DNA of 64,000 nt, taken from contig CAJOIF010000004.1 in the NCBI GenBank assembly GCA_905234765.1, forward strand, positions 1 to 64,000, given 5' to 3'. Below the pieces are notes generated by a model. That model had not been told where the DNA came from, searched no databases, and worked only from the letters and a program-made list of their open reading frames with translations. The position numbers and the translations under genes were made by a program. The DNA is from an uncultured Bacteroidales bacterium. GTDB taxonomy: Bacteria > Bacteroidota > Bacteroidia > Bacteroidales > F082. Below are positions 1 through 64,000 of the stretch, one piece after another. Position 1 is the first letter of the stretch, and each line of letters starts with the position of its first letter.

Positions 1-149
1 GCAGTTGCGGTTACTACTGGACGAGCGTGCTCTATGGCTTACCAAGCGATGCGGGTCGCCTTTTATTTGATTCTTTGGGCAATTCTAGCGAAATACTCAA
101 TGAAGAGCGTGCCGATGGTCTATCTGTCCGTCCTGTGCGTAACCTTTAA
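1..149 (+). CDS. C-terminal fragment of a FISUMP-like surface protein
   Basis: The window opens inside a gene read in the frame that starts at base 3 and stops with TAA at 147-149. The 48 visible residues begin SCGYYWTSVLYG and end GLSVRPVRNL. A YYWTS-type motif followed by a terminal GxSVRPVR is the usual ending of FISUMP-type domains in secreted proteins and lipoproteins of Bacteroidetes and Fibrobacteres, so this is probably the end of a cell-surface protein of unknown role. The N-terminus, any signal peptide and the domain order lie outside the window. A strong hairpin follows the stop. The family call rests only on this short tail. Confidence 0.6.
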   Translation, partial: SCGYYWTSVLYGLPSDAGRLLFDSLGNSSEILNEERADGLSVRPVRNL

Positions 150-172
150 TTCATCATTTCGGGAATAGGTTT

Positions 173-210
173 AGCGGGGCTGCGCTTGGGCGCGGCTCCG
201 CTCGTGTTTT
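173..210 (+). terminator. Intrinsic terminator after the surface-protein gene
   Basis: Arms at 173-185 and 190-202 pair over 13 positions (two G-U) around a TTGG loop. They are followed by CGTGTTTT. The hairpin lies 23 bases after the stop codon, as expected for a rho-independent terminator, although the T run is only four bases. Confidence 0.6.
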
Positions 211-290
211 GTGCATAAACCAGCGGAATGTATCAAAAAAACGATGATTCCGCTGATTTACGCATTTTTTAATAAATAACAAATTGATTT
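207..290. repeat. 84-base direct repeat, left copy, with internal inverted repeat
   Basis: Bases 207-290 match 1751-1834 over 84 bases with three substitutions and no gaps. Each copy contains an inverted repeat, here 214-229 against 247-262 (core CCAGCGGAAT / ATTCCGCTGA). The two copies bracket one ATPase gene almost exactly: the gene stops 9 bases from the left copy, and the right copy covers its promoter region. This could be a duplicated regulatory or terminator element or the ends of a mobile unit. Confidence 0.85.
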
Positions 291-298
291 TCTTTGAA

Positions 299-1717
299 TT
301 ATAAAAATAAATTATCCAAATTCACTTCGTTTTGGATTTCTCCAATGTAGGCGTTGTGGGCAAGGCCATTGGTGGTTACCATAACGGTATGTACAGCATT
401 TTTGGTTTTTGTTACTTCGGCAAAAGTGGCCTTTCTTTGTACGAGTTCCTGTTCGTAATCTTTTGTGATGGCATATTCCTTTTTGCTGTATTTCATTTCA
501 CAAAGGTCAATGATGCCGTCGCTGCGGTCAATCAACAGGTCAATTTGAACGCCTTTTCTGCCTGTTTCCTTGTCGGGCAGGCAACGCCATGCATATTCGT
601 CGGTCAGCACTCCACTGATGCCTAATTTCATCTTGATTTGGTCCACATGCCAAAGGCAAGCCCTCTCAAAAGCCAGTCCGCACCATGTATTGTATTGGGG
701 CTTTCCCTGCATGGCCTGCCAATAATTCTTACTGCGGCGTTTTCCGTTGATAAATTCATAATAGAATAGGGTATAGTGGTCAATCAGTTGGAAAATCTTG
801 TCCTTTACCTTCTGTCCCATCATGGAATAGCCTCGTATGAAACCGCACCACTCCAAATCATCAAGGATTTCGCTGAACTTGCCATTGTCCTCAAATTTCC
901 CCGCCTTAATCAACTCTAACCGCGTCAAGCCTTTTTTTTTCTTGGCCAACAATTCAATGACTTTGATGTATGGCTCCGGCTTATTGAAAAGTGAGGCATA
1001 CAACATGCTGAACTCATCGTAAAGGTCTCCACTTCGCGAAAACAGAAGTCGGTCAATTTCTTGTGAAAGGCTCGCACCTCGTTCAAGCAAGCTCCAATAG
1101 TAGGGTACACCTCCAAAAACCATGTAGCCTTCCAGTATTTGATTGTGTGTCAGTACGATATTGCGTAATTGCAGCAGAGTCTCGCATTCGCGAAGCGTGA
1201 AAGGTTGTAGCGCAATGCGATGATTCAGGCGGTTGTGAAGCCCACCTTTGTTTTTGATGATTTTTTTCACCATCCATGAGGTCGCGCTGCCGCAAACGAT
1301 GAACACAATGTCTTTTCTGGCAGAAGCCCAACCGTTCCAAAATGCTTCTAACTCCGGCAAAAAACCTGAGCGTGACGCATCCATCCAAGGTAGTTCGTCA
1401 AGGAAAACCACTTTTTTCCCTTCTGGCTGCAAGTTGATGAATCGTTTTAATTCACTGAAAGCGATCATCCAATTGGTCAGGGAAAGGACATCATTCAATC
1501 CTTGTTCTTTCAAGGCTAATTGAAATCTGGTCAGTTGTTTGCGAGAGGACAGTTTTGCAACTCCTGTGTATTGGAAATAGAAGTTGTTGCCATAAGTTTC
1601 GCGAATGAGGAATGTCTTTCCCACGCGCCGACGGCCATATACGGCAATGAATTGAGACGACTCTTCGGTTAGAGCCTCTTGCAAAATGTGTTTTTCTTTT
1701 TCTCTGCCTATCAACAT
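299..1717 (-). CDS. Orphan P-loop ATPase, archaeal-ATPase/DUF234-like
   Basis: A 472-residue protein of a family that is multiplied in Bacteroidetes and archaea and has no assigned role. Visible features are a Walker A GRRRVGKT at residues 28-35, a Walker B VVFLDELPW at about 103-111, a helical/winged-helix middle, and a C-terminal PD-(D/E)XK-like pattern with D393 and E407-x-K409. The frame is open further upstream, but the ATG at 1717 (MLIGREKEK) is preferred because a TATTTTTG promoter box lies at 1738-1745. No partner gene is present. It stands alone between 84-base direct repeats, which suggests horizontal movement. A nuclease-linked or toxin-like role is possible but unproven. Confidence 0.8.
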   Translation of the reverse strand: MLIGREKEKHILQEALTEESSQFIAVYGRRRVGKTFLIRETYGNNFYFQYTGVAKLSSRKQLTRFQLALKEQGLNDVLSLTNWMIAFSELKRFINLQPEGKKVVFLDELPWMDASRSGFLPELEAFWNGWASARKDIVFIVCGSATSWMVKKIIKNKGGLHNRLNHRIALQPFTLRECETLLQLRNIVLTHNQILEGYMVFGGVPYYWSLLERGASLSQEIDRLLFSRSGDLYDEFSMLYASLFNKPEPYIKVIELLAKKKKGLTRLELIKAGKFEDNGKFSEILDDLEWCGFIRGYSMMGQKVKDKIFQLIDHYTLFYYEFINGKRRSKNYWQAMQGKPQYNTWCGLAFERACLWHVDQIKMKLGISGVLTDEYAWRCLPDKETGRKGVQIDLLIDRSDGIIDLCEMKYSKKEYAITKDYEQELVQRKATFAEVTKTKNAVHTVMVTTNGLAHNAYIGEIQNEVNLDNLFL

Positions 1718-1737
1718 GTTCGTTGTGTTTTTCGCTG

Positions 1738-1745
1738 CAAAAATA
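1738..1745 (-). promoter_or_regulatory. Bacteroidetes -7 box of the DUF234-like ATPase gene
   Basis: On the minus strand this reads TATTTTTG and matches the Bacteroidetes -7 consensus TAnnTTTG. It lies 20 bases before the ATG at 1717. The inverted repeat of the right 84-base repeat lies just upstream, over the expected -33 region, where a repressor could bind. Confidence 0.6.
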
Positions 1746-1750
1746 ATAAA

Positions 1751-1834
1751 TTTTGTGCGTAAACCAGCGGAATGTATCAAAAAAACGATGATTCCGCTGA
1801 TTTACGTACTTTTTAATAAATAACAAATTGATTT
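1751..1834. repeat. 84-base direct repeat, right copy, with internal inverted repeat
   Basis: Partner of the copy at 207-290, same length, three substitutions. Its inverted repeat arms (about 1758-1773 and 1791-1806) pair with one mismatch. It ends 9 bases before the stop of the helicase gene and lies immediately upstream of the ATPase promoter. Confidence 0.85.
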
Positions 1835-1842
1835 ATAAATAT

Positions 1843-3282
1843 TTATAAATCAAATATATATTGTTGTCCAAAAAACTCCTCCTTGAAATTCACGAAATAC
1901 ACTCGTTCTTGAGCGCGGGTCAAGGCGGTGTAAAGCCAACGGAGGTCTTCGGTTTCGAGGGCCTCTTTTTGGTTGAACGCCGAGTCAATGAAAACGGTGT
2001 TCCACTGACCGCCTTGGGTTTTGTGGCAGGTGAGGGCGTAGGCAAACTTTACCTGCAAGGCGTTGAACCAAGGATTCTTCTTCATTTCTTTGTAACGCTC
2101 GCGGCGATTGGGGATGTCCATGTAGTCCTCTTCAATGGCGGCAAAAAGGCGCTGGTTTTCCTCTTCCGTCAGCGAGGCACTGTTGCTGTTCAGGGTGTCG
2201 AGCAGAATCTTGGCTTCCACATTGGGCGCATCGGGATAGTCGATGAAACTGAGTTCCACATCGGCGAATCGGAAGCCATACATTTCCTCAAACCGTTTGA
2301 TTTTGCGCAACTCCGCCATGTCGCCGTTGGCGATGAAGCTGATGGCATCGTTGCCGTCGGCCCAATAATAGTTGTTCTTCACCACCATTAAGCGGTCGCC
2401 CGTGGCAATCTCGCCTTCGATGTTGAGGATGCGCCCACGGATGGCTTGGTTGAACATGTTGGCGCGTTTGTTCGACTTGCAGACGATGACGGCTTCGCTG
2501 TCAACGTTTTCTGAAAACACCTTGAACAACAATTCCTCAAACGTCTCTGGCTCAATCTTTTGTGTGTCGGCGAAATGGTTGATGTCAAATAGCGGCAACT
2601 CGTATTCATATCGGTTCTCGCTGAGCAACTGCCTGACATTCGTGGCGTTATATAGAATACCCGATTCCAAGGCTTGGCGTTTCACCTCGGTTAACTCAAA
2701 GGTGGCCGCCGTAATGGGGAATTCCGACTTGAGGTATTCGCAATCCAAAGCGGGACTTTTGCTGCTTTCGACGGGCGGCAATTGTGCCGTGTCGCCGATG
2801 AGCAGTAATTTGCAGTGTTCGCCTATGAAGACGTATTCCATGAGATCGTCAAGCAGACTTTTCCTGCCGAATTCACGTTGTTCGCCAATCATGGAAGCTT
2901 CATCGACGATAAATAAGGTGTTGGTGCTTTTGTTTTCAGCCCGTGTCATTCGTATCGAACCGTCAGGTTGGGCCTTGGCTTGGTAGATGCGCCTGTGGAT
3001 GGTGCTGGCACTTTGGCCTGTGTAGTTACTCAATACTTTGGCGGCGCGTCCTGTGGGCGCCATGAGGACGTATTTCATCCCGATGTAGGGCAAGGTCCTT
3101 ACCAGCGTTTTGACCAAAGTGGTTTTTCCAGTGCCTGCATAGCCCCGAAGGATATAGGTCGGATTTTCTTTTTCGGAGAGCAGAAACGCCGCAAGATGGT
3201 ATAACACCCTGGCTTGTCCTTCGGTGGGTTCAAAACCGAAGGAGTATACCAGTTTTTTGTATAACTCGCTGCGGCTTAACAT
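1843..3282 (-). CDS. RecD/PIF1-like ATP-dependent DNA helicase
   Basis: A 479-residue superfamily 1B helicase. Walker A is GYAGTGKTT (residues 47-55), followed by an APTGRAA motif near 85-90 and the Walker B segment IVDEAS near 125. The C-terminal UvrD_C_2-like region has HKTQGGQW and ALTRAQERVYFV. Such proteins unwind DNA 5' to 3' using ATP and act in repair or recombination. The protein is shorter than RecD2 and lacks the long N-terminal region, as is usual for the short Bacteroidetes form. It starts 6 bases after the tamL stop, so the two are probably cotranscribed. The partner nuclease subunits RecB and RecC are not encoded nearby. Confidence 0.85.
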   Translation of the reverse strand: MLSRSELYKKLVYSFGFEPTEGQARVLYHLAAFLLSEKENPTYILRGYAGTGKTTLVKTLVRTLPYIGMKYVLMAPTGRAAKVLSNYTGQSASTIHRRIYQAKAQPDGSIRMTRAENKSTNTLFIVDEASMIGEQREFGRKSLLDDLMEYVFIGEHCKLLLIGDTAQLPPVESSKSPALDCEYLKSEFPITAATFELTEVKRQALESGILYNATNVRQLLSENRYEYELPLFDINHFADTQKIEPETFEELLFKVFSENVDSEAVIVCKSNKRANMFNQAIRGRILNIEGEIATGDRLMVVKNNYYWADGNDAISFIANGDMAELRKIKRFEEMYGFRFADVELSFIDYPDAPNVEAKILLDTLNSNSASLTEEENQRLFAAIEEDYMDIPNRRERYKEMKKNPWFNALQVKFAYALTCHKTQGGQWNTVFIDSAFNQKEALETEDLRWLYTALTRAQERVYFVNFKEEFFGQQYIFDL

Positions 3283-3288
3283 GATATA

Positions 3289-5607
3289 TCAGAAAGGATA
3301 GCCGATGCCCCAGCAGAGTTTCAGGTTGCTTTGGTTGGGGGCACCGATGCACCAATAGCTGCCGTTCTCGTCAATGTAGGAGTTGCGCAGGGCATAGGCC
3401 AGATCGAGACGGATGATGAGGAAGGACACGTCGATGCGCAGACCGAATCCGGCGTCAAGGGCAAGTTGTTTGTAGAATTGGTCGAACTTGAATTCGCCGT
3501 TGGGCATGGCTTCGTTGGGTTGGTAGGTCCAAACGTTGCCTGCATCGACGAAAAGGGCTCCGTTGAAGATGTTTCGGATGGGGAAACGGTATTCGGCGTT
3601 CAATTCCAACTGCATGTCGCCGATTTTCTCAATGTCATCATCGGTGGGCACATAACCGCCAGGCCCCACGCTGCGGTAACCCCATCCACGAAGTCCGTTG
3701 GCACCGCCAGCGTAGAAGCTGCGCTCAAAGGGCATGTCGACGGAGTTGCCATATGGCACGCCGAGTCCTATGAATTGTCTGAATACCAGCCATTTCTTGT
3801 TGTTCAAGTCGATGTGTTGACGGATGTCGAAGCTGCCTCTGAGATATTGGGCATAACGGATGCTAAACAGTTCATGGTGTCCTTCTGACTCGCTTATAAG
3901 TTTCGTGTTGTTGAAGAGTGAAAGCAGGTTGCCGCTGGACTCAAAATCGGCACGCAGGTAAACGAAACTGCCCGTTTTGCGGATGCTTTGCGTGCTGTAT
4001 GTCATCGCATAACGGGTGCCAAAAATCAAATGGTTGGTGTATTGGTCTTTTTTACGTTGGTTGCTCTCGGCATCAAGGAACTCCTGAAAAGCAGGGTTGA
4101 TGTTGTCGATTTTCACGCTGTTGAGGTAGATGGGCGAGAAGGTATGACGTAGCCGGTAGTTGTTTTTCCAGTCGTAGCTGAACGACGCGGAGCTGATATA
4201 GCGATAATAGTAGTATCTGAGTTGGGCGTTCAGGCCTAGTGCTATGGAGGTGGTGGGTTGGTAGTCGCGGACGAAGTTGGTGTGTTGGAACACACTTAGG
4301 AAACGCGGGAACATCAGACTCATCGTGGCACCGAATTCCTGCGTGTTGAATATGGTGTTTTTGTTGCTGCTTTCGCTCAAATCGATGTGGTTTTGGGCTT
4401 CCAGACCGTATTTCACGCCGAATTGAAACACTTCTGCACCGCGGAAGATGTTGCGGTTGGTGTAGGACAAGCTCCCCTTGATTCCCAAATCGGCATCGGC
4501 GCGGGTACCCTCGGCCTGAATGGCATAGGAATGCCTGTCAACTTGCTGCATGGTGATGCGGCAGTCAAGGAGGTTGAGTGAGTCTCCTGCATTGGGAACG
4601 GTGTCAAACTCGATGTTCACATTGTTGAAAATCTGGAAATTGTTTAACGCCTTGTAGGTGTTGGTGACGTTGCGAAGTCTGTAGGGAGCCCCTTCATATA
4701 GATGGATGGACTGGGCGTATGCGGAAGGCTTCACTTTCGGCTTGCCGTAGTGATAGTTGTGCAGCGTGTTTTTCAGTTTCCGTCGCCCTATTTCCGCGAC
4801 CAAAATAGTGGAGTCGGTTGGAGGCTCGTTCATGCGGAGCAAAGAGAACTCGGGGTATACGTTGATTCGGCGCAGATTGTATTGTTTATGAGCCAACTCG
4901 TCTTCTTTGACATGCATCGTGATACTAAGACTGTGGTTCATGAAATTGCTGTCCACCTCGTAGTAGATGCTGTTTCTGCTGAAAAAGTAATAGCCTGAGT
5001 TTCTGAGTCTTTCTGTAATCAACTCACGTTGTTCTTGCATGGCGAATTCGTCATAGATATCGCCCTCATGGATTGTAAACTGTTCCTTTTCGCGCATGAT
5101 GAACCGTTCCATGATACTATCGTTGATGACGTAGTTGATCCGGTTGATCCGATATGGTTGGGCGGGACTGACATGATAGGTGATCTTCGCGCGTTTGAAC
5201 ATGGTGGTTTTCACGCTGTGTGTCACCTTCGAATTGAAATAGCCGACCTTATCCAAATACAGCGTCAGCTGCTTGGCGGAACGCTCGGCCTCTGACTTGT
5301 CGTAGTAAACGGGCTCTCTGCCTAAAGTCTTGTTCATCCATCTCCACATCCGACTTTTGGGATGCTGCTCCGATTTGTAGTAAATCCACGTGCGGGATTT
5401 GGGTTGGAGTGGCTCTTTGTAAGGTTTGAGCGAGATATAGGACGACAGGCTCGACTTACTGATGTCGGTGCTGTCGTTGTTTTCGATGACGATGGAGTTT
5501 TTCTTGACGAGAAATTTGTCGGCAGGCACATATCGGCTGAGGTTGCATGAGGTCAGAAAGGTGGCCGCCAGCACCAAAACAATGATATGTAACTTACTCT
5601 TTTTCAC
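3289..5607 (-). CDS. tamL: BamA/TamA-like outer-membrane lipoprotein (TamL)
   Basis: A 772-residue Omp85-family protein. The N-terminus is a lipoprotein signal peptide with lipobox LTSC (Cys21), which matches TamL, the lipid-modified TamA of Bacteroidetes. POTRA-like repeats fill roughly residues 120-380 (for example RINRINYVIND) and the C-terminal half is a 16-strand surface-antigen barrel containing the conserved RGW motif in GGANGLRGWGY. The family inserts proteins into the outer membrane or links to the inner-membrane TamB, which is not in this window. A TACCTTTG promoter box lies 17 bases before the ATG. The RecD-like helicase follows in the same transcript. Confidence 0.88.
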   Translation of the reverse strand: MKKSKLHIIVLVLAATFLTSCNLSRYVPADKFLVKKNSIVIENNDSTDISKSSLSSYISLKPYKEPLQPKSRTWIYYKSEQHPKSRMWRWMNKTLGREPVYYDKSEAERSAKQLTLYLDKVGYFNSKVTHSVKTTMFKRAKITYHVSPAQPYRINRINYVINDSIMERFIMREKEQFTIHEGDIYDEFAMQEQRELITERLRNSGYYFFSRNSIYYEVDSNFMNHSLSITMHVKEDELAHKQYNLRRINVYPEFSLLRMNEPPTDSTILVAEIGRRKLKNTLHNYHYGKPKVKPSAYAQSIHLYEGAPYRLRNVTNTYKALNNFQIFNNVNIEFDTVPNAGDSLNLLDCRITMQQVDRHSYAIQAEGTRADADLGIKGSLSYTNRNIFRGAEVFQFGVKYGLEAQNHIDLSESSNKNTIFNTQEFGATMSLMFPRFLSVFQHTNFVRDYQPTTSIALGLNAQLRYYYYRYISSASFSYDWKNNYRLRHTFSPIYLNSVKIDNINPAFQEFLDAESNQRKKDQYTNHLIFGTRYAMTYSTQSIRKTGSFVYLRADFESSGNLLSLFNNTKLISESEGHHELFSIRYAQYLRGSFDIRQHIDLNNKKWLVFRQFIGLGVPYGNSVDMPFERSFYAGGANGLRGWGYRSVGPGGYVPTDDDIEKIGDMQLELNAEYRFPIRNIFNGALFVDAGNVWTYQPNEAMPNGEFKFDQFYKQLALDAGFGLRIDVSFLIIRLDLAYALRNSYIDENGSYWCIGAPNQSNLKLCWGIGYPF

Positions 5608-5623
5608 TCGTTCGGATTTGCGG

Positions 5624-5631
5624 CAAAGGTA
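5624..5631 (-). promoter_or_regulatory. -7 promoter box of tamL
   Basis: The minus strand reads TACCTTTG, matching TAnnTTTG, 17 bases before the tamL ATG. No convincing -33 TTTG was found. Confidence 0.55.
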
Positions 5632-5643
5632 AGAATATTTCCT

Positions 5644-6930
5644 TTACACGACTTCGGCCACGGTGAAATTGCTGCCTCCGATGAAGACGACATCACCGAA
5701 ATGCGCGTTGTTGATGGCGGAACGGTAGGCGTGGCTTACAGACTCAAATACCTGTCCGCGCAAACCCATCTCAAAAGCTTTTTCGGCCAAGAGGTTGGCA
5801 TCCAAGCCTCTGGGAATGTCGGCTTTGCAGAAATAGTACTCTGCGCTGTGAGGCAGGAGCTGTAATACGCTGTCGATGTCCTTGTCATTGACCATGCCGA
5901 GAACAAAGTGTAGCTTATCGTATTGCATTTCAGCCAATTGACGTACCACTTCGGTGATGCCCGCCACGTTATGGCCTGTGTCGGCGATAACGAGCGGATC
6001 GTTGCCAAGAATCTGCCAGCGGCCCATGAGGTGGGTGTTGCGGATGACTTTGGCGATGCCGTCGCGGAGGTCGTCTTCCGAAAGGTTGAACTTGTCGCGT
6101 AGCAGGTCAAGGGCGCACATCACCGTGGTGAGATTTTTCTGTTGGTAGTTGCCCATCAGCGGGATGTCGAGGGCTTCCATGTAAAGCTCGCTGTTTTTCC
6201 AGACATCGAATTTCTGCACGGTGTTGGACTCAATATGGATTTTGTCGCAGTCGAAAAGCTGGTCGGCGAAATAGATGGGGCTGTTGCATTCCTTGGCTTT
6301 GTCGATGAAAACCTGCTCGGTCTCGGGATGCGTTTCGCCAATGACCACGGGGATGTTTGGCTTGATGATGCCGGCTTTCTCATAAGCAATCTTGGTTCTC
6401 GTGTCGCCCAAAAACTTCATGTGGTCGAAGTCGATGTTGGTGATGACACTCAACTCGGGCGTGATTAGATTGGTGGAGTCCAAACGACCGCCCATGCCTA
6501 CCTCGACGATGGCTATGTCAATCTTTTCCTTCGAGAAATAGTCGAAAGCCATGCCAACGGTCATCTCGAAGAAGGAGAGTTCCATCGCCTCGAACTTGTC
6601 TTTGTAGGTGTCAATGAATTGTACCACGTTCTCTTCGGGAATCATCTCGCCGTTTATGCGGATGCGTTCGCGGAAGTCGCGCAGGTGGGGTGAAGTGTAA
6701 AGGCCTGTCTTGTAGCCTGCTTCCTGAAACACGGAAGCTAGCATGTGGGAGACAGAACCTTTACCGTTGGTGCCAGCCACGTGCACCGACTTGAAGTTGT
6801 GGTGCGGATTGTCCAAAAGTTCAAGGAGTTGTGTGGTATTGTTCAAATCAGCCTTGTAGGCCGCCGCGCCAATGCGTTGGTACATCGGCAGTTTGTTGAA
6901 CATCCAATCGAGAGTTGCAGAATAATTCAT
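5644..6930 (-). CDS. folC: Folylpolyglutamate synthase / dihydrofolate synthase
   Basis: A 428-residue Mur-ligase-fold enzyme. It adds glutamate to dihydropteroate and then to folates with ATP in the cytoplasm. The P-loop GTNGKGSVSHML (from residue 53), the segment EVGMGGRLDSTN and the C-terminal VIADTGHNVAG are FolC signatures, and the length is normal. The ATG overlaps the stop of the tonB-like gene by 4 bases (ATGA), so it is translationally coupled to the exbB-exbD-tonB group. That placement reflects operon structure rather than a shared function. Confidence 0.93.
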   Translation of the reverse strand: MNYSATLDWMFNKLPMYQRIGAAAYKADLNNTTQLLELLDNPHHNFKSVHVAGTNGKGSVSHMLASVFQEAGYKTGLYTSPHLRDFRERIRINGEMIPEENVVQFIDTYKDKFEAMELSFFEMTVGMAFDYFSKEKIDIAIVEVGMGGRLDSTNLITPELSVITNIDFDHMKFLGDTRTKIAYEKAGIIKPNIPVVIGETHPETEQVFIDKAKECNSPIYFADQLFDCDKIHIESNTVQKFDVWKNSELYMEALDIPLMGNYQQKNLTTVMCALDLLRDKFNLSEDDLRDGIAKVIRNTHLMGRWQILGNDPLVIADTGHNVAGITEVVRQLAEMQYDKLHFVLGMVNDKDIDSVLQLLPHSAEYYFCKADIPRGLDANLLAEKAFEMGLRGQVFESVSHAYRSAINNAHFGDVVFIGGSNFTVAEVV

Positions 6931-7685
6931 TGGTTGATGACAAAAGTATAAGTGATGGTCCCGTGTTGTTCTTCAGGAGCGTTGGGGGCGGAGGCAAAAG
7001 TGGAACGCAAAGCAGCTCGTTTGGCTTTATCGCGCATGTCGTTGTTAATCACTGTGGTGCCCTTTGTGGCAACTTCGGCACGAACAACTTGCCCGGCGCG
7101 GTTCACCCAAATATCGACGACGACGATGCCTTCTTCGCTGAAATCATCACTGGGACGGTGCAACGATTTGGCACCGCGGCCGCCGAGGTCATAGCCGGCT
7201 CCGTTGCCTTTGCCGCCACTGCCTTCATATTGCTTGATGCCAGCCAGCCCGTTGGGATTGCCTTGGTCGCCAGGCTGCCCTGTGATGCCTTCCGAGCCGC
7301 CTGCCTGCGGGTTGTTGTTGCCTTTGAATAGTGCCTTTTGGTTGACTTTAGGTTTGGGCTCTTCAGCAGGCTTTTCTTGCTTAGGCTTAGTGTTTTTGGG
7401 CTTTTCTATGGCAGGAGCTTCGTCATCGTTTTGTGTGACGAGGTCTTCCTTGCTTTTGCTCTGCTCTTGTTTGGGTTGTGCTGCCATCGGGACGGCGGGT
7501 TTTTCTGGTTGGATGTTGCCCATGCCTTGGCTCATCATGCCCAAGTCGACCTCTACGCCTTCCTCACCAGGCAGTGGCAGTGGCGTCCTGAAAGCCATCA
7601 AGAACAAAATGAGCACAGCCAAAGCGTGAACGAGGATTGTCCCGCCAATCGCTATGCCCTTGTCTTTCTTTTCTTTGCTGTCCAT
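6927..7685 (-). CDS. tonB: TonB/TolA-like energy transducer
   Basis: A 252-residue protein with a short cytoplasmic N-terminus, one transmembrane helix (about residues 11-32), a long Lys/Pro/Glu- and then Gly-rich periplasmic linker (about 60-170), and a C-terminal TonB-type domain (about 178-252, with DIWVNRAGQV and ending TYTFVINQ). With the adjacent ExbD and ExbB it would pass the proton-motive force to the outer membrane. It lies 8 bases after exbD and overlaps folC. Whether it powers TonB-dependent transport or a Tol-like envelope role cannot be told from sequence alone. Confidence 0.82.
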   Translation of the reverse strand: MDSKEKKDKGIAIGGTILVHALAVLILFLMAFRTPLPLPGEEGVEVDLGMMSQGMGNIQPEKPAVPMAAQPKQEQSKSKEDLVTQNDDEAPAIEKPKNTKPKQEKPAEEPKPKVNQKALFKGNNNPQAGGSEGITGQPGDQGNPNGLAGIKQYEGSGGKGNGAGYDLGGRGAKSLHRPSDDFSEEGIVVVDIWVNRAGQVVRAEVATKGTTVINNDMRDKAKRAALRSTFASAPNAPEEQHGTITYTFVINQ

Positions 7686-7693
7686 AATGCCTC

Positions 7694-8107
7694 CTATTTC
7701 TTTGGTGCAGTGGCTAGGATGACTTTGTGGTTGTTGCCGGTGGCGTTGTTGATTTCGTTGACGGCATCAATCACATTCACCACATATTGCACGGGGACGT
7801 TCTTGTCGGAACGCAGCACCACCGTGGCTTGGCTGTCGTTACCAATCTTGCCGTTGATGAGGTCGGTGAGCTGAGTCTCGTCGGCAGCAGTTTCGTCAAC
7901 GAAATATTGGTATTGCTCGTTGATGTACACGGTGACGGTCTGCTTGGCCATGGTCTTGCTGCTACTTGAAGGCAGCATGAGCTTGATGGCGTTGGGGGCG
8001 ACCAAGGTCGAAGTCAGCATGAAGAAAATCAGCAGCAGAAACACCAAGTCCGACATGGACGAGGAGTTGAACGTGGGTTCGACCTTATTTCTTGATTTGA
8101 TGGCCAT
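7694..8107 (-). CDS. exbD: ExbD/TolR biopolymer transport protein
   Basis: A 137-residue protein with a cytoplasmic N-terminus, one transmembrane helix (about residues 20-38) containing the conserved proton-path Asp20 in SMSDLVFLLLIF, and a periplasmic domain. It forms the ion-driven motor with ExbB and transmits rotation or conformational change to the TonB-like protein. Gene order exbB-exbD-tonB with gaps of 12 and 8 bases supports one operon. Confidence 0.92.
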   Translation of the reverse strand: MAIKSRNKVEPTFNSSSMSDLVFLLLIFFMLTSTLVAPNAIKLMLPSSSSKTMAKQTVTVYINEQYQYFVDETAADETQLTDLINGKIGNDSQATVVLRSDKNVPVQYVVNVIDAVNEINNATGNNHKVILATAPKK

Positions 8108-8119
8108 AATGCGCTGGTT

Positions 8120-8818
8120 TTAAGCTGGTTCGTTCAGGACATCCATAAACTCGGTCGCCTTGGCTTCAAGCAGGTTGACGACCTTTTGGATTTTCGTCGA
8201 GATGATGGCGTGGAAGAAGTAGGCGATGATACCCACAATCAGACCGCCGACGGTGGTCACCATGGCTTCATAGATGCCCGACGAAAGCAACTCGATATCA
8301 ATGTTGTTGCCTGCCATCGACATGTTGTAGAATGCGCGAATCATGCCGGTCACGGTGCCCAAGAAACCAATCATCGGGGCGGCACTGGCAATCATGGCAA
8401 GGATGCTGACACCGCGCTCCAATTGTGCCACTTCCAAATTTCCAACGTTTTCAATGGCCGAATTGATGTCGCTCAAAGGACGGCCGATGCGCGAAATGCC
8501 TTTCTCGATCATTCTGGAGATAGGGGTGGAGTTGCCTCTGCACAAGGCTTTGGCCGAGTCGAGTTTGCCGTCTTTCATGTATTCGCGGATGCGGTCCATG
8601 AAACTGGCGTCGTATTTAGTGGCGCGCGAAACGGTGATGTATCTTTCGATGAAGATGTAGACCGCGATGATAGACAAGGCGGCCAATAAAATCATGATCC
8701 AACCGCCTTTGGTGGCGAGGTCGAGGATGGAAAGCTTGATTTCCGTAGGTTGTGCTACGGCTTCAGTGGCGGCTGTACCCAAATCATTGACAGCCTCTTG
8801 GATTTGCAAAAGATTCAT
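8120..8818 (-). CDS. exbB: ExbB/TolQ/MotA-family proton channel
   Basis: A 232-residue inner-membrane protein with three hydrophobic segments (near residues 37-58, 140-165 and 185-205). The conserved FLGTVTGMIRAF segment of the MotA/TolQ/ExbB family is present between helices. It forms the proton-conducting pentamer around ExbD. It is the first gene of exbB-exbD-tonB-folC. No TAnnTTTG box was found directly upstream, so transcription may come through from ftsK-lolA. Confidence 0.92.
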   Translation of the reverse strand: MNLLQIQEAVNDLGTAATEAVAQPTEIKLSILDLATKGGWIMILLAALSIIAVYIFIERYITVSRATKYDASFMDRIREYMKDGKLDSAKALCRGNSTPISRMIEKGISRIGRPLSDINSAIENVGNLEVAQLERGVSILAMIASAAPMIGFLGTVTGMIRAFYNMSMAGNNIDIELLSSGIYEAMVTTVGGLIVGIIAYFFHAIISTKIQKVVNLLEAKATEFMDVLNEPA

Positions 8819-8855
8819 ATTTTGTTTAATTGATGTTTCGTTGATTTGTTGTTTG

Positions 8856-8882
8856 TAGGGCTGTCACACTGTGGCAGCCCTA
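8856..8882. repeat. Stem-loop between lolA and exbB
   Basis: A 13-base arm (TAGGGCTGTCACA) and its near-complement (TGTGGCAGCCCTA) form a hairpin with one G-U pair. There is no T run after it on either strand, so it is not a standard terminator. It may be a processing or attenuation site between lolA and exbB. Confidence 0.6.
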
Positions 8883-8917
8883 CATTTGTATTACGGAATA
8901 ATCCGTGTTTTATTGCG

Positions 8918-9538
8918 TCATCGCATGTCAATCACGTCCACATTGGGATGCGCTTTTTGGTCGAAGGTGAAGAATTTTTTGTCCAATTCCTGATCGTATT
9001 TCATGTCGTCGATGGTGATAATCAACTTCGTCCCATCGTCCATATATACATCAAAACCATTGATGGTCAATTTGCTAGAGTTGGCTCGTAAGGTCACGCG
9101 GCGGTATTGTCCTTTGGGATTGGCCAACTCGATGACGGCGTTGCCTTTGGCATCTATGCTCGTGAGGGTGGCGGCATAGTTCTCATCCAGCGAGGTAAGC
9201 AGCTTGAGCGGGGTGTTTTCGACCCCGTCTGTGGCGTTGCTTACCATGACCTCTTCATTGTCAATGAGATAAGTCCAAATGGCCTTGCCGTCTGAAATGA
9301 TGTGCTGTTCGACCATCTCCACCTTGTAGGCCTCGCCTTCCAACCAGGCTTTGCCTCGCTGGGCCTCGGTGGTTTGCCCTTCGGCACTGATTTGATACTT
9401 GTAGGTCATCTCCACGTTCTTGTGGCTCTTCATCTGATTGACCAGGAGACGGATAATCGCCTCGGCATTGTTCTGTGCTGTAACGGCTTGTGCTGCAAAC
9501 AATAATACAAGCCCAGCAATGATTTTTCTTGCTTTCAT
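8918..9538 (-). CDS. lolA: LolA-like periplasmic lipoprotein carrier
   Basis: A 206-residue exported protein with a signal peptide (about residues 1-22, ending AVTAQ). The body is a LolA/LolB-type incomplete beta-barrel: short strands such as MTYKYQIS, GKAWLEGEAYKVEM and IISDGKAIWTYL in the usual order. LolA shuttles lipoproteins from the inner to the outer membrane, which fits a phylum rich in surface lipoproteins and the nearby TamL. The ATG at 9538 is chosen over an upstream TTG. It lies 2 bases after the ftsK stop, indicating coupling with ftsK. Confidence 0.82.
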   Translation of the reverse strand: MKARKIIAGLVLLFAAQAVTAQNNAEAIIRLLVNQMKSHKNVEMTYKYQISAEGQTTEAQRGKAWLEGEAYKVEMVEQHIISDGKAIWTYLIDNEEVMVSNATDGVENTPLKLLTSLDENYAATLTSIDAKGNAVIELANPKGQYRRVTLRANSSKLTINGFDVYMDDGTKLIITIDDMKYDQELDKKFFTFDQKAHPNVDVIDMR

Positions 9539-9540
9539 TG

Positions 9541-12129
9541 TCAAATTCCGTTGTCTTTATTGTAGATGTCCCTCAAAATCTGTTCCAAAGCGAACTCGTC
9601 CTTCACTTTCACCTCACGCGACTTACTTCCCGAGAACGGTCCGACGATGCCGGCGGCTTCCAACTGGTCGATGATACGACCTGCGCGGTTGTAGCCGAGT
9701 TTCAGCTTGCGCTGAATCATGGAAGTGGAGCCTTGTTGGGTCTGCACCACGATGTGGGCGGCTTCCTCGAAGAGGCTGTCGCGATCCCCATCGTCTTCGA
9801 TATCGATGCCATCACTCTCTTCTTCAGGCACCTCAGGCAGCAAGAACGGTTCTGGATAGCCACGTTGTGCCCCGATGAACTCGGTGACGGCCTCCACCTC
9901 GGGCGTGTCGATGAAGGCGCATTGCAGACGCACGAGGTCATTGCCCGTGGAGAGCAGCATGTCGCCGCGACCAATGAGTTGGTTGGCGCCACTCTGGTCA
10001 AGGATGGTTTTCGAGTCGACTTGCGAGATGACGCGGAAGGCGATACGGGCGGGGAAGTTGGCCTTGATGGAGCCTGTGATGATGTTGACCGAAGGACGCT
10101 GCGTGGCGATAATCAGGTGGATGCCGATGGCACGGGCCAGCTGGGCTAAGCGGGCGATGGGAGCCTCCACCTCACGACCTGCCGTCATGATAAGGTCGGC
10201 AAACTCGTCGACGACGAGCACGATGTAGGGCAGGAAGCGGTGTCCCTCGGTGGGCAACAGCCTGCGTGCCTTGAACTTCTCGTTGTATTCGATGATGTTG
10301 CGGCACTCGGCGGCTTTCAGCAAGTCATAACGCTGGTCCATCTCGATGCAAAGCGAGTTGAGGGTGCGCACCACCTGTTTGACATCGGTGATGATAGCAT
10401 CCTCTGAATCAGGGAGTTTGGCCAAGTAATGACGTTCAATGCGGTTGTAAAGGGTCAACTCCACCTTTTTTGGGTCGACCATGACGAATTTTAGCTCAGA
10501 AGGATGCTTGCTGTAAAGTAGGGAAGCAATTATCGCGTTGAGTCCCACGGATTTACCTTGTCCTGTAGCACCAGCCATCAGAATGTGCGGCATCTTGGCG
10601 AGGTCGAAGACGTAGGTCTCGTTGGAGATGGTCTTGCCGATGGCACAAGGCAGGGCGTATTTGTTTTTCTGGAACTTCTCAGAAGCCAGCACGCTGCGCA
10701 TGGAGACGGTCTCAGACTTTTTGTTTGGCACCTCAATGCCAATGGTGCCCTTTCCTGGCATGGGGGCGATGATACGGATGCCCAAGGCAGCCAAATTCAT
10801 GGCGATGTCGTCTTCCAGGTTCTTGATTTTCGAGATGCGAATGCCTGCGGCAGGGACGATTTCATACAAGGTGACTGTGGGGCCGATGGTAGCGAAAATT
10901 TTGTCGATGGCAATACCATAGTTGCCCAAAGTCTCTACAATCTTGTTCTTGTTGGCTTGCAACTCTTCCTCGTCAATCTCTGATTTTCCGCCACCGTAGT
11001 CGTTGAGCATGTCCAAAGTGGGAAACTTGAAGTCGCGCAACTCAAAATGTGGGTCAAAAGGCGTGTCGATGGTGTGCCGCTCGATCTTGTCGACGGTCTC
11101 TTCCTCTTTGGTTTCTTCAATGACCAAGTCCACCTCGTTATTGTCGGTTATGTCTTTCTCTTGATTGCCAGTGGGTTGGATAAACACGTTTTCCCTACCG
11201 GCATTGCCGTTGTTGATTTCCAAATTGGGATTGAGAGTATGGACAGTAACGGGTGGAAGGTCGTTGTTGTCTTCGGAGTCATCGTCAATGAAGTCGGGAT
11301 CGATGTCTTCGCCGTTGTTGGTCTCGTTGTTTCTCTCCCTTTCAATTTCGTCCTTGATGCGCTGTTCGGCGATGAGGGCGGCCTGGCGGCGTTGCTCCTC
11401 GATGCGTTTTTCCCGCATTTGCTTGATGTGATTGAATGTCATGTTAAACTGGTAGACGGCAAACACCAAGAACAGGAAGATGAGGATGAGCAGCACGCCA
11501 ATCCAACCTATGTAGTTATGGAGGAGAGTGTTAAGCCAAAGACCCACCGCACCGCCGAAAATGGCGCATGAGGAGAGGCCGATTTCGGGGCAGGAGAGAA
11601 AACCGAAAAACAATGGCAGCCATACGAGACTCATCAAAGCGTATTTCCACACGCTCCACATCTTGATTCGGGCGTTGTCGGTTAACCATAGCCCGATGAG
11701 CGCAAGCAGGTACACAAAGAAGAACGACCCGATGCCGAACGATTCCTTGATGAGGGTTTGGCCGAGAAACACGCCACCGCGTCCAGTGCGGTTGGTGATG
11801 TCCACTTGCTTTTCAAAGACGCGGAAGCCGTATTCCTGATGGTGGCCGCTGAAGAAACTTACCAAGTAGGAGACCAGTGCGATGCCGAGAAACACGGCGA
11901 GGCAGATGAAAAGGATGCCGATGATGCGTCTCACTTTCCCGTCACCTTTCCGTTGGGCTTTCTGCGGTTTAGGTTCCTTGGCTTTCGTGGGCTTCTTCTC
12001 CTGCTTTGGACTGCTTTTCTTGTTTTTCGTTTCGTCCGTTTCTTCAGTGATGACGGGTGTTTCCACTATCTCCAATTCAGGCTCTTTCTTCCTGAACGTG
12101 TTTTCTTTACGGTTGTTTCCTGCTGCCAT
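9541..12129 (-). CDS. ftsK: FtsK/SpoIIIE DNA translocase
   Basis: An 862-residue protein. A Lys-rich cytoplasmic start is followed by four transmembrane helices (about residues 75-225), an acidic/charged linker (about 235-365), and the motor domains with Walker A GATGQGKSVGLNAI and Walker B VLVVDEFADLI. The C-terminal gamma winged helix (RKLKLGYNRAGRIIDQLE) recognises KOPS-type sites. It pumps chromosome ends through the septum and activates XerCD. A TATTTTTG box lies 24 bases before the ATG, and lolA follows within 2 bases. Confidence 0.95.
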   Translation of the reverse strand: MAAGNNRKENTFRKKEPELEIVETPVITEETDETKNKKSSPKQEKKPTKAKEPKPQKAQRKGDGKVRRIIGILFICLAVFLGIALVSYLVSFFSGHHQEYGFRVFEKQVDITNRTGRGGVFLGQTLIKESFGIGSFFFVYLLALIGLWLTDNARIKMWSVWKYALMSLVWLPLFFGFLSCPEIGLSSCAIFGGAVGLWLNTLLHNYIGWIGVLLILIFLFLVFAVYQFNMTFNHIKQMREKRIEEQRRQAALIAEQRIKDEIERERNNETNNGEDIDPDFIDDDSEDNNDLPPVTVHTLNPNLEINNGNAGRENVFIQPTGNQEKDITDNNEVDLVIEETKEEETVDKIERHTIDTPFDPHFELRDFKFPTLDMLNDYGGGKSEIDEEELQANKNKIVETLGNYGIAIDKIFATIGPTVTLYEIVPAAGIRISKIKNLEDDIAMNLAALGIRIIAPMPGKGTIGIEVPNKKSETVSMRSVLASEKFQKNKYALPCAIGKTISNETYVFDLAKMPHILMAGATGQGKSVGLNAIIASLLYSKHPSELKFVMVDPKKVELTLYNRIERHYLAKLPDSEDAIITDVKQVVRTLNSLCIEMDQRYDLLKAAECRNIIEYNEKFKARRLLPTEGHRFLPYIVLVVDEFADLIMTAGREVEAPIARLAQLARAIGIHLIIATQRPSVNIITGSIKANFPARIAFRVISQVDSKTILDQSGANQLIGRGDMLLSTGNDLVRLQCAFIDTPEVEAVTEFIGAQRGYPEPFLLPEVPEEESDGIDIEDDGDRDSLFEEAAHIVVQTQQGSTSMIQRKLKLGYNRAGRIIDQLEAAGIVGPFSGSKSREVKVKDEFALEQILRDIYNKDNGI

Positions 12130-12152
12130 GGTCTGTCTTCGGTTTTAGAATG

Positions 12153-12160
12153 CAAAAATA
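12153..12160 (-). promoter_or_regulatory. -7 promoter box of ftsK
   Basis: The minus strand reads TATTTTTG, 24 bases before the ftsK ATG and directly after the lepB terminator. Confidence 0.55.
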
Positions 12161-12171
12161 GGTAAAAAACG

Positions 12172-12198
12172 CAAAAAAAGACCACCTCAAGGCAGTCT
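12172..12198 (-). terminator. Intrinsic terminator of lepB
   Basis: On the minus strand, AGACTGCC and GGTGGTCT pair (two G-U) around a TTGA loop and are followed by seven T. It lies 31 bases after the lepB stop. A T run on the plus-strand side as well would let it act in both directions. Confidence 0.75.
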
Positions 12199-12228
12199 TT
12201 TTTTATGTTTTATGTTCGTAAACCAAAC

Positions 12229-13743
12229 TTATTTCGGAATCTTGAACATCCGTTTCCAGCGGATACCGCCGTTTTCCTTATCTATGGAGAGCCAAACGAA
12301 AATGGGCTTGCCAACGATATGGTTTTCAGGAACGTAACCCCAAAAGCGCGAGTCGGCGGAGTTGTGGCGGTTGTCGCCCATCATCCAGTAGTAGTTCATC
12401 TCAAAGGTGTAGCTGTCGGCAGGTTGTCCGTCAATGTAAATCTGATTGCCTTGTACCTTGAGGTCGTGGAGCTCATAGGCGTGGATGATACGTTCATATA
12501 ATGGCAAGTTGTTGACATTCAGCGGAACAGTTACACCTTTCTTGGGGATGTAAAGTGGCCCGAAGTTGTCGACATTCCATGGATAGAGGTCGGGACGATT
12601 GGGGAAGAGATTCATGCTGAGGCCTTCGCCCGGGGCTTCCACGATTCTCATCACGGAGGAGATGTAAGGTAGCTTGATTAGCTCATCAGCCACTTTTGCG
12701 CTGATACGAAGGATGAAAGTGTTGGGGTCGTTGGTGCGGTAAGTCTCGGTGATGTGGTACTTGTTCAAGGTTTGCTTGTTGATGCCTCCGTTGGTGGTCA
12801 CCACGGTGTAATTGTGTTGCATGTTCTCTGGCTCAAAAGCTTTTTCGCCATTGATGAAAACCACACCGTCAACGATTTTCAAGGTGTCGCCAGGCATTCC
12901 GATGAGGCGTTTCACATAGTTCTCGCGCTTGTCGACGGGATGACTGATAACATTGCCGAAATTCCGGTGGTCGTTCCAAACAGTTTGGCGGCCATAGGCA
13001 CGCACGAGGTCGTAATAGTTCTCTGTGCTTTGGAAGATGTCGCAGACTGTGTCGCCAGCGGGATAGTTGAACACGATGGGGTCGTAGCGCTTCATGGTAG
13101 AGATGCCTGGGTAGCGGTGGTACGGCAATTTAATCCATTCCACATACGACTTCTTGGTCTTGCTGAAAGGCAAGGTGTTGTGCACAAATGGGAACGAAAT
13201 TGGGGTGTTGGGACGCTTGGGGCCATAATGTATTTTGCTGACAATCAGATAGTCGCCAACGCAAAGCGATTTCTCCATACTTGAAGTGGGGATGGTGAAG
13301 GCTTCGAAGACATAGGTCCTGATAATCAGTGCGGCGACTACGGCAAAAACGATGGCATCGAACCATTCGCGGCCAGTCGATTTCTTGGGCCGTTGTGTCG
13401 TGGCAGGATCTTGGTATTTGTCGTCCTTAACGATGATGGGGAAGAAAACAAAGGGCAAGACGGCGGCCATGCCTTCCTCCCAAACCTTGAATCGGCCGAA
13501 GCATTTGCCCAGTTCAACGAGCATGAGCAGCAGCATAAAGAGGTTGATGTAGGGGAAGACGATGAAGAACCACCACCAGAATTTCTTGTGCTTGCCGATG
13601 ATTTTCAGCATGACAAAGATGTTGTAGTAGGGGATGAGGCTGTACCAGCCTTTTTGCCCAGCGGCCTCAAATTGTTTCCAGCAGAATGCGATTGGAATGG
13701 TGAACAGTGCAGGGATGATGAGAATGAAAAGAAATAATGACAT
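12229..13743 (-). CDS. lepB: Signal peptidase I with N-terminal membrane region
   Basis: A 504-residue enzyme of the large Bacteroidetes form. Three or four extra hydrophobic helices occupy the first 110 residues, followed by the anchor helix (about 130-150) and the S26 catalytic domain. The catalytic Ser lies in IPTSSMEKSL and the general-base Lys in NYVKRLIGMPGD. The C-terminal box MMGDNRHNSADSRFWG is complete. It removes signal peptides from exported proteins on the outer face of the inner membrane. It has its own promoter (13801-13808) and terminator and appears to be a single-gene transcript. Confidence 0.95.
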   Translation of the reverse strand: MSLFLFILIIPALFTIPIAFCWKQFEAAGQKGWYSLIPYYNIFVMLKIIGKHKKFWWWFFIVFPYINLFMLLLMLVELGKCFGRFKVWEEGMAAVLPFVFFPIIVKDDKYQDPATTQRPKKSTGREWFDAIVFAVVAALIIRTYVFEAFTIPTSSMEKSLCVGDYLIVSKIHYGPKRPNTPISFPFVHNTLPFSKTKKSYVEWIKLPYHRYPGISTMKRYDPIVFNYPAGDTVCDIFQSTENYYDLVRAYGRQTVWNDHRNFGNVISHPVDKRENYVKRLIGMPGDTLKIVDGVVFINGEKAFEPENMQHNYTVVTTNGGINKQTLNKYHITETYRTNDPNTFILRISAKVADELIKLPYISSVMRIVEAPGEGLSMNLFPNRPDLYPWNVDNFGPLYIPKKGVTVPLNVNNLPLYERIIHAYELHDLKVQGNQIYIDGQPADSYTFEMNYYWMMGDNRHNSADSRFWGYVPENHIVGKPIFVWLSIDKENGGIRWKRMFKIPK

Positions 13744-13800
13744 ATCCTTTGTTGAGTTTATTTGTTAACGAGAAAACTGGCGAAATAGTGTTTCGCGGCG

Positions 13801-13808
13801 CAAAAGTA
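13801..13808 (-). promoter_or_regulatory. -7 promoter box of lepB
   Basis: The minus strand reads TACTTTTG, 58 bases before the lepB ATG. A TTTG lies 13 bases upstream, which is closer than usual for the -33 element. Confidence 0.5.
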
Positions 13809-13823
13809 GTAAAATAAAATACA

Positions 13824-13870
13824 AATCCCCAGCCATGAGCCTAATAAATGACTGGCCTAGGCTGGGGATT
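13824..13870 (-). terminator. Hairpin terminator after the secreted coiled-coil gene
   Basis: Perfect 11-base arms (AATCCCCAGCC at 13824-13834 and GGCTGGGGATT at 13860-13870) flank a 25-base loop. On the minus strand a T-rich stretch follows. It lies 28 bases after the stop of the preceding gene. Confidence 0.7.
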
Positions 13871-13897
13871 GTCCCTGTTTAGTAAATGGATGCTAGT

Positions 13898-14473
13898 TTA
13901 TTTTGAAGCGTTGATGCTTTCGATAAGGTTGTTGACGATACGGGTCTGCATCTCAATTTCGTCAGCGGATTGCTTTATGGCATTGGTTGAGAAGTTGAGC
14001 GAGTTCGTAGCTGGCTTGACCTTGAGGGGCGACAATTTCTTGAGGTCGTCTTTCGCTGATGCAATCCTTTCGCCTCCTTCTTTCACGTCCTTTGCTCCTT
14101 GGATTAGGGTTGCGCTAAGTTGGACATACTCGCTAAGTTTGTCAATGTAGTTGGCAATTTCCACTTTTCCATCACTGGTGGTCAGGTCGTTGCGGAATTG
14201 CTCAAGGAGGCCGTTGGTGGAGTTGACGGTGTTAAGGAATCCGCCGGAGAGTTCGGCAAGCCCATCTACGCTTTCCAAGCCGGTTTTTTGGATGGAACCG
14301 CTTTGTTTGGTCAACTCGGCGATTTCCTGTAAACGTTTGACAACCTTTTCTGATTTCAATTCCTCAGCCAGTTGTTCACGTTCGGCTTGAAGTTCTTCCG
14401 AGGTTTTTTGTTGTGCGTTGGCGGAGAAAACGGTTGCCAGAATCAGCATGGCGCATATCAAAATTTTCTTCAT
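13898..14473 (-). CDS. Secreted coiled-coil protein of unknown function
   Basis: A 191-residue protein starting MKKILICAM with a signal peptide ending SANAQ (about residues 1-21). The mature part is almost all helical, rich in Lys, Glu, Ser and Leu with heptad-like spacing (for example EELQAEREQLAEELKSEK), so a periplasmic coiled coil is likely. No catalytic motif was recognised. The frame is open far upstream, but that part is a shadow of fabG; the ATG at 14473 with its signal peptide is the credible start. It has its own terminator and a long structured upstream region. Confidence 0.75.
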   Translation of the reverse strand: MKKILICAMLILATVFSANAQQKTSEELQAEREQLAEELKSEKVVKRLQEIAELTKQSGSIQKTGLESVDGLAELSGGFLNTVNSTNGLLEQFRNDLTTSDGKVEIANYIDKLSEYVQLSATLIQGAKDVKEGGERIASAKDDLKKLSPLKVKPATNSLNFSTNAIKQSADEIEMQTRIVNNLIESINASK

Positions 14474-14737
14474 GATGAATACCCTGTTTTGTGTCGGGCG
14501 CAACTTTTGGTTTTGCCTATAGTTCCCCCGATTCGGCACAAGAATACATAAGGAGGCTAGGAAACTTGAATTGCACCTATTTTGGCTAACAGGCTCTGGA
14601 AGACGGATTTCGTTAGCCGGATATAAGCACAAATTGCCTTCAACTGTTCGGATGTGACTTCGTCGAATGCGAAGCATTTCTCCCCGAACAATCGAGAGCA
14701 AAAACACAAACTTTTTCGAAGAATGTATGGTTCGGGC
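14474..14737. other. Intergenic region with nested stem-loops, no gene seen
   Basis: This is the only gene-free stretch above 300 bases (14474-14829, including the fabG terminator). No convincing ORF is present. Two stem-loops occur: GGCTAAC/GTTAGCC (14584-14618), and TGTTCGG/CCGAACA (14645-14690) enclosing CTTCG/CGAAG. On the minus strand a weak TGTTTTTG box lies at 14699-14706, so the region may be a structured 5' leader of the downstream secreted protein or a small RNA. Neither is proven. Confidence 0.35.
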
Positions 14738-14739
14738 TG

Positions 14740-14786
14740 AAAAAATAAAAAAAATGGCTTGCAGGAGTTGGTTTTGCCTGCAAGCC
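14740..14786 (-). terminator. Intrinsic terminator of the fab operon
   Basis: On the minus strand, GGCTTGCAGG and CCTGCAAGCC form a perfect 10-base stem with an 11-base loop, followed by A and a run of eight T, A and six T. It lies 43 bases after the fabG stop and closes fabH-fabF-fabZ-acpP-fabG. Confidence 0.9.
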
Positions 14787-14829
14787 ACCGGATAGTTATC
14801 CGAAAAAGCTCGTTTTCGTTTATGTCGTT

Positions 14830-15576
14830 TTAGCAATTCATGCCGCCACAGCAGTGGATGACCTGCCCCGTGACATACGAGGAGAGGTCGGAGGCGAGGA
14901 AGAGGGCCACATTGGCCACATCCTCGGGCGTGCCGCCGCGACGCAGCGGAATGAGGCTTTCCCATGCCTTGCGAACCTCCTCGGGAAGGGCGTTGGTCAT
15001 AGCAGTGATGATGAAGCCGGGAGCGATGGCGTTGTGGCGGATGTTGCGCACGCCCATCTCCTTGGCAGCGCTCTTGGTAAAGCCGATGATGCCGGCCTTC
15101 GAAGCACTGTAGTTGCACTGGTTGGCATTGCCCGAAACGCCCACCACAGAACTCATGTTGATGACGCTGCCACCATTCTGTTTCCACATCACGGGCTGCA
15201 CGGCCTTGGTGAAGTTGAATACCGACTTGAGGTTCACGTTGATGACGGCATCCCACTGCTCTTCGGTCATGCGCTTGAGGGCGGTGTCCTTGGTGATGCC
15301 CGCATTGTTGACCAGGATGTCGATGCGACCAAAGTCCTTGACGATTTCATCGACGACCTGGTGCGTCTCCTCGAAATTGGCGGCGTTGGAAGCATAAGCC
15401 TTGACTTTCACGCCAAGGGCTTGCAGTTCCTTTTCCGTTTCCATGACGACATCGTTCAGGGCGATATCGGTGAAGGCGATGTTGCAGCCTTCCTGGGCAA
15501 AACGCAGGGCGATGGCCTTGCCGATGCCACGACCGGCTCCCGTAATCAGAGCCACTTTATTTTCTAAAAGTCCCAT
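14830..15576 (-). CDS. fabG: 3-oxoacyl-ACP reductase
   Basis: A 248-residue short-chain dehydrogenase. The NAD(P)-binding motif is TGAGRGIG (residues 13-20), followed by NNAGIT, the catalytic Ser in NMSSVVG and YSASK with the catalytic Tyr and Lys. It reduces 3-oxoacyl-ACP to 3-hydroxyacyl-ACP using NADPH in each elongation cycle. Its place downstream of acpP and fabZ makes the fatty-acid role far more likely than that of an unrelated family member. It is the last gene before a strong terminator. Confidence 0.93.
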   Translation of the reverse strand: MGLLENKVALITGAGRGIGKAIALRFAQEGCNIAFTDIALNDVVMETEKELQALGVKVKAYASNAANFEETHQVVDEIVKDFGRIDILVNNAGITKDTALKRMTEEQWDAVINVNLKSVFNFTKAVQPVMWKQNGGSVINMSSVVGVSGNANQCNYSASKAGIIGFTKSAAKEMGVRNIRHNAIAPGFIITAMTNALPEEVRKAWESLIPLRRGGTPEDVANVALFLASDLSSYVTGQVIHCCGGMNC

Positions 15577-15617
15577 TGTAATTCAGATTTATAGATTCAA
15601 AGATTTAAAACTTGAAA

Positions 15618-15857
15618 TTATTTCTTTGTGTATTTTTCAATCAGTTCATACAAATCGCCGACAGTCAGGAGTTTCTCCGTGTCGCTCTCGGTGAATTTCA
15701 GGTTGAACTCACGCTCAAGTACCATCGACAGCTCGACGATATCCAAGGAATCGGCCCCAAGGTCATTGTTGAGGCTCTTCTCCGGCGTGATTTCGCTCTC
15801 GTTGAGGTTCAGCTTCTGGGCAATCAGTGCCCGTGCTTTGTCTTGTATCGTTGCCAT
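15618..15857 (-). CDS. acpP: Acyl carrier protein
   Basis: A 79-residue acidic protein. The phosphopantetheine attachment site is Ser37 in GADSLDIVEL, the normal motif. It carries growing acyl chains between FabH, FabF, FabG, FabZ and acyltransferases. It lies between fabZ (8-base gap) and fabG (41-base gap). Confidence 0.96.
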   Translation of the reverse strand: MATIQDKARALIAQKLNLNESEITPEKSLNNDLGADSLDIVELSMVLEREFNLKFTESDTEKLLTVGDLYELIEKYTKK

Positions 15858-15865
15858 GGCTTCGT

Positions 15866-16294
15866 TTATTTGTTTCTCGTGTCTGGCAACAAAGCGAAAG
15901 AAAGTTCACCTTTCACACACATCTTGCCGTCTACGCTGAGCACAGCCGAGCAGATGTAGATGTTGGCGCGGTGATAAGTCAGTGTGGCTTCCACTTCGGC
16001 GGTGTCGCCAGGTTTCACGCTATTCTTGAAGCGCACCTTGTCGATTCCGGTGTAGAAGGTCAGTTTGCCGATGAGGTCGTCTTTCATCAGCAGTGCGCAC
16101 GACTGGGCCATGATTTCGCAAAGGATGACACCTGGCACGACGGGCTCGCCTGGGAAATGGCCTTGCAGGAAGAATTCCTCGCCTGTCACGTGGTACTTGG
16201 AATGGCACACGTGATTCTCGTCGAGGGTCATCTCGTCGACCAGGAGCATGGGCTCGCGGTGCGGAAGGTACTGTTTGATTTCGTCTCTGTTCAT
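15866..16294 (-). CDS. fabZ: 3-hydroxyacyl-ACP dehydratase
   Basis: A 142-residue hot-dog-fold enzyme. The catalytic His46 lies in GHFPGEPVVPGV and the catalytic Glu60 in CEIMAQ. It removes water from 3-hydroxyacyl-ACP to give trans-2-enoyl-ACP. In many Bacteroidetes FabZ is fused to LpxC; here it is a stand-alone protein in the fab operon. A REP-like palindrome separates it from fabF. Confidence 0.93.
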   Translation of the reverse strand: MNRDEIKQYLPHREPMLLVDEMTLDENHVCHSKYHVTGEEFFLQGHFPGEPVVPGVILCEIMAQSCALLMKDDLIGKLTFYTGIDKVRFKNSVKPGDTAEVEATLTYHRANIYICSAVLSVDGKMCVKGELSFALLPDTRNK

Positions 16295-16333
16295 ATTGTT
16301 GTTTGTTGATTGTTGAATCGTTGAATTGTTTTT

Positions 16334-16403
16334 GACGCGGGACTTTGGGACGCGTGACGCGAGACATGGTTGTCCCGTGTCTCATGTCTCGCGGTCTCGT
16401 GTC
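16334..16403. repeat. REP-like palindromic repeat between fabF and fabZ
   Basis: Runs of GACGCG, GAGAC and GGGAC on one half and GTCCCG, GTCTC and CTCG on the other form an imperfect hairpin. Read in reverse complement, it shares GACACGAGAC-n-GCGAGAC and the ending AAGTCCCGCGTC with the centre of the element at 21697-21769, so both belong to one repeat family. It ends 2 bases before the fabF stop. Confidence 0.6.
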
Positions 16404-16405
16404 AT

Positions 16406-17644
16406 TTATCTCACCTTACGAATCGCCAAGCACGCATTATGTCCGCCGAAGCCCAAGGAATTGGAGATGGCGATTTCCAAATCGGCCTTAACGGGTGTGT
16501 TGGGCGTATAATTGAGGTCGCATTCGGGGTCAGGCTCGTCTAAACCGATGGTGGGCGGGATGATGCCGTTGTTCAGTGTCATCACGCTGATAATGAGTTC
16601 GATGGCACCAGCGGCACCGAGGGCGTGACCCATCTCCGACTTGGTGGAACTGATGTGTGCCTTGCGGGCTTCTTCTTCGCCCATCGCAAGTTTGATGGCA
16701 CGGGTCTCGCCGCTGTCGTTCATGGGCGTGCCTGTGCCGTGCGCGTTGATGTAGATGCTTTCACCAGCCTTGAATTGGGCTTCTTGCAAGGCCTGTTTGA
16801 TGGCCAAACTTTGGGTGGTGCCGTCGGGACGCGGTGCGGTGCTGTGGTAGGCGTCACACGAGTTGCCGTAGCCACAGAGTTCGGCGTAGATCTTCGCGCC
16901 ACGTTGTTTGGCGTGTTCGTATTCTTCAAGCAGTACGATGCCAGAACCTTCAGAGATGACGAAACCGGCGCGGTTCTTGTGGAACGGCAGGGAGGCATGG
17001 AACGGGTCTTCCGATTTGGTCAAAGCCTTGCAGTTGGCAAAGCCGGCGATGGAGACGGGATTGATGCCCGCCTCGGAGCCACCCGTGATGATGGCGTCGG
17101 CATAGCCGTGCTTGATGGCGCGATAGGCCTCGCCGATGCTGTGAGTGCCTGTGGCGCAGGCTGTCACGATGGGCACGCAAGGACCTTGTGCGTTGTAGCG
17201 GATGGCCACGCTACCTGAAGCTTGGTTGGCAATCATGGTGGGGATCATCAATGGCGAGATCCAGCGCGGACCTTCCTCCTTGTATTTGATAACACCGTTC
17301 ATGATGGTATCGAAACCACCGATACCAGAGCCGACATACACGCCCAAGCGGTCGGGAGACATTTGCATGTCCTTGTTGTCTTTCATGGCTTGGTAAGCAG
17401 CGGCTAAGGTATAAACCGCGAAACGGTCGTTGCGCTTGACGAAGGCTTTTTCCACGCCAAGAGCCTCTGGGTCAAAGTCTTTCAGCTCGGCGGCGATCTT
17501 CACGGGAAGGTCGGTGGTGTCGAACGATTTGATGAAGTCGATGCCGCAATAGCCCTTCATCAGGTTGTCCCAAATGGTCGGCAGGTCGTTGCCAATCGGC
17601 GAAACGGCACCCATGCCGGTAATAACTACTCTTCTTGTATTCAT
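16406..17644 (-). CDS. fabF: 3-oxoacyl-ACP synthase II
   Basis: A 412-residue condensing enzyme. The nucleophile Cys163 lies in TACATGTHS, and the two catalytic His are in NAHGTGTPMND and SEMGHALGAAG, as in FabF/KAS II. It elongates acyl-ACP with malonyl-ACP. It follows fabH by 18 bases. Length and motifs are complete. Confidence 0.94.
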   Translation of the reverse strand: MNTRRVVITGMGAVSPIGNDLPTIWDNLMKGYCGIDFIKSFDTTDLPVKIAAELKDFDPEALGVEKAFVKRNDRFAVYTLAAAYQAMKDNKDMQMSPDRLGVYVGSGIGGFDTIMNGVIKYKEEGPRWISPLMIPTMIANQASGSVAIRYNAQGPCVPIVTACATGTHSIGEAYRAIKHGYADAIITGGSEAGINPVSIAGFANCKALTKSEDPFHASLPFHKNRAGFVISEGSGIVLLEEYEHAKQRGAKIYAELCGYGNSCDAYHSTAPRPDGTTQSLAIKQALQEAQFKAGESIYINAHGTGTPMNDSGETRAIKLAMGEEEARKAHISSTKSEMGHALGAAGAIELIISVMTLNNGIIPPTIGLDEPDPECDLNYTPNTPVKADLEIAISNSLGFGGHNACLAIRKVR

Positions 17645-17662
17645 GATGCTACTGTTTTCTAG

Positions 17663-18616
17663 TTAAAATTCCCATTCCCACCAGCAGGCAGCGGAGACGA
17701 ATCCGGCACCGAAGGCACTCATGACAATCTTGTCACCTGCTTTTATCTTGTTGTCTTTCAGCATCTCATCAAGCATAATCGGGATGCTGGCCGATGAGGT
17801 GTTGCCGTATTTCTCGATGACGGTCGGGTATTTCTCTTCGGGACCGCCCACGATGTTGCGGATGCCCTCGATGATGCGCTTGTTGGCCTGGTGCAGCATG
17901 AACCAGTCGATATCCTCGTGAGTCAGGTTGGCGCGTTTCAATAGGGTTTGGATGTCTTTGGCCGACTCGGTGACGGCGGTGCGGAACAATTCCTTGCCTT
18001 TCATCACCAAAGGTTGGCCTTTCACGTAATGTTGCTCAAAGGGTGTGGTCTCCATGCCGCGTTCGTAATACAGCACATCGCGGTCTGAAATCATGGTGAG
18101 CTGCACGTCCTTGAAGGCATTGCCTTCGGTCAAGACCACGGCACCGGCACCGTCGCCGAACAACACACTGCAGTCGCGCTCGTGCCAGTTGCAGTATTTG
18201 GTAGGCTCTTCCGCACACAATATTAATATATTCTTTGCACGACCGGCTTTCATCATGCCGTCGGCGAGCATCAGCGCGTTAACGAAGCCTGCACAAGCTA
18301 CGTTGATGTCGAGTCCGGCGCAGGAGAGGCCGATGCGTTTTTGCACGATACAACTCAATCCAGGGGTGATATGTCGGTTAGCCACGTTCGAGACCAAGAG
18401 GAAATCTATCTGGTCGGGACGCAGCCCAGAGGCCTGGATGGCCTTGGTGGCCGCGCTGACGGCCAAGTCATACAAATCTTCGGATGATAATAAGTGGCGG
18501 GCCTGGATGCCCGTTCTGGTCGTAATCCAAGCATCGTTGGTGTCCAAAAAAGTCGCCAAATCGTCGTTGGTGACTGTGAGGGACGGCAATGCGCTTCCAG
18601 TTCCAATAATTTTCAT
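17663..18616 (-). CDS. fabH: 3-oxoacyl-ACP synthase III
   Basis: A 317-residue KAS III that starts fatty-acid synthesis by condensing an acyl-CoA with malonyl-ACP. The catalytic triad is visible: Cys108 in NVACAGFV, His in HQANKRIIEGI and Asn in YGNTSSASIPI. The frame is open upstream to 18658, but the TACTTTTG box at 18645-18652 lies inside that extension, so the ATG at 18616 (MKIIGTGSALP) is the start. It is the first gene of the fab operon. Confidence 0.94.
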   Translation of the reverse strand: MKIIGTGSALPSLTVTNDDLATFLDTNDAWITTRTGIQARHLLSSEDLYDLAVSAATKAIQASGLRPDQIDFLLVSNVANRHITPGLSCIVQKRIGLSCAGLDINVACAGFVNALMLADGMMKAGRAKNILILCAEEPTKYCNWHERDCSVLFGDGAGAVVLTEGNAFKDVQLTMISDRDVLYYERGMETTPFEQHYVKGQPLVMKGKELFRTAVTESAKDIQTLLKRANLTHEDIDWFMLHQANKRIIEGIRNIVGGPEEKYPTVIEKYGNTSSASIPIMLDEMLKDNKIKAGDKIVMSAFGAGFVSAACWWEWEF

Positions 18617-18644
18617 TTCGTTTTCAATTTGAATTAAAACGCCG

Positions 18645-18652
18645 CAAAAGTA
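18645..18652 (-). promoter_or_regulatory. -7 promoter box of the fab operon
   Basis: The minus strand reads TACTTTTG, 29 bases before the fabH ATG at 18616. Its position excludes the longer N-terminal reading. Confidence 0.65.
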
Positions 18653-18759
18653 CAGCATCGCGTTGTGCCGTATAAAAAATGTGTCGAATACGGATGAAAT
18701 GTGGCGAAAAACCCATATTTGTGGCGAAAATCACCCGTTTTTGGGGTGAAAAAGCCGAA

Positions 18760-18795
18760 ATAAAACAAAAAGAGACGCGAAATTTTCGCGTCTCT
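18760..18795 (-). terminator. Terminator of the outer-membrane barrel gene
   Basis: A near-perfect 25-base palindrome (arms AGAGACGCGAAA and TTTCGCGTCTCT, 18771-18795) is followed on the minus strand by TTTTTGTTTTATTT. It lies 21 bases after the gene's stop. Confidence 0.88.
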
Positions 18796-18816
18796 GGGGT
18801 GAATTTTGCGCTGTTT

Positions 18817-21249
18817 TTACATCCCGCCCATGCCCTGTGGGGCGCTTTGCGATTCGTTGCCGCCTTGACGGGCACGTTGCTCAAGTTCCATCTTACCGAA
18901 ACGGAAGGTCAGGCCGACAGAGACGCTGCGACTGTTATACTTCGAGTCGAAGGTGGATTGCACATACGGGCTGTTGTTCGACATGGCCCAGCGGTTCCAA
19001 TTGAAGATGTCGTTGGCGTTGACGAAGACCGACAGCTTACGGTCGAAGAAGTCGGCGCGGAGGCCTGCGTTGATGCCGTAGCGGGCATCCCGCTCGCTGA
19101 ACAATGATTGTGTGGGCGAACTGTAATAGCCCGATGCCGTCACCTCAAGCTTTTTCCACAGTTTGGCCCAAAGATTCATACGGAAACTGTACGACCACAT
19201 GCTGCTTTCGTATTCTTGTCCGTTGAATTGGGTATTGAGATAGGTGTTGTACAGATTGGCGTAGAGGCGCATGTTGAAGAAGGCATTCGGGCGGTACATC
19301 ATGTTGTATTCGAGACCTAGGTTGTGGCTCTTGCCCACGTTGACGGGATAGGAATATTGCACCACACGGCCATACAACGGATGATACTGTGAAAGTTGTA
19401 TCTCGTTGACTTCGTTCGACTTGGCGCGATAATAAGCCGACAGTCCTATCGAGCCGAACTTGTCCCAATATTTGGTCCAGCCGCCTTCGATGGCATCGGT
19501 GTAGATGCGATCCAGGTCGGGATTGCCCGTGCTGTATTCGTCCACATGATACATTGGGAAGCGGCTCAACTGCTCGGCCTCGGGTGCCGCGATGCGATGG
19601 GTGTAGCTCAACTTGAAATTGTGCATCGACTTGGTGCGGTAGGAGAGGTGGAGCGAGGGACGTACGCTGAAGAAGTGTTTCGTGAAGTCGTATTGCGACG
19701 AGTCAGGGTAGGCGCCGCTCATCAGCTCGGAGCAGAAACGGATGCCTTGCTTGATGGTGAAGCCGCCAATCTTCTGCTGCATGGTGAAAAACAACTCGTT
19801 GCTCAAATTGGTGAAGTTGGCCTCATAGGTGCGATATGGGTCGTTGACAGGCTTGCCATCGATAATGGAGTCGGTGATAAGATACTGTTTTTCAGGGTTG
19901 TATTCAGCGGTGTAGCCAATCGAGATCTCACCGTCTTCGGAATAGGGACGGTTATAGACGACTTCACCATCCACACCAAAGGAACTGTATTTGCTGTCCT
20001 GATGCATCATAAGGGTGTAGTCCGTAGGTGCAGCATATTTCCTCGTCACATCACCGCCGTTGCCACCGCCCCACCCCATGCCGTCGATGCTGACGGAAAG
20101 GTTGTGGCCTTTGCTGTCGAATTTGTGCTGGTAATACAGGCCGCCATTGATAAAATAATTGCTGTTGTAGCCATCCACGTTTTCTGCAATGTCCGTGATG
20201 AGGGAATCGGGCAAATATTCCTCGCGGAACATGGAGGAGTAGCTGGTAGTCTTGCCCCAATTCGGCCAGCCGCTGAACCAAAAGTTGATGCTGTTGGCCG
20301 TATCAATCTCATAATCAAGGCTGAAATAACCACCTGTGCTGTAATCCCTGCTGTCATAACTTGAAGAATCAATTTCGTGGTTGGCTAGGGAGTGCGATTC
20401 ATTGAATAAGCTTTTTTCCGAAGACTGATTGGCTTTCCAGATCGAATAGCCACCATTAATATAAGCGTTTACTGTCAGTTTTTCGTTCGACCAGACGTAT
20501 GACATCCAAGGACTTACCGAAGGTCTGGTGGAACCGTTCACGCCGAAGCTGAAGAACTCGTTTTTCTGCACTTTGGCGTTAGTGACGATGTTGATGATCC
20601 CGTCTGCCTTCGAGCCGTAACGTGCCGATGGGTTGGTGATGACCTCCACATGGTCGAGGCTGTTGGCAGGCAGTGTTTGGATATAGGTCTTGAGGTTCTC
20701 GGCGGTCATGTGGGAGGGCTTGTCGTTGATCCAAACCTCCACGCTTGAAGTGCCGCGCAGGGTGATGTTGCCCTCCACGTCCACTTCAACGCCAGGTGCG
20801 TTCTGCAAGGCGTCGGACAGCGTTCCCGTTTGGATGCTCGGGTCTTCAGCCACGTTGTACATGGTCTTTTCACCCTCCACGGCAAACAAAGGACGCTTCT
20901 CAGCAATGACCACTTCATTGAGTTTGGTGGAGCCTTCCGCCAGTTTCAGCTGGCCGAGGTCTTTGTTTCCTTCTACGGTCAGTAGCTGCTCAAATGTTTG
21001 GAAGCCGATGGCCGATACTTGCAGGCGGTAGTCGCCGTTGGGGGCCACTAGTTCGAACCGCCCTTTGTCGTCGGAGGCTGCACCACTCATGAAGACGCTG
21101 TCGGCCTGACGGAACAGTCCCACATTGACGAAGGGAATGCCTTTGCCGTTGGCTTCCTCGACGATGGTTCCAGTAATTTTGTTTTGTGCCAAAACTGGCA
21201 TAACGAAGCACCCGATGAGTGCGAGTAGGAGAAAAACACGCTTGTTCAT
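18817..21249 (-). CDS. TonB-dependent-receptor-like outer-membrane barrel protein
   Basis: An 810-residue protein with a signal peptide (about residues 1-21, ending VLAQ), a CarboxypepD-regulatory-like domain (about 23-105), a plug-like region (about 120-225, with SDALQNAPGVEVD and EVITNPSARYGSK), and a beta-barrel of the OMP_b-brl_3 type to the end. The C-terminus is a Gly/Gln-rich tail ending MGGM rather than the terminal aromatic residue of classic barrels. Such proteins are common in Bacteroidetes and most have unknown substrates. No SusD-like or regulatory partner is adjacent, so transport of a glycan is not supported. It has its own promoter and terminator. Confidence 0.82.
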   Translation of the reverse strand: MNKRVFLLLALIGCFVMPVLAQNKITGTIVEEANGKGIPFVNVGLFRQADSVFMSGAASDDKGRFELVAPNGDYRLQVSAIGFQTFEQLLTVEGNKDLGQLKLAEGSTKLNEVVIAEKRPLFAVEGEKTMYNVAEDPSIQTGTLSDALQNAPGVEVDVEGNITLRGTSSVEVWINDKPSHMTAENLKTYIQTLPANSLDHVEVITNPSARYGSKADGIINIVTNAKVQKNEFFSFGVNGSTRPSVSPWMSYVWSNEKLTVNAYINGGYSIWKANQSSEKSLFNESHSLANHEIDSSSYDSRDYSTGGYFSLDYEIDTANSINFWFSGWPNWGKTTSYSSMFREEYLPDSLITDIAENVDGYNSNYFINGGLYYQHKFDSKGHNLSVSIDGMGWGGGNGGDVTRKYAAPTDYTLMMHQDSKYSSFGVDGEVVYNRPYSEDGEISIGYTAEYNPEKQYLITDSIIDGKPVNDPYRTYEANFTNLSNELFFTMQQKIGGFTIKQGIRFCSELMSGAYPDSSQYDFTKHFFSVRPSLHLSYRTKSMHNFKLSYTHRIAAPEAEQLSRFPMYHVDEYSTGNPDLDRIYTDAIEGGWTKYWDKFGSIGLSAYYRAKSNEVNEIQLSQYHPLYGRVVQYSYPVNVGKSHNLGLEYNMMYRPNAFFNMRLYANLYNTYLNTQFNGQEYESSMWSYSFRMNLWAKLWKKLEVTASGYYSSPTQSLFSERDARYGINAGLRADFFDRKLSVFVNANDIFNWNRWAMSNNSPYVQSTFDSKYNSRSVSVGLTFRFGKMELEQRARQGGNESQSAPQGMGGM

Positions 21250-21366
21250 GGTATTTGTTTTGTAAAAATTGAATTTTTTCCGTTTAACTGGTTGAATAAC
21301 GAAGATGAAACTGAATTATTGCAGTTTGAAGAGATTTTTGATAAGAATTTCATCGCAATTTGTTTT

Positions 21367-21390
21367 AGTGTATTAGGTTAATAATACACT
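21367..21390. repeat. Inverted repeat in the leader of the barrel gene
   Basis: AGTGTATTA and TAATACACT (9-base perfect arms, 6-base loop) lie right after the -7 box of the barrel gene, near the expected transcription start. This could be an operator or a 5' stem-loop. Confidence 0.5.
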
Positions 21391-21391
21391 G

Positions 21392-21421
21392 CAAAAGTAC
21401 GGCTTTTTTCAATGCTGTCAA
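21392..21421 (-). promoter_or_regulatory. Promoter of the outer-membrane barrel gene
   Basis: On the minus strand, TTG (within CTTGACA) is followed after 19 bases by TACTTTTG, matching the Bacteroidetes -33/-7 spacing. The leader to the ATG at 21249 is about 135 bases, much longer than for most genes here. Confidence 0.6.
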
Positions 21422-21456
21422 GAAAAAAGTGAGAATTATTTCAAAACAACTCGTAA

Positions 21457-21642
21457 TTATTGTTTAATCAATTGTTTACAGAACTCTTCCAGTTCCTCTT
21501 TTGACTCCCATTTTCTCATGATGAAGAAACAACCATTGTCGAGACCCTGCATGATTTTCCATTCCTGAACCACCACGCCGTCTACGGAAAGCGCAACTTG
21601 ACGGCCTTTGGTTTCCGTTGCAACGTTCATCATGTTAGACAA
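21457..21642 (-). CDS. Small hypothetical protein
   Basis: A 61-residue frame starting MSNMMNVATETKG and ending CKQLIKQ. The middle, VALSVDGVVVQEWKIMQG, reads like a short beta-strand pair and the end, ESKEELEEFCKQL, like a helix, so a small folded protein is plausible. No family was recognised and no promoter box was found. It lies upstream of the barrel gene on the same strand and next to a MITE-like element. It may be real or a chance frame. Confidence 0.4.
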   Translation of the reverse strand: MSNMMNVATETKGRQVALSVDGVVVQEWKIMQGLDNGCFFIMRKWESKEELEEFCKQLIKQ

Positions 21643-21664
21643 CTGAGGTTGGGATTTATTACAG

Positions 21665-21805
21665 TAAGTAGATGTTCAAATTTAGTTTACATAGAAGACG
21701 CGAGACACGAGACTGCGAGACGCGAGACGTTTGGCTTGTCCCGAGTCCCGAAGTCCCGCGTCCCGTGTCAAAACAATATGTAGTTTAATTTTGAACACTT
21801 ACTTA
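21665..21805. mobile_element. MITE-like element with 29-base terminal inverted repeats
   Basis: The ends 21665-21693 and 21777-21805 are inverted repeats matching at 23 of 29 positions (shared TAAGTA, TGTTCAAA and TACATA blocks). Inside lies a second GC-rich imperfect palindrome (21697-21769) built of GACGCGAGAC and GTCCCG units, related to the one at 16334-16403. There is no coding potential. This nested architecture is that of a non-autonomous element. It separates the small ORF from the end of the DUF4143-type ATPase gene. Confidence 0.6.
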
Positions 21806-21824
21806 AAATGAAATTTCTACCCAT

Positions 21825-23078
21825 TCAACCCAAAAACGCCGCAACGTTCACCGCCGTGATGTTGTTATCGAAAGCCTTGGTTTCCAAATCATTGGAAAGC
21901 AAAAAGGCATGAAGTACGGGTTTGTCTAAAATGGATTCCAAATCGACGAGATGACGCGCATCGGTCTTGACCACATGCTCCGCCATCTTGATTTCGAAGG
22001 CGAAATAGCCGTCCTGCAACTCGACGAGCAAATCCACTTCCTTGCCGTCGTGTGTGCGCAAATGGTAAAACGTGGCATCGGAGAACACATTTTGCGCCTG
22101 CTTGTAAAGTTCAGAAACGACGAGGCTTTCAAACTCGGCACCTGTCATGCCGCCGCGCTTTTGCAGCACGGCCTGCAACACGCCATTGTCCAAATAGTGT
22201 ATTTTGGGCATTTTTGCCAAACGCTTTTTCGCGTTGCGTTCCCATGGTGGCAGCGTGAGGGTTTGGTAGCTCAGCCGCAGGTATTCCATGTAGCGGCTGA
22301 CGGTTTTCGACGACATGCCCAAGGCCGTAGCCAACGCCGACACATTGACGGTTTGTGCCGTTTGCAAGGCCAAAGCCCGCTGCAACTTGACGTAGGGTTC
22401 AAGGTCGCGGAAGGAAGCCAAGTCGCGCACATCGCGTTCCAAATAGGTGCGCACATAGTCTTTGAGCCACAAATAGCGTTCTTCGTCGGTCATTTCCTCG
22501 TCCACCAAGGCGGGATAGCCGCCGAAGCGCTGATAATGCGTCCACGCTTTTTGTTTTTTAGGCATGGTCGGGTCGAGGGCGAAGGATGGCCAAAACATGG
22601 GCATGGTGTCGGGCTGTTGCAACAGGCGTTGCCAAGGCGAGAGTTGAATTTCGTCATCCCAACTTTCGGTCAGCAGTTCGGGAAGCGTCAGGGGATAAAG
22701 GTTGAAGATGGTGCAACGTCCAGCAAGGCTTTCCTTCACTTTCTGCAACAGCAGCAACTGGCTGGAGCCGAGCAGCACATAGCGCACATCTGGGAATTGG
22801 TCGTAGGCCGACTTGATGCTTTCCACCAATTCGGGCAGTTTCTGCACTTCGTCAAGGATGGCTTTGGGGTATAATTCGCGCCATTGCCCTGCCGTAAGCC
22901 GAAGGAAGGCCGGACTTGCCACGGGGTCTTCTATCGAGAGATAGACATAATCATCAAGCACTTGCCGCACGAGGGTGGTTTTCCCCACTTGACGCGCACC
23001 CGTAAAAACCATGATTCTGCCGCTTTTGCGGTCTTTCCTTTTCAGGACTTCTGCGGTCATTTGTCGCTTCTTACCCAT
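21825..23078 (-). CDS. AAA_14/DUF4143-type P-loop ATPase
   Basis: A 417-residue protein of a family multiplied in Bacteroidetes and of unknown role. Walker A is GARQVGKTT (residues 27-35) and Walker B is the ILDEVQKLPE segment. A winged-helix part follows, then a DUF4143-type C-terminal half with a PD-(D/E)XK-like pattern (EVDLLVELQDG then FEIKM). The frame is open to 23135, but the promoter box at 23104-23111 favours the ATG at 23078. Three 32-base tandem repeats lie over and upstream of the promoter. It is divergent from prfB and has no partner gene. Confidence 0.85.
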   Translation of the reverse strand: MGKKRQMTAEVLKRKDRKSGRIMVFTGARQVGKTTLVRQVLDDYVYLSIEDPVASPAFLRLTAGQWRELYPKAILDEVQKLPELVESIKSAYDQFPDVRYVLLGSSQLLLLQKVKESLAGRCTIFNLYPLTLPELLTESWDDEIQLSPWQRLLQQPDTMPMFWPSFALDPTMPKKQKAWTHYQRFGGYPALVDEEMTDEERYLWLKDYVRTYLERDVRDLASFRDLEPYVKLQRALALQTAQTVNVSALATALGMSSKTVSRYMEYLRLSYQTLTLPPWERNAKKRLAKMPKIHYLDNGVLQAVLQKRGGMTGAEFESLVVSELYKQAQNVFSDATFYHLRTHDGKEVDLLVELQDGYFAFEIKMAEHVVKTDARHLVDLESILDKPVLHAFLLSNDLETKAFDNNITAVNVAAFLG

Positions 23079-23103
23079 AACTTTTCTTTTTTCATTTCGA
23101 CGG

Positions 23104-23136
23104 CAAAAATACGAACATTTTTGATATAGTACCAAA
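23104..23136 (-). promoter_or_regulatory. Promoter of the DUF4143-type ATPase gene
   Basis: The minus strand reads TTTG, 21 bases, then TATTTTTG, 26 bases before the ATG. The -33 element lies inside the first of the three tandem repeats. Confidence 0.65.
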
Positions 23137-23215
23137 TTTTACGCCGAATTTTTCCCGATTAGTCCAAAATTTACGCCGAATTTAGATATTAAAGTCCAAA
23201 ATTTACGTCGAATTT
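23130..23215. repeat. Three tandem 32-base-period repeats in a divergent promoter region
   Basis: The core CCAAAATTTACGCCGAATTT occurs near 23132-23151, 23164-23183 and 23196-23215, with one or two changes per copy and a period of 32 bases (three helical turns). They lie between the -33 element of the ATPase gene and the prfB promoter, which is typical of an operator array. Confidence 0.75.
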
Positions 23216-23231
23216 GGGTATTACAGAATTA

Positions 23232-23264
23232 TTGGAAGGTTTTCGTATTTTTTCCCTACCTTTG
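23232..23264 (+). promoter_or_regulatory. Promoter of prfB
   Basis: TTG at 23232-23234 and TACCTTTG at 23257-23264 are separated by 22 bases. The ATG of prfB is 28 bases downstream. Confidence 0.6.
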
Positions 23265-23292
23265 CACCCCGAAAACATACACCTTAGTTAAT

Positions 23293-24409
23293 ATGATCAC
23301 CCAAGACCAACTTAAAGACTTATGTAAGAGGATTGATGCCTTGAGGAGGTATCTTTGACGTGGATCGTCGCACCATCGAAGCCCAAGAATTAGACGAAAA
23401 GACCCAGGACCCCGCTTTCTGGAGCGACCCAAAGGCCGCCGAAGCCACTATGAAGAAAGTGCGCGAGGTGAAAGGTTGGCTCAACGGCTACAAACAGGCC
23501 GAGGATGCCTACAACGACCTTGCTGTGCTCTTTGATTTTGCCAAGGAGGGCGAGGCCACCGAGGAGGAGGTGGACGAACAATACAATGCCGCCATCCAAA
23601 TCGTGGAAGCCTTGGAATTCAAGAATATGTTGCGCGAGGAGGCTGACCCGTTGAGCGCGGTGCTGAAAATCAACGCAGGCGCGGGCGGCACTGAGGCACA
23701 GGACTGGGCGCAGATGCTCATGCGCATGTATATGCGCTACGCTGAGAACCACAAATACAAACTTACCATCTCTAACCTGCTGGAAGGCGACGAGGCTGGC
23801 ATCAAGTCGGTGACGATGAAACTCGAAGGCGAATATGCCTACGGCTACCTGAAAGGCGAAAACGGCGTGCACCGTCTCGTGCGTGTTAGCCCTTATAACG
23901 CCCAAGGCAAACGTATGACTTCGTTTGCATCGGTGTTCGTCACTCCACTCATTGACGACACGATTGAGATTGTGGTCGAGCAGTCCAGACTGTCATGGGA
24001 CACCTTCCGCAGCGGCGGCGCAGGTGGACAGAACGTGAACAAGGTGGAGTCGGGCGTGCGGTTGCGCTACCAATACAAAGATCCTTACACGGGCGAGGAA
24101 GAGGAAATCCTCATCGAAAACACCGAGACCCGCGACCAACCCAAGAACCGTGAGAATGCCCTGCGCCTCCTGAAGTCGCAACTCTACGACCGCGAGATGC
24201 GCCACCGCATGGAAGAGCAGAACAAGATTGAGGCTGGTAAGATGAAAATCGAGTGGGGTAGTCAAATCCGAAGCTACGTCTTCGACGACCGCCGTGTGAA
24301 AGACCACCGCACCAATTACCAGACCTCTGACGTGCAAGGTGTCATGGACGGCAACATTGACGAGTTCCTCAAAGCTTGGTTGATGGAATTTGGCGCGAAG
24401 AAGGAATAA
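23293..24409 (+). CDS. prfB: Peptide chain release factor 2 with programmed +1 frameshift
   Basis: The gene starts at ATG 23293 (MITQDQLKDL). After 21 codons it meets in-frame TGA at 23356-23358 within AGGAGGTATCTTTGAC, the classic RF2 autoregulatory slippery site: an internal Shine-Dalgarno, CTT and UGA followed by C. The ribosome shifts +1 and reading continues GAC GTG GAT, so the coding sequence is 23293-23355 joined to 23357-24409, 371 residues in all. The GGQ motif (SGGAGGQNVNKVESG) is present. The tripeptide that reads the stop codon is SPY, not the SPF of E. coli. RF2 releases proteins at UGA and UAA; low RF2 lets UGA be bypassed and raises its own synthesis. Confidence 0.97.
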
Positions 24410-24415
24410 GGAAAG

Positions 24416-24447
24416 GAAAACGGACGACCAAAAGGCCGTCCGTTTTC
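24416..24447. terminator. Bidirectional terminator between prfB and ftsZ
   Basis: GAAAACGGAC and GTCCGTTTTC form a 10-base stem that is extended by GACC/GGCC around an AAAA loop. The A/T ends allow termination of prfB on the plus strand and of ftsZ on the minus strand. Confidence 0.7.
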
Positions 24448-24474
24448 ACATCAAGTAGTTTGCAAAGATAAAGT

Positions 24475-26142
24475 CTAGTCCACGTTGTCGTGGAGGAAAG
24501 AGTTCTGTCCGCTGATGCCGCTTTGTGAAGTGGTGTAGTGCGACAAGTCGTTGTCAGCTTGACTGTTGATATCTATATCGCGACGCAGGTAAGCGGGTTG
24601 GTTCTCAAGAGCCTCCAAGCCACGTGCTGTGCGGTAGTTCATGCTCAAGGCACGAAGGCGTTGCTTGCGCAACTCTTCTTTCGGATCGGTCTCTTTGGCT
24701 TTCTTGGCCTCGAGCACGGCGACCTCTTGGGCAGCCTTGGCCGTGACTTCCTCGTGCGTCATGATGCGTGAGGTGATTTCAAAACCTTCGTCGTCGCTGC
24801 TTTGACGGAAGGGGTTGTCGAATACCCTAACCACAGGCTTTTCTTCCTCGCGTATAGGTGTGACGAAAGGAGTCTTTTCGGGCTCTGGGGTGTAGATAGG
24901 AGTGCTCTCCGCAAGCAAAGGCTCTTCTTCAATGACTTCCTCAACAGCTTCTTCGGCAATTTCTTCAACCGTTTCCTCCACATCGAAGAGACTGTGGATG
25001 ACGCGTTCTTCTGGCTCCGTTTTTGGCGTGGGCTGAGGTGTGACCTGCGGCGTTGGCTCGGGAGAGATGTCGTTCAGGCTGCCACCGAGCGTATGCACTA
25101 TTTTGTTCTCTTCCGTTTTGGCAGTTTTTTCGTTGGCAGGCTTCTCATTTACGGGTGCACGTCTTGGATCGTGGTTGAAGCCCGTGGCGATGAGGGTGAC
25201 GCTGATGGCGTTGCCGAGGCTTTCATCGGTGCCGTTGCCCCAGATGACATCGGAGTTGTTGCCGCAAGCGGTCTGCGCGATTTCGAGAATCTCGTCCACC
25301 TCGTCGAGCGACACTTCATCGGTGCCGGAGGTGATGTAGAGCAGGATGTTTTTCGCGCCTTCGATGTTGGAGTCGTTGAGTAGCGGCGAGTGGATGGCAG
25401 CTCTGATGGCCTTCTCGGCACGTCCTTCGCCCTCGGCGATGCCAGAGCCCATGATGGCCTTACCGCTGTCTTTCATCACAGTGGTGACGTCCTCGAAGTC
25501 GACGTTGACATAACCTGGCACGGTGATGATTTCGGCGATGCCTTTGGCGGCGGTACCCAACACGTCGTCGGCCTTGCGGAAAGCCTCGGAAAGTTTCAGG
25601 TCACCATACTGGTCGCGCAGTTTGTCCGTGCTGATGAGGATGAGGGTGTCAACGCATTTCTTCAGCTCGTCGATGCCCGACAAGGCCTGCATCTTACGTC
25701 GACGGCCTTCGCGTTCCATAGGCATGGTGACGATGCCGACGGTGAGGATGCCTCTGTCTTTGGCAATCTTGGCGATGACGGGAGCGGCACCAGTGCCTGT
25801 GCCGCCACCCATACCAGCGGTGACGAAGAGCATCTTGGTGTTTTCGTCAAGGAGCTTCTCAATGTCGCCTTTGCTCATCTCGGCGGCTTCGCGGCCTTTG
25901 GCGGGGTCGTTGCCAGCACCGAGGTCACGCTGACCCAGATGGACCTTGGTCTGCACGTTGCTTTTCATCAGTGCCTGATAGTCGGTGTTGCAGAGGATGA
26001 AATCGACGCCTTGAATGCCTTCCTCCATCATGTGATTGACGGCGTTGCCGCCGCCGCCGCCCACACCGACGACCTTGATGTAGTTGGGCATCTCATTCCC
26101 GACAGGTTTGAACAGTTCGTTGTTGTCGTATTGGTTTTCCAT
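24475..26142 (-). CDS. ftsZ: Cell division GTPase FtsZ with long C-terminal linker
   Basis: A 555-residue tubulin homologue. The GTP-binding motif GMGGGTGTGAAPV lies near residues 110-122, preceded by GVGGGGGNAVNHM at about 26-38. The globular core ends near residue 320. An unusually long Glu/Pro/Thr-rich linker follows (about 325-480), then a charged helix and the conserved tail LENQPAYLRRDIDI that should bind FtsA. FtsZ forms the division ring. It is the last gene of the dcw cluster, 12 bases after ftsA. Confidence 0.97.
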   Translation of the reverse strand: MENQYDNNELFKPVGNEMPNYIKVVGVGGGGGNAVNHMMEEGIQGVDFILCNTDYQALMKSNVQTKVHLGQRDLGAGNDPAKGREAAEMSKGDIEKLLDENTKMLFVTAGMGGGTGTGAAPVIAKIAKDRGILTVGIVTMPMEREGRRRKMQALSGIDELKKCVDTLILISTDKLRDQYGDLKLSEAFRKADDVLGTAAKGIAEIITVPGYVNVDFEDVTTVMKDSGKAIMGSGIAEGEGRAEKAIRAAIHSPLLNDSNIEGAKNILLYITSGTDEVSLDEVDEILEIAQTACGNNSDVIWGNGTDESLGNAISVTLIATGFNHDPRRAPVNEKPANEKTAKTEENKIVHTLGGSLNDISPEPTPQVTPQPTPKTEPEERVIHSLFDVEETVEEIAEEAVEEVIEEEPLLAESTPIYTPEPEKTPFVTPIREEEKPVVRVFDNPFRQSSDDEGFEITSRIMTHEEVTAKAAQEVAVLEAKKAKETDPKEELRKQRLRALSMNYRTARGLEALENQPAYLRRDIDINSQADNDLSHYTTSQSGISGQNSFLHDNVD

Positions 26143-26154
26143 ATCTTGTGCGTT

Positions 26155-27501
26155 TTATTTGATGTTATCGGGTTTGAATAGCACGGAGAGGCGGGTGATG
26201 ATCCTCCTGCCGAAGCCGGAGTCGTCTTTTTCGTCTTCGAGGTCGGCATTCGTTTCCTCGGGTATCTCTTCGACGTGTTGCATTGAGTCGACTTGTCCAG
26301 CAAGTTCGATTTGTTTCGCTTCCTGAATGGCACGGAGTTGCTCGTCATGTTCCATGCGGGTGAGTGTCTCGATGACGAGGCCGATACCCGTGGAATACAT
26401 GGGGTTGATCATGTCTTTGGGAGTGTTTGGGGCAAGATGTTCGTTGGGATGTCCGATGCGTACCTCCATGCCGGTGTTGAACTCGGCCAATTGTTGGATG
26501 TGTTTCATCATGGCACCGCCGCCCGTCAGCACGATGCCAGCGATGAGTTTGTTGTTGGAACGGGTCTTCTGGATTTCCATGTTGACCAGTTCGAAGATTT
26601 CCTCCAAACGCGACTGGATGATGCCCGCCAGGTTCTTGAACGAGATTTCCTTGGCTGCATGGCCTTTGATGCCGGGGATGGAGACCACTTCGTCGTCACG
26701 GTTCTGTTCGGCCAAGGCAGAGCCGAACTTCACCTTCACCTCTTCAGCATAGTGGCGTATGATGGAGCAGCCCGTGCAAATGTCTTCGGTGATGATGTTT
26801 CCGCCAAAGGGAATCACGGCGGTATGTTGTATCTTGTTTTCCTTGAAGATAGCGATGTCGGTGGTGCCGCCGCCGATGTCGACGAGGACCACGCCAGCGT
26901 CTTTCTCGTCCTCATCGAGCACAGCTTGTGCCGAGGCGATAGGCTCTAGAATCATGTAATCCATCTCGAGGCCAGCGTTCTCGATGCATTTCTTGATGTT
27001 TTTCGCAGCGGATATTTGGCCGATGATGACGTGGAAGTTGGCCTCGATCTTACTGCCAAGCATACCCACGGGGTTGTTGGCCAGTTCGCCGTCGACATAA
27101 GTGTCCTGACGGATGATGTCGATGATTTCCTCACCTGGCATCATGCTGATTTTCTTGGTCTCTTCGCGGAGTTTCTCCAGGTCCGCTTCAGTGATTTCGA
27201 CTTCGTGGTTGTCGCGCATCATCATGCCCCTGTGCTGGAGGCTCTTGATATGGGAGCCAGCGATGCCTACGCTGACGCGGTTGATTTCCACGCCCGACTG
27301 GTCGGAGGCTTGTTTCACGGCCTGCTTGATGGCGTCGACGGTCTCAAAGATGTTGGTGACCACACCGCGTTTCACGCCTGTCGACACGGTCTTGCCGTAG
27401 CCGAGGATTTCGATTTTCTTGTTTTCAGCCCTGCGGCCCACGATGCAGGCCACTTTGGTGGTGCCGATGTCTAACCCGACGATGATTTTTCCTTCGCTCA
27501 T
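26155..27501 (-). CDS. ftsA: Cell division protein FtsA
   Basis: A 448-residue actin-fold ATPase that tethers FtsZ to the membrane. Visible are the phosphate-1 loop GLDIGTTKVACIVG (about residues 9-22), VDIGGGTTDIAIF and GIVLTGGGAMM. The C-terminus has an amphipathic positively charged helix (about RRIITRLSVLFK) that fits the membrane-targeting sequence. It lies 4 bases after ftsQ. Confidence 0.96.
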   Translation of the reverse strand: MSEGKIIVGLDIGTTKVACIVGRRAENKKIEILGYGKTVSTGVKRGVVTNIFETVDAIKQAVKQASDQSGVEINRVSVGIAGSHIKSLQHRGMMMRDNHEVEITEADLEKLREETKKISMMPGEEIIDIIRQDTYVDGELANNPVGMLGSKIEANFHVIIGQISAAKNIKKCIENAGLEMDYMILEPIASAQAVLDEDEKDAGVVLVDIGGGTTDIAIFKENKIQHTAVIPFGGNIITEDICTGCSIIRHYAEEVKVKFGSALAEQNRDDEVVSIPGIKGHAAKEISFKNLAGIIQSRLEEIFELVNMEIQKTRSNNKLIAGIVLTGGGAMMKHIQQLAEFNTGMEVRIGHPNEHLAPNTPKDMINPMYSTGIGLVIETLTRMEHDEQLRAIQEAKQIELAGQVDSMQHVEEIPEETNADLEDEKDDSGFGRRIITRLSVLFKPDNIK

Positions 27502-27505
27502 AACT

Positions 27506-28276
27506 TTATCTTTTTGTGCAAACTACTTGATTTTTATACTTGAAGTTGATGTTTTTCATTCCTCTGAGTTCGGTGCTGCCCGCTTTCTGCTTGATGAAGA
27601 TTTCGGCGCGGCGGAGCTTGTCGTCGATTTGGCAGGTGTCGCCGAGCGTGATTTGCGCGTCAATGTCTTTCACCACGATGTCGAACAGTCCTTTGCTGTC
27701 ACGATAGATCTGTCCGATGCAGCTTTGCATGAAGGGGTTGTGGTTGATGGATTTGTGGAGATGAAGCACCTCGATAAGGGCGAGGTCTTCGGCGATGGTG
27801 TCGTTCAGCGGATAGGCCGTTGAGTCGTTCCGTAAAGCGAAACTGCCACTCGCCACGAGCACATAGGGCGTGTAGAGGCGGGTGGTGGGGACGCTGACAC
27901 CTTCTTCGGTGAGATAGACTGACTTGCCGTTGGAGCCGAAGATGCGCAGCACGGGCTCGTACTCCTTGATGCTGATGTTGAGGGTGCCGTCAAGGTCGAT
28001 GTAGGCAGCATTTTGCTCTATCCAAGGATTGCCGTTGAGACGCTTTTGGATGGTGAGCATGTTGACGGTGCCGATGTTGGAGTTGCCGCGCAAACGGTCG
28101 ATGTCGGTCAGCAGGGAAGGCTCTTTGATGAAGCCGCTGTCGCCACTCCGCTCAATGTATACCTTGACTCCTTTTACTGGGGAGGTCAGATAGTCTTCAC
28201 GAGCGAAGACGAACAAGGCGATTAACGCTGCCGCGGTGAGTACCCATGCTACTATGCTCAATATCTTCTTTACCAT
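27506..28276 (-). CDS. ftsQ: Cell division protein FtsQ/DivIB
   Basis: A 256-residue bitopic membrane protein: cytoplasmic start, one transmembrane helix (about residues 5-25), then a periplasmic POTRA-like and beta domain. Sequence conservation in this family is low, but the length, topology and position between murC and ftsA make the call firm. It overlaps the murC start region by 7 bases. Confidence 0.88.
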   Translation of the reverse strand: MVKKILSIVAWVLTAAALIALFVFAREDYLTSPVKGVKVYIERSGDSGFIKEPSLLTDIDRLRGNSNIGTVNMLTIQKRLNGNPWIEQNAAYIDLDGTLNISIKEYEPVLRIFGSNGKSVYLTEEGVSVPTTRLYTPYVLVASGSFALRNDSTAYPLNDTIAEDLALIEVLHLHKSINHNPFMQSCIGQIYRDSKGLFDIVVKDIDAQITLGDTCQIDDKLRRAEIFIKQKAGSTELRGMKNINFKYKNQVVCTKR

Positions 28277-29610
28277 GTCGTTATCAGTTTTTCCAAGGGT
28301 TCAACAAAACGGTCGATGTCGCCAGCGCCCATCGTGACCAAGAGTTCAGGCTTCTCGCTGTCAATCAGTGCGATGAGTTCCGCTTTTGTGCAGAGTTTCT
28401 TTTCGGTGAGGTGTACTTTTTCGAGTAAGGCCGCCGAGGTGATGCCTTCGATGGGCAGTTCGCGGGCAGGGTAGATGTCCATGAGAACCAACTCGTCGGT
28501 AGCCGAGAGGATTTGGGCGAATTCGTCCATGAAGTCACGGGTGCGCGAATAGAGATGTGGTTGGAACACCAACGTCATCCTCTTGTTCGGGAACGCGTCT
28601 CTGACAGCTTGCAGGCAGGCTCTGATTTCTTCTGGATGATGAGCGTAGTCATCTATATAGCAGTGTTTTCCATTGTTGACGCGGATGTCGAAACGGCGTT
28701 TCACACCTTTGAAAGTGGCTAAGGCTTTGGCGATGTCTTCCGTTGCAATGCCGACCTGACGTGCCGCAGCGAAGGCGGCGGTGGCGTTCAGCACGTTATG
28801 GCGGCCTGCCATGGGCAAACGGACTTCGGTGCACGAGCCTTTGGCTTCAATCACAAAGTCGGTGATACCATTGCTCGTCCTGACGATGTTGGCGCGATAG
28901 TCGTTGCCTCTTCCAAAGCCGAAGCGGAGGATGCCTTCGCCTTCGATTTCAAGACCCTCTTTCACGATGAGTTGCTTCTCGGTGAGTTGGGCGAATTCGT
29001 TGAAACTCTTCACCAAATGCGCTTTGTCGCCATAAATGTCAAGGTGGTCCGCATCGATGGAGTTGATGACGCTAACGGCAGGTTTGAGACGCAGGAAGGA
29101 GCGATCGAACTCATCGGCTTCCACAACCAATAGGCTGTCGGTGCCTTTGCCAAGGAGCAAGTTGCTGTTGAAGTTGTTGGCGATGCCTCCGATGAAAGCA
29201 GTGGTGTCTTTGCCGCAGGCGTTGAGGATATGGGCGGTCATGGCGGTGGTGGTGGTCTTGCCGTGGGTGCCTGCGATGGCGAGGGTAAAGTGTTGCTCCG
29301 AAATCTTGCCCAATGCCTCGGAGCGTTTCATTATCAATATGTTGCGCTGACGAAGGAATTCAAATTCCTTCAAGTCGTGTGGTACGGCAGGGGTGTACAC
29401 GACAAAGTCAATGAGGGCAGGCAATAGTTCGGGCCTATCTTCATAATGGATCGCCATGCCCTCATTCTCGAGTTGTCGGGTGAGCGGCGAAGGGGTACGG
29501 TCGTAGCCGGCCACGGCATAACCATGACTGTGGTAGTAACGGGCCAAGGCACTCATGCCGATGCCGCCAATACCTAAAAAGTAAACCGTATGTCCTTCTT
29601 CGTGACTCAT
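28270..29610 (-). CDS. murC: UDP-N-acetylmuramate-L-alanine ligase
   Basis: A 446-residue Mur ligase. It shows the N-terminal Rossmann motif FLGIGGIGMSALA (from about residue 10), the ATP-binding loop AGTHGKTTTTAM and the C-terminal YDDYAHHPEEI segment, all MurC hallmarks. It adds L-Ala to UDP-MurNAc in the cytoplasm. It starts directly after murG (no gap) and overlaps ftsQ. Confidence 0.95.
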   Translation of the reverse strand: MSHEEGHTVYFLGIGGIGMSALARYYHSHGYAVAGYDRTPSPLTRQLENEGMAIHYEDRPELLPALIDFVVYTPAVPHDLKEFEFLRQRNILIMKRSEALGKISEQHFTLAIAGTHGKTTTTAMTAHILNACGKDTTAFIGGIANNFNSNLLLGKGTDSLLVVEADEFDRSFLRLKPAVSVINSIDADHLDIYGDKAHLVKSFNEFAQLTEKQLIVKEGLEIEGEGILRFGFGRGNDYRANIVRTSNGITDFVIEAKGSCTEVRLPMAGRHNVLNATAAFAAARQVGIATEDIAKALATFKGVKRRFDIRVNNGKHCYIDDYAHHPEEIRACLQAVRDAFPNKRMTLVFQPHLYSRTRDFMDEFAQILSATDELVLMDIYPARELPIEGITSAALLEKVHLTEKKLCTKAELIALIDSEKPELLVTMGAGDIDRFVEPLEKLITTW

Positions 29611-30708
29611 TTATTCTATTGCTTTTATGATTTGTTCAACAATATCCTCGGCTGCGTTTGGACGAGCAAACGTGCCGATGTTTACTTTCATCTTCTCTTG
29701 CAATTCGTGGTCGGCAAGGAGCTTGATGAGGGTGGGGATGAGTTGTGTCTCGGTTTCGGCGTTCTTCACCATGAGGGCGGCGTTGGCATCGACGAGGCGT
29801 TGCGCGTTTTTGGTCTGATGGTCTTCGGCGGCGGTGGGCAACGGCACGAAGATGACGGGCTTCTGTACCAATGACAGCTCGCTGATGGCGATGGCACCGG
29901 CACGTGAGATGACCACGTCGGCGGCAGAATAGGCCAAGTCCATGCGTTCGATGAAAACAACGGGCTTCACTTTGCCTTCAAGCCCCATGGCCTTCACTTC
30001 CTCTCGTGCTTGCGTGATGTAGGTCTTTCCAGTCTGCCAAATGAGTTGCATCTCGTTGTCGTTGAATGCTTTAAGTTGTGCGCTGATGCCTTTGTTGATG
30101 CCCAAGGCACCTTGGCTGCCTCCAACTAACAGCACGATGGGTTTGGCGGGATCGAGGCCGAAAAACTGCGCGGCTTCCTCACGTGGTGCGTTGGCAGTGA
30201 TATTGGCTCTCAAGGGGTTGCCAGTCAGATGGATGCGGTCGGCAGGAAACCATTGCTCCATGTGGTCGTAGGCGGTGCAGATGGCTTTGGCTTTGTGGCC
30301 CACGTTGCGGTTGGTCTTGCCTGGATAGGAGTTCTGTTCTTGGATGACGGTGGGGATGCCGAGCCAGTTGGCGGCTTTCAGGGTGGGACCGCTAGCGAAA
30401 CCGCCTACGCCGATGACGACATCGGGATGGAAACGTTTCAGGATGCTACGGGCCTTGCTGAGACTGCTGATGAGTTTGAGAGGCAATGTCAGCGCTCTGA
30501 CGTCTTTTGTCAATCCGCTAATCCATAGCCCTTCGATGGGGTAGCCTGCCTTGGGCACCCGCTCCATCTCCATGCGTCCTTTGGCACCGATGAAAAGGAT
30601 GTCAGCTTCGGGGAACCGTCTTTTCAGGGCATCCGCGATGGCGATGGCGGGGAAGATGTGGCCTCCTGTGCCGCCTCCACTAATGACGAATTTAGGATTA
30701 TTCTTCAT
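29611..30708 (-). CDS. murG: Lipid II synthase MurG
   Basis: A 365-residue GT28 glycosyltransferase that adds GlcNAc to lipid I on the inner face of the membrane. The N-terminal GGGTGGHIFPAIAIAD loop, GVGGFASGP and the C-terminal donor-binding segment SRAGAIAISEL are present. It overlaps the end of ftsW by 11 bases. Confidence 0.95.
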   Translation of the reverse strand: MKNNPKFVISGGGTGGHIFPAIAIADALKRRFPEADILFIGAKGRMEMERVPKAGYPIEGLWISGLTKDVRALTLPLKLISSLSKARSILKRFHPDVVIGVGGFASGPTLKAANWLGIPTVIQEQNSYPGKTNRNVGHKAKAICTAYDHMEQWFPADRIHLTGNPLRANITANAPREEAAQFFGLDPAKPIVLLVGGSQGALGINKGISAQLKAFNDNEMQLIWQTGKTYITQAREEVKAMGLEGKVKPVVFIERMDLAYSAADVVISRAGAIAISELSLVQKPVIFVPLPTAAEDHQTKNAQRLVDANAALMVKNAETETQLIPTLIKLLADHELQEKMKVNIGTFARPNAAEDIVEQIIKAIE

Positions 30709-31981
30709 GGCTCTCTCCTCCCATATTTGATGTAAGTTGTTGGTTTTCTTCTGTTAATGTGGCTGCTTCAAGGGCTTCCTCCTCCATATTACGGGTGACA
30801 CTTAAAATCATGCCTAGGATAATGCCCGTGGCCATCATGGAAGTGCCGCCCATGCTGACAAAAGGCAAAGGCTGTCCTGTGACGGGTAACAGTCCGATGG
30901 AGACACCCATGTTGATCATGGCTTGTACGATGACAAGGAAACCTAGACCGAATGACAGGAAGGCTCCAAAGGTCAAGGGGCGTTTGAGCATGATGCGTAG
31001 CACCCTTGTGAATAGGATGACATAGAGCATGAGAACGAAGAGGGCTCCGAAGATGCCGTATTCCTCTATGATGATTGCGAAGATGAAGTCGGAATAGGGA
31101 TGGGGCAGGAAGTTGCGTTGTTCGCTCTTTCCAGGACCTTTACCGAAAACTGAGCTTGATGCCACAGCGATTTTGGCGTAGGTCTGCTGGTAGTGGTGGT
31201 CGTCGAAGGGGTCGAAGTCCTCATCTTTACTCTCGCCCATGGCCTCAATACGGTTGATCCAGGTGGCGATACGGGTCTTTTTCGGCACGAAAGGCTCGGC
31301 GTTGGCTTCATTAACGGCCAAGGCTTTTTCGGCGCGTTTGTTGCCGATGTTGGTTCGGATGGCATCAACGCCGATGTAGATGCCAAACAAAACGATGCCG
31401 ATGCCCATGATGGCCAGGATGTGAACAATCTTTACCCTTCCGATGAAGAGCAGGGTCATGCACACGAGCAGAAGGATGGCAGCGGTCGACAGGTTCTCCG
31501 GGAAGATCAAGCCGACGGTGAAGAGGATGGGACAACCCAACCAAATGATGACATCTTTGAAACTATGCAGGCGGTCGCCCAACATGACCAGTTGTCGCGC
31601 CAAATAAGTGATGAGGATGATTTTGGCCACCTCGCTCGGCTGGAACGAGAAGAAACCGATGCTGATGGAACGGGTGGCTTGGTTGAGATTACGGCCAAAG
31701 ACCAATGTATAGGCCAAAAGTGCCAGACATGGAATCAGTAGCAGCCACGAGGCCTTCGCATAATGCTGGTAGTTAATCAGGTAGAAAACGAACATCATGG
31801 CAAAGCCGATGAGCAGGGTGCCTGCGTGTTTCATCAGTAGTTTGCCCGTGTTTCCACCATAATTGTTGACTACCAAGGCACTTGACGCGCTGTAGACCAC
31901 TATCAATGAGACGATGCCCAACAATAGTGCCACAATCCAAATGACCTTGTCGCCACGCATTATTTTATTGATGACGTTCAT
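30698..31981 (-). CDS. ftsW: Lipid II polymerase FtsW (SEDS family)
   Basis: A 427-residue SEDS protein with about ten transmembrane helices that polymerises glycan strands with its partner penicillin-binding protein at the septum. Typical motifs are QPSEVAKI in an early loop and MINMGVSIGLLPVTGQPLPF near the C-terminus. The frame is open to 32149, but residues before MNVINKIMRGDK are a low-complexity shadow of murD; the ATG at 31981 is used, giving a 17-base overlap with murD. Confidence 0.94.
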   Translation of the reverse strand: MNVINKIMRGDKVIWIVALLLGIVSLIVVYSASSALVVNNYGGNTGKLLMKHAGTLLIGFAMMFVFYLINYQHYAKASWLLLIPCLALLAYTLVFGRNLNQATRSISIGFFSFQPSEVAKIILITYLARQLVMLGDRLHSFKDVIIWLGCPILFTVGLIFPENLSTAAILLLVCMTLLFIGRVKIVHILAIMGIGIVLFGIYIGVDAIRTNIGNKRAEKALAVNEANAEPFVPKKTRIATWINRIEAMGESKDEDFDPFDDHHYQQTYAKIAVASSSVFGKGPGKSEQRNFLPHPYSDFIFAIIIEEYGIFGALFVLMLYVILFTRVLRIMLKRPLTFGAFLSFGLGFLVIVQAMINMGVSIGLLPVTGQPLPFVSMGGTSMMATGIILGMILSVTRNMEEEALEAATLTEENQQLTSNMGGESHEE

Positions 31982-32528
31982 TCTCCAAGGCTTTAACGGA
32001 TTCGACGAAACGCTTGCCGCGTTTTTCAAAGGTCTCTCTGCGGTTGGTCGAACGGCTGGCTGGCGAAAAGAGGACGATGTCGTCTTCTTCGGCGAGTAGT
32101 GAAGCGATGTTGACGGCTTCCTCAAGGCTTTTGGCCTCGTAAATCTCACCTACATCGCGACGGAAGGCTTCCTTCAGTTGGGTGCTGTCATTCCCGATGC
32201 ACACCAAAGCCCTGACATTCTTGCGTACCGAGTTCTTCAGGTCGGTGTAGTCTGTGTCGGCATCGTTGCCCCCTGCAATCCAGACCACGGGCCGTATCAG
32301 ACTTTCCATCGTAAACCATGTGGCGTTGACGTTCTCTGCCTTCGAGTCGTCATAGTACATCACGCCATCGATGGTGGCCACGTATTCCTGCCGGTGCCCG
32401 ACATTTTCCCAGTCGCTGAGGCTCCGTTTGATGCTTTCTTTCCTAATGTCCAAAATCATGGTGTTGATGTTGGCGGCCATGCTATCGGTCTTTCGCCTCG
32501 TGTTCGTCAAAGTTTCAAAATATGTCAT
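31965..32528 (-). CDS. murD: Truncated MurD: C-terminal ligase domain only
   Basis: Only 187 residues remain of a ligase that is normally about 445. Residues from about 15 (TDSMAANINTMIL, LDIRKES, then YYDDSKAENVNATW, VVWIAGG and LFSPAS) align with the C-terminal glutamate-binding domain of MurD. The N-terminal UDP-binding Rossmann domain and the central ATP-binding domain (GTNGKT loop) are absent. There is no room for them, because mraY ends 12 bases upstream. The ATG and frame are intact, so this is a clean in-frame deletion, not a frameshift. Alone it cannot ligate D-Glu; a full murD elsewhere, or an assembly deletion, must be considered. Confidence 0.8.
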   Translation of the reverse strand: MTYFETLTNTRRKTDSMAANINTMILDIRKESIKRSLSDWENVGHRQEYVATIDGVMYYDDSKAENVNATWFTMESLIRPVVWIAGGNDADTDYTDLKNSVRKNVRALVCIGNDSTQLKEAFRRDVGEIYEAKSLEEAVNIASLLAEEDDIVLFSPASRSTNRRETFEKRGKRFVESVKALENERHQ

Positions 32529-32540
32529 AGTTGTACGATT

Positions 32541-33818
32541 TTATCTGATTTTGAAAGTTAAAAGAGTGAATGCTGCGAGGAGGATGGTCACAATCCAAAA
32601 GCGGATGGTGATTTTCACCTCGTGGTGCACTGTGTTGCAGCCTTCGCCGCGACCTTTGAAGGTGACTGTACTGTTGGGCCAGGCTTTCTTGAAGTCGCTG
32701 TAACTCGTGCGGAAATGGTCGTGCAGAGGGCCTTTCTTCCAGATGCGGTGCTTCTTGCCTGTCTTGACAAAGCGTTTTACGTCAAAGTCGGAGAGGATCT
32801 CGAAGAGGAACACGCCGCAGAGCAGAGGCAGCAGCAGCTCCTTGTGCATGATAATGGCCGATACCGCGATGATGCCGCCGATGGTCAGACTGCCTGTGTC
32901 ACCCATGAAGATTTGGGCAGGGTAGGAGTTGAACCATAAGAAACCGATTAAAGCACCGACGAAGGCGGCCAAAAAGACCACAAGTTCTTCGCTACCAGGA
33001 ATATACATTAGGTTAAGGTGACTGGCCGTTACGGCGTTACTGGAGATGTAGGCCAGTAAGAGCAATGTGAGTCCGATGATAGCGGAGTTGCCCGAGGCCA
33101 TGCCGTCCATGCCATCGTTGAGGTTCGATCCGTTGCTGACGGCGGCCACGACAAAAACGGTAAGCAACACAAGGAAAATCCAAGCAAGGTTGTACATCCA
33201 TTTCTGACCCGCCCAACGGAACAGATCTGCGTAGTTGAGGTTGTGGCTCTTTACGAAAGGTATGGTGGTTCGGGTTGATTTCACATCAGGGCTCTTGACC
33301 ACAATTTCCTTGTTGTCTTCGATTTTCAGCTGCACCGTTTCGTTGATTTGCACGACGGGACTGAAACGAAGGGTCAGGCCAACAATGAGACCGAGCAGGA
33401 TTTGTCCGCCCAGTTTTACCTTTGGTGAAAGACCGTCTTTCTTGTGGCGGAAGGTTTTGATATAATCATCGGAAAAGCCTAAAATGCCGAGAATCAACGT
33501 GGTGGCAACCATCAAAAGAGTGTAGACGCTGTGTAATTTGCCGAGTAAAAGGACAGGAACGAGGATGGCCGTGATGATGATGACACCACCCATGGTGGGC
33601 ACGCCGATTTTCTTTGTGTTATACGGATCTATGCTCTCGTCGCGTTGGGTCTCGATGATTTTCTTGCGTTTCAGCATTTTGATGAACCAGTTGCCGAACC
33701 ATACCGAAACGATCAATGCCAAGATGATGGCCATGGCTGCGCGGAAGGTGACGTAGTTGAACATGCCCGCACCCGGGAAGTCGCACTTGTCTAAATAGCT
33801 GAACAGATAGTATAACAT
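32541..33818 (-). CDS. mraY: Phospho-MurNAc-pentapeptide transferase
   Basis: A 425-residue integral membrane enzyme with ten helices that makes lipid I from UDP-MurNAc-pentapeptide and undecaprenyl phosphate. Active-site segments are GFSDDYIK, SNLNDGMDGMASG and FMGDTGSL. The usual PLHHH motif reads PLHDHFR, followed by a longer loop, a variant I believe is common in Bacteroidaceae and Prevotella. The C-terminus is intact to the stop. It lies 3 bases after murE. Confidence 0.95.
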   Translation of the reverse strand: MLYYLFSYLDKCDFPGAGMFNYVTFRAAMAIILALIVSVWFGNWFIKMLKRKKIIETQRDESIDPYNTKKIGVPTMGGVIIITAILVPVLLLGKLHSVYTLLMVATTLILGILGFSDDYIKTFRHKKDGLSPKVKLGGQILLGLIVGLTLRFSPVVQINETVQLKIEDNKEIVVKSPDVKSTRTTIPFVKSHNLNYADLFRWAGQKWMYNLAWIFLVLLTVFVVAAVSNGSNLNDGMDGMASGNSAIIGLTLLLLAYISSNAVTASHLNLMYIPGSEELVVFLAAFVGALIGFLWFNSYPAQIFMGDTGSLTIGGIIAVSAIIMHKELLLPLLCGVFLFEILSDFDVKRFVKTGKKHRIWKKGPLHDHFRTSYSDFKKAWPNSTVTFKGRGEGCNTVHHEVKITIRFWIVTILLAAFTLLTFKIR

Positions 33819-33821
33819 GGT

Positions 33822-35276
33822 TTATGCCTCCTTGAAAGCCTTCGACAACTCTTCCTTGTCATCGAAGTGGTTCTTTATTCCGTTGATTTCCTGATAGTTT
33901 TCGTGTCCTTTGCCCGCCAAGAGGATGATGTCACCTGGTTGGGCCAGAGCTACGGCGGTGCGAATGGCTTCGCGGCGGTTGGTGATACTCAATACCTTAT
34001 GAGCATCGGTCTCCGCCACGCCCGCTTTCATCTGTCTGATGATTTCGTCGGGGTCTTCGTTGCGCGGATTGTCGCTGGTGAGGATGACACGGTCACTCAT
34101 CCTGACGGCGACAGCGGCCATCTCGGGACGTTTGGTGGTGTCGCGGTTGCCGCCGCAACCTGCCACCGTGATAAGGGTCTCCTTGTGATGACGCACTTCG
34201 TTAATGGTCTTCAGTACGTTCTCTAAAGCGTCGGGGGTGTGGGCGTAGTCGACGATGCCGACGATGCCTTTCTCGGAATATACCATGTCGAAGCGACCGT
34301 TGGCACCATGCAGTTTGCTGATTTCAACCAGTAGCATGTCTTTGTCGAACCCCAAAGCCGTGGCTGCTCCGTAGATGGCCAACAGGTTGCTGGCATTGAA
34401 TCCGCCGACCAATTGCGTGAACACTTCGGTGCCGTTGATTTTGATCATCATGCCGTCGAAATGGCTTTCCATGACGATGCCCTTGAAATCGGCGTCGTGC
34501 TTCAGCGCGTAGCTTAATTTCTTAGCCTTGGTGTTTTGCAGCATGACGGCACCGTTCTTGTCGTCCAAGTTGGTAAGGGCGAAGGCCGTACTGGGCAGGT
34601 CGTCAAAGAATTTCTTCTTGGCGTTGCGGTAGTTGGCCATCGTCTTGTGGTAGTCCAAGTGGTCGTGGGTGAGGTTGGTGAAGATGCCGCCGGCAAAGTG
34701 CAGCCCAGCGATGCGGTCTTGCGCCACACTGTGCGAGCTGACCTCCATGAAGGCATATTCGCAACCTTTTTCGACCATTTGGTGCAACAGGGCATTCAAC
34801 TCGATGGGGTCGGGAGTGGTGTGTGTCGAAGGGATGACTTCGCGCCCGATGATGTTCTCAATGGTGGAGAGCAGTCCGCAGTGGTAACCTGCATCGGTGA
34901 AGAGCCTATATAATAAAGTGGCGATGGTGGTCTTTCCGTTGGTGCCGGTCACGCCTACCAAACGCAGTTTCTCTGAGGGATTGCCGTAGAAGTTGGAAGC
35001 ACATACGCCAAGTGCGTAGGCTGAGTTTGCCACCTCGATGTAGGTGACACCGGCCTTGAGATCTGATGGCAACGTTTCACAAACTACAGCGGCGGCTCCG
35101 TTGTCTATGGCCTTGCCGATATAATCGTGACCGTCCACTTGGGTGCCTCTGACGGCGAAAAACAAAATACCTTCCGAAGCTTTGCGCGAGTCGAAAGTGA
35201 TGCCATTGAGGTCGAGGTCGGTTTCGCCTGTGATGTGGATTGGCTGGCAGTTTTTCAGTATCTCGTTGAGTTTCAT
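33822..35276 (-). CDS. murE: UDP-MurNAc-tripeptide synthetase MurE
   Basis: A 484-residue Mur ligase with the ATP loop [15 protein letters not shown] and the substrate-selecting motif DNPR (in [10 protein letters not shown]), which indicates meso-diaminopimelate rather than lysine as the third residue of the peptide. It overlaps the start region of the upstream penicillin-binding protein gene by 4 bases. All three domains are present, in contrast to the neighbouring murD. Confidence 0.95.
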
Positions 35277-37432
35277 TTCATGGCAAGTTTGAGGTTCATA
35301 ACGCTGTTTTCCTTCAGAGTGTCGCCAGCACGGAGCGATTGCTCGGTCACGGTGCCATGTCCGCTGAAGGTGGTGCTGATGCCCATGCCTTCAAGTAGAT
35401 AGACAGCATCGCTGACGTTCATGCCGATGACGTTGGGCACGGTGGTCGGATTCATCTCCGCGTTGCGGATTTTCTTTCTGCCGTCACGGCCCTCTTCTAT
35501 TGTGACCCATTGACTGTCGAAGGCGTAGTCGGTGTAGTCGGCGTTGAGGCCTTTGAGGTAGGCGAGGGCTTGCTCGTGGTTGACGATGGCGGGCTGGGTA
35601 ATGCTGTCGGCGGCACGTGTCCCGCTTTCGTCTTTCTCGATGCCGAGACGCAAGGCATAGACCTTTTCCGCAATCTCACGGAATCCGGGTGCCGACACGC
35701 CGCCCGCTGCCCAGAAGGGGCCTCTCGCACGACTCACCACGACAATGCAGGTGTATTTGGGCTTGTCGGCAGGGAAGTAACCGACGAAGGTGGTGTTGTA
35801 GAGTTTATGGCTGACACCGGGCTCACGGTATTTGTAGCCTAGGTGTGGGTGGCAATATTGAGCCGTGCCAGTCTTGCCCGCTGTGGGGAAAGCACAGTCG
35901 GCCAGCTGACGTTTGGCCGTGCCGCGTTGTACCACGCCTTCGAGCATGGTTTGCAGCATCTCGATGGCGTGCGGTGGAGCAATTTGCTCATTGAGCACGA
36001 CAGGGTCGAATTTTTCGATGGTTTGGTTGCCGTGACGGATCTCGGTCACGAATTGGGGCTTCATCATACGGCCACCATTGGCGATGGCGTTGTAGAGCGT
36101 GATGATTTGCATCGGCGTGACGTTGACCTCGTAGCCAATCGACATCCAAGGCAGCGATACATTCGACCAAATCTTGCGCCCGTCACGCGTCTTGTCGTTG
36201 GGGTGCTTGATGAGCGGTTGGGCCTCGCCAGCGATGCCCGTGCCGATTCTTTTGTTCAGGCCGAGGGCATAGAGGCCGTCGACGTATTTTTCGGGATGCG
36301 CCATGAAGGCTTTGGTCACGAGGACAGCAGTGCCTTTGTTCGACGACTGCTCGATGACCTCTTGCACTGTGGCGATGCCGTTTTGGGCGAAACTATGGTC
36401 GTCCCGCATGATACGGTTAGAGAACTTGATAGGCCCCGTTCCGATGTTCACCTTGTCGGTGAGTTTCATGTTGGGGTCATTGTTGAGCAACACCACCATG
36501 GAGGCAATTTTGAACACCGACCCGGGCTCGTACCGTTCAGCCAGGGCAAAGTTGTATGACTCTTCGTATTCGTTGGTCTTGTGGTTGAGTTTCAGGTTGG
36601 CCATGGCGCGCACATAACCTGTCTCCACGTCCATCAGGATGGCGCAGCCCTGTTCCGCCTTGTTGGTGACCATGGTATTGTTGAGTGCGTTCTCAACGAT
36701 GTCTTGCAATTTCACGTCGAAGGTGGTCACTACGTCATCCCCATCTTGAGGGTCAACGTTGCTTTCCGAGTTTTCTGGAATCCAGCCGCCGTGGTGGATG
36801 CGTCTCACCAACTCCTGCCCGTTGATGCCGCGAAGGTATTCGTTGTAGGCGCCTTCGATGCCAACATACAAGTTCTCGTTTTCGTTGACGTAGCCGATCA
36901 TGCGGCCTGCCAGCTCGTTGTAGGGACGGGCGCGGCGTATCTTCTTCTCGGCGATGATGCCGCCACGATTGGGACCTAACCGGAAGATGGCGAAATGTTG
37001 CATCTCGCGATATTCGTTGAGGCTGAGGTTCTTGGCGATGCGAAGGTATTGTTTTTCTTCGGCTTTGGCGTCGCATAAGTATTTCTTCCATTCGGCGGCA
37101 TTACGGTTGGGCAGCATGAGGGCCAGTTGCTGGCTCAACGAGTCGACTTTCTCGGTGAACAGGTCTGCATTGACGGTCTTGGTGTCGAAGTAGATATCGT
37201 AGATGGGGATTGAGGTCGCCATCAGGCTGCCGTCGCATGAGAAAATATTGCCTCGCGAGGCCTCCAATGGCCTGACGCGGTATTCGCGCTTCTCGGCCAA
37301 ATCCATGTATTCTTTTCTCTCTTTGGTCATCACGATGGCCGTTTTCACGATGATGGCGATGCCGAAGATGAGCACAAGAAAATACACCAAATAGGTATAC
37401 AGCAACGATTCGTTTTTGGGTTCGATCTTCAT
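35273..37432 (-). CDS. ftsI: Septal penicillin-binding protein with PASTA domain
   Basis: A 719-residue class B transpeptidase. One N-terminal transmembrane helix (about residues 10-30) is followed by a dimerisation/pedestal domain and the transpeptidase domain with SxxK (PGSVFKIAS), SxN (QSSNKGT) and KTG (AGKTGTAQ). A single PASTA repeat closes the protein (about 660-719, [16 protein letters not shown]). With FtsW it builds septal peptidoglycan. It overlaps both ftsL and murE by 4 bases. Confidence 0.94.
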
Positions 37433-37821
37433 TTCTTCTCCTCCGTATTTTCTTGGTTTTCCTCTATATGGATTCTTTTGACGGGTTCCATCGGAGCCTT
37501 GATGCCCAGTCCGGCCAGCCGTTTCGACAGCACGGATTGTTTTGAAGCTTGCATGATGTCCGATTTCAGCTGTATGTATTCTACGTGCAAGTCATTGATT
37601 TTCTTTGTATTGGATGCAATCTCACGGGTGCGCGACTCGGCGATGTAGGTGTTGGTGATTAGAATCATAAGCAGCACCGTGATGGTCACCATAAAAGGAA
37701 ACTGCTTGATGAAGTTTTCCCTGACGAGGAAACTGCCGCCCAGTACGTTCATCACCTTCTTGACGCTGCCGCCTTCTTCCTTTTTGTCCATCCTTTTTTG
37801 TCTTCTTTCCTTTCTGCTCAT
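37429..37821 (-). CDS. ftsL: FtsL-like cell division protein
   Basis: A 130-residue bitopic protein: a charged Lys/Glu-rich cytoplasmic part, one transmembrane helix (about residues 42-62, FMVTITVLLMILITN), then a coiled coil (about 65-105). Sequence alone is weakly diagnostic. Position between rsmH and ftsI, size and topology fit the Bacteroidetes FtsL that joins FtsQ and a DivIC/FtsB-type partner. Confidence 0.85.
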   Translation of the reverse strand: MSRKERRQKRMDKKEEGGSVKKVMNVLGGSFLVRENFIKQFPFMVTITVLLMILITNTYIAESRTREIASNTKKINDLHVEYIQLKSDIMQASKQSVLSKRLAGLGIKAPMEPVKRIHIEENQENTEEKK

Positions 37822-37824
37822 GGC

Positions 37825-38718
37825 TTATTTCCTTTCTGCGATTCTGAGTTTGGCGCTGCGGGCGCGGCTGTTGCTTTCGATTTCCTCGTCGGAAGGCACC
37901 AACGGCTTGCGAGTGATTAAAGTATAAGGTGTGAGCAGGTTGCCGAAGAAGTCTTTTTCTTCCTTGCCTTCGGCGTTGCCGGTTTTCATGAAGTTTTTCA
38001 CGAGACGGTCCTCAAGCGAGTGGTACGAAAGCACAACCAACCTACCGCTGGGCTTCAGGACTTCGGGGCATTGCGCTAGGAAGGCGGTAAGCGCGTCCAA
38101 CTCCTGATTCACTTCGATTCGTAACGCCTGGAAGATTTGTGCCAACACTTTGTTTTCCTTGCCACGAGGCAAACGGCGTTGCACGGCGGCTTTCAGTTGC
38201 GCTGTGGTCTCGATGGGTTCGGCGTTGCGGGCCATGACGATGTCGGAGGCGATGAGATGAGCCTGTTGCACTTCCCCATAAAGACTGAGAATGCGTGTCA
38301 GGTCGGCCTGGTCGTAAGTGTTCACGATAGTGGCTGCGTCATTGGGCGTGGTTTGGCTCATGCGCATGTCGAGTTCTCCGTCGAAGCGGGTTGAGAAGCC
38401 TTTCTCGGGTGTGTCGAATTGATGTGATGAGACGCCTAAATCTGCCAAAACGCCATCGATCTGGCCACCGTGATAGAGCTGGATGAAGTTTTTGAAGTAT
38501 CTGAAATTCTGCGGGATAAAGGTGAAACGTTCGTCGTCGAAAGCGTTCGCGGCAGCATCTTCATCCTGGTCAAAAGCGTAGAGATGACCGGTCGTGAGTC
38601 GCTCAAGGATGGCGCGGGAATGACCGCCGCCGCCAAAAGTGACATCGACATATACGCCATCGGGGTGAATGTTCAGACCCCCGATGCACTCGTCCAACAT
38701 TACCGGATTGTGATACAT
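37825..38718 (-). CDS. rsmH: 16S rRNA (cytosine-1402-N4) methyltransferase
   Basis: A 297-residue SAM-dependent methyltransferase. The N-terminus YHNPVMLDECI, the SAM loop DVTFGGGGHSRAIL, LADLGVSSHQ and VVLSYHSLEDRLVK are all typical of RsmH (MraW). It modifies the P-site region of 16S rRNA. It follows mraZ by 14 bases and precedes ftsL by 3 bases. Confidence 0.96.
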   Translation of the reverse strand: MYHNPVMLDECIGGLNIHPDGVYVDVTFGGGGHSRAILERLTTGHLYAFDQDEDAAANAFDDERFTFIPQNFRYFKNFIQLYHGGQIDGVLADLGVSSHQFDTPEKGFSTRFDGELDMRMSQTTPNDAATIVNTYDQADLTRILSLYGEVQQAHLIASDIVMARNAEPIETTAQLKAAVQRRLPRGKENKVLAQIFQALRIEVNQELDALTAFLAQCPEVLKPSGRLVVLSYHSLEDRLVKNFMKTGNAEGKEEKDFFGNLLTPYTLITRKPLVPSDEEIESNSRARSAKLRIAERK

Positions 38719-38732
38719 CCTCAGGTCCTCCC

Positions 38733-39185
38733 TTATTTGATGTTACGAAGTATTTCGAAAAGTTTCTTCTTGTCAACCGCTGCCACCGACTGTTCGTAGC
38801 GGTCTTTGTCCCAGATTTCCATCTTGTTGGCCAAAGCTTCCACCACAACTTCTTTGGTGAGTCCGCCGCGTTCCATCAGGTCTTTGGGAATCTGAAGGCG
38901 GCCGCTGGCGTCGAGTTTGGCAAAACGCACACCCGCATTGAGAAAACGCAGCGCGGCGATGCCTTCTTCATCGTAGATGCTGAATTCCTTGCGCAGTTTG
39001 TCCTGCTGTTCGTCCCAGTCACGACGGGTGAAGAGGTCGAGACATTTGCTGTCATCGAACAGGCTGGGGCGCATCACGAAGCCTTCTTCCGCCTGCTCGC
39101 CCATCTGTTCCTTGAACTCGGAAGGCAGCATCAAACGGCCTTTCGCGTCCAACTTGCAGTTAAAATGTCCGACCGGATAACTCAT
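38733..39185 (-). CDS. mraZ: Transcriptional regulator MraZ
   Basis: A 150-residue protein with two AbrB-like MraZ repeats, each with a D-A-K/S-G-R core: LDAKGRLMLPSEF (about residues 11-23) and LDASGRLQIPKDL (about 90-102). MraZ oligomers bind tandem repeats upstream of dcw operons and usually repress them. It is the first gene of the cluster, with a TACTTTTG box 27 bases upstream. Confidence 0.95.
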   Translation of the reverse strand: MSYPVGHFNCKLDAKGRLMLPSEFKEQMGEQAEEGFVMRPSLFDDSKCLDLFTRRDWDEQQDKLRKEFSIYDEEGIAALRFLNAGVRFAKLDASGRLQIPKDLMERGGLTKEVVVEALANKMEIWDKDRYEQSVAAVDKKKLFEILRNIK

Positions 39186-39211
39186 TTTTCAGTGGTTTGA
39201 TTTTTCAAGGG

Positions 39212-39219
39212 CAAAAGTA
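39212..39219 (-). promoter_or_regulatory. -7 promoter box of the dcw cluster
   Basis: The minus strand reads TACTTTTG, 27 bases before the mraZ ATG. It is the only good promoter box seen upstream of the 14.7-kb cluster. Confidence 0.6.
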
Positions 39220-39273
39220 GTGCATTTTCAGCCATTTTATCACACTTTCTCCCACTAAAGTTTTCAACATCAA

Positions 39274-39295
39274 TTGTTGATAACCTTGTTGATAA
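39274..39295. repeat. Tandem TTGTTGATAA repeat between divergent promoters
   Basis: TTGTTGATAA occurs at 39274-39283 and 39286-39295. Its complement contains TTATCAACA, one base from the DnaA-box consensus TTATCCACA. It lies between the mraZ and glsA promoters and could be a regulator site for either operon. Confidence 0.45.
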
Positions 39296-39416
39296 GCTGT
39301 TTATTTGATGTTAAGTTATTGTTGTATAGTTATTTAAGTTGTTAAAAATCGCTTTGTTTTTGCTTTTTTCAAGATGTTTTTCTCACATTTTTGTCACCAC
39401 TTTGTCTTCTTTTTAC

Positions 39417-39424
39417 TACTTTTG
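39417..39424 (+). promoter_or_regulatory. -7 promoter box of glsA
   Basis: TACTTTTG lies 24 bases before the ATG at 39449, and TTTTTG lies about 23 bases further upstream. This box sits inside the longer open frame and so fixes the downstream start. Confidence 0.6.
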
Positions 39425-39448
39425 CAGTTTATTGAGAGTTTTTCGAAT

Positions 39449-40327
39449 ATGGAAATGGAAGAAAACAGCAATCTCATTGACCTCAGGAAGATTTTCACGG
39501 CCAAGGTGCCGAAGCTGATGAAGTTCATGCCCAACTGGCTGTTCCGCAAGATTCAGAAGTTGTTGCACGAGGACGACATCAACGAAATCCTGACCAAATA
39601 CGGCCACCTGAAAGGTGTCGATTTCATCAATGCACTCATCGCTGACTTCAATCTGGAGCTTGAGCTGAAAGGTGTTGACAATCTGATGGCTTCCGATCGT
39701 ATTCTCGTGGCATCCAACCACCCGCTTGGGGGCTTGGACGGTATTGCCCTCATTGCAGCGGTGGGCAACCATCGTGGGACAACACTTACGCCTGTCAACG
39801 ATTTCCTTATGTTCGTGAAACCGCTCGAACCGATTTTCATTCCCGTCAACAAAGTGGGTAGTGCCACGGCCAACCGCGAGGAGAACATTCGACTATTCAA
39901 TGAGACCTTTGAAGGCGACGCTTCGATTTGTTACTTCCCCTTCGGTCTTTGTTCGCGTAAGACTGACGACGGAAAGATTCAGGACCTTGAGTGGAAAAAG
40001 ACCTTTGTCAGCAAGTCGAAGGCTTTCCATCGCGACATTGTTCCAGTGCATATCGAAGGCCGCAACTCCAAGTTTTTCTATAACTTAGCCCGTTGGCGTA
40101 AAAAGTTGAAAATCAAGGTGAACATAGAGATGGCTTTTCTCGTCAATGAGTTTTTCAACCAACGCAACAAGAAACTGACCATCAGCTTCGGGAAACCTAT
40201 TTCATACCAGACCCTCGACCGCCGTTTCACCGACGCGCAGTGGGCTGAGAAGTTGCGTAGATTCTCTTACCAACTTGGCAATGATTGTAACCTTGACTTT
40301 GACCCTCAAAAAGAATACACGATATGA
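39449..40327 (+). CDS. glsA: PlsC-like O-acyltransferase, probable glycine-lipid synthase GlsA
   Basis: A 292-residue membrane-associated acyltransferase. The catalytic motif is NHPLGGLD (NHx4-5D) within ASNHPLGGLDGIAL, followed by YFPFG and VPVHIEGRNS segments of the PlsC superfamily. The next gene is an OlsB-like N-acyltransferase overlapping by 4 bases. This pair makes acyloxyacyl-glycine lipids (GlsB then GlsA) in Bacteroides, so the same role is inferred. A general lysophosphatidate acyltransferase role is the alternative. The ATG at 39449 is chosen because of the promoter box just upstream. Confidence 0.78.
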   Translation: MEMEENSNLIDLRKIFTAKVPKLMKFMPNWLFRKIQKLLHEDDINEILTKYGHLKGVDFINALIADFNLELELKGVDNLMASDRILVASNHPLGGLDGIALIAAVGNHRGTTLTPVNDFLMFVKPLEPIFIPVNKVGSATANREENIRLFNETFEGDASICYFPFGLCSRKTDDGKIQDLEWKKTFVSKSKAFHRDIVPVHIEGRNSKFFYNLARWRKKLKIKVNIEMAFLVNEFFNQRNKKLTISFGKPISYQTLDRRFTDAQWAEKLRRFSYQLGNDCNLDFDPQKEYTI

Positions 40328-41286
40328 TGAAAGATATTATAGCACCTGTGCCGGTTGAGGCTATTTTGGACGAGTTGACCCAAGAAAAGTTTTTCCGCAA
40401 GACCAACAACGCGGGCAATGAGATTTACATTCTCACGTCGCATGACTCACCGAATACCATGCATGAGATAGGTCGTTTGCGTGAAATCAGCTTCCGCGAC
40501 GCGGGCGGTGGTACAGGCCTTGACTGCGACATCGACGTGTTCGACACCCGCGAAGAGAACTATTTCAAGCAGCTGATCGTTTGGAATCCCATTGACCGCG
40601 CTATTGTGGGTGGCTACCGCTTCCTGCTATGCAATAATCTGCCCACCGACGATAACGGTCAGGTGGACACGCCGACGAGCGAGTTGTTCCTCTATTCCGA
40701 GCGTTTTGTGAAGGATTATCTGCCTTATACCATTGAGCTCGGTCGCTCGTTTGTACAGCCAGAATACCAGCCCACCAAGAGCCTTTCGAAAGGCATGTAT
40801 TCGCTTGATAATCTGTGGGATGGGTTAGGATCGCTCTTGAGTGTCTATCCGCAAGCCAAATATTACTTTGGTAAGGTGACCATGTATCCTCAGCTCGACC
40901 GTCCTTCGCGCGATATGATTCTGTATTTCATCGGCAAGCATTTCCCCGATCCTGACCGCTTGGTCAGCGTGAAGCCCGAACTCGATCTGCCCATTTTGAC
41001 CGACTTTGCCGAACTGAAGGAAAGGCTTACGTTCGACGGTTACCGTGAGGACTATAAGCTTTTGGTCAAATATGTTCGTGAGCGTGGAGCCGCAGTGCCA
41101 CCCTTGGTGAATGCCTATATGAGCCTCACTTCCACCTTGCGCTCGTTTGGCACCGCTCTCAACCCAGGATTTGGCAAAGTGGAGGAAACGGGTATGTTGC
41201 TTACTATCAGTGATATGTATGAGGAAAAAGTAAAACGCCACCTCGATTACGACAAGAACGAAGTGCCTCTCCACCTCAAACACTAA
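40324..41286 (+). CDS. glsB: OlsB-like N-acyltransferase, probable glycine-lipid synthase GlsB
   Basis: A 320-residue GNAT-fold protein of the OlsB/hemolysin type (residues about 30-200: GRLREISFRDAGGGTG, IVGGYRFLL, YTIELGRSFVQPEYQ). These proteins transfer a 3-hydroxyacyl chain from ACP to an amino-acid amine; in Bacteroides the homologue acts on glycine as the first step of glycine-lipid synthesis. It is translationally coupled (ATGA) to the PlsC-like gene. A second ATG follows immediately at 40327. Amino-acid specificity (glycine or ornithine) cannot be read from the sequence. Confidence 0.78.
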   Translation: MMKDIIAPVPVEAILDELTQEKFFRKTNNAGNEIYILTSHDSPNTMHEIGRLREISFRDAGGGTGLDCDIDVFDTREENYFKQLIVWNPIDRAIVGGYRFLLCNNLPTDDNGQVDTPTSELFLYSERFVKDYLPYTIELGRSFVQPEYQPTKSLSKGMYSLDNLWDGLGSLLSVYPQAKYYFGKVTMYPQLDRPSRDMILYFIGKHFPDPDRLVSVKPELDLPILTDFAELKERLTFDGYREDYKLLVKYVRERGAAVPPLVNAYMSLTSTLRSFGTALNPGFGKVEETGMLLTISDMYEEKVKRHLDYDKNEVPLHLKH

Positions 41287-41295
41287 TTCCCTGCC

Positions 41296-41913
41296 ATGAA
41301 CATCACCAAAGCCGCATTTTTAATGAGCAATACTCGTTTCGAGTTTTTGCCCAACGACAGCATTCCCGAGTATGCCTTTATCGGGCGTTCCAATGTGGGC
41401 AAGTCCTCGCTGATCAACATGCTGGTGCAGCGCAAGGGATTGGCCAAGACTTCGTCGGTGCCAGGTAAGACCGTGGCTATTAACCATTTCATCATCAATG
41501 ATGCTTGGTATCTGGTCGATTTGCCTGGTTACGGCTATGCACAACACTCCAAAAAGACCCGTGAGCAGTGGCGCATTATGATCAACAATTATATCGTGCG
41601 TCGGCGCAATCTCGTGACGACGTTCGTCCTCGTCGATTCACGTCTTGAGCCGCAAAACAACGACTTAGGCTTCATGGAATGGTTGGGTGAAAGCCAAGTG
41701 CCTTTCTGCATCGTTTTTACCAAGGCCGATAAGGTTTCGAAAGCGGAGTTGGACAGAAACGTGGAGGCGTTGAAACAGAAGCTGTTGGAGGAATGGGAAG
41801 AGTTGCCTCCAATCTTTATCTCCTCGTCGGAAAAACACATTGGCCGCGACGAAATCCTTGATTACATTGAGCAACAAAACGCCGAAGTGGCTAACTTGAT
41901 GAATCGTAGATAA
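41296..41913 (+). CDS. engB: Ribosome biogenesis GTPase EngB (YihA/YsxC)
   Basis: A 205-residue GTPase acting in 50S subunit assembly. It shows the G1 loop [11 protein letters not shown] (about residues 30-40), the G3 motif DLPGYGYA and the G4 motif TKADK. It lies 9 bases after glsB. Its stop is 8 bases from the stop of the convergent mutS2, with no terminator between them. Confidence 0.95.
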
Positions 41914-41921
41914 GTCTCATT

Positions 41922-44330
41922 TTACTTGAAGTACACTCTGGTGATGCCCGTGCCACCCGTTTCCAACGAGGCATCGCAGAAGTGCTCCACATCGCGGTTA
42001 TGACTCAACTTTTCGCGGATAAGCTTGCGCAAAATGCCGTTGCCCTTGCCGTGGAGGATGCTCACCTCCTTGATGCTGAGGAGTTTGGCTTCGTCTAAGT
42101 ACTTGTCCACGATGTCCAAGGCTTCTTCGGCACGTTTGCCGCGCACGTCAAGGGTGAGTTCAAAGTGTTCAGCCTTCTCGGAGAGGTCTTCGGCGATGCC
42201 GTTCTGCCAGCGGCGTTGGGTCTTGCGGGCCTCGGCGCGACTTACCTTGCGGAGCTTGTCGGGACTGGTGCGTAGCTTCACCGTGTCGAAAAGGATGGTG
42301 GCATCGGTGTCGCTGATGGCCAAAATTTCGCCTACCACCTGCATCTCTTCGATGCAGACCGTGTCTCCCACTTTCAGCACCACTTCGCTTTCTTCTTTTT
42401 TCTCTTCGGATACTTCCTTAGCCTTGCGCGCAATCTCTTCTTTGGTCTTTTCCAGGTTCTGACGGATTTCCTTGGTCTTGGTCTTCTCCGCCTGCGCTTC
42501 CTTGATTTCCTTGATGGTGCGTTCGATTTGACCATTGGCTTTCTGAATCAGTTCTTGCGCCTCGGCAGCGGCTTCGCGGAGGTATTGCTTTTTTTTGCCT
42601 TCGAGTTCGGCGAGCAGGCCTTTGTATTTCTCCACCACCTCGGTCAGTAGTTGGTCGGCGATGCGCAGGTCTTGCTCCTTCTTGCGGATGGCTTTCTTGT
42701 CGACTTCGAGTTGTTGCAGCTGTTTCTCGAATTTCAGGTGTTGGTCGCCGGTGATATTGGCTGCGTCATCCAAAATCTGCCTCGGGAAGCCGATTTTCTT
42801 GGCGATTTCGAAGGCGAACGACGAGCCAGGCTTGCCGGTCATCATGAGGTACATGGGTTGCATGAACTTGGTGTCGAACAGCATGGCACCGTTGATGATG
42901 CCCTCGTGGTTGTCGGCCAATAGCTTCAGGTTGGCATAGTGCGTCGTGACCATGCCGAAGGCTTGTTTCTTGTTGAGTTCCAAGAGGATGGCTTCGGCGA
43001 TGGCACCGCCCAACTGGGGCTCCGTACCAGTGCCGAACTCGTCAATGAGGAATAAGGTGCGTTCGTCGGCGTGTTCCAGCAGGGCCTTCATATTAATAAG
43101 GTGTGAGCTGTAGGTGGAGAGGTCGTCCAAAATGGACTGTTCGTCGCCGATGTCGATGAAAAGGCTGTCGAAGAGGCCGCACTGCGAATCGACGCGCATG
43201 GGTGGCATGAGTCCGCATTGCAGCATGTATTGGAGTAGGCCAGTGGTCTTGAGGCACACCGACTTGCCGCCCGCGTTGGGTCCGCTGATGACGAGGATAC
43301 GGTCGGTTTTGTTTAATTTCAAATCTAAAGGAACGACCTGCTTGCCTTGGGATTTCAGTTTCTGTTCCAAGAGCGGGTGTCGCGCCTGCTGCCAATTAAT
43401 ATAAGGTGTATCTTGGATTTCGGGTTTCACGCCGCCGATTTGTTGGGCCAGCAAAGCCTTGGCGCGGATGAAGTCGAGTTCTCCGAGCATATTCCATGCC
43501 TTGCGGAGTTCGGAGAGGTAAGGCCGCAGCAGTCGCGTGAAAGCCATCAGGATGCGGTGGATTTCGCGTTTCTCGGCGTATTCCAACTCCTTGATTTCGT
43601 TGGAGGTGTCGAAAATCTCGGCAGGCTCGATGTAGACGGTCTGGCCCGTGGCCGACTCGTCGTGGATGAAGCCTCGGATGGCACGTTTGTCGCCGGCTTT
43701 CACGGGGATGACCAAACGTCCGTCGCGGATGGTGATTTCCGACTTCGGGTCGACCCAACCCGCAGTCTTGGCGTCGCCCATGATCTGTCGGATGCGTTTC
43801 TCGATGCCGCCTTGCTTGCGGCGGATGCTCTGTCGGATTTCCAACAATTCGGTGGAGGCGTTGTCGGGGATTTCGCCCTTGTCGTCGACGAGGCGGTTGG
43901 CTTCGGTGAAGATGCTCCGCTCGATGAAAATGTTCTCAATCAGCGACTTGAGCCGTGGAAACTCGGCGGCACTCTCTGAACGCCCGAAACGCAGGATGGC
44001 TTCAAGCACATTGAGCGAAGGCTTTAAGGCGAACAAGTCCTCCACGCTCAGACAGGTGCCTTCGATTTGTATTTGGTGGAAGGCCTCGCGCAGGTCGTGG
44101 AAGTCGCGCATGGGGAAAGGTACACCCGTTTGCAGCAGTCGGATAAACTCTTCGCTCTGCTCCAAACTCTTGACGATGAGGGCTTTGTCGCTCGAAAAAG
44201 CCATCGCGTCAGCCTGTTCCAGTCCCATCTGACTGATACAGAGGCCGGAAAGCATCTCGCGGACGCGCTTGAAACCGATTTTATGCTCAAAGTTGTCGGG
44301 GTAGATCACGGATTGAGTTTTAGGGCGCAA
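41922..44330 (-). CDS. mutS2: MutS2-family ATPase/endonuclease
   Basis: An 802-residue protein with clamp/lever helices, a MutS ATPase domain (Walker A GPNAGGKSV, Walker B LIDEFGTGT), a long coiled coil (about residues 510-640, rich in Glu, Lys and Gln), and a C-terminal Smr domain with the LDVRGKR and ILHGKGNG motifs. The mismatch-binding domain of MutS is absent, as expected. MutS2 acts in suppression of recombination and in rescue of stalled or collided ribosomes. It is complete. Confidence 0.95.
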   Translation of the reverse strand: MRPKTQSVIYPDNFEHKIGFKRVREMLSGLCISQMGLEQADAMAFSSDKALIVKSLEQSEEFIRLLQTGVPFPMRDFHDLREAFHQIQIEGTCLSVEDLFALKPSLNVLEAILRFGRSESAAEFPRLKSLIENIFIERSIFTEANRLVDDKGEIPDNASTELLEIRQSIRRKQGGIEKRIRQIMGDAKTAGWVDPKSEITIRDGRLVIPVKAGDKRAIRGFIHDESATGQTVYIEPAEIFDTSNEIKELEYAEKREIHRILMAFTRLLRPYLSELRKAWNMLGELDFIRAKALLAQQIGGVKPEIQDTPYINWQQARHPLLEQKLKSQGKQVVPLDLKLNKTDRILVISGPNAGGKSVCLKTTGLLQYMLQCGLMPPMRVDSQCGLFDSLFIDIGDEQSILDDLSTYSSHLINMKALLEHADERTLFLIDEFGTGTEPQLGGAIAEAILLELNKKQAFGMVTTHYANLKLLADNHEGIINGAMLFDTKFMQPMYLMMTGKPGSSFAFEIAKKIGFPRQILDDAANITGDQHLKFEKQLQQLEVDKKAIRKKEQDLRIADQLLTEVVEKYKGLLAELEGKKKQYLREAAAEAQELIQKANGQIERTIKEIKEAQAEKTKTKEIRQNLEKTKEEIARKAKEVSEEKKEESEVVLKVGDTVCIEEMQVVGEILAISDTDATILFDTVKLRTSPDKLRKVSRAEARKTQRRWQNGIAEDLSEKAEHFELTLDVRGKRAEEALDIVDKYLDEAKLLSIKEVSILHGKGNGILRKLIREKLSHNRDVEHFCDASLETGGTGITRVYFK

Positions 44331-44418
44331 AATTAACTATTTCGCTTGAATTAGCGATAACATGATCGAGTTTCTACCTGAGATGCTGTTCTACGATATA
44401 GTTTTTGAAATTATTGTG

Positions 44419-44473
44419 TTTGCAATAATTATAATTACAATAATTGTAAAAATAATAATTATATTTGCAATAA
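44419..44473. repeat. AT-rich repeat and palindrome upstream of an orphan ATPase
   Basis: TTTGCAATAA occurs at 44419-44428 and 44464-44473. Between them lies a 15-base palindrome, TTACAATAATTGTAA (44435-44449). The right copy overlaps the -33 element of the ATPase promoter, as an operator would. Confidence 0.55.
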
Positions 44474-44496
44474 GTGGAAAATTATTTCTATTTTTG
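44464..44496 (+). promoter_or_regulatory. Promoter of the orphan ATPase gene
   Basis: TTTG (44464-44467), 21 bases, then TATTTTTG (44489-44496), 17 bases before the ATG at 44514. Confidence 0.65.
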
Positions 44497-44513
44497 CGAC
44501 AAATTTCAATGTT

Positions 44514-45665
44514 ATGGGAAAAGAAACCAATCCGTTTATCGTGAAGGGGGAGATTGAGCCTCGATATTTTTGCGACCGAGTAATCGAAACTGAAAGGATG
44601 GTGAAATCCATCACGAATGGCAACAATATGGTGCTGATTTCGCCGCGTCGAATGGGTAAAACTGGACTGATTCATCACTGTTTTGCACAACCTGAATTTG
44701 AGGATTATTACACTTTTTTTATTGATATACTGCATACGTCGAGTTTGAGGGAATTTGCCTTTGTTTTCGGCAGAGAGGTCTTTGACAGATTACTCTCTAA
44801 AGGAAAGAAAATGAAGAAATTGTTGCTGCAAACTATGGGGTCTTTACAAGGTAGTTTTGGCATTGATCCGATGACGGGGAATCCCACATTTGGCCTTCAA
44901 TTAGGAGACATCGCCTCGGCGGACTACACCATTGAAGAAATTTTCCAGTGCTTGGAACAAGCCGACAAACCTTGCATTGTTGCCATAGATGAATTTCAGC
45001 AGATTATGAATTATCCAGAGAAGAATGTGGAGGCATTGCTGCGTTCGTATATCCAAAGAACAAAGAACGTTAGCTTCATTTTCGCAGGAAGTGAACGTCA
45101 TATCATGCAGGAAATGTTTCAAACAGAGTCACGTCCTTTCTATTATAGTGCTGAAATGATGGAACTGAATGCTATAAAAAAGGAGATATATGTGACATTT
45201 GTGGTGCAAAAATTTGAAGAAAAATATAGAGCAATTGACATAAATCTTGTTGAAAATGTTTATGATTTGTTTGATGGACATACATTTTATGTGCAAAAAA
45301 CTTTCAATGAGGCGTTCTTGAATACACCAAAACGAGGGATTTGTACTTTAAAAACCATATCCGAATCCATCGAAACGCTATTGGAAATATACTCTCCATT
45401 TTTCAAGGTGACACTTTCAGAGATGCCAGAAAAGCAAAAGGAATTGTTTTATTCCATTGCTTTGGATGGTACGGCAGAGGCTATCACTTCCGCTGAATTT
45501 ATCGATAAGCATAGCTTGAGTTCGGCCAGTTCGGTGCAATCTGCCGCCAAACGCCTGTTGGATCGCGACATGATTACGAAAGAAGGCAAAGAATACTGGT
45601 TGACAGACCGACTTTTCTCCCTTTGGATTAAGCGAATGCATGGAAGGGCGTATTTGAAGTTATGA
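44514..45665 (+). CDS. Orphan P-loop ATPase, archaeal-ATPase family
   Basis: A 383-residue ATPase. Walker A is SPRRMGKTGLI (about residues 43-53), Walker B is CIVAIDEFQQI (near 155-165), and the sensor-like segment is VSFIFAGSERH. A winged-helix domain forms the C-terminus (SAASVQSAAKRLLDRDMI-type order). It belongs to the STAND-like archaeal ATPase group common in Bacteroidetes, often called AAA family proteins with no known function. No nuclease pattern is evident, unlike the ATPases at 299 and 21825. It is a single-gene unit with a repeat-rich promoter. Confidence 0.8.
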   Translation: MGKETNPFIVKGEIEPRYFCDRVIETERMVKSITNGNNMVLISPRRMGKTGLIHHCFAQPEFEDYYTFFIDILHTSSLREFAFVFGREVFDRLLSKGKKMKKLLLQTMGSLQGSFGIDPMTGNPTFGLQLGDIASADYTIEEIFQCLEQADKPCIVAIDEFQQIMNYPEKNVEALLRSYIQRTKNVSFIFAGSERHIMQEMFQTESRPFYYSAEMMELNAIKKEIYVTFVVQKFEEKYRAIDINLVENVYDLFDGHTFYVQKTFNEAFLNTPKRGICTLKTISESIETLLEIYSPFFKVTLSEMPEKQKELFYSIALDGTAEAITSAEFIDKHSLSSASSVQSAAKRLLDRDMITKEGKEYWLTDRLFSLWIKRMHGRAYLKL

Positions 45666-45725
45666 TTTCACTGATTCCGTGAAACATCGGGAAAAGAATC
45701 AGCCGAAACCGTAAGAGAGGAAACG

Positions 45726-46964
45726 TCAAATCGTAAGTTCCTTCGGATAACAAATAAAATGCTTTACCACGGGCTGTGAGAGCACTGAAATGTTTAGCTG
45801 GTCGGAGGCCTCGCTGATGTCTTTCATCGTGCCGTCTTTGTATAAGATGTTGATGGCCGGTTTTTTGGGATGGTAGGCGTGGTTCGACGAAACGCCCTGC
45901 AACAGCATGAAATCTGCCTCGTCCAACGACCAACCATACAATTTGGCAATCTTGGTGCGAATCTCCTCAATATAGCTCGGCTCAAATTCTCCTTCGCGCA
46001 TCTCAATTTTGAACAAGTGTCTGTCCGTCAGGCGTCTACAAAGCTCGGAGAGCACGCGGTCTTCGTCGTCGCGCCAGGCTTTCACTGCCGTCATCACATC
46101 GAAATCATCCAACTGGCAGAACTTGTCGAGGACGAAATCGGGGTCGTGGCCATCGGTGAAAGGATGTCGGTTTTTCAAGAAGAACGACAAGGCAGGGGTG
46201 GCAAATAAGTCGCGCTCCTGATTGAGCATCTTGGCGCGTTTCAGGATGTTGCGTAGCATATACTCGGCACTTAACACGGCCTTGTGCATATACACCTGCC
46301 AGTACATGATGCGCCGCGCCACCAAGAAACTCTCCACGGAATAGATGCCCTTGGCCTCGATAGCGAGTTCATTGCCAACAACTTCCATCATCTCTAACAG
46401 GCGCTCTGCGTTCACGCTGCCCTCGGCCACACCAGAGAAAAAGCTGTCGCGCTTCAGGTAATCGATGCGGTCGACATCCAACTGGCTGGAAATCAGTTTA
46501 CTAATAAATCCTTTTTCGTATGTTCCTTTGAACATTTGAATGGCTTTGTCGAGTTTTCCGCCATGGATTGCATTGAATTTCTGCATTACCTTCAGTGAAA
46601 GCTCCTCGTGCGAAACGCCTTGCACGATGCTGTTCTCCAAAGTGTGCGAGAAGGGGCCGTGGCCGCTATCGTGGAGTAGAATGGCCAACGATGCTGCCTC
46701 AAGTTCCTCATCAGTGATGTCGTAACCTTTGCCGCGCAGCAGTTGGATGGCGCGCCGCATGAGGTGCATGGTGCCGAGGCTGTGGGCGAAACGCGTATGG
46801 TTGGCACCTGGATACACCATATTGGTCAAGCTGACCTGCTTGATGCGCCGAAGTCGTTGGAAATAAGGGTGTTCTATGATGTCGAAATGCAGCTCGTCGG
46901 GGATGCTGACGAAGCCGTAGATGGGGTCGTTGAAGATTTTCTTTTTGTTCGAAGAAGTGGCCAT
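45726..46964 (-). CDS. HD-domain phosphohydrolase (dGTPase-like)
   Basis: A 412-residue protein with the metal-binding HD residues in NHTRFAHSLGTMHL (about residues 54-67), HDSGHGPFSH (about 97-106) and DVDRIDYLKRDSF. The family includes SAMHD1-like and YpgQ/dGTPase-like nucleotide hydrolases; the substrate is not known here. It is not the classical Dgt. A TACCTTTG box lies 18 bases before the ATG. Confidence 0.85.
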   Translation of the reverse strand: MATSSNKKKIFNDPIYGFVSIPDELHFDIIEHPYFQRLRRIKQVSLTNMVYPGANHTRFAHSLGTMHLMRRAIQLLRGKGYDITDEELEAASLAILLHDSGHGPFSHTLENSIVQGVSHEELSLKVMQKFNAIHGGKLDKAIQMFKGTYEKGFISKLISSQLDVDRIDYLKRDSFFSGVAEGSVNAERLLEMMEVVGNELAIEAKGIYSVESFLVARRIMYWQVYMHKAVLSAEYMLRNILKRAKMLNQERDLFATPALSFFLKNRHPFTDGHDPDFVLDKFCQLDDFDVMTAVKAWRDDEDRVLSELCRRLTDRHLFKIEMREGEFEPSYIEEIRTKIAKLYGWSLDEADFMLLQGVSSNHAYHPKKPAINILYKDGTMKDISEASDQLNISVLSQPVVKHFICYPKELTI

Positions 46965-46981
46965 AGGCTCAAATTTTGCTG

Positions 46982-46989
46982 CAAAGGTA
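46982..46989 (-). promoter_or_regulatory. -7 promoter box of the HD-hydrolase gene
   Basis: The minus strand reads TACCTTTG, 18 bases before the ATG at 46964. Confidence 0.55.
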
Positions 46990-47010
46990 ATGCTTTTTCT
47001 GAAAATTTGA

Positions 47011-47140
47011 GATTCCCCTTTGGGGAATGGAGTGCATCGTTATTAATCGAACTGCGGCGTCTTGTGGCGACTTACGGTTTGTAAGCACTACTCGCCGCCG
47101 CAAAACACACAGCACTAGCACTCCATTCCCGAAGGGAATC
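47011..47140. mobile_element. MITE/REP-like element with nested inverted repeats
   Basis: Outer arms 47011-47035 and 47118-47140 are inverted repeats (shared GGGAATGGAGTGC and GATTCCC blocks, two single-base gaps). Inside, TGCGGCG/CGCCGCA (47053-47059, 47096-47102) and CTTAC/GTAAG (47071-47085) nest on one axis. No coding potential. It fills the divergent region between the HD gene and porX. It could be a non-autonomous mobile element or a cruciform regulatory site. Confidence 0.6.
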
Positions 47141-47173
47141 CCTAAAAAGTTCATCCCTTTATAACAAAATCCT

Positions 47174-47181
47174 TATTTTTG
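47174..47181 (+). promoter_or_regulatory. -7 promoter box of porX
   Basis: TATTTTTG lies 28 bases before the ATG at 47209 and overlaps the start of the longer open frame, which is therefore unlikely to be used. Confidence 0.6.
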
Positions 47182-47208
47182 CGTTACCTCCTTATAAACA
47201 CGTTAACT

Positions 47209-48765
47209 ATGGACAAAACGACAATCCTTTGGGCCGACGATGAGATTGACCTTCTGAAGCCCCATATCATGTTTTTGGAACAAAAAGGTTATGAGGTAGT
47301 TACGGCCAACAACGGCTCCGATGCCATTGACCTTGTGCGCCATCGCCATTTCGACATTGTATTCCTCGATGAACAGATGCCTGGCATTTCGGGCATTGAG
47401 GCTCTTGAAGTCATTAAGCGTGAGTATCCCAACTTGCCAGTGGTGATGATTACCAAGAGTGAGGAAGAGCGCATTATGGAGGATGCTATTGGATCTAACA
47501 TAGCGGATTACCTTATCAAACCCGTGAATCCGAACCAGATTCTGCTGTCGCTGAAACGCAATTTGGAGAACAAGAAACTCCGCGACGAGAAGTCCACGAT
47601 GAGTTATCAGCAGGAATTCCGCAAAATCAGCATGGACCTCAACAACAACCTGAACTTCGACGAGTGGATTGACTTGTATAAGAACTTGGTACGCTGGGAG
47701 TTGGAACTGCAAAAATCCACCGACGAAGGCATCAAGGGCATTCTCGCAGACCAGAAACAGGAAGCCAACACGCAGTTCACGCGCTACATCGAGCGAAACT
47801 ATGTAGACTGGATCCAAGGCAAGTCTGAGAAACCTGTCATGTCGCATACCGTGGTGCGCGACAAGGTGATTCCACGCCTTGACGACAGCGACAAACCGCT
47901 GTTTCTCATCGTCATCGACAACCTGCGCTACGACCAGTGGAAGGCCATCCAACCTCTGATTGAGAGCCATTTCCGTGTGGAGGCTGACGATATTTATTAT
48001 AGCATTCTGCCCACCACTACGCAATACGCTCGCAACGCGCTCTTTGCTGGACTGATGCCTTTAGAAATCCGCCGCCGCTACCCGAAATGGTGGGTCGATG
48101 AGGAGGACGAAGGCACCAAGAACCAATACGAAGGTGAACTTTTGGGCGAGCAACTGAAGCGCTTCGGCAAGAACATCAAGTACTCTTATAATAAGGTGTT
48201 GAACCTGCAGGCGGGCAAGAAACTTTACGAGCAAATGTCGAACCTGATGCAGAACAAGCTGAATGTCATTGTGTATAATTTCGTTGATATGCTTTCACAC
48301 GCGCGTACGGAGATGGAAATTATCCGCGAATTGGCCGACGACGAGGAAGCCTACCGCTCACTGATGTACTCTTGGTTCGAGCATTCTAGCCTCTTCGACA
48401 TGATGCGCTTCATCGCCGAGAAGGGTTGCGACATGATCATCACCACCGACCACGGCTCCACTTACGTCGAAAAACCCGTGCGCATTTTGGGCGACCGCGA
48501 GGTGAACACCAACCTGCGATACAAATATGGTAAGAACCTGAAATACAACCCGAAAGAGGTCTTCGAGGTGAAAGACCCAGAGAAAATTTTCCTGCCGAAA
48601 GTTAATCTCAGCACGACCTACGTCTTCGCTGGTGAGAGCGACTTCTTCGCCTATCCGAACAACTACAACTATTACGTGAGTTACTACCGCAACACCTTCC
48701 AGCACGGCGGCATCTCGATGAGCGAAATGCTGATTCCAGTGATTCATTTGACTGCAAGACGATGA
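47209..48765 (+). CDS. porX: PorX: response regulator with PglZ phosphodiesterase domain
   Basis: A 518-residue protein. The receiver domain fills residues 1-125, with the acidic pair ADDE near the start, the phosphoacceptor Asp in DIVFLDEQMPG and the Lys in YLIKPVN. After a helical linker comes a PglZ alkaline-phosphatase-superfamily domain (about 225-518) with metal-site motifs VIDNLRYDQW and TTDHGST. PorX is the regulator of type IX secretion, working with PorY and SigP, and hydrolyses oligonucleotide substrates in studied homologues. The ATG at 47209 (MDKTTILWADDE) follows a promoter box. The stop overlaps tsaE by 4 bases. Confidence 0.93.
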   Translation: MDKTTILWADDEIDLLKPHIMFLEQKGYEVVTANNGSDAIDLVRHRHFDIVFLDEQMPGISGIEALEVIKREYPNLPVVMITKSEEERIMEDAIGSNIADYLIKPVNPNQILLSLKRNLENKKLRDEKSTMSYQQEFRKISMDLNNNLNFDEWIDLYKNLVRWELELQKSTDEGIKGILADQKQEANTQFTRYIERNYVDWIQGKSEKPVMSHTVVRDKVIPRLDDSDKPLFLIVIDNLRYDQWKAIQPLIESHFRVEADDIYYSILPTTTQYARNALFAGLMPLEIRRRYPKWWVDEEDEGTKNQYEGELLGEQLKRFGKNIKYSYNKVLNLQAGKKLYEQMSNLMQNKLNVIVYNFVDMLSHARTEMEIIRELADDEEAYRSLMYSWFEHSSLFDMMRFIAEKGCDMIITTDHGSTYVEKPVRILGDREVNTNLRYKYGKNLKYNPKEVFEVKDPEKIFLPKVNLSTTYVFAGESDFFAYPNNYNYYVSYYRNTFQHGGISMSEMLIPVIHLTARR

Positions 48766-49193
48766 AAGAGTTTCATATCAATAGCCTGGAGCAGCTTTCA
48801 GAAGTATCTGATTATCTGCTCACTATGCGTAACGAAGCCGACATTGTAGCCTTTTACGGCACGATGGGTGCAGGCAAGACGACTTTAATCAAGAACCTCT
48901 GCCACCGTATGGGCGTCACCGATGAGGTGAACAGCCCGACTTTCGCCATCGTCAATGAGTATGTCACTGAGGAAGGTGAATCAGTCTATCACTTTGATTT
49001 CTACCGCATTAAAAAATTGGAAGAAGCCTACGACATCGGTTACGAGAACTATTTTGACAGTGGCAACCTCTGCCTCATCGAGTGGCCCGAAATGATTGAA
49101 CCGCTGTTGCCCGAAAAGTACATCCGCGTGGAGATTCGGCATGGCGAAACAGACGACGAGCGTATAATAAAGTGTGAAATCATAACAGATTGA
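48762..49193 (+). CDS. tsaE: tRNA threonylcarbamoyladenosine ATPase TsaE
   Basis: A 143-residue P-loop protein needed for t6A37 formation on ANN-decoding tRNAs. Walker A is GTMGAGKTTLI (about residues 33-43), followed by SPTFAIVNEY and YHFDFYRI, all typical of TsaE (YjeE). It is coupled to porX by ATGA, an arrangement I recall from other Bacteroidetes. Confidence 0.95.
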   Translation: MKEFHINSLEQLSEVSDYLLTMRNEADIVAFYGTMGAGKTTLIKNLCHRMGVTDEVNSPTFAIVNEYVTEEGESVYHFDFYRIKKLEEAYDIGYENYFDSGNLCLIEWPEMIEPLLPEKYIRVEIRHGETDDERIIKCEIITD

Positions 49194-49195
49194 AT

Positions 49196-49696
49196 ATGAA
49201 AAATTTGATGCTTGTTCTTTCTGTGCTTTTGATAGCAACTTTGTTTGCTTCATGCCATCAGACCCATTCAGGTTTTGACCGTCAGAAAGTTGCGGAAATG
49301 ATTACCGACCACGACACGACCATCCTATATTTCATGACGTCATGGTGCCAAGCAGGGCGGAGTAATTTTGAAACAAATGTGAAACCTTGTCTTGGCAAAG
49401 CCTCTGACACAAAGGCGATTGTGTTGGTTTGTGTGGGCGAAATCGAACAAGTTTCAAGTTTGGAAAACCTTGGCGAGAACGTGATGGTTTGCAACACATC
49501 ATCACGCAATCCGCTTCTTGACAAAATGTTCATCAATAAGGAATGCAAAGAGTTGTTATCTCGCTATAAACGAGTGAATTATGTTCCTGTAGGATTGGTT
49601 TGCAATCGCGATGGAGAAATCTTGAATTGGGACACCGACGCGGAATCGGGTAGGACATACGGAAGCGTTTATCCGTTTTTAATGGGCTGGAAATGA
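49196..49696 (+). CDS. Lipoprotein with thioredoxin-like fold, function unknown
   Basis: A 166-residue protein with a lipoprotein signal peptide and lipobox FASC (Cys20). The segment TTILYFMTSWCQAGR resembles the first strand and active-site loop of thioredoxins, but the second Cys of a CxxC is missing (WCQAG), so redox activity of the usual kind is doubtful. YVPVGLVCNRDGEI would be the cis-Pro region. The ATG at 49196 is preferred to the TTG at 49190. It lies 2 bases after tsaE and overlaps aroB by 4 bases. Confidence 0.7.
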   Translation: MKNLMLVLSVLLIATLFASCHQTHSGFDRQKVAEMITDHDTTILYFMTSWCQAGRSNFETNVKPCLGKASDTKAIVLVCVGEIEQVSSLENLGENVMVCNTSSRNPLLDKMFINKECKELLSRYKRVNYVPVGLVCNRDGEILNWDTDAESGRTYGSVYPFLMGWK

Positions 49697-50697
49697 AAGA
49701 TAAACTGAAGCAAATCATAACCGCAGCCTCGCAAATCTTCATCCTGACCGATGAGAATGTGGCTCCATTTTGGTTGCCTGAAGTGGCTCATTGGTTGCAT
49801 TGCAATTCGGCAACCGACATCATCATCAAGGCGGGTGAGCAGCACAAAAACCTTCAAACCGTCCAGAGGATTTGGAAAACCCTGATGAAACACCATGCCG
49901 ACCGTAACGCTTTGTTAGTCAACCTCGGCGGCGGCGTGATTACCGACTTGGGCGGCTTCGCGGCCTCCACCTACAAACGCGGCATTAAGTTCATCAACAT
50001 TCCCACTACTTTACTTGCTATGGTGGATGCGGCGATAGGTGGGAAGACGGGCATTGATTTTGGCGGCGGCAAGAACCAAATTGGCACTTTCGCCGAGGCA
50101 GAGGAAGTCATCACCGATCCTGTTTTTTTGGAGACTTTGCCCCAAAGAGAACTCCTTTCCGGTGTGGCCGAAATGCTGAAATACGGTTTCATTGCTGATG
50201 CCAATTTGCTGAATGTCAATTTGGAAAACTATCAGCAATATATTGCTCGTTGTGGCGAAATCAAGCGCGAAATCGTGTCACAAGACCCGCTTGAGGCTGG
50301 TTTGCGCAAGATTTTGAATTTTGGCCACACCTTAGGCCACGCCATCGAAAGCCATTGTTTGACAACGGATTATCCATTATTGCATGGCGAAGCGGTGGCT
50401 TTGGGTGTGTTGGGTGCTTTGTGGCTTTCGGTGAAGCAGTTAGGATTGGATAAGTCTATTCTGCAAAACTTTGAGCACCAATTTCTAATGCTGCTGTCTG
50501 AAGCGGAAATCTCGCTTTCAGAAGCGGATATTGAGCCGATTCTATCTAACCTTATCCTCGACAAGAAGAACAAGGGCGAAAAACCACAATTTGTTCTGCT
50601 TGAGGAAGTAGGGAAGCCTGTTTGGGATGTGGAAGTGGAGCCGGAACTGGTGAAGCAATCTTTGGACTATATTATTAATAAGGTGTCGCACCAATGA
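49693..50697 (+). CDS. aroB: 3-dehydroquinate synthase
   Basis: A 334-residue enzyme of the second shikimate-pathway step, turning DAHP into dehydroquinate with NAD and a divalent metal. GGGVITDLGGFAASTYKRGI carries the NAD-binding and catalytic residues. The metal ligands are in VAEMLKYGF and in the two His segments FGHTLGHAIES and LLHGEAVALG. It starts by ATGA overlap with the lipoprotein gene and overlaps aroA by 4 bases. Confidence 0.95.
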   Translation: MKDKLKQIITAASQIFILTDENVAPFWLPEVAHWLHCNSATDIIIKAGEQHKNLQTVQRIWKTLMKHHADRNALLVNLGGGVITDLGGFAASTYKRGIKFINIPTTLLAMVDAAIGGKTGIDFGGGKNQIGTFAEAEEVITDPVFLETLPQRELLSGVAEMLKYGFIADANLLNVNLENYQQYIARCGEIKREIVSQDPLEAGLRKILNFGHTLGHAIESHCLTTDYPLLHGEAVALGVLGALWLSVKQLGLDKSILQNFEHQFLMLLSEAEISLSEADIEPILSNLILDKKNKGEKPQFVLLEEVGKPVWDVEVEPELVKQSLDYIINKVSHQ

Positions 50698-51845
50698 AAC
50701 TCCACTGCGACATCCAACTGCCCGCTAGCAAAAGCGAAAGCAACCGCGCTTTGATGATTGCTGCGTATGGTGGCTTCGCGCCTGATTTCCAGAACCTTTC
50801 GGAATCCAACGATACACTTGTTTTGATGAACGCTTTGCGTGACATACAAAGCAAAAAGCCTATCATCGACGTCGCTGACTGCGGTACTGCCGCCCGTTTT
50901 TTGACCACTTATTTGGCCTGTCACGAAGGGGACTGGCTCTTGACGGGCACAAAGCGTATGAAACAGCGTCCCGTCAAGCCGTTGGTGGAGGCGTTGTTGG
51001 AGTTAGGTGCTGACATTCAATATGTTGAAAAACAAGGTTTCCTGCCTTTGCAAATCCATGGACAACCCATTCTAGGCGGCAAAGTGGCCATTGACATGAC
51101 CCAAAGCAGCCAGTTCGCCTCGTCCTTGCTATTGGCTGCGCCGATGTTTCCTAAAGGCTTTGAACTTGAACTGCTTGGCGAACTCAGTTCCTTGCCCTAT
51201 CTTGACATGACCCTCGCAATGATGCAGCATTTCGGGGCGGAGGTGGAGCAAAGAGGCAGGACTATAATTGTCAGCCCAAAACCTTATCAACCAGTGGGTT
51301 TCACGGTCTCCTCAGATTGGAGCGCTGCTTCTTATTGGTATGAAATGGCGGCGTTCAGCGAGGAATGTGAAATTAGGCTGAGGTCCCTGAGCCTGTCTAA
51401 GGGCCTTCCCAATCTTCAGGGTGATTCCATCATCGTTGAATGGATGAAACAACTTGGCGTAGGCACATTTGTGGAGAACGATACCATAGTCCTGAGAAAG
51501 ATTCCTTTTGAAAAGCACTCCCTAAACTTTGATTTCTCCCAATATCCCGACCTCTATCCCACTATGGCGGCTACTTGCGCAGGCTTGGGCGTGGAAGCCA
51601 CTTTTACAGGCCTCGACAACCTCTCGCTCAAAGAGTCCGATAGGGTCGCGGCAATGCAAACCGAATTGGCCAAACTAAGCCAACGTCCGATACAATTCTG
51701 CGCCCACAACGACCACCGCATTGTCATGTCGTTGGCACCACTAGCACTTGTCTATGGGCCATTTACTTTCGACTCCCCCAATGTGGTGGAAAAATCCTAT
51801 CCACGTTATTGGACAGATGCCTCGTTTCTTTGCTATGGAAATTGA
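50694..51845 (+). CDS. aroA: EPSP synthase with an in-frame palindromic-repeat insertion
   Basis: A 383-residue 3-phosphoshikimate 1-carboxyvinyltransferase. Substrate-binding LPASKSESNRAL lies at residues 6-17, CGTAARFLTTYL near 63-74, TGTKRMKQRPV near 85-95 and SQSFA-like SSQFASSLLL near 139-148. The catalytic Asp lies in QYPDLYPTMA and NDHRIVMS is near the C-terminus. It is short but has both halves. Codons at 51381-51407 give RSLSLSKGL, the peptide made by a known type of palindromic repeat. The residues before QGDS are longer than usual for that reason. It appears functional. Confidence 0.9.
   Translation: MKLHCDIQLPASKSESNRALMIAAYGGFAPDFQNLSESNDTLVLMNALRDIQSKKPIIDVADCGTAARFLTTYLACHEGDWLLTGTKRMKQRPVKPLVEALLELGADIQYVEKQGFLPLQIHGQPILGGKVAIDMTQSSQFASSLLLAAPMFPKGFELELLGELSSLPYLDMTLAMMQHFGAEVEQRGRTIIVSPKPYQPVGFTVSSDWSAASYWYEMAAFSEECEIRLRSLSLSKGLPNLQGDSIIVEWMKQLGVGTFVENDTIVLRKIPFEKHSLNFDFSQYPDLYPTMAATCAGLGVEATFTGLDNLSLKESDRVAAMQTELAKLSQRPIQFCAHNDHRIVMSLAPLALVYGPFTFDSPNVVEKSYPRYWTDASFLCYGN
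51382..51405 (+). repeat. Palindromic repeat unit inside aroA
   Basis: GGTCCCTGAGCCTGTC and the following TAAGGGCC form an imperfect palindrome of the GTCCCTGAGC...GAAGGGAC type that is dispersed in many bacterial genomes. It is translated in frame as part of RSLSLSKGL. Confidence 0.6.
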
Positions 51846-51889
51846 GTTTTAATTTGTTGATTTGTAATAGATTGGTATTCAATAATTTA

Positions 51890-51899
51890 CCCCCCCCCC
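51890..51899 (+). repeat. Homopolymeric C10 tract upstream of the LutA-like gene
   Basis: Ten consecutive C lie about 70 bases upstream of the TATTTTTG box of the LutA-like gene. Such tracts can vary in length by slippage, and also attract sequencing errors. Confidence 0.7.
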
Positions 51900-51970
51900 T
51901 ATACGATGGATTGTGAACAATATTTTGCATGAATAGGGTTAGTTTTTTATGAGCGTATGCAAATAATTCG

Positions 51971-51978
51971 TATTTTTG
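51971..51978 (+). promoter_or_regulatory. -7 promoter box of the LutA-like gene
   Basis: TATTTTTG lies 22 bases before the ATG at 52000. Confidence 0.6.
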
Positions 51979-51999
51979 TAGGCTTTTTCTTTCGATATT

Positions 52000-52722
52000 A
52001 TGAAAGTAGAATTATTTGTCCCTTGCGTCATAGACCAGTTTTTTCCCGAGGTGGCGATTAGCACCTTAAAGGTGCTGCGTCGCACGGGTGTTGAGGTGGA
52101 CTACAATCCGGAACAGACCTGTTGCGGACGTTTCGCCTATAACGCTGGTTATGTGGAGGAAGCCAAAGAATTGGGCGATAAGTTTCTTGATGATTTTTCT
52201 TGTGACGTGCCTATTGTGGCACCTTCGGCGGCTTGTGTGCATTACATCCGTAAGCGTTATCCTGAATTGTTTTTTAATACATCCAATCATCTGAATTTCA
52301 AGAAATTAGTGAATAATATCTATGAGTTGACTGATTTTTTGGTCAACCAGATTCATTTTGACGACTTTGGCGCAGAGTTTCCGTATAAGGTGACTTTCCA
52401 CGATAGTTGTAGCGCTTTGCGAGGACTAGGTCTTGGTAAAGAGGCTCGTCAACTTCTGTCGAAGGTGAAGGGATTGGAACTCGTTGAGATGAAGCAAACT
52501 GACTTGTGCTGTGGTGCCGACTTCTCGCTTCAGATGGAACACGAGCCTGTTGCGGTGGGGATGGCGAGCCATAAAGTCAGGAATGCTCTCAATACAGGAG
52601 CAGAGTACATCATCTCGACCGATATGACTTGCTTGATGCACCAAAAGGCCTATATCGAACAAGAAAACCTACCTATTAAAGTGATTCACATCGCGGATGT
52701 GTTGGCTTCGGGTTGGGAATAA
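52000..52722 (+). CDS. lutA: LutA/LldE-like CCG-domain iron-sulfur protein
   Basis: A 240-residue cytoplasmic protein with two cysteine-rich CCG domains: CCGRFAYNAG (from residue 41) and CCGADFS near 168, with upstream HDSCSALRGL. The family forms, with LutB and LutC, an L-lactate-oxidising complex, or resembles heterodisulfide reductase subunits. Here lutB and lutC are not adjacent; the next gene is a polysaccharide acetyltransferase 8 bases away, so the usual operon is broken up. The gene has its own promoter box 22 bases upstream. Confidence 0.82.
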   Translation: MKVELFVPCVIDQFFPEVAISTLKVLRRTGVEVDYNPEQTCCGRFAYNAGYVEEAKELGDKFLDDFSCDVPIVAPSAACVHYIRKRYPELFFNTSNHLNFKKLVNNIYELTDFLVNQIHFDDFGAEFPYKVTFHDSCSALRGLGLGKEARQLLSKVKGLELVEMKQTDLCCGADFSLQMEHEPVAVGMASHKVRNALNTGAEYIISTDMTCLMHQKAYIEQENLPIKVIHIADVLASGWE

Positions 52723-52729
52723 TTTGAAA

Positions 52730-53302
52730 ATGAGAATGATGGATAAGCCGTACTATATACACGAGAGCAGCTATGTCGATGACAACGTGAGCATCGGCAA
52801 GGGGACAAAGATTTGGCATTTCTGCCATATCCAAAAAGGAGCCGTGATTGGAGAGAATTGTTCTTTTGGCCAAAACGTGAATGTTGGCAACAATGTTCAT
52901 ATAGGCAACGGCGTGCGTGTGCAGAACAATGTCTCGATTTACGAAGGTGTTGAGATTGAGGACAATGTGTTTTGCGGACCGAGTTGCGTCTTCACCAACG
53001 TGACTACGCCTCGGGCACATTTTCCCGTCCACGGTGTCTATGCCAAAACTCGCATTTGCGAAGGTGCTTCCTTGGGAGCCAACTGCACCGTGGTGTGCGG
53101 CCATACGGTCGGCAGATGCGCCCTGATTGCCGCTGGTGCCGTAGTGACCAAAGACGTGAAACCCTATGCCTTGATGGCGGGTGTGCCTGCCCGACAAATC
53201 GGCTGGGTGTGCGAATGCGGCAAACGCCTCGACCATACACTGCAATGCGAATGCGGGCGGTGTTATGAAGAAAATAGCGGCTGTTTAACTAAGATAATAT
53301 AG
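52730..53302 (+). CDS. wbpD: WbpD-like UDP-sugar N-acetyltransferase
   Basis: A 190-residue left-handed beta-helix enzyme with at least seven hexapeptide repeats (for example IGKGTKIWHFCHI, IGENCSFGQNVNVG). GVYAKTRICEGASLGANCTVVCGHTVG and MAGVPARQIGWVCECGKRL match the WbpD/WlbB group that acetylates the 3-amino group of a UDP-2-acetamido-3-amino uronic acid. Paired Cys motifs at the end (CECG and CECGRCY) look like a small metal site. Three ATGs (52730, 52736, 52739) could start it; the first is used. The aminotransferase that would supply its substrate is next. Confidence 0.85.
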   Translation: MRMMDKPYYIHESSYVDDNVSIGKGTKIWHFCHIQKGAVIGENCSFGQNVNVGNNVHIGNGVRVQNNVSIYEGVEIEDNVFCGPSCVFTNVTTPRAHFPVHGVYAKTRICEGASLGANCTVVCGHTVGRCALIAAGAVVTKDVKPYALMAGVPARQIGWVCECGKRLDHTLQCECGRCYEENSGCLTKII

Positions 53303-53367
53303 GGTTGGTATGTGGGTCTGCCCCAACAACTTTAAACTTTAAACGCTCAACTCTAAACCAAACAAAG

Positions 53368-54498
53368 ATGCAATTCAGAGATTTAAAAACCCAATATAAC
53401 GTTCTAAAGGACGAAATGGACAAGGCCATCCTTGACGTAGTCGCGTCGTCGGCTTATGTGATGGGCCCGAAAATCAAGGAGATGGAAACGGCTTTTGCCG
53501 AATATGTCGGCGTAAAACACTGCATAGCTTGTAATAGCGGTACGGATGCCCTTTTGTTGGCTTTGAAGGCGTGGGATGTGAAGCCTGGCGATGCCGTGTT
53601 TGTGCCTAGTTTTACTTTCTTTGCTTCGGCCGAAGTCATTGCCATGCAAGGCGCAACGCCTGTATTCGTCGATGTCGATAAGGATACGTTCAATATGGAT
53701 GTCATCGACCTTGAGCGCAAGATCGAACAGACGCTGAAGGCTGGCAAACTCACGCCTCGTGTCGTCATCGCTGTCGATTTGTTTGGCTTGCCTGCTGATT
53801 TCAGGGTCATTCGCAAAGTGGCTGACAAATATAGTCTCTATGTTTTGGAAGATGGTGCCCAAGGTTTTGGAGGACGCATTGGCGAACAGAAAGCTTGTAC
53901 TTTTGGCGATATTTCCACCACTTCTTTCTTCCCGGCCAAACCTGTGGGCTGCTATGGCGACGGCGGTGCGGTGTTTACCAACAACGACGATTGGGCGCAA
54001 CTCATTGATTCATACCATGTTCATGGCAAGGGCAGCGATCGCTACGACAACGTTCGCATTGGCATGAACTCGCGTCTGGACAGCATTCAGGCGGCCATTC
54101 TCTTGGTGAAGCTAAAGGCTTTCAAGGAGTACGAACTGGTAGATGTGAACAAAGTGGCGGCCCGTTATACGGAGAAGTTGAAAGACGTGGTGAAGACCCC
54201 GATTGTGCCTGAAGGATTCTATTCCAGTTGGGCACAATATACACTTCAAGTTGAGAATAAGGAAGTTAGAGCGTGTTTGCAAGCTGCTTTGAAAGCGCTT
54301 GAAATTCCGACAGCCATTTATTATCCCATCCCGATGCACCGGCAGACGGCTTTCAATTATCTGAGCCTTGACGAGAACCGTTGTCCCGTTTCCGACCAGC
54401 TGGCCGATTCGGTAGTCTCGTTGCCCGTGCATCCTTATCTCTCTGAAGCAGATCAAGACGTGATTTGTGATGCTGTCCGCAGTTTCTTGAAGAAGTAA
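53368..54498 (+). CDS. wbpE: DegT/DnrJ-type sugar aminotransferase (WbpE/PorR-like)
   Basis: A 376-residue PLP enzyme. The PLP Lys191 lies in FFPAKPVGCYGDGG, Asp162 in EDGAQGFGG, and the N-terminus MQFRDLKTQY is typical of WbpE-type enzymes that aminate UDP-3-oxo-GlcNAc-uronate. It precedes the N-acetyltransferase step encoded by the previous gene. In Porphyromonas the homologue PorR is needed for A-LPS, the anchor of type IX cargo. The frame is open to 53305, but the ATG at 53368 matches the family N-terminus. The dehydrogenase and oxidoreductase steps (WbpA, WbpB) are not in the window. Confidence 0.87.
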   Translation: MQFRDLKTQYNVLKDEMDKAILDVVASSAYVMGPKIKEMETAFAEYVGVKHCIACNSGTDALLLALKAWDVKPGDAVFVPSFTFFASAEVIAMQGATPVFVDVDKDTFNMDVIDLERKIEQTLKAGKLTPRVVIAVDLFGLPADFRVIRKVADKYSLYVLEDGAQGFGGRIGEQKACTFGDISTTSFFPAKPVGCYGDGGAVFTNNDDWAQLIDSYHVHGKGSDRYDNVRIGMNSRLDSIQAAILLVKLKAFKEYELVDVNKVAARYTEKLKDVVKTPIVPEGFYSSWAQYTLQVENKEVRACLQAALKALEIPTAIYYPIPMHRQTAFNYLSLDENRCPVSDQLADSVVSLPVHPYLSEADQDVICDAVRSFLKK

Positions 54499-54511
54499 AT
54501 CATTGAAAGGT

Positions 54512-55633
54512 ATGGGTGTGAGGTCATTTTTTAGCGAAATGATTGCTCGTGACAATTACGACGAGGTAATAGAGTACCTTGCCGTGACCGAGACCCAACA
54601 TGCCCCGAGGTTTAAGTTTGAGGAAGCCCCCGAAGAGCTTCGTGAACTGTTGCGGGTGGCTGAGACTCCGCGTGGCCCAGAGCGTTCGAAATGGCTTAAC
54701 GAATACGCTGAAAAGTCATGGGCGGTTCCTGATGGAGAGGCTGAAGTATTATTGGCCAAAGACCACCTGAATGCCATACGTTATTTGAACCGTTATATGC
54801 GCAGCGCCAATGCCAAACTGAAACAAGACGGCTATTTTCTTTGCGCTTTTGATACGGCGCAGAAGCGTCGCGCCCAGTTTTTCAGCAGGTATCCCAAGTT
54901 TCTGGCTTATATTCTATATTTCTTTGATTTTCTGTGGCATAGAGTGTTCCCGAAACTTGCATTGACACGCCGTTTCTATTATTTCTGTACGAAAAAAGAA
55001 AGAAAAGTCTTTCCGAGACCGGAGGTGCTGGGGAGGCTGTATTACTGTGGTTTTGATGTGGTCAGTGAGCAGTATATCCATGACCGCTATTGCGTCATCG
55101 CGCAGAAAAAGCGTCAGCCGAGTAAGGAACAGCATACTTATGGGATGCTGATCAAGTTGAGGCGTATTGGGAAGGACGGCAAGAAGTTCAACGTGTATAA
55201 GTTCCGTACTATGTATGGCTATTCCGAGTACTTGCAGACCTATGTATACGAAAACAACGACTTGGATGTTGGCGGCAAGTTCAGCAACGATTACCGTGTG
55301 ACGGAGTGGGGGAGGATCATGCGAAAAATCTGGCTCGATGAACTTCCCATGTTTATTAACATCTTGAAAGGTCAGATGAAACTGGTTGGGGTGCGACCTT
55401 TAAGCCAGCAGTATTTCAATCTGTATAGTAAAGACTTACAAGAACTTAGAATCAAGACAAAGCCTGGACTGTTGCCGCCGTTTTATGTTGACTTGCCAGA
55501 GACTTTGGACGAGATTCAGGACAGCGAGCGCCGATATTTGGAGGCTTATCTTGAGCATCCTTTCCGCACCGACTGGAAGTATTTTTGGAGGATTATCGGT
55601 AACATTGTATTCAGAGGCAAACACTCGAAATAA
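54512..55633 (+). CDS. Sugar transferase (undecaprenyl-phosphate glycosyl-1-phosphate transferase type)
   Basis: A 373-residue protein. The C-terminal half has the bacterial sugar-transferase motifs: KFNVYKFRTMY, WLDELPMFINILKGQ and MKLVGVRPLS. A hydrophobic stretch (about residues 131-145) could be a re-entrant membrane helix. The N-terminal 120 residues are soluble and Glu-rich, unlike the multi-helix N-terminus of WbaP-type enzymes. Such enzymes start O-antigen or capsule repeat synthesis by loading a sugar phosphate onto undecaprenyl phosphate. The ATG at 54512 is preferred to a TTG at 54503. The sugar is not predictable. Confidence 0.85.
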   Translation: MGVRSFFSEMIARDNYDEVIEYLAVTETQHAPRFKFEEAPEELRELLRVAETPRGPERSKWLNEYAEKSWAVPDGEAEVLLAKDHLNAIRYLNRYMRSANAKLKQDGYFLCAFDTAQKRRAQFFSRYPKFLAYILYFFDFLWHRVFPKLALTRRFYYFCTKKERKVFPRPEVLGRLYYCGFDVVSEQYIHDRYCVIAQKKRQPSKEQHTYGMLIKLRRIGKDGKKFNVYKFRTMYGYSEYLQTYVYENNDLDVGGKFSNDYRVTEWGRIMRKIWLDELPMFINILKGQMKLVGVRPLSQQYFNLYSKDLQELRIKTKPGLLPPFYVDLPETLDEIQDSERRYLEAYLEHPFRTDWKYFWRIIGNIVFRGKHSK

Positions 55634-55645
55634 TTCGGCGATTTG

Positions 55646-55676
55646 TTTGTTCGTATTGAAAAAAACACTAATTTTG
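55646..55676 (+). promoter_or_regulatory. Promoter upstream of wzm
   Basis: TTTG (55646-55649), exactly 19 bases, then TAATTTTG (55669-55676): a close match to the Bacteroidetes -33/-7 consensus. The leader to the wzm ATG at 55825 is about 140 bases. Confidence 0.7.
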
Positions 55677-55824
55677 CCATTGAAAAGCATGAAGGCATTA
55701 TGCAGGATTGCTGTTTTAGGATTTTGAAGACCGCTTATCCCTATAAAAGGTTAATAATTAGAAATTTAACGCGTTTTTATGGGGGTTAGAACAGCGGAGC
55801 TTTACAATTATTTTGAATCAAGGA

Positions 55825-56706
55825 ATGGCTCAATCATTGACGGAAAACGAGAACTGGACTACGGTCATCAAGCCTCGGAACAAGCTTTTCGAGGTGAATT
55901 TGAAAGAAATATGGGATTATCGCGATTTGCTGACGCTTTTCGTGAAGCGCGATATTATTACCAGTTACAAGCAAACCATCCTTGGCCCGCTGTGGTGGAT
56001 TATCCAGCCCGCCATGACGGTCATCATGTACATGGTGGTGTTTGGTGGCATCGCGGGTATTCCCACCGATGGCGTGCCGCAACCGTTGTTTTACCTTTGT
56101 GGCGTGTGCATGTGGCAGTATTTCGCCGATTGCTTGACGAAAACTTCCAACACTTTTGTCAGCAATGCGGGCATTTTCGGCAAGGTGTATTTCCCTCGCC
56201 TAATTATGCCTCTTGAGAACGTAATCAGCAATTTGGTACGATTTGGCATACAGGTAGGTCTTTTTATAGTGGTTTATGTCATTTATGCCGTTGTTGGCTA
56301 CAATATATGTCCTAATTGGTATCTGTTGCTCTTTCCATTGCTTGTGGTGATGTTGGCAGGCTTGGCTTTGGGTTTCGGCATCATCATCTCGTCCATGACG
56401 ACCAAGTACCGCGACTTGCAAGTCCTGTTTTCGTTTATCGTTTCGTTATGGATGTATGCCACGCCTATCGTGTATCCGCTCAGCCAGGTAAAAGGCAAAG
56501 TGGTGGCAGGTTTTGACTTGTACACACTCATGTGTCTCAATCCCGTCACTCCAGTGCTGGAAACCTTCAAATTCGGTGCTTTGGGTTCAGGTGAGTTCAT
56601 TGGCTGGGGCTGGCTGGCCTACAGCTTCGGTTTTATGCTCGTTTTGCTTTTCTTGGGCATCCTGATTTTCAACAAGGTGCAGAAGAGCTTTATGGATACG
56701 GTGTAA
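55825..56706 (+). CDS. wzm: ABC-2 polysaccharide export permease Wzm
   Basis: A 293-residue inner-membrane permease with six predicted helices (first near residues 60-80) and the ABC-2 signature RDIITSYKQTILGPLWWIIQP just before helix one. It exports lipid-linked O-antigen or capsule with the ATPase Wzt. The partner wzt is 1.9 kb downstream, separated by a two-gene insertion, which is abnormal because wzm and wzt usually abut. The last 34 bases are repeated after the insertion. The ATG at 55825 is preferred to the TTG at 55813. Confidence 0.92.
   Translation: MAQSLTENENWTTVIKPRNKLFEVNLKEIWDYRDLLTLFVKRDIITSYKQTILGPLWWIIQPAMTVIMYMVVFGGIAGIPTDGVPQPLFYLCGVCMWQYFADCLTKTSNTFVSNAGIFGKVYFPRLIMPLENVISNLVRFGIQVGLFIVVYVIYAVVGYNICPNWYLLLFPLLVVMLAGLALGFGIIISSMTTKYRDLQVLFSFIVSLWMYATPIVYPLSQVKGKVVAGFDLYTLMCLNPVTPVLETFKFGALGSGEFIGWGWLAYSFGFMLVLLFLGILIFNKVQKSFMDTV
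56671..56704 (+). repeat. Left copy of the duplicated wzm 3' end
   Basis: These 34 bases, encoding NKVQKSFMDTV, recur at 58564-58597 with one substitution. The two copies bracket the ATPase/TOPRIM-like module. Confidence 0.9.
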
Positions 56707-56780
56707 ATGATCAAGAGATGTTTAGCTAATGGATTATATAATCTCTGTGTTGAACAGACAGTAACTTTCATTAACAAAAA

Positions 56781-57989
56781 ATGAAACACATAATAATCAG
56801 AAACCTTGGACCTTTGGAAAGTGTTGACATTTTGCTCAGTCAGGTCAATGTTATCATAGGCCCTCAGTCTCTTGGAAAAAGTACCATCCTGAAGGTGGCC
56901 AGCTTTTGCACATGGCTAGAAAAACGTATTGAGTTGACACAGGATTATGCCCAATTCTCACAAGATGATGCCTTTATCAAGGAATTGGTTGAGTTTCATA
57001 AACTAAATGGCTACATAACGCCGACAACGTACATTGAGTATGAATCGGACTTTATGAAGTTTTCATACGACAATATCCAAAAACTGTTTCATTTTATTTG
57101 GAAGGAAAAACGTTGGGAATATAAGCGCCCCAAAGTTTCTTATATACCCTCTGAACGGAACCTCGTGGCAGCCATCCCAAACTGGTATGAGGTGAGTATG
57201 GGGCGCAACAATATCCGCTCTTTTATGACAGATTGGGAAACGGCCCGTCAGGCCACCATAGACGACCTTAATATCCTCGATCTTGATGTGAAGTACCATT
57301 ATGAGGCAGATGGGAAAAAGGACAAGGTGCAATCTCATCAATCAGGGCCATTGGATTTTACGAATACATCCAGTGGTTTGCAGTCCTTAATACCCTTGTT
57401 TGTCCACCTGAATTATTTATATACTACCCAATATCAAATTGAAAAAGACAAGAAGATAAAGGGAGATTGGGAGAATGATAATCTGTTGAAGGTCATCTAT
57501 CGTGATTTGTTTCAGTCTTCGGGACGTACAAAACCAAAAATGAAACAGATAGATGATGGCCATGGAGGAAAGGTTTCTATGCCAGTTTACATTAGGTCGA
57601 TTATAGGAAATGTTCCTCTTAGGTTTTCGGAGAAAAGGGATGCTGAAGAATGTAAATCTATTTATGAGCGCTATTTGATGACTGATCATAGTGAGGTGTT
57701 TCTGGAAGAGCCGGAAAACAATTTGTTTCCACCCACGCAAGATAGTATGGTAAAATGGTTGCTTGACAAAACCCTTGACGAACGATCCAACACATTGTTT
57801 ATTGCTACTCATAGTCCATACGTCTTGTCTTCCTTACTTGAAGAAAAAGGGATTCCACTTTCGTTGTTCCTTGTTTCTGAAAAAGGAGGCATTTCAAAGG
57901 TGAAGACCGCATCAGAAGATGAGATTCGAGGCATCTTTGACTATGGAATTGATGCCTTCTTCAATCTTGATAATCTTGTTTCGGAATGA
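56781..57989 (+). CDS. OLD/SMC-like ATPase of a putative defence module
   Basis: A 402-residue ABC-type ATPase of the AAA_15/AAA_21 or OLD class. Walker A GPQSLGKST is at residues 27-35, a family segment YIPSERNLVAAI at 121-132, the signature-like TSSGLQSL at 196-203, Walker B VFLEEPENN at 306-314 and the H-loop ATHSPYVLSS at 342-351. There are no transmembrane helices. The next gene overlaps by 4 bases and encodes a small TOPRIM-like protein. ATPase plus separate TOPRIM nuclease is the architecture of PARIS (AriA/AriB), and OLD/Gabija proteins carry the same pair in one chain. The assignment to defence is inference. The base composition is more AT-rich than that of wzm. Confidence 0.8.
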   Translation: MKHIIIRNLGPLESVDILLSQVNVIIGPQSLGKSTILKVASFCTWLEKRIELTQDYAQFSQDDAFIKELVEFHKLNGYITPTTYIEYESDFMKFSYDNIQKLFHFIWKEKRWEYKRPKVSYIPSERNLVAAIPNWYEVSMGRNNIRSFMTDWETARQATIDDLNILDLDVKYHYEADGKKDKVQSHQSGPLDFTNTSSGLQSLIPLFVHLNYLYTTQYQIEKDKKIKGDWENDNLLKVIYRDLFQSSGRTKPKMKQIDDGHGGKVSMPVYIRSIIGNVPLRFSEKRDAEECKSIYERYLMTDHSEVFLEEPENNLFPPTQDSMVKWLLDKTLDERSNTLFIATHSPYVLSSLLEEKGIPLSLFLVSEKGGISKVKTASEDEIRGIFDYGIDAFFNLDNLVSE

Positions 57990-58531
57990 AGTTGGATTAT
58001 TTGCACATCATCCCAGAGTGTTATGCGGATACCAATCTGATACAGACGCTATTGAAGATAAAAGGTGTCAATCATCAGAAGTCATGTGGACAGGTGACGA
58101 ATGAGATGAAAAAGCACTTTCAAGATGACTTTGCCGTTGGGGTGATTGATTTGGACAAAGACCAGTCAAAATATGCAGAAGAGTGTGAAACGATAGCATC
58201 GTCTAATGAGTTTTCTGTATGCAGACATCCTGATAGCAACCATTATCTCGTCAAGATTCACAATATATTGGAGAATTTCATAATTAATTGTGCCAAAGAG
58301 ACGGGTGTTGACCTTTCGGAATTAGGCATGCCTCTTGAAAAGGAGGCGCTTATGAAACGTACGAAGAAGCAAGAAGCCAAGAATGACCCGCAATTGGCAA
58401 ATCTCTTCAAGCAGTTGTCGTTTTCCACGGAAATGTCACTTTTAAAAGAGGTTATGGACTTTCTTTGCACAAAAAAGTATAACGTAAGGGATGAAGAACT
58501 TGTTTCGATTTTTCAGAAACATGGTTTTTGA
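57986..58531 (+). CDS. Small TOPRIM-like partner of the ATPase
   Basis: A 181-residue protein of no family I can name firmly. Its start LHIIPECYADTNLI has Glu11 and Asp15 placed as in the first TOPRIM motif, and GVIDLDKDQ has a DxD (Asp55, Asp57) as in the second. The segment SNHYLVKIHNILENFI may be a further active-site or binding helix. It overlaps the ATPase gene by 4 bases (ATGA), so the two are made together. It is shorter than AriB (DUF4435) and than OLD TOPRIM parts, so a compact or divergent nuclease is the best guess; activity is unproven. Confidence 0.65.
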   Translation: MKLDYLHIIPECYADTNLIQTLLKIKGVNHQKSCGQVTNEMKKHFQDDFAVGVIDLDKDQSKYAEECETIASSNEFSVCRHPDSNHYLVKIHNILENFIINCAKETGVDLSELGMPLEKEALMKRTKKQEAKNDPQLANLFKQLSFSTEMSLLKEVMDFLCTKKYNVRDEELVSIFQKHGF

Positions 58532-58541
58532 TGGAAGAGGG

Positions 58542-58557
58542 ATAGCATGCATGCTAT
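58542..58557. repeat. Perfect 16-base palindrome at the right edge of the insertion
   Basis: ATAGCATGCATGCTAT reads the same on both strands. It lies 10 bases after the TOPRIM-like stop and 6 bases before the right copy of the wzm end, where a recombinase site would be expected. Confidence 0.8.
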
Positions 58558-58563
58558 AATGTT

Positions 58564-58597
58564 AACAAGGCGCAGAAGAGCTTTATGGATACGGTGT
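58564..58597 (+). repeat. Right copy of the duplicated wzm 3' end
   Basis: 34 bases matching 56671-56704 with one change, still in the wzm frame (NKAQKSFMDTV) and ending in TGA instead of TAA. It has no start codon and marks the original junction with wzt. Confidence 0.9.
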
Positions 58598-58643
58598 GAG
58601 AGAGTGGATGGTTAGAAGTTTTTAGTTAGAAGTTAGAGCAAAT

Positions 58644-59894
58644 ATGTCAACAGCAATAGAATTCGACAATATCAGCAAGTTATATCGGTTGGGCTTGGTC
58701 TCGACTGGCACTTTGGCCCACGATTTGAAACGTTGGTGGACCATGAACATCCAAGGCAAGGAAGACCCTTATTTGAAAATTGGTGAGACCAACGATCGCT
58801 CCACCAAAGGCGACAGCGACTATGTGTGGGCCTTGAAGGACATCGACTTCAAGGTGGAACAAGGCGACGTGGTGGGCATCATCGGCAAGAACGGGGCAGG
58901 AAAGAGTACTTTACTGAAAATCCTATCTAAAGTAACGGGTCCGACCACTGGAACGATTAAAGCCAGAGGTCGCATAGGTTCCTTGTTGGAGGTGGGAACG
59001 GGCTTTCATCCGGAGATGACTGGCCGCGAGAACATCTACCTCAATGGTGCCATCCTTGGCATGACCAAGCCAGAGATTACCCGAAAGCTTGACGAGATTG
59101 TTAGTTTTAGCGGTTGCGAGCGTTATATTGACACGCCCGTAAAGCGTTACAGTAGCGGCATGATGGTGCGACTTGGCTTCGCCGTCGCCGCCCACCTCGA
59201 TCCTGAAATCCTCGTTGTGGATGAAGTTCTCGCCGTCGGCGACGCTGAGTTCCAAAAGAAAGCCATCGGCAAGATGCAGGATGTGAGTAAGGGTGAGGGG
59301 AGGACGGTTTTGTTTGTGAGTCATAATATGTCTGCTGTTAAAAGCTTATGTCATACAGGTATTCTTCTCGACAACGGTAGAATATCTCATCAAGGTAATA
59401 TCCATGAAATCGTAACCAGATACCTTAGTGAAAACGGAAAAACAAAACCCATAAGACTAGGTAACGGAAAGATGCAATTCAGTAGCTATTCTATTGACAA
59501 CACATCAATTGAAACAGGCGATGACTTGAATATTTCGTTTACATTCATCATCAATCAACCAGTAGACATTCCTCTTATCAACATCGTTTTTTACGACACA
59601 ATAGGAAACCGAATAACTGAATGTAGCTGTTTAGATGACGCATCATTTCAAATTCGTTCGCTTAAGTTGAATACTGAATACTCTGTTAATTGCTTGATAA
59701 AAAACATTAATTTTCTACCCGGCGAATACCGAATAAACCTATGGGCAGGACGTGGAGGTGAAAATTACGACTGGATAACCCAATGTATGAGCTTTAATGT
59801 TATTCAAGGTAGAAAATTCATAAATCGGACATCCGAGTTCCCCAAAGAAGCCCAGATGATTCTCCAATCGGAATGGCATCAGAACGAATTCTAA
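58644..59894 (+). CDS. wzt: O-antigen/capsule export ATPase Wzt with C-terminal binding domain
   Basis: A 416-residue ABC ATPase. Walker A GKNGAGKST lies near residue 80, the signature YSSGMMVRLGFA near 173, Walker B ILVVDEVLAVGD and the H-loop FVSHNMSAV near 226. Residues from about 245 form a beta-rich Wzt carbohydrate-binding domain (for example NISFTFIINQPVDIPLI), which reads the end of the polymer before export. The nucleotide-binding half is GC-rich, but the C-terminal half from about 59330 is AT-rich like the genes after it, suggesting a domain swap along with the serotype genes. Confidence 0.9.
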   Translation: MSTAIEFDNISKLYRLGLVSTGTLAHDLKRWWTMNIQGKEDPYLKIGETNDRSTKGDSDYVWALKDIDFKVEQGDVVGIIGKNGAGKSTLLKILSKVTGPTTGTIKARGRIGSLLEVGTGFHPEMTGRENIYLNGAILGMTKPEITRKLDEIVSFSGCERYIDTPVKRYSSGMMVRLGFAVAAHLDPEILVVDEVLAVGDAEFQKKAIGKMQDVSKGEGRTVLFVSHNMSAVKSLCHTGILLDNGRISHQGNIHEIVTRYLSENGKTKPIRLGNGKMQFSSYSIDNTSIETGDDLNISFTFIINQPVDIPLINIVFYDTIGNRITECSCLDDASFQIRSLKLNTEYSVNCLIKNINFLPGEYRINLWAGRGGENYDWITQCMSFNVIQGRKFINRTSEFPKEAQMILQSEWHQNEF

Positions 59895-59910
59895 ACCACA
59901 TTTCTTCTAT

Positions 59911-61392
59911 ATGACAATTAATGCGCTTGATCTCTTTCTGAAGCAAAAAAGGTTTGACCTAATTTTCAAGTATATATACGTGAAGAGTCCTTCTTCATTT
60001 ACAAAGAATGCATACCTTGAAAGCATCCGCGCATTCAACAACTTTTCCGAAAAATCCAGCAACGGGACAGACAAAGATTCTCCTGAAAACTTTATTACCA
60101 TTTTTGATAATCTAATAAATTCCATCCAAAACGAGGGATTCAAAACAGAGCAAAATGCAATCCCCATAGGAAGAAGCGGGGAAATAATTGACGGAGCTCA
60201 TAGGTTGGCTATTTGTGCAAATTTCGGTTGCAATATAGAAACAGAACCCACTAATCTCGATGCATTATGGGATTATCAATTTTTCCGTAACAAAGGGATG
60301 GATGAAAAGGTTATGGACTACGGAGCGCTAGAATATGTTAAACTCAATCCCCTTGCATACATTGTCAACTTGCAGCCAGTAACCACAATGGACAATGACG
60401 GTAAGGTTCTTGACATATTAAATAGCCATGGATTTGTCTACTACAAAAAAAATTGTTGGATCTCTTTTAATGGACTCGTCAATTTTAAGAAAATATGCTA
60501 TGGTTCCTTCTGGGAAAAGGCACCTTGGATAGGCTCATCAGAGGATGGGTTCTTGGGGGCTCAGGGCCATGCGAACCATTCCATGGGTATAAATCCAATG
60601 CGAGTTTTCGTATTTGTTTGTGAAAACCTCGGGGAAGTACAAAAAGCAAAAAAAGAAATCCGAGACATCTATGGAATAGGCAATTATAGCGTACATATCA
60701 ATGACACTCATGAGGAAGCAATTTGTTTGGCAGAAAACTATTTCAATGCCAATACTCTTTTCCAATTAAATACTCGTCCATTTCATCTCTATGACGAAGT
60801 GTTTGAAAATCATATTGAAGTCCTAAAAAAAGAGTGTTTAAATAGAAAAATTGACATATATAGCGTTTGTGGAGCAGGAAGCACTCCTATGAACGTTTTC
60901 CAAATTAGACATAGTCAAGATTTAGATTACTTGACAATGGATGAGGATGTTTTGCCAGATAACGAAATAATCTCTTCTCATAACAAATACGAAAGAAACT
61001 ATCCTCATCCCATCACAGAAATTATTACTAACCCATCATTTCATATGTACTATAACGGGGTAAAGTTTATTTCTCTTGACACTCTTTACGCCATGAAAAA
61101 GTATAGAAGTGAAATCCCCAAAGATTATTTAGATTGTAAGAAAATCCGAACATTAACATTTTACAGGAAGATACTTGATACTATTCGGCAAGAGCAAATA
61201 TGTAAAAAGGCGGGTACAAAAAAGCAAGGCAAAATTGTTAAATACTTATATAAATATATAATAAATAATAAATATGGAGATGTCTCAATAAAAGCATTTA
61301 TACTAAAAAAATGGCGTACCCTGAAGAGGAAGTGCCCCATTGTAGCAAAGACGAATACGCAAATAAAGAAGATATGGTATTGCAAAAAATAA
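59911..61392 (+). CDS. Two-domain protein with ParB-like and nucleotidyltransferase-like motifs
   Basis: A 493-residue protein not recognised as a named family. Residues 82-110 contain IGRSGEIIDGAHRLAIC, resembling the DGxHR loop of ParB/sulfiredoxin folds. Residues about 318-345 (CGAGSTPMNVF then HSQDLDYL) resemble the GS...DxD core of nucleotidyltransferases, and ISLDTLYAMKKYRS followed by PKDYLDCKKI matches their typical helical tail. A basic C-terminus (from about 425) may bind membrane. Its place in a polysaccharide locus suggests a sugar- or phosphate-modifying enzyme. It starts 16 bases after wzt, overlaps the next gene, and is AT-rich. Confidence 0.6.
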   Translation: MTINALDLFLKQKRFDLIFKYIYVKSPSSFTKNAYLESIRAFNNFSEKSSNGTDKDSPENFITIFDNLINSIQNEGFKTEQNAIPIGRSGEIIDGAHRLAICANFGCNIETEPTNLDALWDYQFFRNKGMDEKVMDYGALEYVKLNPLAYIVNLQPVTTMDNDGKVLDILNSHGFVYYKKNCWISFNGLVNFKKICYGSFWEKAPWIGSSEDGFLGAQGHANHSMGINPMRVFVFVCENLGEVQKAKKEIRDIYGIGNYSVHINDTHEEAICLAENYFNANTLFQLNTRPFHLYDEVFENHIEVLKKECLNRKIDIYSVCGAGSTPMNVFQIRHSQDLDYLTMDEDVLPDNEIISSHNKYERNYPHPITEIITNPSFHMYYNGVKFISLDTLYAMKKYRSEIPKDYLDCKKIRTLTFYRKILDTIRQEQICKKAGTKKQGKIVKYLYKYIINNKYGDVSIKAFILKKWRTLKRKCPIVAKTNTQIKKIWYCKK

Positions 61393-62024
61393 TAAAAAAA
61401 ATACGCAAAATCATTCCAAATAAATCCCATGTCTCTCCTGAGACTACTTTAAGCAAACTTGGGGCAACCGTATTGGGAAAACTCACAATAGACATAGCTC
61501 CTATTGTATCCATGTGTGAAGGTTCGTCTATCATAATAGAAGATGGAGTGTCTCTTATCTCCAGTCCAACAACCAACCCTAGCGGGATTCTTCATCCTTG
61601 TACATTAATCACACAACGTCCGGGCGCAATCATACACTTGGGGAAAGATTCTGGCATGTCGGGTGTGACCATTTGCTGCATGAAGAAGGTTGTCATCGGA
61701 GAATATGTTGGATTGGGAGCCAATGTTAAAGTGTTTGACAATGATTTCCATCCCACAAATCCTTACCTGAGAAAATTTGACAATAACGCGAATATACCTT
61801 GTGAAGAAATAATGATTGATGACTTTGCGTGGATCGGCGCAGATTCCATCATCCTCAAAGGGGTACACATAGGATATGGAGCGGTCGTTGGAGCCGGTTC
61901 GGTTGTTACATCCGATATTCCTCCATTGACTATTTATGCTGGTAATCCAGCAAAATTCATTAAGAACGTTGAAATCACCATTGAACAACGTGCCGCCTTG
62001 TTTGGTAATAAAAATGGAAATTGA
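61374..62024 (+). CDS. Hexapeptide-repeat O-acetyltransferase
   Basis: A 216-residue left-handed beta-helix acyltransferase of the WbbJ/maltose-transacetylase type. Repeats such as IGEYVGLGANVKV, the catalytic His in DNDFHPTNP, and the closing IGYGAVVGAGSVVTSDIPPLTIYAGNPAKF are present. It probably acetylates a sugar of the surface polysaccharide. The ATG at 61374 is chosen, which gives a 19-base overlap with the previous gene; an ATG at 61311 would overlap by 82 bases. Confidence 0.82.
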   Translation: MVLQKIIKKIRKIIPNKSHVSPETTLSKLGATVLGKLTIDIAPIVSMCEGSSIIIEDGVSLISSPTTNPSGILHPCTLITQRPGAIIHLGKDSGMSGVTICCMKKVVIGEYVGLGANVKVFDNDFHPTNPYLRKFDNNANIPCEEIMIDDFAWIGADSIILKGVHIGYGAVVGAGSVVTSDIPPLTIYAGNPAKFIKNVEITIEQRAALFGNKNGN

Positions 62025-63003
62025 ACGAAAAATCATAATTCTTACTCCCGTCAAAAATGAGGCTTGGATATTGCCTCTATTTTGCAAGACCGCAAATTTG
62101 TGGGCCGATTATATCATCATTGCAGACCAAGGATCAACCGACGGCTCAAGAGAAATAGCTCAAACTTTCTCCAAAGTAATATTGATTAACAATAGCTCTA
62201 CTGATTTGGACGAGAACTATCGAGATAAAATCCTAATAGAGAAAGCCCGAGAAATTGCGGAAAACAATGCCATCCTCTTTCGTTTAGACGCGGACGAGAT
62301 AATAACTCCAAACTTTGATTCTTCTGAATGGGATGATATCCGAAAATCTCCTGCTGGCACCTTTTGGCGTTTCAAATGGCTACAGTTATACCCCGATTTT
62401 AAAAATTATTGGGAGAACAATACTGCCTTTGGAGCATTTATTGATGACGGAAGGGATTATACCAGCCATGAAATTATTCATGCAAGAGAATTCTTCCCCC
62501 ATAAAGAGTTTGATGTTCTACGTGAGGCAAAAGAAATTGGAATAATGCATTTCCAATTCGTCGATTGGGCTCGCATGCAAAGTAAACATCGGTATTATCA
62601 ATGTTTCGAACATATTAACTTCCCGAACAAGAGTGTCATTGATATATACCGCACATACCATTGGATGTATGACAAAGAACTTCCATTAATCCCTTTGCCC
62701 AAACTGTGGGTTGAAGAATACCAAAAAAGAAATATCATCTTAAGTGATATAACCATCGAAAAAGAATACTGGTGGGACATTAAGATCAAGGAATACCTTG
62801 CTGAATATGGTCCACGTTATTTCCGTTACATCGAAACTTATAAACCGGGAGAGTTGATGCGGGCCGAAGGGAAAAACCCACTTGACAAACTATTACTCGC
62901 CTATTTGAGTACAACGAAAACAATCTATAATCAACGACAAGGTTTCAAGAAAAGAATTGTTAAAAAGATTGACACAATACTTATGGATAAGTTTCATCTA
63001 TAA
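62014..63003 (+). CDS. Family 2 glycosyltransferase
   Basis: A 329-residue GT-A fold enzyme starting MEIERKIIILTPVKNEAWIL. It has IIIADQGSTDGS, the nucleotide-sugar region, and the metal-binding segment LFRLDADEIIT with its DxD. It adds a sugar to the growing O-antigen or capsule; donor and acceptor are unknown. The frame is open to 61936, but the ATG at 62014 gives the family's normal N-terminus and overlaps the acetyltransferase stop by 11 bases. Like its neighbours it is AT-rich. It is the last gene of the polysaccharide group in the window. Confidence 0.88.
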   Translation: MEIERKIIILTPVKNEAWILPLFCKTANLWADYIIIADQGSTDGSREIAQTFSKVILINNSSTDLDENYRDKILIEKAREIAENNAILFRLDADEIITPNFDSSEWDDIRKSPAGTFWRFKWLQLYPDFKNYWENNTAFGAFIDDGRDYTSHEIIHAREFFPHKEFDVLREAKEIGIMHFQFVDWARMQSKHRYYQCFEHINFPNKSVIDIYRTYHWMYDKELPLIPLPKLWVEEYQKRNIILSDITIEKEYWWDIKIKEYLAEYGPRYFRYIETYKPGELMRAEGKNPLDKLLLAYLSTTKTIYNQRQGFKKRIVKKIDTILMDKFHL

Positions 63004-63187
63004 GATTACACGAAACAGATACAACAACATTACCCTAAACTGCCTTATGGCCGCTAACTCTACCAAATCATCCTTGCATAGACAATGCCTCGATAATGGC
63101 TCATACTTTTAAGCCACTAGTATCGCCTCTGAAATCTTATACTAACCCTAATCAATAGCATCAATCAAAACAATAAGAACACCCTCT

Positions 63188-64000
63188 ATGAAATACCCAA
63201 TCGGCATACAGAATTTTGAAAAAATTCGCGAAGAAGAGTTTGTTTATGTGGACAAGACGGCATTGATATATCGGCTTGTGAGCGAGGGTTCATACTACTT
63301 CCTTTCTCGTCCACGGCGATTCGGCAAAAGTTTGCTGCTGTCCACCCTTGAAGCCTATTTTCAAGGGAAGAAAGAGTTGTTTGAAGGATTGGCCATTAGT
63401 AAGCTGGAAAAAGCTTGGAAAAGCTATCCCATACTCCATTTGGACCTGAACAGCCGTGAATATAAGGATGAGTCCTCATTAGAAGCCGAGCTGAACCGCC
63501 ACTTGGAACAATGGGAAAAGCTCTACGGCGATGAGTTCCGCATGAGAGCCGCCGAGGAACGCTTCTTGCAGGTTATCGACAAGGCATACGAGAAGACGGG
63601 GAAACAGGTAGTCATCTTGGTCGACGAATACGACAAACCAATGCTGCAGGCCATTGACAACAAAAAGTTGCAGGATGCCTACCGCAGCAAGCTGAAAGCT
63701 TTCTACTCGGTGCTGAAAACCCAAGATGCCAAGATACGATTCGCCTTCCTGACGGGTGTCACGAAGTTCGGCAAGGTGAGCGTATTCAGCGACCTGAACC
63801 ACCTTACTGACATATCCATGCTGCCTCAGTTCGTTGATATCTGTGGCGTTTCTGAAAAAGAACTGCACGAATATTTTGATGCCAGTGTGGAGCAACTTGC
63901 CGAAGCCAACAACATGAGCAAAGAAGCGTGTTACGAAAAACTGAGAATAGACTTTGATGGTTACCACTTCTACCCCGATACTCAAGGGATATACAATCCT
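63188..64000 (+). CDS. Orphan AAA-ATPase (DUF1703-type), cut at the window end
   Basis: 271 codons of an open frame starting MKYPIGIQNFEKIREEEF and still open at 64000. The family start YPIGIQNFEKIREE, VYVDKT, Walker A RPRRFGKSLLLSTLEAYF (from residue 41) and Walker B VVILVDEYDKPM identify the Bacteroidetes AAA-ATPase-like family whose C-terminal domain (DUF1703, PD-(D/E)XK type) would lie beyond the edge. The function of these multi-copy genes is unknown. It stands alone after the polysaccharide genes. Confidence 0.88.
   Translation, partial: MKYPIGIQNFEKIREEEFVYVDKTALIYRLVSEGSYYFLSRPRRFGKSLLLSTLEAYFQGKKELFEGLAISKLEKAWKSYPILHLDLNSREYKDESSLEAELNRHLEQWEKLYGDEFRMRAAEERFLQVIDKAYEKTGKQVVILVDEYDKPMLQAIDNKKLQDAYRSKLKAFYSVLKTQDAKIRFAFLTGVTKFGKVSVFSDLNHLTDISMLPQFVDICGVSEKELHEYFDASVEQLAEANNMSKEACYEKLRIDFDGYHFYPDTQGIYNP

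Follow-up and report, generated by a model that had tools for sequence, protein, structure and literature searches.

A putative anti-phage gene pair of an OLD-type ATPase and an unnamed TOPRIM-like protein between wzm and wzt of an uncultured Bacteroidales bacterium

Two adjacent genes located between wzm and wzt of an uncultured Bacteroidales bacterium rather probably encode a two-gene anti-phage system of the abortive-infection type, in which an OLD-family design is split over two chains, works like PARIS and carries its own family of TOPRIM effectors. Pairs of an ATPase and a nuclease are a growing class of bacterial immunity. The pair described here, an ATPase (A) and a small TOPRIM-like protein (B), is best read as an unnamed PARIS-like (split OLD) variant, distinguished from PARIS by DUF4435 and from the PADLOC candidate PDC-M29 by its second protein. 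The preliminary description of the locus had proposed a compact, possibly undescribed relative of such systems. The small size of the pair and the lack of a name for B in the four libraries searched agree with that proposal; the OLD-like ATPase, the TOPRIM-like protein and a PARIS- or OLD-like way of working stand as the best reading, whereas membership in PARIS is not supported in that form.

Results

Organization of the locus

The positions of the open reading frames and the Pfam assignments of their neighbours confirmed that genes for proteins of 402 and 181 residues lie between the permease and ATPase genes of an exporter in the window, the whole stretch of 64,000 nucleotides analysed (Table 1). 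A and B are encoded on the same strand with an overlap of 4 bases, and about 45 bp separate the right repeat copy from wzt. The assertion that wzm and wzt normally abut holds: a search with the permease of the window matched 139 of 247 genomes, and of the 30 highest-ranking Bacteroidia loci 22 had a Wzt gene in the flank, which in 21 of them was the immediately next gene. Relatives of A and B point to a probable Bacteroidales host; an aroB search in 395 Bacteroidia genomes under a strict limit (1e-110) gave no hit, and an empty wzm-wzt site was not seen in any close relative. The GC content of A (0.400) and B (0.392), compared with 0.470 for wzm and 0.445 for wzt, was considered as a sign of recent arrival and rejected as not diagnostic, since genes further downstream are as low (0.353 and 0.375). 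A scan for promoters and terminators gave counts approximately within one standard deviation of those in shuffled sequences.

Table 1. Features of the wzm-wzt locus, in window coordinates
Feature	Position	Strand	Basis or content
wzm-like ABC-2 permease, upstream host gene	55813..56706	+	PF01061 9.5e-14
Left copy of 34-bp direct repeat	56671..56704	+	codes NKVQKSFMDTV, the Wzm C-terminus
Gene A (P0001), OLD/Rad50-type ABC ATPase, 402 aa	56781..57989	+	AAA_15/AAA_21
Gene B (P0002), small TOPRIM nuclease-like protein, 181 aa	57986..58531	+	predicted fold, active-site residues
Right copy of 34-bp direct repeat	58564..58597	+	codes NKAQKSFMDTV, then TGA stop
wzt-like ABC ATPase, downstream host gene	58644..59894	+	PF00005 1.1e-21; PF14524 1.1e-11 (Wzt C-terminal domain)

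Conserved features of the ATPase and the TOPRIM-like protein

Protein A is an ABC ATPase of the OLD/AAA_15 type, as indicated by matches above the curated Pfam cut-offs to AAA_15 (1.3e-13, 51.7 bits, cut-off 32.1) and AAA_21 (7e-11, 43.2 bits, cut-off 27) and by an intact Walker A (GPQSLGKST), a signature-like motif (SSGLQSL), Walker B (FLEEPE) and His switch (ATHSPY), all invariant or nearly so among 20 aligned homologues. Its nearest PADLOC family, with matches scored without the family cut-off, is PDC-M29A (2.3e-53, 179.9 bits), residues 1-352 of A aligning to positions 1-321 of the 410 in the model. The predicted fold of A was matched best by the heads of PtuA, SMC and Rad50, both A and B having been predicted as single proteins.

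Protein B matched no family in Pfam, PADLOC, NCBIfam or PHROGs, with zero PADLOC families at E up to 10. Structure prediction of the 181-residue protein, suggested earlier as a check, returned a TOPRIM-like fold and not an unrelated one: OLD and Gabija TOPRIM domains were the best matches, with AriB at rank 15. Plain Foldseek searches with B against the PDB and against viral models gave no match at E <= 0.001, and its sequence profile matched no PDB chain at E up to 10. The TOPRIM-like pattern noted in the preliminary description (Glu11, Asp15, D55xD57) is real, these four residues being invariant across all 77 B proteins; since retrieval of the loci relied on the peptide motif PEC[YF][VA]DTN and so favoured proteins with residues 10-17 conserved, the constancy of E11 and D15 is partly a product of this retrieval, whereas D55 and D57 lie outside the motif. 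Position 96 is occupied by E or D in all 77 proteins, and K127 is present in all 75 that have a letter there. B combines a TOPRIM core of the OLD type, with a catalytic Glu and DxD, and a helical part holding an acid for a second metal and a catalytic Lys; judged from their order and the secondary structure, E/D96 and K127 are probably the equivalents of E508 and K562 of BpOLD. Residues E11, D15, D55, D57, E/D96 and K127 are predicted to form a conserved OLD-like two-metal active site.

Comparison with known ATPase-nuclease systems

PARIS (AriA and AriB, class 4 OLD) shares with the pair the adjacency of separate genes, the order of an OLD-type ATPase followed by a TOPRIM protein, the E...D / DxD metal site and the E-x-Y-x-D arrangement around the first glutamate. 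The detection rule for two-gene PARIS (PMC9122126) combines an ATPase carrying AAA_15 or AAA_21 with a DUF4435 (PF14491) partner scoring above 27 bits. A carries both ATPase domains, whereas B gave no match to PF14491 at E up to 10 and so falls outside the rule in that form. In a profile comparison (hhalign) with DUF4435 proteins the alignment was not significant and was limited to the E-x-Y-x-D motif, placing E-C-Y-A-D of B on E-S-Y-D-D; the two halves of the B alignment, compared as a positive control, gave a probability of 100. B is also shorter, with 181 residues against 332-353 in four DUF4435 proteins, and the AriA model matches A (7.3e-16) with 57 bits against the 180 bits of PDC-M29A. 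Furthermore, X. brevis (G001) possesses both the A/B pair and a separate DUF4435 gene. It is hence unlikely that the pair belongs to PARIS proper, with an AriB diverged past recognition, despite the match of A to AriA and the resemblance of B to AriB in fold and motif.

PDC-M29 resembles the pair in layout, with a small gene directly downstream, and in its ATPase, for which homology extends over most of the length. Its second protein, however, is of a different kind: PDC-M29B proteins carry an RCD...VELK pattern, which is PD-(D/E)XK-like as judged from the motif alone, three of these proteins having received no Pfam name at the cut-off, and B, which is TOPRIM-like, did not match PDC-M29B, giving an hhalign probability of 0.3 against nine such proteins. 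Genes of the PDC-M29B type are preceded by ATPases from the large clade that also includes A, and in the ATPase tree those of the window's lineage group with these, apart from the shorter ones with which B also occurs (branch support 100). A single ATPase family with interchangeable nucleases, in which the pair would be filed as a variant of PDC-M29, is thus a possible but doubtful description, and one that concerns the name to use more than the mechanism.

The Septu and retron PtuA-PtuB pairs, in which PtuB is an HNH nuclease, differ from the present one: the TOPRIM-like B matches neither an HNH nor any other Pfam family at cut-off, and wzm and wzt, not a reverse transcriptase, flank the pair. 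Class 2 OLD proteins and GajA of Gabija share with B a TOPRIM and helical domain and the active-site set E, E/D(+4), DxD, E, K. They join ATPase and TOPRIM in one chain (PMC12796447), with a UvrD-like helicase as partner, whereas A and B are separate reading frames flanked by wzm and wzt in place of a GajB helicase. A counterpart with the same gene order was found in Geoglobus ahangari pleomorphic virus 1, where an ATPase (gp15) is followed with a 1-base overlap by a homologue of B (gp16; 28% identity over 63% of the query, E 5e-5; hhalign probability 98.2); it differs in belonging to an archaeal virus, in its 149-residue B and in the winged-helix regulators on both sides.

Linkage of the two genes and variation of their surroundings

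The same gene pair was found in other genomes with its order kept and its sites variable: A lies directly before B in 76 of 76 testable sources (75 loci and the window), one from Desulfobacterales and the rest from Bacteroidota, and the order is the same in the archaeal virus. No B was found among 73 candidate stretches of IMG/VR, nor on plasmids.

B occurs with two lineages of ATPases that share only about 20% identity, the ATPase of the archaeal virus falling with the short lineage, and the divergence of A does not match that of B. The effector looks swappable, because B joins two ATPase lineages and that of the window is kin to ATPases paired with PD-(D/E)XK-like proteins. Parsimony on the ATPase tree nevertheless requires no more than one partner change, so the tree alone is no proof of repeated exchange, and a burst of ATPase divergence may be an alternative to it.

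Surroundings were compared using the 124 immediate neighbours among 245 genes within two places, after removal of genes that were shorter than 90 aa, truncated by the end of a contig or recognised by the A or B profile. The context of the pair is modestly that of a defence island: the 124 near neighbours yielded matches to 43 PADLOC families, against 12 for 115 distant genes drawn at random from 212. Among 20 hand-picked neighbours, mostly chosen for size and hence giving no rate, six matched PADLOC at 1e-15.

The polysaccharide locus had been proposed as the landing site of the pair, and this stands in part. Clusters, defined as at least 2 polysaccharide-type genes at a distance of up to 8 kb, occurred at 6 of 58 pair loci and at none of 40 control regions (p-value 0.04), the six (the window, L007, L016, L019, L055 and L067) having at least 3 such genes each; without the three cluster loci that gave search seed sequences, the count is 3 of 55. 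Most sites lie elsewhere, the remaining 52 of the 58 having zero or one such gene within 8 kb, so the pairs are not confined to polysaccharide operons. Two loci with shorter flanks (L003 and L032) have 2 such genes each. The co-oriented position of the pair between wzm and wzt, together with these clusters, could be taken to mean that it belongs to the polysaccharide locus and aids export or regulation of capsule or O-antigen. Such a role is very improbable: only 7 of 80 loci have a gene resembling those that flank the pair in the window, no Pfam family accounts for more than 3 of the 124 immediate neighbours, and the flanking repeat described below marks the pair as an insert. A fixed polysaccharide function was rejected, as the sites vary and clusters are present in a minority.

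Flanking repeats and presumed mode of insertion

The two copies of the direct repeat are identical at 33 of 34 positions (97.06%, E 2.6e-10), 34 of the last 36 bp of wzm being copied downstream of B, and the span first delimited as the inserted module (56705-58563), with no mention of a repeat, is exactly the stretch between them. The right copy is probably the original end of wzm, the cassette having presumably been inserted at the wzm 3' end. No integrase was seen inside the repeat-bounded cassette.

Flanking repeats detected by BLAST within 2 kb, a limit set post hoc after the repeat data had been seen, were found at 12 of 71 loci and 3 of 187 control gene pairs (p-value 2e-5), lying at gene 3' ends in 7 of the 12 compared with 1 in the controls (p-value 6e-4). 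The 7 cases amount to about 5 independent events, because three loci (L010, L014 and L015) represent one lineage; in these three an extra gene of 261 aa also lies between the repeats. Within 600 bp the figures were 6 of 71 against 2 of 186 (p-value 0.006), with 3 against 1 at gene ends (p-value 0.065), and an ungapped score of at least 30 within 500 bp was reached at 6 of 73 pairs and 2 of 169 controls. The repeats at L018 and L037 occur in additional copies in the vicinity and are possibly dispersed repeats; they were included in the counts but not chosen as examples.

The overlap of the genes, the variation of their sites, the flanking repeats and the presence of the pair in an archaeal virus would also fit a toxin-antitoxin or selfish maintenance module that is not primarily anti-phage. 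In PARIS, deletion of either gene caused no toxicity and removed the defence, a result that argued against a toxin-antitoxin nature (PMC9122126). By analogy with PARIS, a maintenance module appears an improbable explanation of the A/B pair.

Proposed mechanism and significance

For the preferred reading, a split OLD-type defence system, we infer complex formation, trigger, substrate and defence as follows. In the ATP state A would dimerise through its ABC heads and form a complex with B that keeps the latter inactive. A phage product or phage-caused change would shift the nucleotide state of A, which would free or open B, and the two-metal TOPRIM site of B would then cut nucleic acid and bring growth to a stop. 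DNA is slightly favoured as the putative substrate, because the nearest folds are those of the DNA nucleases OLD and GajA; tRNA, by analogy with AriB, is the rival candidate. The cassette would move as a unit and here would have entered the 3' end of wzm, leaving the 34-bp flanking copy.

More tentatively, the data can be read as describing a self-contained defence cassette of about 1.9 kb, without an integrase, that repeatedly enters the 3' ends of unrelated protein genes and keeps the host gene whole by means of a copied gene end (34-199 bp), and whose TOPRIM effector has moved among OLD-type ATPases that are unrelated to one another, with one clade being kin to ATPases with a PD-(D/E)XK effector. 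A limited literature search found no description of a defence unit with such a mode of insertion and an exchangeable effector. If true, this would be a defence unit combining a mode of insertion with an exchangeable warhead.

The pair adds a TOPRIM effector family new to the four libraries searched and offers exact residues for mutation. It displays two kinds of modularity, a nuclease common to two ATPase lineages and a clade of ATPases with relatives that employ a different nuclease, which makes the concept of a sensor ATPase with an exchangeable nuclease testable by partner swap. The repeats at gene ends, in turn, give a handle on the movement of small defence cassettes without an integrase of their own.

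Organization of the locus and the ATPase gene

Genes A, coding for an OLD/Rad50-type ATPase, and B, coding for a small TOPRIM nuclease-like protein, form a cassette located between the permease gene wzm and the ABC ATPase gene wzt.

Features of the A-B locus in the window
Feature	Position	Strand	Evidence
Permease gene (wzm)	55813-56706	+	PF01061
Gene A, 402 aa	56781-57989	+	ORF; AAA_15, AAA_21
Gene B, 181 aa; 4-base overlap with A	57986-58531	+	ORF
ABC ATPase gene with Wzt C-terminal domain (wzt)	58644-59894	+	domain match

Among the best 30 permease-based loci fetched from Bacteroidia, 22 contained a Wzt gene within the fetched flank, and in 21 of these 22 it was the very next gene, which bears out the preliminary description that wzm and wzt normally abut; A and B thus interrupt their usual neighbourhood. 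In the same polysaccharide locus, a 493-aa protein (59911-61392), for which no Pfam family exceeded the cut-off, carries a DGAHRLA stretch that resembles ParB/sulfiredoxin-type motifs. The gene running off the window end (63188-64000) belongs to the AAA-ATPase_like family PF09820 (1.8e-76).

For gene A, both AAA_15 and AAA_21 exceeded the Pfam cut-off, and the top PADLOC model was PDC-M29A (2.3e-53, 179.9 bits), the ATPase of a candidate two-gene system, followed by AriA (7.3e-16). Walker A, the signature-like motif SSGLQSL, the Walker B motif LEEPE and THSPY were invariant or nearly so across 20 aligned homologues, and the AlphaFold2 model (pLDDT 83.8) matched PtuA of retrons and Septu as well as SMC and Rad50 heads. 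Therefore, A is an intact OLD/Rad50-type ATPase, in agreement with its earlier assignment as OLD/SMC-like.

Active site of B

In the OLD protein of B. pseudomallei, metal A is bound by E400, D455 and D457, metal B by E404, T506 and E508, and the catalytic lysine is K562 (PMC6755086, accessible part). Comparison of 77 B proteins revealed that all four residues of the TOPRIM-like pattern proposed from the window sequence (Glu11, Asp15, D55xD57) are invariant. At position 96, which belongs to the first helix following the strands, 40 of them have E and 37 have D, and K127 is kept in 75/75 proteins with a letter there. Since residues 10-17, including E11 and D15, sit inside the pattern used to fetch the loci, the independent evidence comes from D55, D57, E/D96 and K127. 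The E, D and DxD residues are also present in the B protein of L092, a locus found via its ATPase instead of the pattern. Furthermore, H30, C34 and F49, outside both the standard TOPRIM set and the fetch pattern, are invariant (77/77) and perhaps contact the substrate or the ATPase; H81 was found in 74 of the 77.

Linkage, spread and partners of the pair

The same gene pair was recovered from other genomes: a genome scan yielded 80 loci (79 Bacteroidota by title, one Desulfobacterales), and in 76/76 testable sources, window included, A immediately precedes B in the same orientation, a count leaving out four loci without a profile-scorable B gene and one at a contig edge. The A profile at 1e-20 matched 8/395 Bacteroidia genomes, two of which carry B (one being the sample centre) and the other six PDC-M29B-type partners; the pair is rare and patchy among Bacteroidia. 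Searches with B found no plasmids and no IMG/VR contigs. One annotated virus, Geoglobus ahangari pleomorphic virus 1, encodes a B homologue (28% identity over 63% of the query, E 5e-5; hhalign probability 98.2) downstream of an ATPase, with a winged-helix regulator on either side of the two. The row of winged-helix regulator, ATPase, B homologue and second winged-helix regulator in the archaeal pleolipovirus record L101:1653-3807 (BK065157.1) is a virus-borne version of the cassette.

PDC-M29B, the partner in the PADLOC model, occurs in 14/295 Bacteroidia genomes, follows an OLD-type ATPase in the loci examined, measures mostly 160-200 aa (one 126 aa) and carries an RCD...VELK pattern, a motif by which it appears PD-(D/E)XK-like; Pfam named none of the three PDC-M29B proteins tested. 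The ATPase tree groups 43 long TOPRIM-linked ATPases, including that of the window, with 10 PD-(D/E)XK-linked ones and separates them from the ATPase of the virus and 31 short TOPRIM-linked ATPases (branch length 2.87, support 100); support for the long group itself is only 59. B is nevertheless common to the long and the short group: in long-short pairs, A identity averages 20% (15-25%) and B identity 40%, whereas within-group pairs at the same B identity average 41-42% for A, with a minimum of 31.7%. Judging from these sequences, either B would have been exchanged between ATPase lineages or A would have diverged in a burst. In several short-ATPase loci (L033:8579-8986, L062:8589-8996, L044:8676-8957, L058:8392-8865) a small gene, HTH-like by eye and a possible regulator, lies just upstream on the same strand; it is absent from the window.

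Flanking repeats and genomic neighbourhood

The wzm end (56671-56704) is repeated with one mismatch at 58564-58597, where it again codes NKxQKSFMDTV and a stop, wzt beginning about 45 bp further on; only A and B lie between the copies. Likewise, A and B alone are enclosed in L032, where the 3' end of an HU-type gene (PF18291) is duplicated over 199 bp (89%). Repeats of 199 bp (94%) and 62 bp (89%) flank the pairs of L071 and L007, and in L010, L014 and L015, treated as one repeat event, the repeat comprises 121-122 bp from the 3' end of what is probably a glutamate dehydrogenase gene and encloses one extra gene. Relative to other gene pairs of the A-B loci, used as controls (1e-8 limit, both sides), repeats within 2 kb were enriched (12/71 A-B pairs vs 3/187, Fisher p 2e-5), also when overlapping a gene 3' end (7 vs 1, p 6e-4); within 600 bp the counts were 6/71 vs 2/186 (p 0.006) and, for gene 3' ends, 3 vs 1 (p 0.065). 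The L018 and L037 repeats could be of the dispersed type.

The joined flanks of L014 aligned whole-length in one piece in 3/45 genomes of its genus (G420, G422, G444; 68-70% identity); in two further genomes the alignment covered 1-492 and 1-486 of 559, and most others matched the gene end alone. The L032 junction is spanned by an 82% match at another locus in that genome, a paralogous location rather than the L032 site itself. No genome close to that of the window turned up among 395 Bacteroidia genomes (strict aroB limit 1e-110). Inspection of the ORFs lying between the repeats (by eye, with Pfam run on two ORFs) revealed no integrase; the cassette may have integrated through homologous recombination at a gene end or through an integrase acting from elsewhere. 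The repeats vary in length and sequence from site to site, which argues against one fixed attachment site.

The suggestion that the polysaccharide locus serves as landing site held in part. Using 14 polysaccharide-type seed proteins and an 8-kb radius, at least two such genes were found in 6/58 pair loci whose flanks totalled 9 kb or more (the window, L007, L016, L019, L055, L067) vs 0/40 control regions taken from other Bacteroidia (Fisher p 0.04), but most copies lie elsewhere, which rules out a fixed polysaccharide role for most of them. The difference disappeared at one or more such genes (8/58 vs 4/40), and leaving out the three of the six loci that supplied seeds gave 3/55; two such genes each were counted in L003 and L032, whose flanks are shorter. 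Polysaccharide loci, which recombine often, may be a favoured site for the cassette.

The 124 immediate neighbours of A-B pairs are diverse, no Pfam family occurring more than three times. At 1e-15 they matched 43 PADLOC families, vs 12 for a set of 115 genes sampled at distances above 6 kb, the counts being of families, not proteins. Neighbours include PDC-M56A immediately 3' of B (L037), a mad3-like protein (L053), a type I restriction enzyme (L076), a BrxHI/SngC-like helicase (L060) and, some 4 to 6 kb off, a second ATPase with a PD-(D/E)XK-like gene (L055); for 14/20 hand-picked neighbours nothing matched. Directly past the pair in L037 (4955-6600), the PDC-M56A ATPase and a 166-aa protein form a second two-gene unit with the same ATPase-then-small-gene order. 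At L055:2645-4395 and L009:6558-8357, less than 7 kb from A-B, other OLD-type ATPases precede small proteins that are PD-(D/E)XK-like or uncharacterised, a hint that two-gene units of this kind may be clustered.

Relation to known systems

Membership of PARIS (AriA and AriB) was rejected on the DUF4435 rule and that of PDC-M29 on the second gene. The split ATPase/TOPRIM architecture is already known from PARIS, called class 4 OLD (PMC10568477, accessible part). The literature searched, which took in few subscription papers, contained no mention of "PDC-M29" and no paper joining Toprim, ATPase, anti-phage, Bacteroides and two-gene. By analogy with PARIS and Gabija, as described in the accessible parts of PMC9122126, PMC12796447 and PMC12409363, the A-B pair may by design work like split OLD systems: the ATP-dependent ATPase would hold the TOPRIM effector and, upon infection, would set it free.
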